Assembly: GCA_013816615.1 (NCBI GenBank)
Contig: JACDED010000043.1
Location: 1 to 32,477 of the forward strand
Length of the DNA stretch: 32,477 nt
Origin: Bacteroidota bacterium
GTDB lineage: Bacteria > Bacteroidota > Bacteroidia > B-17B0 > Aurantibacillaceae
Direction: 5' to 3'
Shown: positions 1-32,477 of the stretch, in pieces
How positions within the stretch are numbered: the first letter of the stretch is position 1
Layout: every line of letters starts with the position of its first letter
The notes under the pieces: model-generated
What the model was told of the DNA's origin: nothing
The model's input: only the letters and a program-made list of their open reading frames with translations
Databases searched by the model: none
Made by a program: the position numbers and the translations under genes

Positions 1-1
1 G

Positions 2-241
2 GAGATTGCTTTTCTTAATCATAGTCAAAGATACAAAGCAACTCACATAATAAAAACCAATGATATCAATAGTTTCAGACAATATAGTGTTGAAATCCCA
101 CTGTTCATTGCTTGCAGCGGACTCAAAGCAGATGTAAAAATGGGAAATGAAAGAAGTGAAATATTTGAAATTATTAATTTAGACAATTTGACTAATGTGA
201 AATTGCAGTATTTTAATTCCAAAGGTGAAGTGGAGTTATGA
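2..241 (+). CDS. C-terminal part of an unidentified protein (cut by window edge)
   Basis: An open frame runs in from the left edge and gives 79 residues (EIAFLNHSQRYK... to ...SKGEVEL) before TGA. No start lies inside the window, so it is the 3' end of a longer gene. The segment is hydrophilic and mixed in composition, with no signal peptide or motif I recognise. Its stop overlaps the ATG of the next small frame (ATGA at 238-241), which suggests translational coupling or a frameshift in a single longer gene. Function unknown. Confidence 0.5.
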   Translation, partial: EIAFLNHSQRYKATHIIKTNDINSFRQYSVEIPLFIACSGLKADVKMGNERSEIFEIINLDNLTNVKLQYFNSKGEVEL

Positions 242-357
242 AAGGTTCTTTAATTGAAACCAATTTTATAATTAATGGAGACAAAGTAAATTTAAAGGTT
301 CGATTGACAACAAGAAACCAAAATTATTGGAAAGTGGTATTCGCAAAAGGAAAATGA
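238..357 (+). CDS. Small 39-aa ORF overlapping the upstream stop
   Basis: ATG at 238 overlaps the stop of the preceding frame by four bases (ATGA). It encodes a 39-residue peptide beginning MKGSLIETNF and ending in VVFAKGK. It could be a coupled small gene. Alternatively it is the tail of the preceding protein shifted out of frame, since both parts look equally protein-like and an ATGA junction is also what a one-base indel can create. No domain recognised. Confidence 0.3.
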   Translation: MKGSLIETNFIINGDKVNLKVRLTTRNQNYWKVVFAKGK

Positions 358-427
358 TCAATAAACGGATTTCATTGAACTCATACTAATGAAATAAAAT
401 TAAACTTCACCTATAGGTATAAATATG

Positions 428-495
428 GCGGCTTATGTGTTTTTACGAATATTAAATCACACTTTGCAAAACGTTTTTCACAAGCCGCAAAAACG
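428..495. repeat. Inverted-repeat structure with two alternative pairings
   Basis: CGTTTTT (472-478) and AAAAACG (489-495) form a 7-bp hairpin whose 10-nt loop is CACAAGCCGC (479-488). That loop is itself complementary to GCGGCTTATGTG upstream (428-439), apart from a two-base AT bulge. The two pairings could coexist as a pseudoknot or compete as a switch. It lies in a 181-bp gap between the small plus-strand ORF and a minus-strand lipoprotein. There is no U-tract directly after the hairpin, so it is not a standard terminator. It may be a dispersed repeat. Confidence 0.45.
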
Positions 496-538
496 CTAAA
501 GTATTAGCAGGCAGTTAAAAATAGAAATTGATTTTTTC

Positions 539-748
539 TTATAATATATGACATTCGTTCCATGTTGGTACAAATGCTTTACAAGTTGCCTCAGCTTTTG
601 ATTTTTTGTCTTTAATTGTAAAAACAGCTGTATTACTTGAATTAGTACCGGGATTACCCGTGCATTGACAACTGTAATTTTTTTTGCAAGACGTAAGACT
701 GCAAATTGTTGCTGCTGATATAATTAAAGTAAGTTTTTTCATATTCAA
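539..748 (-). CDS. Small Cys-rich lipoprotein
   Basis: A 69-aa protein with an N-terminal Lys pair, a hydrophobic stretch and a lipobox ending LTSCKK (Cys at residue 21), so a lipoprotein signal peptide. The mature part is about 49 residues and starts CKKNYSCQCTG. It contains a CxC pair and a further Cys in a K-A-x-x-x-C-K context, plus a late Cys. Small lipoproteins with a Y-x-C-x-C start are common in Bacteroidota, but I know no function for them. The start may be Met1 or Met3 (MKK). A TATCTTTA box lies 8 to 15 bases upstream of the start. Convergent with the small plus-strand ORF and divergent from the next lipoprotein. Confidence 0.7.
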   Translation of the reverse strand: MNMKKLTLIISAATICSLTSCKKNYSCQCTGNPGTNSSNTAVFTIKDKKSKAEATCKAFVPTWNECHIL

Positions 749-756
749 TATTTTTA

Positions 757-785
757 TAAAGATAACATTTTTTATCAGAATCCAA
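757..785 (-). promoter_or_regulatory. Possible promoter of the Cys-rich lipoprotein
   Basis: On the minus strand TTG (783-785) is followed after 18 bases by TATCTTTA (757-764). This is one mismatch from the Bacteroidota -7 consensus TAnnTTTG and close to the usual 19-21 spacing from the -33 TTG/TTTG. The lipoprotein ATG follows shortly after. Confidence 0.4.
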
Positions 786-860
786 AATCAAATTTTAATC
801 TTTCATTAATTTTCTTTATATTTACTTAAATCGAGGTAAGTACCTTATTAATTTAAAAAA

Positions 861-1067
861 ATGAATCTATTTAAAAGTGTTGCTATTCTTATACTCCTTA
901 CAGCGTTTGTGTTTGGTAATTCATCATGCGTTGTTTACAGAAAAGATAACGGTAACCACAGAGGATGGTATAAGAACCCAAACAATCCACATCACCCAGC
1001 TACAACAAATCCCGGTAATGGAAACGGAAATGGTCATGGAAATGGTCATGGAAAAAACAAAAAATAA
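861..1067 (+). CDS. Small lipoprotein with Gly-Asn-His repeat tail
   Basis: A 68-aa protein. Residues 1-22 form a lipoprotein signal peptide (Lys5, hydrophobic core, GNSSC lipobox near residue 23). The mature part has an Asn/His/Pro-rich middle (NNPHHPATTNP) and a low-complexity end made of GN and GH dipeptides followed by KNKK. The DNA shows a tandem 12-bp repeat (GGAAATGGTCAT twice, about 1026-1049). A His/Asn-rich tail could bind metal, but that is only an inference. The overlapping frame starting at 877 lacks a signal peptide and was rejected. No homologous family recognised. Confidence 0.6.
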   Translation: MNLFKSVAILILLTAFVFGNSSCVVYRKDNGNHRGWYKNPNNPHHPATTNPGNGNGNGHGNGHGKNKK

Positions 1068-1188
1068 CCTGCTGTACTTATAAAACAAAGCTAACAATGC
1101 GCACTTTTTTCCTGCGAAATGGAATTAAGGCTTCCCGTTTACACTATTGCCGGCGTCAACGCGCTAAGGATAAGTCTGCCGAAATTAT

Positions 1189-1196
1189 TATTTTTG
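1189..1196 (+). promoter_or_regulatory. -7 box TATTTTTG immediately before arr
   Basis: A perfect match to TAnnTTTG. Only four bases separate it from the arr ATG at 1201. If used, transcription would start at or next to the ATG, giving a leaderless mRNA. I find no TTG at the -33 distance. Confidence 0.45.
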
Positions 1197-1200
1197 TGTT

Positions 1201-1599
1201 ATGACTTCACAAACGTTTTATCATGGCACTAAAGCAAATTTAAATATTGGTGACCTTATAGAAATTGGCTTTAATTCAAATTACGGTAAAAATAAAAATG
1301 CAAAATATATTTATCTCACAGCCACTATGGATGCTGCTGTTTGGGGCTCTGAGCTTGCGGTTGGTGAAGGCCCGGGCAGAATTTATATAGTAGAGCCAAC
1401 CGGGCCTATAGAAGATGATCCTAACTTAACTGATAAAAAGTTTCCGGGTAATCCAACAAAGTCTTACCGTTCTATGCGCCCCTTTAAAGTTGTTGATGAA
1501 GTTAAAGATTGGCAGGGCCATTCACCTGAGCAGCTTAAAGCGATGAAAGATCATCTTGATAAACTAAAGGAATTGGGTATTGAAGCAATTGAAGACTGA
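1201..1599 (+). CDS. arr: NAD+--rifampin ADP-ribosyltransferase (Arr)
   Basis: A 132-aa enzyme that inactivates rifamycins by transferring ADP-ribose from NAD+ to the C23 hydroxyl of the drug. The whole length matches the Arr family: FYHGTKANL (6-14), NSNYGKNKNAKYIYLTAT (25-42), VWGSELAVGEG, VEPTGPIEDDPNLTDKKFPG (64-83) and a WQGHSPEQL motif. His8, Tyr38 and Asp73 align by constant offset with the mycobacterial active-site residues His19, Tyr49 and Asp84, so it should be active. It is a few residues shorter at the N-terminus than the mycobacterial enzyme, which is usual for the family. A TATTTTTG box ends four bases before the ATG. It is followed at a 19-28 bp gap by an unknown ORF. Arr genes occur both on mobile elements and as chromosomal genes. 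I see no integron site here. Confidence 0.95.
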   Translation: MTSQTFYHGTKANLNIGDLIEIGFNSNYGKNKNAKYIYLTATMDAAVWGSELAVGEGPGRIYIVEPTGPIEDDPNLTDKKFPGNPTKSYRSMRPFKVVDEVKDWQGHSPEQLKAMKDHLDKLKELGIEAIED

Positions 1600-1618
1600 G
1601 GTTAAAAATTATTATCTT

Positions 1619-1897
1619 ATGTCGATAATGGAGCAAAATTTAGAAGAAGAAAACGATTGGAAAGAATATTTCAACCATCAAAGTTTTTCACCTGAATTGT
1701 GGGCTGCCAGGTTTGGACATACTGTTGGTTGTGGTGACTTAAGGCAATATTCGTTTCCTGACAAAACTTTTCAATCCTGGGTTCATAGCCTGTTTGAAAT
1801 ACTACATACAAAAGGGAAAACAGGTGAGCTAAGAAAAAGCCTACTAACAAATGAAGAACGAAAAATTATTGATGATGAAATTGAAGGCGGGCTTTAA
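1619..1897 (+). CDS. Hypothetical protein downstream of arr
   Basis: Reads MSIMEQNLEEENDWKEYF..., 92 aa from this ATG (89 from the Met at 1628). An upstream ATG at 1580 lies inside arr and gives a weak, basic extension, so I prefer 1619 or 1628. The protein is soluble and acidic at both ends. Its central part has WAARFGHTVGCGDL and QSWVHSLFEIL segments and the C-terminus is EEIEGGL-like and acidic. No family recognised. The close spacing and same strand suggest co-transcription with arr. Confidence 0.6.
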   Translation: MSIMEQNLEEENDWKEYFNHQSFSPELWAARFGHTVGCGDLRQYSFPDKTFQSWVHSLFEILHTKGKTGELRKSLLTNEERKIIDDEIEGGL

Positions 1898-1981
1898 ACT
1901 AGTTAGAATGAGATAAGAATAATTGAATTTTAAAAAACCTTATGATAAAAAATATACTAGTGTTTTTTTGATCTGAGAAAT

Positions 1982-2563
1982 ATGAATACACAGCAAACAA
2001 TGGAAACGTTTTGTCCGGCAAATAAAAAAGAGTGGCGAGCATGGTTAAAAAAAAATCATAGTTCAAAACAGTCAGTATGGCTTGTACAATATAAAGTAAG
2101 TGCGGGTATGCCAACTATTTCATGGAGTGAAGCTGTAGATGAAGCCCTTTGCTTTGGCTGGATAGATAGCACACGGAAAACATTAGACGATAAAAAATTC
2201 ATACAGCTTTTTAGCAAACGTAAAGCCACGAGTACCTGGTCTAAAATAAATAAAGAAAAAGTTAAAAAGCTTATTGAAAATAAAAGGATGACCAAAGCGG
2301 GTTTAAACTGTATAGAAATTGCTAAACAAAACGGTTCATGGTCAATTTTAGATGAAGTTGAAGAATTAATAATACCTAAGGACCTTGAGAAAGAATTTAA
2401 AACTAAAAAAGGCTCAAAAGATTTTTTTTTAAGTTTAAGCAGATCGGTAAAAAAAACCATGCTGCAATGGATCGTGCTTGCCAAACTACCTGAAACCAGG
2501 CAAAAACGAATAAAAGAAATTGTAGAACAGGCAGGTAAAAAAATGAAACCGAAACAATTTTAA
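1982..2563 (+). CDS. YdeI/OmpD-associated family protein
   Basis: A 193-aa soluble protein matching the YdeI/OmpD-associated (OmdA) family often annotated as bacteriocin-protection proteins. Diagnostic segments are the N-terminal WRAWLKKNHSSKQSVWL, the SWSEAVDEALCFGWIDS motif (about 47-63), FSKRKATSTWSKINKEKV (about 77-94) and a Lys-rich C-terminal helix ending KKMKPKQF, with ARLPETRQKRI-like residues before it. The biochemical role of the family is not established. No signal peptide, so cytoplasmic. It stands alone between the arr pair and a T9SS gene. The C-terminus fits the second, helical OmdA domain (L-SRSVKK-LQWI-AKLPETR-KRI). Confidence 0.85.
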   Translation: MNTQQTMETFCPANKKEWRAWLKKNHSSKQSVWLVQYKVSAGMPTISWSEAVDEALCFGWIDSTRKTLDDKKFIQLFSKRKATSTWSKINKEKVKKLIENKRMTKAGLNCIEIAKQNGSWSILDEVEELIIPKDLEKEFKTKKGSKDFFLSLSRSVKKTMLQWIVLAKLPETRQKRIKEIVEQAGKKMKPKQF

Positions 2564-2575
2564 TAATGTTAGAAA

Positions 2576-2674
2576 TGTTCTAATCCCATACAAAGTATTT
2601 ATAAAGATAAAGCCGGTACTATTTGGTTTGGATTAGGTGCCGGGTCTTTCGTTGGATGGAAAGAAAATTATTAA
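2576..2674 (+). pseudogene. Fragment resembling a two-component-regulator beta-propeller repeat
   Basis: In one frame this gap reads SNPIQSIYKDKAGTIWFGLG followed by a short tail and TAA. The pattern I-x-S-I-Y-x-D-K-x-G-x-I-W-F-G is the hallmark of propeller repeats found in Bacteroidota hybrid sensors and related proteins. The frame is closed by a TAG just upstream, and nothing similar continues on either side. I read it as a scrap of a lost gene. It is short, so chance similarity is possible. The rest of the 2564-2881 gap is AT-rich, with a TATCTTTA box at 2748-2755 and no other signal I can support. Confidence 0.35.
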
Positions 2675-2881
2675 CGTAATACAAAAAGGTTTGTGGCACT
2701 TACTATAAACATCGGTATTTTTTATTTTTTTATATCCAAAAAAAAAGTATCTTTATTTGATCTTTAGGTTTTTGGTGTTATAAATCTCTCCACCTTTTTA
2801 AGAAACTTATAAGTGTAAACGTTATAAACGACAACGAAAATAAAAATTTCCGTTAGTTATTAATTATTTAAAACTTAAAAC

Positions 2882-4189
2882 ATGAGAACAAAAAAAGCTC
2901 TAATTCTATTATGCATGCTTTGCTCAACATTATTTACTGTAGCCCAAACAAACGTAAGTGGTGGTATTTACAGTAATACAACCTGGTTAAAAGCAAATAA
3001 TCCATATGTTGTAATCGGCAATGTGACTGTTTTTCCGGGAGTGAACTTAACACTACAACCAGGTGTGGTCATTAAATTTAATAATGGTACCAAACTGGAT
3101 ATAAGAGGTTCGCTTACTTCAAAAGGAACTCCAATAGATACTATTGTTTTCACATCCTCTTCTGCAAGCCCTACAATGAGTATTTGGGATGGAGTTTTAA
3201 TAAGTAATGATCTGGGTGGGAGCGCAGAATTTAAATATAGTGCAATTGAATATGCGGACAAAGCCATAACTAATGTTTGCTGTTGGAATGGTGGGCCACT
3301 TAACATTAAGCGTTCTGTTTTTAGAAATAACCAAATTGCTGTAGGAGGTTATGCAGGTTGGGTTGTAAACATCGACAGCTCAATGTTTACAAATAATAAG
3401 TATACAATAATCCAAGCGGATAAACGCATCAAAAACTCGACGTTTAAAAACAATTATGTGGGAATTGGTGATGAAACAGGTGTTGAAAGAATATCTGTAT
3501 TTAATAGTCTTTTTTGTAATAATACTAAAGCTGTTGATTTTATCCAGACTGATAGTTTGATGAATTGCACATTAGTTAACAATAAAGTTGCTTATAAATC
3601 ATTTATCAATGCTAGCGGAAGCAATGTAATTGAAAATAATGCCATTACTGATAATGATACAGGTATTGTTTCAGGTTCTAATTTAGAAAGCATTGTAAAT
3701 AATACAATTTGTAACACTTATAAGAATGTTGTTTATCTCTTTAACGCTAACAAAACCATGATCAATAATTGCTGGTGTACAACATTTACGTCTACCATTG
3801 CTAACAAAATTCATGATGGTTATGATAATGTTAATTATGGTCTTATTAATTTTATTCCACTTACAAGCTGCGATTCAACTGCAAAACCGGTAGTTGTTAA
3901 TTGTACTGATATAATTACGGGAATGAGTAACTATCCTACTCCACCAAAACCGATCTCATTAAAAATGTACCCAAATCCGTTTAATGATTATTTTGTTGTT
4001 ACTTCAAATACAACAGAAAATGATCTTGTAATTAAAATTTATAATATGCTTGGGCAGGAGGTTAAATTTATCGAAGGCTTTAACGGCCGTGCCGTTATAG
4101 ATGGTAAAGAAATGAGTGAAGGGGTCTATTTTATGCAATTAATACAAAAAAATATAGTAATTGATCAACTTAAATTAATTAAAAATTAA
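2882..4189 (+). CDS. T9SS-exported right-handed beta-helix protein
   Basis: A 435-aa secreted protein. Residues 1-22 are a Sec signal peptide (MRTKK, hydrophobic core, TVAQ). Residues about 40-330 show the loose Asn- and Ile/Val-rich repeat texture of pectate-lyase-like parallel beta-helices (for example NSTFKNNYVGI, NSLFCNNTKAV, NCTLVNNKVAY), with LDIRGSLTSKGTPIDTIVFTSS near 75-96. Residues about 361-435 form a T9SS type A sorting domain: MYPNPFNDYFVV, then IYNMLGQEV, then EGVYFMQL and a basic IKLIKN-like end. The protein is therefore expected on the cell surface or released. No catalytic residues can be assigned, so carbohydrate binding or cleavage is only a guess. It converges on the two-component system across a 31-bp gap with no hairpin. 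Confidence 0.85.
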   Translation: MRTKKALILLCMLCSTLFTVAQTNVSGGIYSNTTWLKANNPYVVIGNVTVFPGVNLTLQPGVVIKFNNGTKLDIRGSLTSKGTPIDTIVFTSSSASPTMSIWDGVLISNDLGGSAEFKYSAIEYADKAITNVCCWNGGPLNIKRSVFRNNQIAVGGYAGWVVNIDSSMFTNNKYTIIQADKRIKNSTFKNNYVGIGDETGVERISVFNSLFCNNTKAVDFIQTDSLMNCTLVNNKVAYKSFINASGSNVIENNAITDNDTGIVSGSNLESIVNNTICNTYKNVVYLFNANKTMINNCWCTTFTSTIANKIHDGYDNVNYGLINFIPLTSCDSTAKPVVVNCTDIITGMSNYPTPPKPISLKMYPNPFNDYFVVTSNTTENDLVIKIYNMLGQEVKFIEGFNGRAVIDGKEMSEGVYFMQLIQKNIVIDQLKLIKN

Positions 4190-4220
4190 AACAGGATTAA
4201 TTGTTTTTGGTTTTTACTCT

Positions 4221-4922
4221 CTATTTTACAGGCACATTAAAAATAAAACCTACTCCAAACACATTTTCAATATTAAGATCGGGATCTTCTTTTAAGTATT
4301 TACGGATCTTAGTAATGAAAACATCTAAACTTCTGCCGAAAAAATAATCGTTCTCACCCCAAAGATCTTTTAGCATCTCTTCACGCTTTATAACATGATT
4401 GCGGTGAAAAGATAAATAATTAAGGATATCACTTTCTTTCTCTGTAATGCGTTTTGTTTTGTTGTTTATGGTTAAGGATTGATTATTAAGATCGAAAATA
4501 TATTTCCCTATTGAAATGATCGCGGCTTTAGTTTCAGTTTTATTTTCGGGTATGCGGCGAATTAAGGCTTTAATTTTCCAAAGTAATTCTTCTTCATCAA
4601 ATGGTTTGGTAATATAATCATCAGCACCAAGGTCATAGCCTTTTAATTTATCTTCTTTTAAAGACCTGGCAGTAATAAAAATAACCGGAATTTTTTTATC
4701 CTTTACTTTCATTTCTTTTGCCAAAGTAAAGCCGTCTAATTTTGGCATCATCACATCCAACAAACACAGATCGAATTGGCCATTTTGAAATGCTTTTAAA
4801 GCCAGCTCACCATCTTTACAAAGCTTTACATCAAAACCTTCGGCTTCAAGATAATCTACCAGGAGCATTCCTAAATGCAGATCGTCTTCTGCCAATAATA
4901 TTTTAAGTTTATCCTTATGCAT
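4221..4922 (-). CDS. OmpR/PhoB-family response regulator (RprY-like)
   Basis: A 233-aa regulator. The receiver domain (about 5-120) has the acidic pocket Glu12/Asp13/Asp14, phospho-acceptor Asp56 (LLDVMMP), Thr84 and Lys106 (TKPF). A winged-helix DNA-binding domain fills about 135-233, with the typical ending FFGRSLDVFITKIRKYL and VFGVGFIF. Length and architecture fit the RprY group paired with RprX kinases in Bacteroidota. Its start overlaps the 3' end of the kinase gene by eight bases, so the two are co-transcribed and translationally coupled. The 11-bp tandem repeats upstream of the kinase gene (6232-6275) are a good candidate for its binding site. No target is otherwise known. Confidence 0.93.
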   Translation of the reverse strand: MHKDKLKILLAEDDLHLGMLLVDYLEAEGFDVKLCKDGELALKAFQNGQFDLCLLDVMMPKLDGFTLAKEMKVKDKKIPVIFITARSLKEDKLKGYDLGADDYITKPFDEEELLWKIKALIRRIPENKTETKAAIISIGKYIFDLNNQSLTINNKTKRITEKESDILNYLSFHRNHVIKREEMLKDLWGENDYFFGRSLDVFITKIRKYLKEDPDLNIENVFGVGFIFNVPVK

Positions 4923-6186
4923 TTGGCAATGTAATTGTAAATGTTGTACCTCTACCCGCTTCGCTTTTTAATTCAATAGTTCCGCTGTGTAATTCGATAA
5001 TTTTTTTTATGTAGGCCAAGCCAAGTCCAAAGCCTTTTACATTATGCATATTACCGGTTGGTACCCTGAAGAATTTATCAAACACTTTTTCCTGGTATTC
5101 TTTTTCAATACCAATGCCGTTATCAGAAAAAATAATAATTAAATTAGTGTTACTGTTTGTTGTTTGAATAGAAAGTTCCGGTTTTTCATTAGAATATTTA
5201 ACTGCATTATCTACCAGATTACAAAATGCATTTGTAAGGTGTGTTTTATCGCCAAACACTGTAAACTGTTGAGCATCTAATTTTAAATTCAGATCCCCTG
5301 CTTTATTTTCTATTTGTATACCAATACATTTTATGCAATCGTTAATAAGCTCATGCATATCCAGGTCTGTTTTCTGTAAAGGAATTTCGCCTCTTTCAAG
5401 TGCGGTCATACTTAATACCTGTTCTACCTGCAACCTTAACTTCTCATTCTCTTCAAGAATTATTGCTGAGTAATGTTTTATTTTATCTTCCTGTTTAATT
5501 ACAGGGTCCTTTATGATCATTTTACCGGCTAAAGCAATGTTTGTTAAAGGTGTTTTAAATTCATGGGTCATGTTATTTAAAAAATCGGTAGTATGCTCTG
5601 ATATTTGTTTCTCTTTCATTAATGATAATGTAGTACGCCAAAATAATACAAGTACAACAAGTATTAATATTACAGAAGTAATAAATAGTGTACCCATTTC
5701 GGCCATAATAAACTGCTCCTTATCGGGAATAATAAGTACAAGCTCTAAGCCACTTTTGCTTGCTAATTCTTGTAGACGTTTTCGGTAAATATTATTTGTC
5801 AAACTATTTTCGTTTTTAATACCGCCGGGTGCATCTTTTACAACTACAAAAGAATAATCAAGATGGAAATTATAAAAGCCCATAAAATGCTTAAACAACG
5901 AATCGATCTTATTAATGTCGGGTGCACTTATACAAACCTCTTTTGTTTTGCAGGCATTTATAACAATACAACCAAAGGATTGCTCGTAAGCGCCAATATT
6001 TTTAACTGTACCTGAATCTAAAGAAAGAGCTTCGGTTGTTTTTGAAAGTACAATGTTTGCTTTTTCAGTAAACAGTTCTTCCTTTATTTTAGCAGTTTCA
6101 AGGATCCAGTTGATCTGTATGATCAATACGATCACCAGGGCAATAGATGAAATAGCAATAAATAAATAGGTTCTGTTCAGCTTCAT
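4915..6186 (-). CDS. Membrane sensor histidine kinase (RprX-like)
   Basis: A 423-aa kinase. TM1 is about 7-28. A periplasmic sensor region covers about 29-165, with three Cys (72, 79, 85) that could form a disulfide. TM2 is about 167-183. The H-box is NMTHEFKTPL with phospho-acceptor His208, the N-box is NLVDNAVKYS (323-332), the G1 box is DNGIGI (355-360) and the G2 box is GFGLGLAY (385-392). All catalytic elements are present. No HAMP domain is evident between TM2 and the H-box. It is first in the operon with the response regulator. The 132-bp divergent gap to the TonB-domain gene holds the tandem-repeat operator. The signal sensed is unknown. Confidence 0.93.
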   Translation of the reverse strand: MKLNRTYLFIAISSIALVIVLIIQINWILETAKIKEELFTEKANIVLSKTTEALSLDSGTVKNIGAYEQSFGCIVINACKTKEVCISAPDINKIDSLFKHFMGFYNFHLDYSFVVVKDAPGGIKNENSLTNNIYRKRLQELASKSGLELVLIIPDKEQFIMAEMGTLFITSVILILVVLVLFWRTTLSLMKEKQISEHTTDFLNNMTHEFKTPLTNIALAGKMIIKDPVIKQEDKIKHYSAIILEENEKLRLQVEQVLSMTALERGEIPLQKTDLDMHELINDCIKCIGIQIENKAGDLNLKLDAQQFTVFGDKTHLTNAFCNLVDNAVKYSNEKPELSIQTTNSNTNLIIIFSDNGIGIEKEYQEKVFDKFFRVPTGNMHNVKGFGLGLAYIKKIIELHSGTIELKSEAGRGTTFTITLPNA

Positions 6187-6231
6187 TGGTGTATCTCAAA
6201 ATTAACTATTTTATACGTTATATACATGGCA

Positions 6232-6275
6232 TTAACAAGTCGTTAACAAGGTAATAACTAGTCAGTAACAAAATT
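6232..6275. promoter_or_regulatory. Four tandem 11-bp repeats, candidate response-regulator operator
   Basis: Reading plus strand, four consecutive 11-mers start at 6232, 6243, 6254 and 6265: TTAACAAGTCG, TTAACAAGGTA, ATAACTAGTCA, GTAACAAAATT. TAAC falls at the same place in each, as does an A two bases further on. G follows in three of four. Direct repeats in 11-bp phase are how OmpR/PhoB-family dimers bind DNA. The array sits between the kinase gene and the divergent 6319 gene, and ends about 16 bases before the TATATTTG box at 6292. Binding by the neighbouring regulator is inferred. Confidence 0.65.
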
Positions 6276-6291
6276 TATATATTAGCCTAGC

Positions 6292-6299
6292 TATATTTG
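6292..6299 (+). promoter_or_regulatory. -7 box TATATTTG of the 6319 gene
   Basis: A perfect TAnnTTTG, 19 bases before the ATG at 6319. No TTG or TTTG occurs 19-21 bases upstream. That position is the end of the tandem-repeat array, which fits an activator-dependent promoter. Confidence 0.5.
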
Positions 6300-6318
6300 T
6301 TTGTAAATTAAAAACGCT

Positions 6319-7137
6319 ATGAAACATATCACTCTTGCTTTATTTTTTTTATGCGTAAATACTTATGCACAAATAAAAAGCGGCTATGAATACAAGGGAA
6401 GAACTTCACCATCTATTAAACAGGAAAAACTAAGTGAGGCCAGATTTATAAATGATATTATGCCTGAGTTTTGCAGGAACTTTGGATTGCCGGGCGGCGA
6501 ATATTACAAGTTTCATCAGCTTATAAAATTAAGCAAGTCTACACTTGGAAATTATATGTATCCGAATGAATATTTTTACAGACAGGAAACTTATGAGAAG
6601 ATACTGGATTATGTTTCTGTAGAGATCTCATCTACCTGTAATGGCAAAATACTTTCAGCTACAAGTGCGAATAGCGTACTTAGTAAAGAGCAAAAAAATA
6701 TTTTAAATAGCATAGATGTAGGTGCAGATATTAATGTGAAAATTAATTTTAAATATAAATACGAAACGCCGGAGTATCCTGAGAAAGATGATAAAGTACA
6801 TGAAGGAAAATATAAAGTAACTGTTGTACCGGAAAAAGAAGCTGAATATCCGGGTGGACCTAAACAAATAACAAATTATATAAATGAAAATGTTATTAAT
6901 AAGATCCCGAAGAAAATGTTTTCTCCAAAAGTTAGTGATGCCATTGTAAAATTTACGATCGATGAAGAAGGCAAAGTCATTAACGCAAAAACCGCCAAAA
7001 CATCTTCTAATGTTATAATAGACAAATTACTTATTGATGCTATTAATAAAATGCCAAGTTGGAAACCTGCGGAAAACACAAAAGGAATAAAAATTAAACA
7101 GGAATACAGTATACCCCTGGGCAGTGATGGTTGCTAA
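6319..7137 (+). CDS. Exported protein with TonB C-terminal-like domain
   Basis: A 272-aa protein. Residues 1-17 are a cleavable signal peptide (MKHITLALFFLCVNTYAQ). Residues about 18-170 are a unique hydrophilic region. Residues about 172-270 resemble the TonB C-terminal domain: EAEYPGGPKQITNYINENV, then IVKFTIDEEGKVINAKTAKTSS, then LLIDAINKMPSWKPAENTKG and a closing IKQEYSIPL. Unlike an energy-transducing TonB it has no retained N-terminal membrane anchor or Pro-rich linker, so it is probably a soluble periplasmic or envelope protein using this fold for another job. Its upstream region carries the 11-bp repeats. The gap to the next start is 34 bp, so co-transcription is plausible. Confidence 0.75.
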   Translation: MKHITLALFFLCVNTYAQIKSGYEYKGRTSPSIKQEKLSEARFINDIMPEFCRNFGLPGGEYYKFHQLIKLSKSTLGNYMYPNEYFYRQETYEKILDYVSVEISSTCNGKILSATSANSVLSKEQKNILNSIDVGADINVKINFKYKYETPEYPEKDDKVHEGKYKVTVVPEKEAEYPGGPKQITNYINENVINKIPKKMFSPKVSDAIVKFTIDEEGKVINAKTAKTSSNVIIDKLLIDAINKMPSWKPAENTKGIKIKQEYSIPLGSDGC

Positions 7138-7171
7138 ACTTAATAAAAAACATAACCAATATTATAAATAT

Positions 7172-7621
7172 ATGAAACTAAACAAATTAATTTTAATAGC
7201 ACTTATAGCTGTAAGTATGGTAGAATGTAAATCTAAAAAAAGTGTAGCTACAACTGCACCTACCCCGGTTACAAGTAACACTCCAACTACACCAACTAAT
7301 ACTACAACACCAACCACAGGCTTTTCTACGTTTTCTACCCCCAAATCTACAGAAGGTGTGCCTGCACCCGAGGATAAGGAACTTGCGGCAATACAAGCGC
7401 AATACAGCGATGTGACATTAGAAAAATTACAAATAGGTCATATGCTTTATACGGTTGGCGCCTGTATCAATTGTCACGGAGCAAAAAATATTTATAAACG
7501 TGAAACAAGCCAGTGGAAAGGCATTATTGATAACATGGCTGAAATGGCAAAATTAAACGAAGCGCAAAAAGATGCGGTTTTTAAATATGTACTTTCAGTA
7601 AAAGTAACACAACCAAAATAG
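7172..7621 (+). CDS. c-type cytochrome-like lipoprotein with one heme site
   Basis: From Met at 7172 the protein is 149 aa. An in-frame ATG at 7124 would overlap the upstream gene and add a basic leader before the signal peptide, so I reject it. The signal peptide ends at Cys19 (AVSMVECKSKK), with an unusual Glu just before the Cys. Residues about 24-60 are a Thr/Pro linker. The C-terminal part has one CxxCH heme-binding site, Cys98-Cys101-His102 (GACINCHGAKN), and Met122/Met125 in NMAEMAKL are candidate axial ligands. A lone heme domain tethered by a flexible linker suggests periplasmic electron transfer or redox sensing. It lies between the TonB-domain gene and another lipoprotein. Confidence 0.8.
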   Translation: MKLNKLILIALIAVSMVECKSKKSVATTAPTPVTSNTPTTPTNTTTPTTGFSTFSTPKSTEGVPAPEDKELAAIQAQYSDVTLEKLQIGHMLYTVGACINCHGAKNIYKRETSQWKGIIDNMAEMAKLNEAQKDAVFKYVLSVKVTQPK

Positions 7622-7644
7622 ACCAAAATAAAATTAACGATCAT

Positions 7645-8346
7645 ATGAAAACATATATTTTAATTTTATCGTTAGTTAGTATTTTATTTTTGAGCTGCGA
7701 TCCGGAAGAAATGAAAGAAGAAGTAATTCGTCCCGCTATTATTTTGAATGGAAATAAAATGGATACAGCATACCTTTATACAACCTATATAGATCCCGGT
7801 GCGAAATTTTTTGAAGACAACAAGAATGGCTGGATAAACGATCGTGATTTTATTCCCGTTACAGATATTAGTGGTACAGTTAAAACCAATCTTCCGGGCA
7901 CATGTTATTTAAACTATAACGCAAAGGATTCAAGCGGCAAGCCTTTGGCCACTGTAACAAGAACCGTTCATGTGGTAGAGAACAGAACTGCTTTTTTAAA
8001 TGGAAATTATGATGTTACCTGCACATGCACATCTGTTGCCGGGCCGATTTCTACAACAACATCTCAAAATTATACAGCCTCTGTGTGGCCAAATCCGGAC
8101 AAAGATCATTTTGACCTTATACCTTTGAATATTGGCGTTCAGAGAGTAGCAACAAATGCATCTTTAAAAGGTAACTTTATAAATATTGGGTATTGGAGCC
8201 CGGATTATGATCAAAGCAGTTCTTCATCCGGTACTTTATCTGCTACAAAAAACACCTTTACTATTGATTCTAAATTCCATAGGTTTACACCCCGTGTAAC
8301 TTATACCTGCCGAAATGTTTATACAAAACAATTGGTTTTGAATTAA
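7645..8346 (+). CDS. DUF5011-like domain lipoprotein
   Basis: A 233-aa lipoprotein with signal peptide and lipobox LFLSC (Cys18) followed by Asp-Pro-Glu-Glu. Residues about 30-112 match the Ig-like DUF5011 pattern: a Leu-Asn-Gly start, YIDPGAKFFED, VKTNLPGTCYLNYNAKDSSG and VTRTVHVVE. This type of domain is common in surface proteins of Bacteroidota. Residues about 115-233 are a beta-rich part with a CTCTS motif, a Ser-rich loop (QSSSSSGTL) and a late Cys. Asp after the +1 Cys may influence sorting of the lipoprotein. It follows the cytochrome gene by 23 bp, so it is probably in the same transcript. Ligand unknown. Confidence 0.75.
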   Translation: MKTYILILSLVSILFLSCDPEEMKEEVIRPAIILNGNKMDTAYLYTTYIDPGAKFFEDNKNGWINDRDFIPVTDISGTVKTNLPGTCYLNYNAKDSSGKPLATVTRTVHVVENRTAFLNGNYDVTCTCTSVAGPISTTTSQNYTASVWPNPDKDHFDLIPLNIGVQRVATNASLKGNFINIGYWSPDYDQSSSSSGTLSATKNTFTIDSKFHRFTPRVTYTCRNVYTKQLVLN

Positions 8347-8401
8347 TTTTCACCTCTTTATTTTTTTACTTTTCTAAAACCGGGCGGCTTTACGTTTTAC
8401 A

Positions 8402-8419
8402 TTCTTCAGATCAGAAGAA
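8402..8419 (+). other. Small hairpin before the HD gene
   Basis: TTCTTC and GAAGAA form a 6-bp stem around AGATCA. It is followed by AATTTTG, not a clear U-tract, so it may be a weak terminator of the lipoprotein unit or of no importance. A TATCTTTA box follows at 8427-8434, 20 bases before the next ATG. Confidence 0.3.
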
Positions 8420-8454
8420 AATTTTGTATCTTTAAAATACACGAAAAACAGCAA

Positions 8455-9015
8455 ATGAAAAATAAATGGGCGATAGATGAATTGCAGGATGTTTGGCAAT
8501 TAGCAACTAAATTACATGATGGACAAAAATATGGTGGACCTAAAGATGGTGAACAGATAGAATACATTAATCACATTGGAAGTGTAACATTTGAAGTTAT
8601 TAATGCGATAAATAATAGTGAAGATATGAATGCTGGCCTTGCCATTAAATGTGCTGTGTTGCACGATACTTTAGAAGACACTAAATTTTCTTATGAAAAA
8701 GCAAAAGAACTGTTTGGAAAAGAAGTGGCAGATGGTACTTTAGCATTAACCAAAAGCAATACAATTGAAAGTAGTAATGATAAAATGCTTGACAGCTTAA
8801 AAAGGATAAAACAACAACCTAAAGAAATATGGGCGGTAAAAATGGCCGACAGGATCTGTAATTTATATGAACCGCCTTTTTATTGGAAGAATGAGAAGAA
8901 ACTGAAATATATTGAAGAAGCGAAGCTGATATTAGCTGAGTTAAAAGATGGAAATAACTATTTAGCCGAAAGACTTGAAAGCAAAACACAAGCATATCAT
9001 CGTTTTTTAGATTAA
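8455..9015 (+). CDS. HD-domain small alarmone (ppGpp) hydrolase-like protein
   Basis: A 186-aa soluble protein with the HD fold of RelA/SpoT hydrolase domains and MESH1-type small alarmone hydrolases. Metal-ligand motifs are in order: His40 (YINH), His70-Asp71 in AVLHDTLEDT (68-76) and Asp132 in KMADRICNL (129-137), with ALTK at about 97-100. There is no synthetase, TGS or ACT domain, so it should only hydrolyse (p)ppGpp or a similar nucleotide. It is alone, with its own promoter-like box. A stub repeating its first 11 codons lies at 11506. The substrate is inferred from the family. Related HD proteins act on other nucleotides. Confidence 0.85.
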   Translation: MKNKWAIDELQDVWQLATKLHDGQKYGGPKDGEQIEYINHIGSVTFEVINAINNSEDMNAGLAIKCAVLHDTLEDTKFSYEKAKELFGKEVADGTLALTKSNTIESSNDKMLDSLKRIKQQPKEIWAVKMADRICNLYEPPFYWKNEKKLKYIEEAKLILAELKDGNNYLAERLESKTQAYHRFLD

Positions 9016-9027
9016 ACCTTTTCTTTT

Positions 9028-9162
9028 TTAATAGTCAAATATTTTAAAACCCGGCATAAATACGAGCAAGGAATTAGAGGCCGAAGATTTTAATGGGTGT
9101 ATACAAAGCGGATCAAATACTTCTAATACAGAACCCTGATCTATTTCGTTACTATCAAACAT
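9028..9162 (-). other. Unassigned small frame, possibly a gene remnant
   Basis: On the minus strand this gives 44 residues (MFDSNEIDQG... to ...GFKIFDY) that look protein-like. In the neighbouring frame just upstream (about 9155-9232) another readable piece occurs (RFIDFTSGSFVVIDYFTRP), which suggests one decayed gene broken by an indel. I recognise no family. It falls in the 272-bp gap between the HD gene and the PKD-like lipoprotein. Nothing else is visible in that gap. Confidence 0.2.
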
Positions 9163-9287
9163 TAAATGAGTTAGGGCGGGTAAAATAATCTATAACCACA
9201 AAGCTACCACTTGTAAAGTCAATAAAGCGTTTTACTCAATATTGCTTTTTGAATATTAAAAATTCATTAATTTCGTAATACGAAAAG

Positions 9288-9845
9288 ATGGTAGCTAAAA
9301 TCAATAACAAAATTTTAAAATTGCTTTGTTTGCTATTAATGCAACTTTTCCTTATCAATTGTAAAAAAGAAGCAAGTACCGATTTTTCTATTGACAAAAA
9401 TGAGTATAGTGCAGGAGAAACTATTATAATTGAAAGCAATGTAAAGAATGTAAGAACATACCGGTGGACATTAAGAGCGAGTAATGGCAGTACAATCAAA
9501 TATTCAGATATAAAACCAACAGTTAAACTTAACCCTTCTGCTCCGGATGGTGATTATTCTTTAACGCTAGATGGCGCTTCTCAAAAAGGTGCAGTATCAT
9601 CTGCAACACAAAAATTTTCTGTAAAAACAATTCGTGGTTATTTATATATCTATAGTCAACTGGCAATTATAGAACCTATTGAAATAAAAGCCGATGCTGA
9701 AAAAATAGGCACATTTTACCCGGAAAATGAATCGCTTAAAATAGATATTGCCAGTGGTATAAGGAACTTCACAGCTTCAAACGGTAAAAATATAAGCTAC
9801 ACCATTAATGAAAATGGTTTTTATCCATGGAATATTAGTGAGTAG
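9288..9845 (+). CDS. PKD-like lipoprotein
   Basis: A 185-aa lipoprotein. The signal peptide ends in LFLINC (Cys25) followed by Lys-Lys-Glu. Residues about 33-110 look like a PKD/Ig-like beta-sandwich: FSIDKNEYSAGETIIIESNVKN-type strands, a RTYRWTLR strand and PDGDYSLTL, then QKFSVKT. Residues about 112-185 are a second small beta-rich part with a YLYIYSQL strand. It is probably anchored in the outer membrane. No enzyme motif seen. It lies just upstream of a T9SS remnant on the opposite strand, and no operon partner is evident. Confidence 0.7.
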   Translation: MVAKINNKILKLLCLLLMQLFLINCKKEASTDFSIDKNEYSAGETIIIESNVKNVRTYRWTLRASNGSTIKYSDIKPTVKLNPSAPDGDYSLTLDGASQKGAVSSATQKFSVKTIRGYLYIYSQLAIIEPIEIKADAEKIGTFYPENESLKIDIASGIRNFTASNGKNISYTINENGFYPWNISE

Positions 9846-9873
9846 GCAGGCAACAATAAAAAAAATTAATAAA

Positions 9874-10208
9874 TTATTGTTTTCCCACTTTGAATTAAAG
9901 ACATTTTTTACCATTCTCGATAATGCAAATCGTAAACATCCATTTGAAGTAGATTGAAAATTTAAATTTGTTTTAAGATCTTTAGCTTTTTTAAAAAGCA
10001 TTATTTACCCGATAGAATTATAAAGTTCGATTACAACATTTTCTGATAAAGAAGCCATATCAATATTTTAATTACCGTTAAATGGATTTGGATAACGGTA
10101 ATACGTTTTATGCGCTAACAGTATTTGCAATTCCGATACATAAACTAACATTTTGAGTATTATGATAACCGACTTTAGAAAAATCATAATAAAGCATTAA
10201 ATTTGATT
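9874..10208 (-). pseudogene. Decayed C-terminus of a T9SS cargo gene (sorting domain remnant)
   Basis: Read on the minus strand in three pieces, this gap gives a recognisable T9SS type A sorting domain. Piece 1 (10208 to 10111) reads YYDFSKVGYHNTQNV and IGIANTVSA. Piece 2, in a shifted frame, reads YRYPNPFNGN, stop at 10068-10070, NIDMASLSENVVIELYNSIG, stop at 10005-10007, then KKAKDLKTNLNFQSTSNG. The reading then slips to DVYDLHYRE and returns to KNVFNSKWEN. The order YPNPF, ENV-IELYNSIG, K-A-L-TNLNFQSTSNG, VY, NGK matches the domain from end to end. Two in-frame stops and at least two frame changes make it nonfunctional. The 5' part is missing, replaced by the divergent S51 peptidase gene. 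Confidence 0.75.
10198..10205 (+). promoter_or_regulatory. -7 box TAAATTTG immediately before the S51 peptidase gene
   Basis: A TAnnTTTG match ending four bases before the ATG at 10210, the same spacing as at arr. If it is the true promoter, the transcript would be leaderless or nearly so. No clear -33 TTG. Confidence 0.35.
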
Positions 10209-10209
10209 T

Positions 10210-11496
10210 ATGAGAAAAATATTACTGTCTGCCATCGTCTTATTATCCTTGTCCTTAAAAGCACAAACTCCTTACACAAGTTATTTTACCGGCGATACTT
10301 CCAATGTTATAAAAACCACACAATACCGTTTGTGCATGATGGGTGGCGCTAGTGAAGATGATGAGGCTATGAAATGGTTCCTGAACGGAAGTGGTGGTGG
10401 AGATATAGTTGTAATAAGAGCTACAGGTTCTAATGGTTATAATACTTATTTATATTCATCGTTAGGCATTCCTGTTAACTCAGTAGAAACATTAGTTATA
10501 CCAAGCATTGCAGCTGCCAATCATCCTTACGTAAGAAGAAGGTTGCGCGAAGCCGAAGCAATTTGGATAGCAGGCGGTAATCAATTTGATTACGTTAGTT
10601 ATTGGAACAATACTTCAGTTGATACCGCCATAAATTATCTGATCAATACAAAAAAAACACCCATTGGCGGAACAAGCGCCGGTATGGCTATACAGGGCCA
10701 GGCGTATTTTAGCGCAGCGGCAGGTTCGGTAAGTTCGCCTGTCGCTTTATCAGATCCATATGGCAGCTTGCTAACAATTGGAAATAACGATCTTTTACAT
10801 AACAAAATTTTAAAACGTGTAATTACCGATACGCATTACGATAACCCGGACAGGCGCGGAAGGCACAGTGCTTTTGTGGCACGCCTTTTCCAGGATAGCT
10901 CTGTAGCCTTTTACGGCATTGCCTGCGATGAATATACTGCAGTTTGTATTGATAGCACCGGCATTGCAAAAGTGTACGGCGGTTTTCCGACGTATGACGA
11001 TAACGCATATTTTATTCAGCCTAATTGTATTTTACCAAACGGACCGGAGACTTGCGCCGCTGCGCAATCATTAACATGGAACCGATCAGGTCAGGCATTA
11101 AAAGTTTACGCCATAAAAGGCACTTCGGTTGGCGCCGGAAGTTTTGACCTAAACAACTGGCAAAACCCAAACGCCAGCGGTGGCAACTGGCAAAACTGGT
11201 TCGTAGTTAACGGAACATTTTCTACAACAACAGGCGCAACACCAATAGCCTGCACAACCACCAATATAAAAAATAATACGCAGGATGAAATAAACCTCTA
11301 CCCTAACCCAACTCAAAGCATTTTAAATTTTGACAGAACAGTAGAAAAGATCAGTATAAAAGATATAACCGGAAAAATACGGGCAACATTTTTTAATGCA
11401 GAAAAAATAAACATTGAGAATTTAGTGCCTGGAATTTATTTTATTGAATTAAGATCAAAAAATTATATATGTATTAAAAAATTTGTAAAGGAATAA
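10210..11496 (+). CDS. T9SS-exported cyanophycinase-like peptidase (family S51)
   Basis: A 428-aa secreted enzyme. Residues 1-19 are a signal peptide (MRKILLSAIVLLSLSLKAQ). The S51/cyanophycinase fold covers about 38-330: MMGGASEDDEAM (43-54), IWIAGGNQFDYV (118-129), the nucleophile elbow GGTSAGMAI with Ser156, THYDNPDRRGRHSAF with His209, and ACDEYTAV with Glu241, which fits a Ser-His-Glu triad. Residues about 360-428 are a T9SS type A sorting domain (LYPNPTQSIL, ISIKDITGKI, VPGIYFIELRS). The family cleaves beta-aspartyl or related isopeptide bonds. Intracellular members degrade cyanophycin, but this one acts outside the cell, so its substrate may be an environmental polymer or peptide. No cyanophycin synthetase is in the window. 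Confidence 0.88.
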   Translation: MRKILLSAIVLLSLSLKAQTPYTSYFTGDTSNVIKTTQYRLCMMGGASEDDEAMKWFLNGSGGGDIVVIRATGSNGYNTYLYSSLGIPVNSVETLVIPSIAAANHPYVRRRLREAEAIWIAGGNQFDYVSYWNNTSVDTAINYLINTKKTPIGGTSAGMAIQGQAYFSAAAGSVSSPVALSDPYGSLLTIGNNDLLHNKILKRVITDTHYDNPDRRGRHSAFVARLFQDSSVAFYGIACDEYTAVCIDSTGIAKVYGGFPTYDDNAYFIQPNCILPNGPETCAAAQSLTWNRSGQALKVYAIKGTSVGAGSFDLNNWQNPNASGGNWQNWFVVNGTFSTTTGATPIACTTTNIKNNTQDEINLYPNPTQSILNFDRTVEKISIKDITGKIRATFFNAEKINIENLVPGIYFIELRSKNYICIKKFVKE

Positions 11497-11505
11497 TCAC
11501 TTAAA

Positions 11506-11580
11506 ATGAAAAACAAATGGTCGATAAATGAATTGCAGTATACTGGTAATTTACGAGAATGGAAAGGCAAGCGAAGCTGA
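11506..11580 (+). pseudogene. Stub repeating the 5' end of the HD gene
   Basis: Starts MKNKWSINELQ, which matches MKNKWAIDELQ at 8455. 30 of the first 33 bases are identical. The match ends at codon 11 and the frame closes at codon 25. Further readable scraps in other frames follow to about 11671 (GKASEAELATF, then NLVKLTEVLNKIGVVVMTYI and a stop). I read this as a truncated duplicate fused to other decayed sequence. The remainder of 11581-11757 shows nothing else I can support. Confidence 0.55.
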
Positions 11581-11757
11581 ACTGGCAACGTTTAGCTAAG
11601 GAATTTAGAAATTAATCTTGTCAAATTAACGGAAGTATTGAATAAGATCGGAGTGGTAGTTATGACCTACATTTAACCCCAAATTCTACTGTGAACGGAT
11701 TTATGTTAACACCCACCTTTATTAAAAATAATCTTAAAAATTCAGTGTTCAAAAACA

Positions 11758-11790
11758 AAAAACCCGTTTCGGATCTCGAAACGGGTTTTT
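11758..11790. terminator. Bidirectional intrinsic terminator after rplQ
   Basis: AAAAACCCGTTTCG (11758-11771), loop GATCT, CGAAACGGGTTTTT (11777-11790): a perfect 14-bp stem with A-tract and T-tract on the two sides. It therefore works as an intrinsic terminator in either direction. It ends the ribosomal block transcribed from the right, and could also stop plus-strand transcription from the S51 gene. Confidence 0.92.
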
Positions 11791-11811
11791 AAATTTAATA
11801 TTGATGTGCTA

Positions 11812-12297
11812 TTAAGCTTCAGCAGTTTTAGCTGAATCGTCTTTTTTAGCTTTTGTAGAATCTTTTTTAGCTCCTTTGCTACGACGAGTAGTTTTCTTAG
11901 CTGTACCTTCAGCAGCAGATTTACTGTTGTTGTAGATGTCGTTAAAATCAACTAATTCGATCATTGCCATTTCAGCAGCATCACCTTGACGGTTACCGGT
12001 TTTGATGATACGTGTGTATCCACCATTACGGTTTGCAACTTTAGAAGCAACTTCTTTGAATAATTCGCTTACAGTTTCTTTTCTTTTTAAGTAAGAGAAA
12101 GCAACACGACGGCTGTGCGTTGTATCATCTTTACTTTTTGTAATAAGCGGCTCAACATAAACGCGTAAAGCTTTAGCTTTAGCTAATGTTGTAAAAATAC
12201 GCTTGTTATCAATCAACGCGCAAGCTAAGTTCATTAACAAAGCATGACGGTGAGCGGTTTTTCTACCTAAATTATTTATTTTATCTCCGTGTCTCAT
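11812..12297 (-). CDS. rplQ: 50S ribosomal protein L17
   Basis: A 161-aa protein. The N-terminal L17 core starts [17 protein letters not shown] and includes [16 protein letters not shown] and [21 protein letters not shown]. From about residue 120 there is a low-complexity tail rich in Lys, Ala and Ser ([12 protein letters not shown] and similar), about 40 residues longer than the bare core and typical of Bacteroidota L17. L17 sits near the peptide exit tunnel. It is the last gene of the ribosomal block, 76 bp after rpoA and just before the terminator. The long spacer holds nested repeats (12335-12379). Confidence 0.97.
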
Positions 12298-12334
12298 TTC
12301 TATTATGATTCATGATTCAAGATGAAGGATTCAA

Positions 12335-12379
12335 GATTAATAACTCTTAATTCTTCGCTCTTAATTCTTGTTATTAATC
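12335..12379. repeat. Inverted repeat enclosing a tandem 11-mer in the rpoA-rplQ spacer
   Basis: GATTAATAAC (12335-12344) and GTTATTAATC (12370-12379) are perfect 10-bp inverted arms. Between them TCTTAATTCTT occurs twice (12345-12355 and 12359-12369) around CGC. The right arm overlaps the rpoA stop codon. Next to it (about 12308-12336) further GATTCA-type short repeats occur. As RNA this would be a 10-bp AT-rich hairpin before rplQ. Confidence 0.6.
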
Positions 12380-13366
12380 TTTATCTAATTTATATTTTAC
12401 AACATTCATTCCAAATTGTAAACCTTTAGTTTGAACAAGGTCTTCTAATTCAGTTAATGATTTTTTACCAAAGTTTCTGAATTTTAAAAGATCGTTCTTG
12501 TTGAAAGATACAAGTTCTCCTAAAGTTTCAACGTCAGCCGCTTTTAAGCAGTTTAGAGCGCGAACTGAAAGATCCATGTCTACTAACTTGGTTTTTAATA
12601 ATTGACGCATGTGAAGGCTTGTTTCATCAAATTCTTCTTCATTACGTTTTTCTTCTGCATCTAATGTAATTTTCTCATCAGAGAATAACATGAAATGGAA
12701 TATTAAAATTTTAGCAGCTTCTTTTAAAGCGTCTTTTGGATGAATAGATCCATCAGTAACGATATCTAAGATCAAACGTTCGTAATCGGTTTTTTGTTCA
12801 ACACGATAGTTCTCGATATTATATTTTACATTCTTAATTGGCGTGTAAATAGAATCAATAAAGATCGTTCCGTTTGGTGCGCTGTTAGTTTTGTTCTCTT
12901 CTGCGGGAACATAACCACGGCCACGCTCAACAGTTAATTCCATTTTTAAACGCACAGATGAATCGCAATTAAAAATTACAAGATCCGGGTTTAAGATTTG
13001 AAAACCGTTTACATATTTACCAATATCACCGGCAGTGAATTTTTCGCTTCCTGCAAAGTGAACAGTAATTTTTTCTGCATCGTGGTTATCTAATTGTTTT
13101 TTGAAACGAACTTGTTTTAAATTTAAAACTATTTCAGTAACGTCTTCAACAACGCCTTTGATAGTTGAAAATTCGTGATCTACACCTTCAATGCGTAAGC
13201 TGGTTACTGCATATCCTTCTAACGACGATAATAAAATACGACGTAATGAGTTACCTATTGTAATCCCAAAACCCGGCTCAAGTGGTCTAAACTCAAATTG
13301 TCCTGAAGTTTCGGTTGAATTAATCATAATAACCTTGTCAGGTTTTACGAAGTTTAATATTGCCAT
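12374..13366 (-). CDS. rpoA: RNA polymerase alpha subunit
   Basis: A 330-aa subunit. The assembly domain is about 1-235, with the dimer motif [17 protein letters not shown] (32-48) and a conserved [13 protein letters not shown] region (147-159). An acidic linker (about 236-250, [11 protein letters not shown]) leads to the C-terminal domain (about 255-325) with [21 protein letters not shown] and [13 protein letters not shown]. Arg269 and Asn272 correspond to the UP-element-contacting Arg265 and Asn268 of E. coli. It starts beta/beta' assembly and receives activators. It lies between rpsD and rplQ as in the alpha operon. Confidence 0.98.
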
Positions 13367-13402
13367 ATTATAATAATTATATAGGTTATTTAATTTATTT
13401 TC

Positions 13403-14008
13403 TTATTTAGAGTACAACTCGACAATTAACTGTTCTTTAATGTTTTCAGGGATCTGAGAACGTTCAGGACGGTTAATGAATTTACCTGTCATTGAGTTTT
13501 TATCAAAATCCAACCAAGGAAATTTATTTACGGCACCCTGTAAAGAGTTAGTAATTACTTCAACTGATTGAGATTTTTCACGAACACCTATAACATCTCC
13601 TGGTTTTAAAGTAAACGAAGCGATGTTTACAATACCACCGTTAACTGTAATGTGAGCGTGAGAAACTAATTGACGGGCTGCACGACGTGTAGGAGCAATT
13701 CCTAAACGGTAAACCACATTGTCTAAACGACTTTCAATTAATTGTAACAACACTTCACCGGTAATACCATGAGAGCGAGCTGCTTTTTCGAATGTACGAG
13801 CGAATTGTTTTTCCAAGATACCGTAAGTATACTTAGCTTTTTGCTTTTCCATTAACTGGATAGCATATTCGGATTGTTTTGCACGTTTTTTAGTGTTACC
13901 GTGCTGCCCCGGAGGGTAGTTCTTTTTTTCTAACGCTTTATCAGGGCCGAAGATTGGCTCTCTGAATTTACGCGCGATTTTTGATTTGGGACCTGTGTAC
14001 CTTGCCAT
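13403..14008 (-). CDS. rpsD: 30S ribosomal protein S4
   Basis: A 201-aa primary 16S rRNA binder. It begins [17 protein letters not shown], has the S4 RNA-binding domain at about 91-155 ([28 protein letters not shown]) and ends with the usual [10 protein letters not shown]. The N-terminal part has no zinc-binding Cys cluster. S4 represses the alpha operon in E. coli. Here a 106-bp spacer with two hairpins precedes it, a place where similar feedback could act (inference). Confidence 0.98.
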
Positions 14009-14042
14009 TTTAAATAATTATTTATTTGTTTTTATTATTTAA

Positions 14043-14091
14043 GTTGAAAACCCTATAGGTTAGCAACTCCAAATCCTTCCAATGGGAAGGA
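14043..14091 (-). promoter_or_regulatory. Two adjacent hairpins in the leader of rpsD
   Basis: Hairpin A, 14043-14067: GTTG..CAAC and AACC..GGTT separated by a small internal loop, apical loop CTATA. Hairpin B, 14074-14091: TCCTTCC / GGAAGGA, a perfect 7-bp stem with loop AATG. They sit back to back in the 106-bp rpsK-rpsD spacer. They could be a protein-binding leader, a processing site or an interspersed repeat. No U-tract follows. Confidence 0.5.
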
Positions 14092-14114
14092 CCGGCTTTT
14101 GTTTATATTTTATT

Positions 14115-14525
14115 TTATACGCGACGACGTTTAGGAGGACGACAACCGTTATGAGGGATTGGCGTGATATCCATGATCTCTGCTACTTCAATTCCTGAAG
14201 CTGCGATAGTACGGATAGCGCTTTCTCTTCCGGCACCCGGGCCTTTTACATATACTTTTACCTTACGTAAACCTGCATCATGAGCAACTTTGCTGCAATC
14301 TGCAGCTGCCATTTGCGCAGCATAAGGAGTATTTTTCTTAGAACCTCTGAACCCCATTTTACCAGCACTGCTCCAAGAAATTACCTGGCCATTAATGTTG
14401 GTTAATGAAATAATGATATTATTAAATGTTGCATTAATATGAGCCTCGCCAGTAGCTTCTACTTTTACGGTACGCTTGCGTGTGTTAGCTTTTGCGTTGG
14501 TTGCGGCTGTTGGTTGTTTTGCCAT
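14115..14525 (-). CDS. rpsK: 30S ribosomal protein S11
   Basis: A 136-aa platform protein near the mRNA exit region. Conserved features are [49 protein letters not shown] and the closing [13 protein letters not shown]. The first 20 residues are a basic, Ala/Thr-rich extension. It follows rpsM by 32 bp. Confidence 0.98.
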
Positions 14526-14557
14526 TTTATTTAAAACTTAATTTCTTTTATTAATTA

Positions 14558-14935
14558 TTATTTAACTGCCATTTTCTTGTTAGCAATTGTCTTACGTTTA
14601 CCTTTACGTGTACGTGCATTTGTTTTAGTACGTTGACCACGAACGGGTAAACCGTTACGGTGACGCATACCACGAAGACAGTTGATATCAGTTAAACGTT
14701 TAATGTTTAATTGTGTTTCTGATCTTAAAGCACCTTCTACTTTAAAAGTATTGTTAATGGCATTACGAATAGCATTTTGCTCGTCGTCGTTCCACTCGCT
14801 AACTTTTTTATCAGCAGAAATACCTGCATCACTTAATAATTTAGCTGCTCTGCTGCGGCCAATTCCGTAAATATAGGTTAAACCTATAATTCCTCTTTTG
14901 TTTTTTGGTAAATCTATACCTGCTATACGTGCCAT
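14558..14935 (-). CDS. rpsM: 30S ribosomal protein S13
   Basis: A 125-aa head protein that contacts L5 and the P-site tRNA. It begins [15 protein letters not shown], with the helix-hairpin-helix part [37 protein letters not shown] near the end and a Lys-rich tail. It is the first gene of the classic alpha operon order. A TATCTTTG box lies 34-41 bp upstream of its start. Confidence 0.98.
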
Positions 14936-14968
14936 TCTTTTTGACTAATATTTTTTATAAAAGGTTTG

Positions 14969-14976
14969 CAAAGATA
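14969..14976 (-). promoter_or_regulatory. Possible internal promoter before rpsM (TATCTTTG)
   Basis: A perfect minus-strand TAnnTTTG in the 45-bp rpmJ-rpsM spacer. No TTG is found at -33, so it would be a weak or secondary start for the alpha operon genes. Could be chance. Confidence 0.35.
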
Positions 14977-14980
14977 AGAA

Positions 14981-15097
14981 TTACTTCTGTCTTTGTTTAA
15001 ATTTTGGGTTTTTTTTGTTAATTACGTATAATCTCCCTTTGCGACGAACGATCTTGCATTCGTTGCTACGTTTTTTGATGGATGCTCTAACTTTCAT
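14981..15097 (-). CDS. rpmJ: 50S ribosomal protein L36 (zinc-free form)
   Basis: A 38-aa protein read directly from the sequence: [20 protein letters not shown], then [18 protein letters not shown]. The family's CxxC...C..H zinc site is gone. Only Cys14 remains, the third Cys position is Asn and the His position is Phe, so this is a C-minus paralog form. Its place between infA and rpsM is conserved. It is too short for many gene finders but certain from sequence and context. Confidence 0.97.
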
Positions 15098-15116
15098 TTC
15101 TCTGTTTTAAAAAATT

Positions 15117-15335
15117 CTATTTATATCTAAAAGTAATTCTCGCTTTTGATAAGTCGTAAGGACTCATTTCCAACTTCACTTTATCTCCCGGCAGAATTTT
15201 GATGTAGTGCATTCTCATTTTTCCTGAGATGTGAGCTGTTACTACATGTCCATTCTCCAACTCCACTCTAAACATCGCATTGCTTAATGCTTCTACAATA
15301 GTACCGTCAATTTCAATGTTCGCTTGTTTCGCCAT
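15117..15335 (-). CDS. infA: Translation initiation factor IF-1
   Basis: A 72-aa OB-fold (S1-like) protein with [40 protein letters not shown] and the ending [12 protein letters not shown], the exact family length. It binds the 30S A site during initiation. It starts seven bases after secY, and no map gene lies between them. Confidence 0.98.
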
Positions 15336-15342
15336 ATATCAA

Positions 15343-16668
15343 TTAACCTTGTTGCACCATCATAGCATTAGCGCCACGACCCTTAATTCTACCTGATTTC
15401 ATTAATCCATCATAATGACGGTTCAATAAATATGTTTCTATTTGTTGTAAAGTATCTAATACAACCCCTACAAGGATCAATAATGATGTTCCACCATAGA
15501 AATCCGCAAAAGCGCTGTTAATGCCTAATTTTTGAGCAAATGCAGGCATAACTGCTACTGCTGCAAGGAAAATAGATCCGGGTAAAGTAATACGACTCAT
15601 AACCTGATCAATAAACTCTGCTGTTTTTTTACCAGGCTTAACACCCGGAATAAAACCACCATTACGTTTCATATCGTCAGCCAATTGGTTTGGATTAACC
15701 ATGATAGCTGTGTAGAAATACGTGAACAGGATAATTAAGATAGCGAAAATTAAATTGTACCAGAAACCATATCTTTCAGAAAAGACACCACCACCTGTAC
15801 CGGAGAAGCCTGAAATAGCCGCCGGAATGAACATAATAGCCTGTGCAAAGATAATTGGCATTACACCTGCTGCATTTACTTTTAATGGAATGTATTGACG
15901 TACGCCACCGTATTGCTTGTTACCAACGATTTTTTTGGCAAACTGAACCGGTATTCGTCGTGTACCCTGAACGAGCAAGATAGAACCTACAATTACCAAT
16001 AACAAAATAACAATTTCAATTAAGAAGATAATTAAACCACCGTTACCAGCTGTTCTTGATTTTACCTCTGATAAGAAAGCGAAAGGTAAACGGGAAATGA
16101 TACCGATCATGATGATCAATGAGATACCGTTACCTAAACCTTTATCTGTAATTCTTTCACCTAACCACATTACGAACATAGTTCCAGTAATTAAGATCAT
16201 GATAGATTGTACCCACCAAAAAGCTGAATTGTCTGTAAAGGCACCGGGTGCAGATTGTTTAATAGAAGCAATATAACCAGGAGCCTGAACTGCTGTAACA
16301 GCAATGGTTAAGAACCTGGTGTACTGGTTAATTTTTTTACGTCCACTTTCACCTTCGCGCTGCATTTTTTGGAAATACGGCACCGCCATACCCAATAATT
16401 GAATAATGATAGATGCAGTGATATAAGGCATAATACCTAAACCAAAAATTGAGGCACGTAAGAACGCACCACCTGCAAACATGTTGATCAAACCTACAAT
16501 TCCACCGGCGTCAGCTTTTGAATCTGCTAATGCATCTACATTAACTCCGGGAAGAACTACGAACGAACCTAAACGATAGATAAGAACCATACCCAACGTT
16601 AATAAAATACGTTGTTTTAGCTCCTCTATCGTCCAAATGTTCCGAAGTGTATCTATAAAACGCTTCAT
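15343..16668 (-). CDS. secY: Protein translocase subunit SecY
   Basis: A 441-aa inner-membrane channel of the Sec system with the expected ten hydrophobic segments. Recognisable parts are the N-terminal RNIWTIEELKQRILLTLGMVLIYRLGS-like start, the plug region after GGAFLRASIFGLGIMPYITASI, the cytoplasmic loops with KMQREGESGRKK and GTRRIPVQFAKK, and NPNQLADDMKRNGGFIPG. It works with SecE, SecG and SecA, none of which is in the window. It is placed after rplO as in the spc operon. Confidence 0.98.
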   Translation of the reverse strand: MKRFIDTLRNIWTIEELKQRILLTLGMVLIYRLGSFVVLPGVNVDALADSKADAGGIVGLINMFAGGAFLRASIFGLGIMPYITASIIIQLLGMAVPYFQKMQREGESGRKKINQYTRFLTIAVTAVQAPGYIASIKQSAPGAFTDNSAFWWVQSIMILITGTMFVMWLGERITDKGLGNGISLIIMIGIISRLPFAFLSEVKSRTAGNGGLIIFLIEIVILLLVIVGSILLVQGTRRIPVQFAKKIVGNKQYGGVRQYIPLKVNAAGVMPIIFAQAIMFIPAAISGFSGTGGGVFSERYGFWYNLIFAILIILFTYFYTAIMVNPNQLADDMKRNGGFIPGVKPGKKTAEFIDQVMSRITLPGSIFLAAVAVMPAFAQKLGINSAFADFYGGTSLLILVGVVLDTLQQIETYLLNRHYDGLMKSGRIKGRGANAMMVQQG

Positions 16669-16671
16669 ATA

Positions 16672-17121
16672 TTATTTTGTCTCATTTATGGTACCGCCTT
16701 TTTCTTCGATAGCTTTTTTAGCAGTCTCAGTATAAGCGTGTGCTGTGATTGTTACTTTTGCGGTTAAAACACCACGACCCATGATCTTAATAAGATCATT
16801 TTTGTGAGCTAAACCATTTGCAACTAAAACGTCAAAATTAATTTCAGTTACTTTTGCAGTGTCTACTAATTTTTGGATCACATCTAAATTAATTCCGTTA
16901 TAATCAATACGGTTAACATTTTTGAATCCGAATTTAGGTAAACGACGTTGTAAAGGCATTTGACCACCTTCAAAACCTACTTTTTTAGAGTGGCCAGAAC
17001 GTGACTGAGCACCTTTGTGACCGCGAGTTGCAGTTCCACCACCACCAGAACCCTGGCCACGGCCACGACGGTAGTTAGTTTTTACAGAACCTTTTGCTGG
17101 TTTTAAATCATTTAATTTCAT
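16672..17121 (-). CDS. rplO: 50S ribosomal protein L15
   Basis: A 149-aa protein with the glycine- and arginine-rich N-terminal extension GRGQGSGGGGTATRGHKGAQ, which threads into 23S rRNA, then GFEGGQMPLQRRLPKFGFKN and the compact C-terminal domain. The start at MKLNDLKPAKGS is the family start. It lies four bases after rpmD and three before secY. Confidence 0.98.
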   Translation of the reverse strand: MKLNDLKPAKGSVKTNYRRGRGQGSGGGGTATRGHKGAQSRSGHSKKVGFEGGQMPLQRRLPKFGFKNVNRIDYNGINLDVIQKLVDTAKVTEINFDVLVANGLAHKNDLIKIMGRGVLTAKVTITAHAYTETAKKAIEEKGGTINETK

Positions 17122-17125
17122 TTTA

Positions 17126-17305
17126 TTAAATATTTTCGATTTTTAAAATATGTTTTAATTTGCTAATCATGCCATCAATTGCAGGAGTAGACTCTTTTAT
17201 CACTGTACTATTAGTTTTTCCTAAACCTAAAGCTACAACTGTTGCTTTTTGAGAAGGGCTGCGTTTAGCGATACTTTTTACTAATGTTAATTTTACTTTT
17301 CCCAT
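17126..17305 (-). CDS. rpmD: 50S ribosomal protein L30
   Basis: A 59-aa protein read from the sequence: MGKVKLTLVKSIAKRSPSQK, then ATVVALGLGKTNSTVIKEST and PAIDGMISKLKHILKIENI. The alpha-beta ferredoxin-like L30 pattern (K-LTLVKS-I-R-P-QK-TV-ALGL-K-NS-V) is clear and the length is usual. It is located between rpsE and rplO, as expected. Confidence 0.97.
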   Translation of the reverse strand: MGKVKLTLVKSIAKRSPSQKATVVALGLGKTNSTVIKESTPAIDGMISKLKHILKIENI

Positions 17306-17316
17306 TTGTTCAATTA

Positions 17317-17835
17317 TTATCCGTTAAACACTCTGTCTAATTTAATACCTCTTTGTTGCGATACGCTAATAGCATCACGCATTTTCATTAACGCATCTAA
17401 AGTTGCTTTAACCACGTTGTGCGGGTTAGATGAACCTTTTGATTTTGCTAGTACATCGGTAACACCAACGCTCTCTAATACAGCACGCATCGCACCACCG
17501 GCAATTACACCAGTACCATGAGCTGCGGGTTTTAAGAACACACGAGCACCACCAAATTTACCTTCTTGTGCGTGAGGTACAGTACCGTGAAGGATAGAAA
17601 CCTTCACTAAGCTTTTCTTAGCATCTTCAATACCTTTTGTAATAGCATCAGTTACCTCGTTTGCTTTACCTAAACCTTGTCCGATGATCCCTTTTTCATT
17701 TCCAACAACAACAATTGCTGAAAAACTAAAGTGACGACCACCTTTTGTAACTTTAGTTACACGTTGAATGGCAACTAATTTATCTTTTAATTCTATATCG
17801 CTTGACTTAACGCGTTTTACTACTTCTTTAGACAT
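17317..17835 (-). CDS. rpsE: 30S ribosomal protein S5
   Basis: A 172-aa protein of the mRNA entry region. The N-terminal double-stranded-RNA-binding fold has [19 protein letters not shown] and [20 protein letters not shown]. The C-terminal domain has [33 protein letters not shown] and [16 protein letters not shown]. It is important for decoding accuracy. It is separated from rpmD by 11 bases. Confidence 0.98.
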
Positions 17836-17845
17836 CTTGTTATAA

Positions 17846-18202
17846 TTAGAATTTTAAACCTCCTTCGCGAGCACCTTCGGCTAACGATTTTATTCTACCA
17901 TGGTACAAAAACCCGTTACGGTCAAAAACTACAGCTGTAATTCCTGTTGCAACAGCTTTTTCTGCTATTAACTTACCTACTAATTTTGCTTTTTCAATTT
18001 TGCTGGCTTTTGATTTAGCGATTGATTTATCAACTGAACCAACAGCTAATAAAGTTTTTCCACCTAAATCGTCAACTAATTGAGCATATATTTCAGAGTT
18101 ACTGCGGTACACGCTTAAACGCGGTGATGCTACAGTACCTTTGATCTTCTTACGAAGCTTTAATTTAATTTTTGTTCTTCTATCTTGTTTATTTACTGCC
18201 AT
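17846..18202 (-). CDS. rplR: 50S ribosomal protein L18
   Basis: A 118-aa 5S rRNA-binding protein. It begins with a basic stretch ([19 protein letters not shown]), followed by [20 protein letters not shown] and the end [20 protein letters not shown] and GGLKF. The length and ending are standard. It works with L5 in the central protuberance. Confidence 0.98.
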
Positions 18203-18240
18203 CTCTACAATTTTTAGGATGATTAAAATTATTTATTTAA

Positions 18241-18795
18241 TTATTTTTTAGAAGCCGATTTACCTGCTTTTCTTCTTAGCACTTCGCCAACGAATTTAAT
18301 ACCTTTACCTTTGTACGGCTCAGGTTTACGTAAGCTACGGATCTTAGCGGCAACTAAACCTATTAATTGTTTGTCAGCACTTTCTAAAACTATTTTTGGG
18401 TTTTGACCTTTTTCTGCTGTTGTTGTAACTTTAATTTCAACCGGTAACTGGAAGTTAATGTTGTGAGAGTAACCTAAAGATAACTCTAACATATTTCCTT
18501 TATTAGAAGCACGGTAACCCACACCTACTAATTCCTGTTCAGTTTTATATCCATCGCTTACACCTTTGATCATATTAGCGATCAAAGAACGGTATAAACC
18601 GTGTAATGCTCTGTGGCGCTTTTGATCAGTTGGACGTGTAACTAACACTTTTCCATCTTCAATAGCAACAATAATATCTATATCTACTTTTTGAGTTAAT
18701 GATCCTTTTGTACCCTTAACGGTTACTAAACCGTTGTTGATTGTTACCTCTACTCCTTTTGGTATTTCTATCGGGGCTTTTCCTATACGTGACAT
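18241..18795 (-). CDS. rplF: 50S ribosomal protein L6
   Basis: A 184-aa protein made of two repeated L6 domains (about 10-82 and 90-170). It begins SRIGKAPIEIPKGVEV, the linker region holds RALHGLYRSLIANMIKGV, and the second domain ends with the signature KPEPYKGKGIKFVGEVLRRK. It lies near the GTPase centre of the 50S subunit. Confidence 0.98.
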   Translation of the reverse strand: MSRIGKAPIEIPKGVEVTINNGLVTVKGTKGSLTQKVDIDIIVAIEDGKVLVTRPTDQKRHRALHGLYRSLIANMIKGVSDGYKTEQELVGVGYRASNKGNMLELSLGYSHNINFQLPVEIKVTTTAEKGQNPKIVLESADKQLIGLVAAKIRSLRKPEPYKGKGIKFVGEVLRRKAGKSASKK

Positions 18796-18815
18796 GCTAA
18801 TTTTCCTCCTTTAAA

Positions 18816-19214
18816 TTATGAAATATAACATAAAACTTCACCACCAACATTCATTTTCTTAGCTTCTTTATCAGTAATAACACCTTTAGAAGTTGAAATG
18901 ATGGCAATACCTAAACCGTTTAATACACGTGGCATTTTATCAACGCCTGAATACTTACGTAAACCAGGTGATGAAACGCGGTCTAAAGTACGGATAGCTG
19001 GTAGTTTGGTTACAGGATGGTATTTTAACGCAATTTTAATTACGCCCTGGTTGTTTTCTGTACTTTCAAATTTGTAATTTAAAATGTACCCTTTTTCGAA
19101 AAGGATCTTGGTGATCTCTTTTTTAAGGTTAGAGGCCGGAACCTCTACAATGCGGTGGTTTGCTTTAATCGCGTTACGAACACGCGTTAAGTAATCTGAT
19201 ACTGTATCTGTCAT
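18816..19214 (-). CDS. rpsH: 30S ribosomal protein S8
   Basis: A 132-aa central-domain 16S binder with TDTVSDYLTRVRNAIKANH at the start, then ASNLKKEITKILFEKGYI and the C-terminal RVLNGLGIAIISTSKGVITD and GGEVLCYIS. S8 is the translational repressor of the spc operon in E. coli. Here a 155-bp spacer with promoter and hairpin precedes its gene. Confidence 0.98.
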   Translation of the reverse strand: MTDTVSDYLTRVRNAIKANHRIVEVPASNLKKEITKILFEKGYILNYKFESTENNQGVIKIALKYHPVTKLPAIRTLDRVSSPGLRKYSGVDKMPRVLNGLGIAIISTSKGVITDKEAKKMNVGGEVLCYIS

Positions 19215-19287
19215 TTTTTTAAGTTTATATGTTATTTCGTTTCCAAAATAATTATATGAAACAATTTATTTTATTTTTTTGAGGGGG

Positions 19288-19319
19288 CAAATATACAACA
19301 ATTTACCATAACCTCACAA
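19288..19319 (-). promoter_or_regulatory. Internal promoter between rpsN and rpsH
   Basis: On the minus strand TTG (19317-19319), 21 bases, then TATATTTG (19288-19295). Both elements and the spacing fit the Bacteroidota consensus. The start site would fall about 70 bases before rpsH, giving separate expression of rpsH and the genes after it. Confidence 0.6.
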
Positions 19320-19332
19320 TTTTATTTCAAGC

Positions 19333-19353
19333 TTTTTGCCCCATCGGCAAAAA
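19333..19353 (-). other. Hairpin after rpsN
   Basis: TTTTTGCC (19333-19340), loop CCATC, GGCAAAAA (19346-19353): a perfect 8-bp stem starting 17 bases after the rpsN stop. An outer pair AAGCTTTT (19329-19336) / AAAAGCTT (19361-19368) can compete with it. The minus-strand exit side continues GCTTGAAAT rather than a U-tract, so it is not a standard terminator. A pause, processing or partial termination site is possible. Confidence 0.5.
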
Positions 19354-19369
19354 AAGACTTAAAAGCTTA

Positions 19370-19639
19370 CTACCAGCTCGCTTTGGTTAATCCCGGAATT
19401 AATCCGAAAAGCACCATTTCGCGGAAAGTAACACGGCTTACACCAAATGTGCGCATGTAACCACGTGGACGACCAGTTAATTTACAACGGTTACGTAAAC
19501 GTACTTTTGAAGAGTTACGTGGTAACTTTTGTAAACCTACCGAATCACCGGCTTTTTTTAATTCTTCACGCTTTGCTGCGTATTTATCAACTAATTTTTG
19601 TCTTTTGACCTCGCGGGCCTTCATCGATTCTTTTGCCAT
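19370..19639 (-). CDS. rpsN: 30S ribosomal protein S14 (zinc-free form)
   Basis: An 89-aa long-form S14. It has [40 protein letters not shown] and the closing [11 protein letters not shown]. The short zinc-ribbon form (about 61 aa, two CxxC) is not what is seen: only one Cys is present. Its ATG shares one base with the stop of rplE. Confidence 0.98.
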
Positions 19640-20208
19640 TATTTATTTTCTTTCTTTTTAAAAGGAATACCAAATTCTGTTAGTAAAGCGTGAGCTTCTT
19701 TGTCTGTATTGGCGTTAGTTACAAATGTAATGTCCATACCGGCAATTTTACTTACTTTATCAATATCAATTTCAGGGAAAATGATTTGCTCAGTAATACC
19801 CATTGTGTAGTTACCACGGCCATCAAATCCTTTATCGTTGATGCCTTTAAAATCACGGATACGTGGTAATGAAGCTGCGATCAAACGATCTAAAAATTCG
19901 TACATTTTATCACCACGTAAAGTTACACGTACACCAATAGCAACGCCTTTACGTAATTTAAAGTTTGAGATATCTTTTGTTGAATATGTTGGAACAGCTT
20001 TTTGACCTGTAATAGTGGTCATTTCTTTTACAGCTTGTTCGATCATTTTTTTATCAGATACAGCATCACCAATACCTTGGTTTAAGCAGATCTTTTCCAA
20101 TTTAGGAACCTGCATTGATGAAGTGTATTGAAATTGTTTTTGCAATGCTGCTACAATTTCTTCTTTGTATTTACCTTTTAAACGAGGTTGATAGGTTGTT
20201 GTTGCCAT
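19639..20208 (-). CDS. rplE: 50S ribosomal protein L5
   Basis: A 189-aa 5S rRNA-binding protein of the central protuberance. It has [63 protein letters not shown] and [15 protein letters not shown]. It overlaps both its neighbours rplX and rpsN by one base, so translation is coupled. Confidence 0.98.
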
Positions 20209-20525
20209 TATTTAACTGCCTCCTTAGTTTTTGAAGAGATACGCTCTAATTTTTGAGTTTTCTCATTTAATTTACGACCTAAACGAACTGTTTTACCACC
20301 TTCTAAAAACATTAAGTTTGAGATATGGATAGAACCTTCTTTTTTAACGATACCGCCATTAGTGTTCTTAGCACTTGGCTTTTCGCTTTTGCTCACCATA
20401 TTAACACCTTCAACAACTGCGCGTTGTTTTTTGATATCAATTGAAATGATCTTTCCTGAAGTACCTCTGCTTTCGCCAGAAATTACTTTAACAGTATCGC
20501 CTTTTTTTAATTTTATTTTTGACAT
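20208..20525 (-). CDS. rplX: 50S ribosomal protein L24
   Basis: A 105-aa assembly-initiator protein with an N-terminal KOW motif ([20 protein letters not shown]) followed by [14 protein letters not shown], the strand [11 protein letters not shown] and a basic C-terminus. It binds the 5' domain of 23S rRNA. Confidence 0.98.
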
Positions 20526-20543
20526 GACTTAAATTTCTTTTAA

Positions 20544-20912
20544 TTAAAGCACTTCTGGTGCTAATGAAATGATCTTCATAAATTGTTTATCACGTAACTC
20601 ACGGGCAACTGGCCCAAAGATACGTGTACCACGGATCTCATCAGTTGTGTTTAATAACACTACTGCGTTATCATCAAAACGGATATACGATCCATCAGCA
20701 CGGCTGATCTCTTTTCTTGTTCTTACAATTACTGCTTTACTAACTGTTCCCTTTTTTACGTTACCGCTAGGTAATGCATGTTTTACGGTTACCACCACTT
20801 TATCGCCAATTGAGGCGTAACGTTTTTTGGTACCACCTAATACACGGATAACAAGTACCTCTTTGGCACCGCTGTTGTCAGCTACTGTTAATCTCGATTC
20901 GTTTTGTATCAT
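20544..20912 (-). CDS. rplN: 50S ribosomal protein L14
   Basis: A 122-aa beta-barrel protein with [53 protein letters not shown] and the C-terminal [15 protein letters not shown]-type block ending SLAPEVL. It is the family length exactly. It forms inter-subunit contacts with 16S rRNA and is first in the spc part. Confidence 0.98.
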
Positions 20913-20943
20913 CTTAAAATTTCTTTATTGCGATTAACACTAA

Positions 20944-21201
20944 TTATTTAACTTTTTCCATTACTTCAACTAAACGCCAGTTTTTAGTTTTACTTAAAGG
21001 GCGTGTTTCAGCAATTTTAACGGTGTCGCCAATATTACATTCGTTTTTCTCATCATGAGCTACGAAAGTACTGGTTTTCTTAAGGAACTTTCCGTATTTA
21101 GGGTGTTTTACTTTACGCATAACAGCAACCACGATAGATTTATCCATCTTGTTACTTTTTACGACACCGATTTTTTCTTTTCTTAAATTTCTTTCTTCCA
21201 T
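20944..21201 (-). CDS. rpsQ: 30S ribosomal protein S17
   Basis: An 85-aa OB-fold primary 16S rRNA binder with [59 protein letters not shown] and WRLVEV. Nothing unusual. It ends the S10 part, with rplN 31 bp further on. Confidence 0.98.
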
Positions 21202-21210
21202 GAAGCAATG

Positions 21211-21408
21211 TTATTTAGATGCTTTGTTACGTTGATTTAATACAGTTAACATACGTGCTATGTTTCTACGGTTAACGCGGATAATAGACGGTTTTTCTAC
21301 AGGTGAAATTGCATGATTTAATGTCATTTTATTTAATCCTGCTTTTTCTTCTTTTATCTTTTCAATAAGTTCTTGATCTGATAAAGCTGATATGTCTTTG
21401 TTTTTCAT
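21211..21408 (-). CDS. rpmC: 50S ribosomal protein L29
   Basis: A 65-aa helical hairpin protein near the peptide exit. It has ISALSDQELIEKIKEEKAGL, then NHAISPVEKPSIIRVNRRNI and RMLTVLNQR. It follows a 105-bp spacer after rplP and is nine bases before rpsQ. Confidence 0.97.
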   Translation of the reverse strand: MKNKDISALSDQELIEKIKEEKAGLNKMTLNHAISPVEKPSIIRVNRRNIARMLTVLNQRNKASK

Positions 21409-21432
21409 TTTTTATCTTTTTGTTTTTATTTT

Positions 21433-21448
21433 CCGGATCTTTCTCCGG
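21433..21448 (-). other. Small GC-rich hairpin between rplP and rpmC
   Basis: CCGGA (21433-21437), loop TCTTTC, TCCGG (21444-21448), a 5-bp stem. It lies in the 105-bp spacer that otherwise is AT-rich and shows no promoter match. Confidence 0.35.
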
Positions 21449-21513
21449 CTTTTAAACATTTTTTAATTAAAGTAACGGTTCAACTAAAACTTGCTTAATG
21501 TTTTATTATTCAA

Positions 21514-21948
21514 TTATTTAGCAGCTACCTCTTCTACGTAATCTCTACGTACAATAAATTTGGTAACGATTGGTAATTTTTGTGCAGCTAAACGTAAAGC
21601 TTCTTTTGCTACAGCTAAAGGCACACCTTCAGCTTCAAACAAAATACGACCACGTTTTACCGGTGCCATCCAATATTCAGGTGCACCTTTACCTTTACCC
21701 ATACGAACCTCTGCAGGTTTTGATGTAACCGGGCGATCAGGAAACACGCGGATCCAAACCTGGCCTTCACGTTTCATGAAACGGGTAATTGCAATACGGG
21801 CTGCTTCTAACTGGCGTCCAGTCATACGGCACTCAGCCATTGCTTTAATTCCAAAAGAACCGAAGGCTAATTCATGACCACGTTTTGCGTCGCCTTTAAT
21901 CTTCATCTTTTGAGATTTTCTATATTTTGATCTTTTTGGTTGTAACAT
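21514..21948 (-). CDS. rplP: 50S ribosomal protein L16
   Basis: A 144-aa A-site-proximal protein. It has [78 protein letters not shown] and [11 protein letters not shown]. The RVFPDRPVT block is the conserved loop near tRNA. Usual length. Confidence 0.98.
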
Positions 21949-21977
21949 GACAATTAATTTTATCTACTTATGTAAAA

Positions 21978-22733
21978 CTATTTTTCTTCTCTTTTCGTTC
22001 TTTTTTTACCGTTGAACTTTGGACGGTCATTTGGACGGTCGTTTCCACTTCCTGTTCCACCAGATTTTTTATCTTTTGATAAACCTGCATTTGGAGAAAG
22101 ATCACGTTTTCCGAAGATCTCACCACGACAGATCCAAACTTTGATACCGATACGGCCATATGAGGTATGTGCCTCAGCTACAGCGTAATCAATATCCGCT
22201 CTTAAAGTATGTAAAGGAGTTCTTCCTTCTTTGTAACCTTCAGTACGAGCCATCTCTGCTCCACCTAAACGGCCAGATACTTTAATTTTAATTCCTTCTG
22301 CACCTAAACGCATTGTACTAGCCATTGACATTTTTGCTGCTCTACGGAAAGAGATACGACCTTCAATTTGACGAGCGATAGAATCTGCAACCAAGCGTGC
22401 ATCTAATTCCGGACGTTTAATTTCGAAGATGTTTATTTGAATTTCTTTTGTAGTGATCTTCTTTAACTCTTCTTTTAATTTATCAACTTCTTTACCACCT
22501 TTTCCGATAATGATACCAGGACGGGCAGTATTGATAGTTACAGTGATCAATTTTAAAGTTCTTTCAATAACAATTTTAGAAATGCTACCTTTTGCTAAAC
22601 GTGCTTTTAAATAGTTACGGATTGTATTATCTTCAACTAATTTATCTGCATAGTGTTTACCACCAAACCAGTTTGAATCCCATCCTTTGATGATTCCTAA
22701 TCTGAAGCCTATTGGATTTACTTTTTGTCCCAT
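21978..22733 (-). CDS. rpsC: 30S ribosomal protein S3
   Basis: A 251-aa protein of the mRNA entry site. It begins [20 protein letters not shown]. The KH domain has [13 protein letters not shown] with GKGG at 77-80. The C-terminal domain has [18 protein letters not shown]-like sequence (residues about 168-186) and [15 protein letters not shown]. After about residue 215 comes a tail rich in Gly, Asn, Asp, Arg and Lys ([20 protein letters not shown]), longer than in E. coli (233 aa). Confidence 0.98.
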
Positions 22734-22735
22734 TT

Positions 22736-23134
22736 CTATTTTGCTGTTTTGGTGTCTAAAATTAAAGTAACATGATTTGAACGTTTGCGGATACGGTATC
22801 CACGGCCTTGTGGGGCAGTACGTAAACGTTTTGCCATTAAGGCGCTGTCTACCATTACTTCTTTCACAAATAAAACGCCTTCTTCTGCGCGAGCTCCGGT
22901 TTTTAATTCGTAGTTAGCAATTGCAGATTTCAATAATTTCTCTAAACGGCCAGAAGCCTCACGAGTATTGAATTTTAAAATATTTAAAGCAAGGTATGCA
23001 TCTTTACCTCTCACTAAATCCGCAACCTGGCGCATTTTACGTGGAGATGTAGGGCAACTATTTAATTTAGCGAAGAAAGAAGTCTTGTTCTCTTCTTTAC
23101 GCTTTTCGGCTACTAATCTTTTTCTTTTTCCCAT
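22736..23134 (-). CDS. rplV: 50S ribosomal protein L22
   Basis: A 132-aa exit-tunnel protein. An N-terminal basic extension ([19 protein letters not shown]) precedes the usual core [33 protein letters not shown] and the hairpin loop [20 protein letters not shown]. The loop lines the tunnel near the macrolide site. Gap of two bases to rpsC. Confidence 0.98.
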
Positions 23135-23143
23135 GGTTTCTAA

Positions 23144-23413
23144 TTATTTTTTATTATGACCAGCGTGACCTTTAAATACGCGAGTTGGTGAAAATTCTCC
23201 TAATTTATGTCCAACCATGTTCTCAGTTACATAAACCGGAATGAATTTAGCACCGTTATGTACAGCAAATGTATGCCCTACAAACTCTGGTGGAATTGTT
23301 GAACGACGTGCCCACGTCTTGATCGCAGATTTTTTTCCGCTTGCATTCATCTTTTCTACTTTACCTTCTAGGTTGTAATCGATGAAAGGGCCTTTTTTTA
23401 ATGATCTTGCCAT
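23144..23413 (-). CDS. rpsS: 30S ribosomal protein S19
   Basis: An 89-aa head protein with [60 protein letters not shown] and [19 protein letters not shown]. Typical length and end. The 78-bp spacer before it carries a hairpin. Confidence 0.98.
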
Positions 23414-23440
23414 TTTTTTTGTTTTTGGTTTTGAAACCTC

Positions 23441-23470
23441 ATTGGTGCTTCGACATGCTAAGCAACCAAT
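23441..23470 (-). other. Hairpin in the rplB-rpsS spacer
   Basis: ATTGGTGCTT (23441-23450), loop CGACATGCT, AAGCAACCAAT (23460-23470). Ten base pairs with one bulged base. There is no U-tract after it on the minus strand (GAGGTTTCAAAACC follows), so it is likely a processing or regulatory stem rather than a terminator. Confidence 0.5.
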
Positions 23471-23491
23471 TCGGCCATTAAACGTTTATAA

Positions 23492-24319
23492 TTATTTTTT
23501 TCTTCTTTCGATAATGTGTTTGTTACTTGCTTTTGCTTTGTAACGGGTTTTAAATCCTTTTGAAGGTAAACCTTTACGTGAACGGGGTTGTCCACCAGAA
23601 GCGCGACCTTCACCACCACCCATTGGATGATCTACAGGATTCATTGCTACCGGACGTGTACGAGGACGAGTCCCTTTCCAACGAGAACGGCCTGCTTTAC
23701 CATAAACCTCTTGATTGTGATCAGGGTTTGAAACCGATCCAATAGTAGCTTTACAAGTAATTAATACCATACGCACCTCACCTGAAGGCATACGTAAAAT
23801 TGCATATTTACCATCACGAGCCGAAAGCTGAGCATAAGAACCCGCGCTGCGAGCCATTACTGCACCTTGACCAGGACGTAATTCGATATTATGAATAATT
23901 GTTCCTAATGGAATATCTGATAAGAATAAAGTGTTACCAACTTCAGGAGTTGCATCTTTACCAGACATGATCTTTTGATCAACTTTTAAACCTTGCGGAG
24001 CAATGATATAACGTTTTTCGCCATCTTTGTAAAATACAAGAGCGATACGTGCCGAACGATTCGGATCGTACTCAATTGTTTTTACAGTTCCTTCGATTCC
24101 GTCTTTATCACGTTTAAAATCGATATCACGAATAACTTTTTTATGACCACCGCCAATATAGCGCATTGTCATTTTACCAGTGTTATTACGTCCACCAGAA
24201 GAATAATTTGTTTTTACAATTAAGCTCTTCTCAGGCTTGCTTGCAGTGATCTCCTTAAAATCCGCTGTTAGCGTGTATCTTAAACTCGGAGTTAGTGGTC
24301 TATATTTTTTTAATCCCAT
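23492..24319 (-). CDS. rplB: 50S ribosomal protein L2
   Basis: A 275-aa protein needed for subunit joining and peptidyl transfer. It has [20 protein letters not shown], the SH3-like part with YILAPQGL-like and [20 protein letters not shown] residues, and the conserved C-terminal [20 protein letters not shown], where His231 corresponds to E. coli His229. Basic tail at the end. Confidence 0.98.
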
Positions 24320-24338
24320 TTTAAATTCTTTTTACAAA

Positions 24339-24629
24339 TTAAATACTAGCGTAAAAATCAATGATCTCGCCTTGTTTTAGAGTAACGATCGCTTTTTTGT
24401 AACGGTTAACGCGACCAATAGCTACACCACGTGTAGTATTACGTGTTTTTACTTTACCAACATATTGTTGAGTATTAACACTGTCAACTTTAACACCATA
24501 CATTTTTTCGATAGCGCCTTTAATCTCTAATTTATTTGCTTCTTTTGCTACTACAAAGCCATAGCGATTTAATTTCTCGGCTTGTGCAGTCATTTTTTCC
24601 GTAATGATCGGCTTTACTAAAATTTCCAT
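24339..24629 (-). CDS. rplW: 50S ribosomal protein L23
   Basis: A 96-aa exit-port protein, docking site for trigger factor and SRP. It has ILVKPIITEKMTAQAEKLNR, YGFVVAKEANKLEIKGAIEK, YGVKVDSVNTQQYVGKVKTR and VNRYKKAIVTLKQGEIIDFY. One base separates it from rplD. Confidence 0.98.
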   Translation of the reverse strand: MEILVKPIITEKMTAQAEKLNRYGFVVAKEANKLEIKGAIEKMYGVKVDSVNTQQYVGKVKTRNTTRGVAIGRVNRYKKAIVTLKQGEIIDFYASI

Positions 24630-24630
24630 C

Positions 24631-25260
24631 TTACTTATTTAAAATTGTTTCAAGTATTTTAATTGAACCTTCTGCCAGGATTAAAGTTTCTGCATGTAAA
24701 ATATCATATGTATTTAAGTCAGAAGCTGTTACAACTTTAGCACCCTGTAAATTACGGGATGACAAATATACATTTTTATTTGCATCGCCTACAACCAATA
24801 AGGTCTTTTTATCAGACAGGTTAAGGTTTTTCATTAGATCAATGTAATTTTTTGTTTTTGGAGCATCAAAATTGAAGTCTTCCAATACAGTGATTGCATT
24901 ATCTTTTGCTTTGTATGATAAAGCTGAAACACGAGCCAATGTTTTTACCTTTTTATTTAATTTGAAAGAGTAATCACGTGGACGAGGTCCGAATGCGCGA
25001 CCACCACCTACAAATAAAGGTGATTTCATTGAACCGGCACGAGCGCCACCAGTACCTTTTTGTTTTTTTAATTTTTTAGTGGTGCGTGCGATCTCAGCAC
25101 GTTCTTTTGATTTGTGAGTACCTTGACGTTGGTTAGCTAAAAATTGCTTAACATCAAGATAGATACAATGATCATTTGGCTCTACTGCAAAAATTGAATC
25201 TAATAGATCAACTTTTTTAGTTGTTTTTTTACCACTTATATTTAATATTTCTACTTGCAT
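24631..25260 (-). CDS. rplD: 50S ribosomal protein L4
   Basis: A 209-aa protein whose extended loop reaches the exit tunnel: [20 protein letters not shown] and [20 protein letters not shown]. The N-terminal part is [19 protein letters not shown]. The C-terminal Rossmann-like part has [20 protein letters not shown]4 represses the S10 operon in gamma-proteobacteria. No such leader is apparent here. Confidence 0.98.
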
Positions 25261-25262
25261 GA

Positions 25263-25886
25263 TTACTTCTCGATTAAAATATAAGACCCTTTTGCACCTG
25301 GAACCGAACCTTTAATAAGGATCACGTTTTTCTCAGGCATAATTTTTACGATTTCAAGGTTTTGGATCTTCTTACGATTTCCACCCATTCTTCCGCCCAT
25401 ACGCATACCAGGCATTACCCTTGATGGATCAGATGAAGCACCTAATGAACCAGGAGCTCTCTCTCTATCATGCTGACCGTGAGATTTGTTTGCGTGGCCT
25501 ACCCCGCTGAATCCGTGACGTTTTACAACACCCTGGAAACCTTTACCTTTACTGGTTCCAACAACATCCACAAAATCACCTTCTGCGAATAATTCTACAG
25601 TGATAACATCACCTAAATTTTTTGTTTCCTCGAAATGACGGAATTCCACAATTTTACGCTTTGGAGTAGTTTTTGCTAATTCAAAGTGACCTTTCATTGC
25701 TCCCGATGTGTTTTTTTCTTTTTTCTCATCGTAAGACAATTGCAAAGCAGTGTACCCGTCTTTTTCATTGGTTTTTACTTGCGTAACAACGCAAGGACCC
25801 GCTTCAATAACTGTGCATGGCAAGTATTTGCCATTGGCATCGAAGAAGCTAGTCATTCCTATTTTTTTACCAATTAATCCTGACAT
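25263..25886 (-). CDS. rplC: 50S ribosomal protein L3
   Basis: A 207-aa protein reaching the peptidyl-transferase centre. It has [40 protein letters not shown] and the central loop [20 protein letters not shown]. Where E. coli has Gln150, the residue methylated by PrmB, this loop has Ser-Ser (GASSDPS against GQNQTPG), so that modification is not expected here. Confidence 0.98.
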
Positions 25887-25960
25887 TTTTTGTTTTTATT
25901 TATTATTTAATTTTACTAATTCTATTTTTCCTGGTTTTGCAGCGCTATATCTGCATCCCG

Positions 25961-26266
25961 TTAAACTTTAATCTCTACCTCAACACCGCTAGGCAATTCT
26001 AACTTCATTAAAGCATCAACAGTTTTTGATGAAGAACTGTAAATGTCTAACAAACGCTTGTATGCACATAATTGGAATTGATCACGCGCTTTTTTGTTAA
26101 CGTGCGGTGATTTTAGGACTGTAAAAATACGTTTGTTAGTTGGTAATGGAATTGGTCCATTAACCACTGCACCTGTAGCTTTTACAGTTTTAACGATCTT
26201 CTCTGCAGATTTATCAACTAAGTTGAAATCGTATGATTTTAGTTTTATTCTTATTCTTTGGCTCAT
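25961..26266 (-). CDS. rpsJ: 30S ribosomal protein S10
   Basis: A 101-aa protein with [40 protein letters not shown], the extended loop [20 protein letters not shown] and the end [12 protein letters not shown]. It belongs to the 30S head and is also NusE in transcription antitermination. It is joined to fusA by 33 bp, so the str and S10 units run together without a terminator. 74 bp to rplC. Confidence 0.98.
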
Positions 26267-26299
26267 GTTAAAAGAACGGATTTTTTAGTGTTTGTTTAA

Positions 26300-28417
26300 T
26301 TATGCGTTTTCAGTTTTTTTACCTTTTGCTTTTGAAATTACATCAGCTGCAACGTTTGCCGGAGCTTCGTTGTAGTGGCTAAATTCCATTGTTGAAGTTG
26401 CACGGCCTGATGTTAAAGTACGTAACTGAGTTACATAACCAAACATTTCAGAAAGTGGCACCTTAGCTTTAATTACTTGTGCATTTCCTTTAGAATCCAT
26501 GCCTTCAATTTGTCCACGACGACGGTTTAAGTCACCTACTACATCACCCATGTTTTGTTCAGGTGTTAAAACCTCAACTTTCATGATTGGCTCAAGTAAT
26601 ACAGGCTTACATTTTGGTAATGCCTCACGGTAAGCGCTACGTGCACATATCTCGAAAGATAATGCGTCCGAATCTACCGCGTGGTATGAACCGTCTTTTA
26701 AAATAACTTTAATACCTACCACAGGATACCCTGCTAAAACCCCATTGTTTAATGAGTTTTTAAATCCTTTTTCCACTGCAGGAATAAATTCACGAGGAAT
26801 GTTACCACCTGTAATTTCATTGATAAACTGTAACGGACCGCTTTTTGAAAGATCGTAATCAGCATCAACCGGACCAATAGTAAATTTAATATCGGCAAAT
26901 TTACCACGACCACCAGATTGTTTTTTGTAAACCTCGCGGTGATCGATAGAGCTGTTGATAGCCTCTTTGTAAGCAACCTGAGGTGAACCCTGGTTAACTT
27001 CCACTTTAAACTCACGTTTTAAACGGTCAACGATAATTTCTAAGTGAAGCTCACCCATACCTGAGATAATGGTTTGACCAGAATCTTCATCCGTTTTAAC
27101 ACGGAAAGTTGGATCTTCTTCAGCTAATTTATTTAAGCCCACACCTAAACGATCTAAGTCACCTTGAGTTTTAGGCTCAATAGCGATTGCGATTACCGGC
27201 TCCGGGAAATTCATTGCTTCTAATACAATAGGATGTTTTTCTTCGCATAAAGTATCTCCTGTACGGATATCTTTAAATCCAACTACTGCTCCAATATCAC
27301 CAGCTTCTAAGAACTCAACCGGGTTTTGTTTGTTAGCATGCATTTGGAAGATACGAGAGATACGCTCTTTGTTACCTGAACGTGTGTTAAGTACATAAGA
27401 ACCTGCATCTAAACGACCGCTATAAGCACGGATAAAACACAAACGACCTACGAATGGATCAGTTGCAATTTTAAATGCTAAAGCTGTAAACGGTTCTTTA
27501 ACGTCCGGTTTACGTGTAATTTCTTCTTCAGTATCAGGATTAATACCTTTAGTTACTTCTTTATCAAGAGGTGAAGGCATTAATTCCATTACCAGATCCA
27601 ACATTGTTTGAACACCTTTGTTTTTGAAAGATGAACCACAAACCATTGGAACAATTTTATTTGCAACGCAAGCTTTACGCAATGCATCTAATACTTCTCT
27701 TTCAGTGATAGTTTCAGGAGCTTCAAAGAATTTCTCCATAATTTTATCATCAAATTCAGAAACAGCTTCCAACATCTTCTCTCTCCACTCAGCTACTTCT
27801 TCCTTCATATCATCAGGAATAGGAACGATCTTGTAAGTCATCCCTTTATCTTCTTCATTCCACACCATTCCGCGGTTGTTGATCAAATCAACTACACCTA
27901 CGAAAGTTTCTTCAGCACCAATTGGTAATTGCAGAGGAACTGCATTACCACCTAAAATTTCTCTTGTTTGTTTAACTACGTTTAAGAAATCTGCACCCTG
28001 GCGATCCATTTTATTAACGAATCCTAAACGGGTAACATTGTAATTATCAGCTAAACGCCAGTTAGTCTCTGATTGAGGCTCAACACCATCAACTGCAGAG
28101 AATAAAAACACTAAACCATCAAGTACACGTAATGAACGATTTACCTCAACAGTAAAATCCACGTGACCAGGAGTATCAATAATGTTAATTTTATATTGCT
28201 GATCTCTGTATTTCCAGAAACAAGTTGTAGCAGCTGAAGTAATTGTAATACCACGCTCCTGCTCTTGTGCCATCCAATCCATTGTTGCAGCACCATCATG
28301 TACTTCACCAATCTTGTGATTTACTCCTGTGTAATAAAGAATACGCTCAGTTGTTGTTGTTTTACCAGCATCAATGTGAGCAGCAATTCCAATATTTCTT
28401 GTATATCGTAAGTCCAT
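26300..28417 (-). CDS. fusA: Elongation factor G
   Basis: A 705-aa translocation GTPase. G1 is [15 protein letters not shown] (13-27), the switch region includes [14 protein letters not shown]3 is DTPGH (81-85) and G4 is NKMD (135-138). Domains II-V follow, with [20 protein letters not shown], the domain IV segment with [10 protein letters not shown] and [20 protein letters not shown], and a C-terminal [20 protein letters not shown]. Complete and in the str position, so the main EF-G. No tuf gene follows. Confidence 0.98.
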
Positions 28418-28428
28418 GTTGTTATTAA

Positions 28429-28896
28429 TTAAAATCTAAAGTGTGAAAATGCTTTATTTGCTTCTGCCATTTTATGGATATCTTCTTTCTTTTTAAAAGC
28501 AGCACCTTCTTCTTTCGAAGCAGCAACGATCTCACCAGCTAATTTTTGAGCCATTGATTTTTCGTTACGTTTGCGTGAATACGATATTAACCATTTCATA
28601 GCCATTGATATTTTACGATCAGGGCGAATTTCTGAAGGGATCTGGAAAGTTGAACCACCAACACGACGTGAACGAACCTCAACCTGAGGCGTTACGTTTG
28701 CTAATGCTTTTTTCCAAACTTCTAATCCATCTTCGGTAGTACGCTTTGCTACGATCTCAATTGCATCGTGAAAAATGTTAGACGCGGTATTTTTCTTACC
28801 ATCGTACATTAAGTTATTTAAAAAACGGGTTACCAATGTATCGTTATAAATCGGATCAGGTAATAAAACGCGTTTCTTTGCTTTGGCTTTTCTCAT
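28429..28896 (-). CDS. rpsG: 30S ribosomal protein S7
   Basis: A 155-aa head assembly protein. It begins [20 protein letters not shown], then [40 protein letters not shown] and the ending [13 protein letters not shown]. It binds the 3' domain of 16S rRNA near the E site. 11 bases before fusA. Confidence 0.98.
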
Positions 28897-28921
28897 TGTA
28901 TAATATTTCTACTAATTCTTA

Positions 28922-29326
28922 TTATTTTTTCTTAGCCGGAGCCGCTACAGCACCTGCTTTAGGACGTTTTGTACCATATTTTGAACGTTGTTGTTTACGG
29001 CCTTCAACACCTGCGGTATCTAAGCTTCCACGAACAATGTGATAACGTACACCCGGTAGATCTTTTACACGACCACCACGTACCAATACGATACTGTGCT
29101 CTTGCAAATTGTGACCTTCACCTGGGATATAGGCAATTACCTCTTGCTTGTTCGTTAAACGAACTTTAGCCACCTTGCGCATTGCAGAGTTAGGCTTTTT
29201 AGGGGTTGTTGTGTACACCTTGGTACAAACACCACGGCGTTGTGGACATGAATCCAAAGCGGCCGATTTACTCTTATTGGTCGGTTTTGTGCGACCTTTT
29301 CTTACTAATTGCTGTATTGTAGGCAT
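28922..29326 (-). CDS. rpsL: 30S ribosomal protein S12
   Basis: A 134-aa decoding-centre protein. It has [40 protein letters not shown] and [20 protein letters not shown]. Lys43 in TPKKPN and the Lys of VKDLPG (E. coli Lys88) are both wild type, so nothing in S12 suggests streptomycin resistance. The C-terminus carries an Ala/Lys extension. First gene of the block, 62 bp downstream of the promoter. Confidence 0.98.
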
Positions 29327-29388
29327 TTTAAATCCTTTGTGTTACTTGATATTATTGATTTTCAGCTGTTTCCCTTTTTTAGGGAGGG

Positions 29389-29418
29389 CAAAGATAGGAA
29401 AAGATTTTCAACTCGCAA
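29389..29418 (-). promoter_or_regulatory. Main promoter of the ribosomal block
   Basis: On the minus strand TTG (29416-29418), 19 bases, then TATCTTTG (29389-29396). Both elements and the spacing are consensus for the Bacteroidota primary sigma factor. The leader to rpsL is about 55 bases and includes a short CCCT/AGGG stem. The rest of the 204-bp gap up to 29530 is AT-rich with no other signal I can support. Confidence 0.8.
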
Positions 29419-29530
29419 CAATTTTGTTCAATTATTTTTGAGTTTTGAACACTTTTTTTTATGAATACGTCGAAATTGTGAAAAACTTCACGAAAAATGG
29501 ATTTTCAATCAAAAATTATGCCCGTAAATT

Positions 29531-30595
29531 TTAATTGATTTTTAGTGAATCCTGAGCCAAATTTTCGGAAGATTTTAACACTTCGGTTTCCTCATTCACT
29601 ACCCCATCTTCTCCAATAAGATCGCGGATGTATGACGAATAGTCACTTTTTTGATTTTTAGGGATCCTGAACTCGTAAACCTTGCGTTCGGGATTTTGTA
29701 ATGATTGGCCTAAAAGCCATGGATTGTGTAGTTTTAAAATTGTTTTATTGCAACCCATTTCTTTGGCCAAATTTGCAATATTTGTAACCGTTGAATCTAC
29801 TTTGAATGTTTTTAATGGAATTTTAGAAAAATAAACCAGTTTTTTCTTTTTTATTCCAAAATGAGCTGGGTTTGATAGCAGTGTTTTGTAAGCTAAAATA
29901 CGATAAACAAAGCTTCCGGTTTGCGTGTTCAATATCAGGTCGTAATAATTATTACTGTTTTGTTTTTTCAGTGCGTTTTGAATGCCGCCAATGCCAAGGT
30001 TATAGGCCGCTGCAGAGAGAGTCCAGTTATGAAACACAGCATAACCATCTTTAAAATGCCTGCAGGCTGCATAGGTGGCTTTTTCCACATCAAAACGCTC
30101 ATCTACATTTTCATTTACCTCTAAACCATAATTTTGTGCAGATGCCGGCATTAATTGCCAGAAACCCGCTGCCCCTGCGGGAGATATAACATTTGATAAA
30201 TGACTTTCAATTACAGCAACGTACTTAAAATCATCAGGAACACCCTGCTGCTTTAGGATGGGCTCAATATACGGAAACCACTTTTGTGCCTTTGCAAACA
30301 AGGCTCCGGAGTTTGATTTCCAATGCTTGTTATTAAAAAATTCTTTTTCAAGATCTTCCTTGATGGCAAGGCTGTTTACAGGGATTTTTTCACCACAAAA
30401 TTCGAGGTTTAACGGGATGTTGAGGCCTAATACATTTTGGTTATTATTGCTATAAGAAAGCAGGTTGGATGAAGGCTCGATAATGTAAATTTTAAGGAAA
30501 ATAAAAAGCGCAACAAACACCACAAAAAACGCAACCGTTAAGGAAGGTAAATTGATGCTGGAAATAAATTGTTGGAATGTTTGCTTACCCGTCAC
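29531..30595 (-). CDS. MltD-like membrane-anchored lytic transglycosylase
   Basis: A 354-aa protein. One N-terminal TM segment (about 18-39) with a short cytoplasmic lead. The SLT domain is about 100-225: AVIESHLSNVISPAGAAGFW with catalytic Glu130 (128-147), QLMPASAQNYGL and the AAYNLGIGG motif (197-205), all diagnostic of family 1 lytic transglycosylases. It cleaves the MurNAc-GlcNAc bond of peptidoglycan to form 1,6-anhydro ends. Residues about 240-330 may hold a divergent LysM-like part (TVTNIANLAKEMGCNKTILK, NPWL). The gene start overlaps the stop of the upstream transferase gene by four bases (ATGA), so both are co-translated. No clear terminator follows before the rpsL promoter region. 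Confidence 0.9.
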   Translation of the reverse strand: MTGKQTFQQFISSINLPSLTVAFFVVFVALFIFLKIYIIEPSSNLLSYSNNNQNVLGLNIPLNLEFCGEKIPVNSLAIKEDLEKEFFNNKHWKSNSGALFAKAQKWFPYIEPILKQQGVPDDFKYVAVIESHLSNVISPAGAAGFWQLMPASAQNYGLEVNENVDERFDVEKATYAACRHFKDGYAVFHNWTLSAAAYNLGIGGIQNALKKQNSNNYYDLILNTQTGSFVYRILAYKTLLSNPAHFGIKKKKLVYFSKIPLKTFKVDSTVTNIANLAKEMGCNKTILKLHNPWLLGQSLQNPERKVYEFRIPKNQKSDYSSYIRDLIGEDGVVNEETEVLKSSENLAQDSLKIN

Positions 30596-31647
30596 TTCTT
30601 ATGAATAATGGTATTTACATATAAAGATACAAATACCAAAAGAATGTAAAAAACAGAACCGTAAAAAAGTGGATAACTAAAGCGAAAAACTAATAAATAA
30701 GCCAAAATGGCGCCAATTGAGCTGATCAAAAAGTAAAGAATAGCAATTCTTTTTTCGGTAATACCTTTAAAGAACAGGTGGTGCGTTGTATGATCCTTCC
30801 CTCCTACAAATGGTGAGCGGCCTGCCCTAAGGCGGTTAAATACAACCGTAAATGTATCTGTTAACGGAATTAAGAACACTAAAATTACCAATACAATATT
30901 TAGGAAAGGAAAAACTCCCATTACGTTTGAATTTGGGCTGTTCCAGCAATTATCAATACCCATTACGGCTAAAAATAAACCTAAGAACTGGCTGCCGGTA
31001 TCGCCCATAAACATTTTTGAAGGATGGAAATTATAAACCAGGAAGCCAAATAAAGCACCCAGAACGCCTAAATTTAAAGTTGTAGAATAACTGCCGGTAT
31101 TAAATAATGAGATGTTTAAAGCTACTATGAACAAGCCTATAACAATAGAAATGATGGTAGTGATACCATCCATATTATCTAACATGTTTATTGAGTTCAT
31201 AATACCAACTACCCAAAAAATTGTAATAAGGTAATTGATAAATTGATTTTCGAAAATAACTACACTGTGCCCCGAAAAAATAATAATAAACGCACAAAAT
31301 ACCTGGGTTAAAAATTTTAATAGTGGTTGTGTATTAAAGGCATCGTCTGCCAAACCCATTAAAAATGCCAGGGTGGCTGCAATAAGTATACCTACAATTT
31401 GTACGTTAAATCCAAAATCGCTGTGAGGTAATAGTAAAGTAAAAATAAACGAAAATAAAAATATCAAATAAAACGATATTCCTCCCAAAGCGGGTTTAGC
31501 ATTATTATTCCATCTTGCCTGATATTCTTCTTTATTTCTGATACCAAGTGTTTGCGCAAAACGCAATAAAATGTAATTGATCAGTAAGGAAAAAATAAAA
31601 CAAATAAAAAATAATGAGGTAAGTACTATGGGATAATTAAACATCAT
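30592..31647 (-). CDS. WecA/MraY-family sugar-phosphate transferase
   Basis: A 351-aa integral membrane enzyme with about ten hydrophobic segments. Family motifs are GKPALGG-like NAKPALGGISFYLIF (49-63), Asp101-Asp102 (MGLADDAF), NMLDNMDGITT (154-164), FMGDTGSQFLGL (213-224) and a His-rich loop KDHTTHHLF (about 283-291). These are the Mg2+ and substrate sites of polyprenyl-phosphate HexNAc-1-phosphate transferases, which start O-antigen, capsule or wall glycan synthesis on undecaprenyl phosphate. The His motif and lack of a mur context favour the WecA/TagO side over MraY. One base separates it from rfbC. Met2 is an alternative start. Confidence 0.9.
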   Translation of the reverse strand: MMFNYPIVLTSLFFICFIFSLLINYILLRFAQTLGIRNKEEYQARWNNNAKPALGGISFYLIFLFSFIFTLLLPHSDFGFNVQIVGILIAATLAFLMGLADDAFNTQPLLKFLTQVFCAFIIIFSGHSVVIFENQFINYLITIFWVVGIMNSINMLDNMDGITTIISIVIGLFIVALNISLFNTGSYSTTLNLGVLGALFGFLVYNFHPSKMFMGDTGSQFLGLFLAVMGIDNCWNSPNSNVMGVFPFLNIVLVILVFLIPLTDTFTVVFNRLRAGRSPFVGGKDHTTHHLFFKGITEKRIAILYFLISSIGAILAYLLVFRFSYPLFYGSVFYILLVFVSLYVNTIIHKK

Positions 31648-31648
31648 T

Positions 31649-32191
31649 TTAAAACATACTTACAAAATCTTTAAAGGTCTTTCCTTCAAGATCTTTAGGA
31701 GAAAGCAAAGGGTGCTCAAAATTCCACTGAATGTTTAGGTCTTTATCATTCCACAACAAACAATCCTCAGCCGATTTATTATAAAAATTAGTGCATTTAT
31801 AAGAAAAAACAGTGTTATTCTCTAAAGTTAAAAAGCCATGTGCAAAGCCCGATGGCACATACATCATCCATTTATTTTTCTCGGTCAATTCTAATCCGTA
31901 CCATTTGCCATAAGTTTTAGAATCTTTTCTGATATCAACCACTACATCTAAAACTGCGCCGGTAATAACCCTTACAAGTTTGCCTTGTGCATGCGGTGGG
32001 TTTTGAAAATGTAATCCACGTAACACACCTTTTTGTGAGAGTGATTGATTATCCTGTACAAATTCAAGATCTAATCCTGCTTGTTTAAATAAATTCTGGT
32101 TATAGCTTTCAAAAAAATAACCTCTTTCGTCTTCAAATACTTTTGGTTTAAGAACAAATAATCCTTTTAATTCAGTTTCTATTACTTCCAT
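31649..32191 (-). CDS. rfbC: dTDP-4-dehydrorhamnose 3,5-epimerase
   Basis: A 180-aa cupin enzyme of dTDP-L-rhamnose synthesis. I start it at MEVIETELKGLFVLKP. A longer frame to 32320 overlaps the kinase gene and would add 43 residues encoded by the reverse reading of its Tyr codons, so I reject that. Motifs: FEDERGYFFESYN (19-31), catalytic His61 in VLRGLHFQ, PSGFAHGFLTLEN (113-125), Tyr131 in FSYKCTNFY and the end of the active site DCLLWNDK. The length matches RmlC/RfbC. Four bases separate it from the kinase stop. Its product feeds rhamnose into surface polysaccharide. The rfbA, B and D partners are not in the window. Confidence 0.95.
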   Translation of the reverse strand: MEVIETELKGLFVLKPKVFEDERGYFFESYNQNLFKQAGLDLEFVQDNQSLSQKGVLRGLHFQNPPHAQGKLVRVITGAVLDVVVDIRKDSKTYGKWYGLELTEKNKWMMYVPSGFAHGFLTLENNTVFSYKCTNFYNKSAEDCLLWNDKDLNIQWNFEHPLLSPKDLEGKTFKDFVSMF

Positions 32192-32195
32192 TAAT

Positions 32196-32477
32196 TCATT
32201 TTCTTTTTGCGCGTTTATTAAACTTCTCATCGTCGCTATAATAACCACTGCCATAGCCATAGCCGTAGCCATAACCATAACCGTAGTTATAGCTGTAAAT
32301 TTTCTTGCTAATATCCACATCGTTTAAAACAACAGCTAAATTGTGAATTTTAGTTTCGTTCTTAAGCCTGTCTAAAATCTGAGTGAACATTTTTTTAGAA
32401 TACCCCGCTCTAAAAACATAAATAGGATAATTAGCCATTTTAATAGTTTCAATACCATCGGTAACTAACCCTACAGG
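32196..32477 (-). CDS. C-terminus of a bacterial tyrosine kinase (Wzc/BY-kinase type), cut by window edge
   Basis: The frame is open to the right edge and gives 93 residues: PVGLVTDGIETIKMANYPIY, then VFRAGYSKKMFTQILDRL and LAVVLNDVDISKK, then a Tyr-rich tail. The PVGLVTD piece is the segment just after the Walker B region of BY-kinases, and VFRAGYS and the VVLNDVD strand fit the end of the nucleotide-binding fold. The tail holds ten Tyr, most of them alternating with Gly (NYGYGYGYGYGYG), followed by a basic end KRAKRK. Such Tyr clusters are autophosphorylated and control polysaccharide chain length and export. N-terminal Wzz and export parts lie beyond the edge. Confidence 0.88.
   Translation of the reverse strand, partial: PVGLVTDGIETIKMANYPIYVFRAGYSKKMFTQILDRLKNETKIHNLAVVLNDVDISKKIYSYNYGYGYGYGYGYGSGYYSDDEKFNKRAKRK

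Follow-up and report, generated by a model that had tools for sequence, protein, structure and literature searches.

A TAAC repeat array as a probable operator between an RprY-like two-component operon and a divergent operon for exported-looking proteins in Bacteroidia

The closest known layouts to the locus described here are those of cpxP-cpxRA and zraP-zraSR, in which a two-component operon shares its upstream region with a divergently oriented gene whose product is an exported partner. In the cpx locus, the CpxR sites in this shared region are direct repeats. The divergent partner gene, cpxP, is strongly regulated by the CpxRA system (PMC6737893), and genomic SELEX with ZraR showed binding mainly to the spacer between its own operon and the divergent gene for a metal-binding periplasmic protein (PMC8249747). 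More generally, regulators of the OmpR/PhoB type bind 7 + 4-bp direct repeats head to tail, and four repeats in a row are bound more tightly than two (PMC4832192). A described case of defined spacing is that of the Salmonella PhoP boxes, hexamer direct repeats 11 bp apart that lie 12, 23 or 33 nt from the −10 element in one orientation and 27, 37 or 48 nt in the other, with activation at integral turns in one orientation and at half-integral turns in the other (PMC3335776). The portions of the open-access literature covered here (including PMC3646045 and PMC6032018) describe neither an array of the present kind nor a binding motif for RprY-like regulators.

The locus considered here lies in a 32,477-nt stretch of Bacteroidota DNA, the whole of which we call the window, and its features are collected in Table 1. 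Between a leftward kinase–regulator operon and a rightward row of genes starting at 6319, the intergenic region 6187–6318 carries TAAC on the plus strand at 6233, 6244, 6255 and 6266. An earlier note, made from the sequence alone, had pointed out these four TAACs 11 bp apart, and both their positions and a shuffle control confirm them: a search for the exact four-fold 11-bp pattern gives a single match in the window, and 100 dinucleotide shuffles gave none. It might be argued that the repeats are a chance arrangement or a functionless inherited stretch, since TAAC is a frequent word and the surrounding DNA is rich in A and T. However, the shuffle result, the conservation of the repeats beside a diverged spacer, and the same spacing at promoters distant from the kinase and in paralogous systems (see below) all argue against this explanation, to which we give almost no credence. 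The array has the form of an OmpR/PhoB-type operator, with direct repeats of about 7 bp and 4-bp spacers (11-bp period), and the adjoining regulator has the matching receiver and Trans_reg_C domains.

By the tests made, the locus is a member of neither of the two closest layouts. Like cpxP-cpxRA, it has a gene for an exported partner that diverges from a two-component operon, export being judged by eye from N-termini. Unlike cpxP-cpxRA, the partners scanned here gave no CpxP/Spy family Pfam match, partner types vary between species, and the four-unit array has fixed gaps to two TAnnTTTG boxes, a feature not described for cpxP-cpxRA. The single significant site in the window's genome and the Cys-rich partners in some relatives resemble the zraP-zraSR layout, but ZraR is of the NtrC type (PMC8249747), whereas the regulator here is of the OmpR/PhoB type.

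Table 1. Coordinates and properties of the features of the locus (window positions), with the site position at nine inspected loci of the TTAACC type.
Feature	Position	Strand	Remarks
Response regulator	4221..4922	-	Receiver and Trans_reg_C (OmpR/PhoB type); RprY-like, below curated cut-off
Sensor histidine kinase	4915..6186	-	HisKA, HATPase_c; membrane sensor region without Pfam match
-7 box TAATTTTG, kinase promoter	6197..6204	-	28 bp from the TAAC of R1; start assigned from box
R1, TTAACAAGTCG	6232..6242	+	Kinase-proximal repeat; heptamer 0.975 identical, 22 loci
R2, TTAACAAGGTA	6243..6253	+	Heptamer 0.975 identical, 22 loci
R3, ATAACTAGTCA	6254..6264	+	Heptamer 0.894 identical, 22 loci
R4, GTAACAAAATT	6265..6275	+	Repeat closest to rightward promoter; heptamer 0.862 identical, 22 loci
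-7 box TATATTTG, rightward promoter	6292..6299	+	22 bp past the TAAC of R4; start assigned from box
TonB_C-domain protein, exported-looking	6319..7137	+	26.1 bits, cut-off 24.6; export by eye, from N-terminus
Lipoprotein-like protein, one CxxCH motif	7172..7621	+	ORF listed from 7124; lipoprotein-like start at 7172
Lipoprotein-like protein, Ig-like domain (PF16403)	7645..8346	+	35.2 bits, cut-off 27
TTAACC-type loci L051, L053, L054, L057, L065, L070, L077, L079, L080	1501-1545 in each		

Elsewhere in the window, an HD-domain protein downstream of the rightward genes (8455–9015) gives a weak RelA/SpoT-like match (38.3 bits, cut-off 499.2). Two proteins with type IX secretion C-terminal sorting domains flank the region (2882–4189 and 10210–11496), the second of which also matches peptidase S51, and positions 11812–32438 hold a long series of minus-strand ORFs, most of them short.

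Because the same layout recurs in related bacteria, the array is most likely the regulator's site, and the regulator probably binds it to control its own genes and their neighbours. We assign a probability of roughly 0.75 to the reading that the array is the operator of the adjoining RprY-like regulator and that it activates both the exported-protein operon and the kinase–regulator operon. We infer that the regulator binds, what part phosphorylation plays, and whether each promoter is activated or repressed. The earlier proposal of an OmpR/PhoB-type operator between the two-component operon and its divergent neighbour is supported by the comparison. The N-terminal 195 residues of the kinase are present in 25 of 87 family genomes (an order-level search gave the same 87 as the family search), and the identical 25 genomes carry the array at E ≤ 1e-6. 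The aligned kinases are 57–87% identical to that of the window, and the array occupies a near-constant place upstream of the orthologous kinases; the repeats are thus present at just those orthologous gene pairs where, according to the earlier note, their absence would have told against the proposal.

The spacing is also conserved. Across 25 loci, a tally that leaves aside one locus with two repeats (L041), the rightward box lies 22 bp past the TAAC of R4 in 21 and 21 bp past it in 2, with the exact box absent in 2. On the other side, the gap from the TAAC of R1 to the kinase box is 28 bp in 18 loci, 29 in 2 and 37 in 1, the last being a locus with an extra repeat, and the exact box is absent in 4. 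Column identity in an alignment of 22 loci, from which L013 (where R4 reads CAAC), L041, and L025 and L043 (gap 21) were omitted, is 0.86–0.975 in the repeats and 0.97 in the fixed letters of the rightward box, compared with 0.383 in the 20 bp between R4 and that box; a further alignment, A3, omits L025 and L029. The length of this spacer is kept while its sequence drifts, which looks like a spacing constraint, and on this comparison the array is a strong phylogenetic footprint.

Both −7 boxes are of the Bacteroidota type, with the consensus TAnnTTTG. When the box is placed at −12 to −5 (PMC9723704), the array takes up about −72 to −29 relative to the rightward promoter, whereas relative to the kinase promoter it is upstream of about −40. 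The earlier note had described an activator-dependent layout at the 6319 promoter, with a perfect −7 box and no TTG at the −33 spacing. Both of these features are seen, and the position of the array is indeed of the activator type, but the note named only one promoter, whereas the array faces two; the kinase-side box TAATTTTG was absent from it. As a sign that an activator is needed, however, the missing TTG is uninformative, because background promoters of the family also show little −33 signal (8 of 79 at 19–20 bp, with 4 for a GTT control). At the orthologous loci, none of 22 rightward promoters and two of 22 kinase promoters had TTG at 17–20 bp. An inverted repeat noticed by eye in the kinase promoter spacer (for example, in L007 and L040) was inconsistent across rows and was discarded.

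These distances suggest how the array could work. The active regulator would bind head to tail with one protomer on each 11-bp unit, probably forming two dimers, one on R1–R2 and one on R3–R4. With the TAAC of R4 at about −38 to −35 of the rightward promoter, R3–R4 could stand in for the missing −33 contact and so activate the exported-protein operon; with the TAAC of R1 at about −44 to −41 of the kinase promoter, R1–R2 could likewise activate the kinase–regulator operon, which would amount to positive self-control. Since both −7 boxes are left uncovered by the array, activation is favoured over blocking, and activation of both operons would be the simplest reading. With a promoter at a fixed distance on either side of the array, the case for self-control of the kinase operon is about as good as that for control of the 6319 operon. 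The opposite-direction gaps of 22 and 28 fit those of the PhoP boxes roughly, although the measuring points differ; unlike the PhoP boxes, which have another motif and another sigma factor, a single four-unit array here stands between two divergent promoters.

The inequality of the two gaps, 22 versus 28, could instead reflect opposite signs of control, with the regulator activating the exported-protein operon via R3–R4 and repressing its own operon via R1–R2. Such a scheme would agree with the orthologous RprY of Porphyromonas gingivalis, which binds its own promoter by EMSA and is a proposed repressor (PMC3646045). Yet the array lies upstream of the kinase −7 box at a fixed distance, not over the box, and in one genome (G017) the CxxCH gene, which is usually on the R4 side, stands on the kinase side and precedes the kinase, an odd arrangement if the two sides were oppositely controlled. 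We therefore regard opposite signs as unlikely and retain activation of both operons as the preferred reading. Three further variants bear on how the array may be divided. In L041, where no divergent gene is seen, only R1–R2 are kept, and their distance to the kinase box is 29 bp; L018 has gained a fifth repeat on the kinase side, 10 bp from R1 and 27 bp from the kinase box, and R4 is still at 22; and in L016 (genome G024), a small gene precedes the kinase and the array lies upstream of that small gene, with the rightward box still at 22. Together with G017, these loci suggest that R1–R2 serve the kinase promoter and R3–R4 the rightward promoter, and that both promoters are used to the same end.

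How closely the system is related to RprXY can be judged from the regulator. Its best NCBIfam match is RprY (NF051850), and the self-binding of the P. gingivalis protein is a further likeness, so the earlier description of an RprXY-like system holds as far as an RprY-like regulator is concerned. The score, however, is only 270.2 bits against a cut-off of 370, and a closer RprY is encoded elsewhere in the same genome (L286, contig C32; 334.5 bits, also below 370), which means that among the regulators scored the window's regulator is not the best RprY match of its genome. No array was found in the 363 bp upstream of the kinase of this closer RprY. In genomes scoring above the RprY cut-off, four loci fetched (of five genomes) had no TAAC-N7-TAAC upstream of the kinase. 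Taken together, the score below the cut-off, the closer RprY elsewhere and the RprY loci without an array lead us to reject RprXY identity. The window-type regulators share the motif GRS-DVFI in the DNA-binding domain, presumably the recognition helix, with the regulators of a more distant kinase type (27–35% identical) described below.

The divergent genes are more variable than the array. Among 27 surveyed loci, some of them cut by contig ends, the commonest neighbour is the CxxCH lipoprotein (cluster c1), present at 14 and with its CxxCH kept in 14 of 14; at G012 and G017 it is not in the divergent direction. The TonB_C protein is a neighbour at 9 of the 27, the Ig-like lipoprotein (cluster c4) is found at 9, lying beyond the regulator at G012 and G030, and a small lipoprotein is found at 6. 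Judged by this survey, the divergent genes are exchangeable among relatives. The earlier link between the regulator and envelope proteins is sustained with respect to exported proteins in general but not to particular types, which differ between relatives, and the suggestion of a redox or stress regulon is unsupported in the analysis.

Small exported-looking proteins with 12–17% Cys take the partner's place in five f21 genomes, one f11 genome and G024, and they pair with kinase loops of 4–5 Cys; other loops contain 1–3 Cys, with one exception. Of 37 kinases, 8 have a loop with at least 4 Cys, and for 7 of these 8 the partner has at least 12% Cys; none of the other 28 partners exceeds 9.8% Cys (35 of the 37 partners were read). 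The backbone of the kinase tree is unresolved and the Cys-loop label needs just 3 changes on it, so this co-variation serves as a lead and not as a test. The matching Cys content is a hint that the partner may act on the kinase via the periplasmic domain.

We also asked how far the array reaches beyond this locus. A sequence-only model of the array plus the −7 box reaches significance at one site of the window's 4.68-Mb genome (E 2e-15, against 0.25 for the runner-up), and a wide regulon in this genome is unsupported given that single site; four other TTAACA-N5-TTAACA matches (L002–L005) are absent from the model's 18 hits at E ≤ 10. A class scan with the same model at E ≤ 0.001 hit 26 of 395 genomes in 14 families, and in 8 of these families (f1, f2, f11, f13, f19, f21, f23 and f61) four repeats are followed by an exact box at 21–22 bp. 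A kinase 55–68% identical to the window's adjoins the array in eight families (f1, f3, f11, f13, f19, f21, f23 and f61), and more distant kinases (30–39%) adjoin it in f2 and f38. Of 15 further kinase-linked loci at class level, 14 have the box at 22 bp, a count that excludes L209 and L211 (which duplicate family loci), hits without a kinase in the fetched DNA, and five weak hits whose neighbouring kinases matched over the kinase domain only. These five (L219, L220, L222, L223 and L224) are off the four-repeat register, and only L224 has the box at 22. Because the model contains the −7 box, agreement in spacing among its hits is partly built in; a gap-pattern search over 13–43 bp and a nine-locus paralogue set are independent of the model.

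In the gap-pattern search, TAACAAGTCNNTAAC followed after 13 to 43 bases by TAnnTTTG gave 10 matches in 8 of the 87 family genomes and 0 in the reversed control. The gap is 22 in five and 33 in five, with none elsewhere in the range; the four-repeat kinase-linked arrays mostly fall outside this pattern because their gap would be 44. Two of the ten matches are kinase-linked (G023:C75 and G072:C517), one (G010:C42) adjoins a 43% kinase paralogue, and the remaining seven are distant from the kinase promoter. A search with a looser pattern returned 139 matches versus 57 in its reversed control, which indicates that lone two-repeat sites are often chance. In one genome, G014, contigs C1, C10, C18, C20 and C23 contain many overlapping TAACATAACTG-like short tandem repeats, which yield 14 of its 15 four-TAAC matches and are unrelated to the kinase locus.

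Some sites are distal to the kinase. At model E < 1e-3 there are nine in the family, spread over 7 of the 25 kinase-bearing genomes and 2 of the 62 that lack the kinase (p 0.0019), and two more 22-bp gap-pattern sites (G023:C112 and G046:C22) bring the number to eleven. At six of them, the first gene encodes a Reg_prop beta-propeller protein (G023 twice, G046, G072, G075 and G077); the sites before the Reg_prop genes of G077 and G075 are at 165–209 of L118 and about 4146–4200 of L244. Others precede an operon with relatives of the CxxCH lipoprotein and the TonB_C protein (G001), an operon with a CxxCH lipoprotein relative as its second gene (G046:C16), an operon with a TonB_C protein relative (G041:C25), a lipoprotein-like gene (G031) and a gene cut by the contig end (G008). 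The gap is 22 at G075 and at G072:C191, the G072 box being one letter off. The recurrence of Reg_prop is suggestive, but it is no measured enrichment because such proteins are not rare in these genomes (six genomes have 13 to 60 repeat matches each, many of them in frames of about 700–1200 residues).

Three further kinase types follow the rule of repeats, 22 bp and TAnnTTTG. At nine loci with kinases 27–35% identical to the window's (L239, L247, L250 and six alike), two TTAACA repeats are followed by a degenerate third and by a TAAC 32 bp from the first, forming a four-TAAC operator with its last repeat shifted by one base; the gap to the box is 22 in 8 and 21 in 1, and the divergent protein is DUF1573 in the two scanned. 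In the second type, 24 sites with TTAACC-type repeats, hand-picked from the 139 looser-pattern matches for a close-by kinase match, are all upstream of and divergent from the kinase, with a gap of 22 in 23 and 21 in 1, although the pattern admitted gaps of 21–23 only. The nine loci of this type that were inspected (Table 1) have a divergent exported-looking protein of 176–331 residues. Finally, three repeats with a gap of 22 accompany one RprY-like pair in G274.

That TTAAC repeats also adjoin other kinases raises the question of whether a different DNA-binding protein occupies the array and co-regulates both operons, with the adjoining regulator acting elsewhere. Binding by the adjoining regulator is, after all, what we infer, and G075 and G077 have a distal site but lack an orthologue of the kinase N-terminus, so that another regulator may also use the sequence. 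Nevertheless, the arrays and the kinase co-occur in the same 25 of 87 genomes, the other kinase types carry their own variant repeats at the same place, and head-to-tail 11-bp repeats are the usual site of OmpR/PhoB regulators (PMC4832192). A different protein in place of the adjoining regulator consequently seems to us highly improbable, and we keep to the adjoining regulator as the probable ligand of the array.

A broader idea, which we offer tentatively and consider possible though doubtful, is that the kinase and the divergent exported protein form a swappable, co-evolving pair. The partner would be both the main output and a part of the sensor, feeding back to the periplasmic loop, as is possible for CpxP or ZraP, and its type would change with the loop, Cys-rich with Cys-rich. 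A single cis-rule (TTAAC repeats at 11 bp, a 22-bp gap and TAnnTTTG) would wire many such pairs across Bacteroidia.

In summary, the spacing rule holds across the class and in paralogous systems, which makes the array notable. If the rule holds, the target promoters of several kinase systems would become readable from sequence, by looking for TTAAC repeats at 11 bp with the last TAAC 22 bp before TAnnTTTG. It would also supply a concrete activator geometry for a phylum with a weak −33 element, and would pair sensors with defined, testable exported partners.
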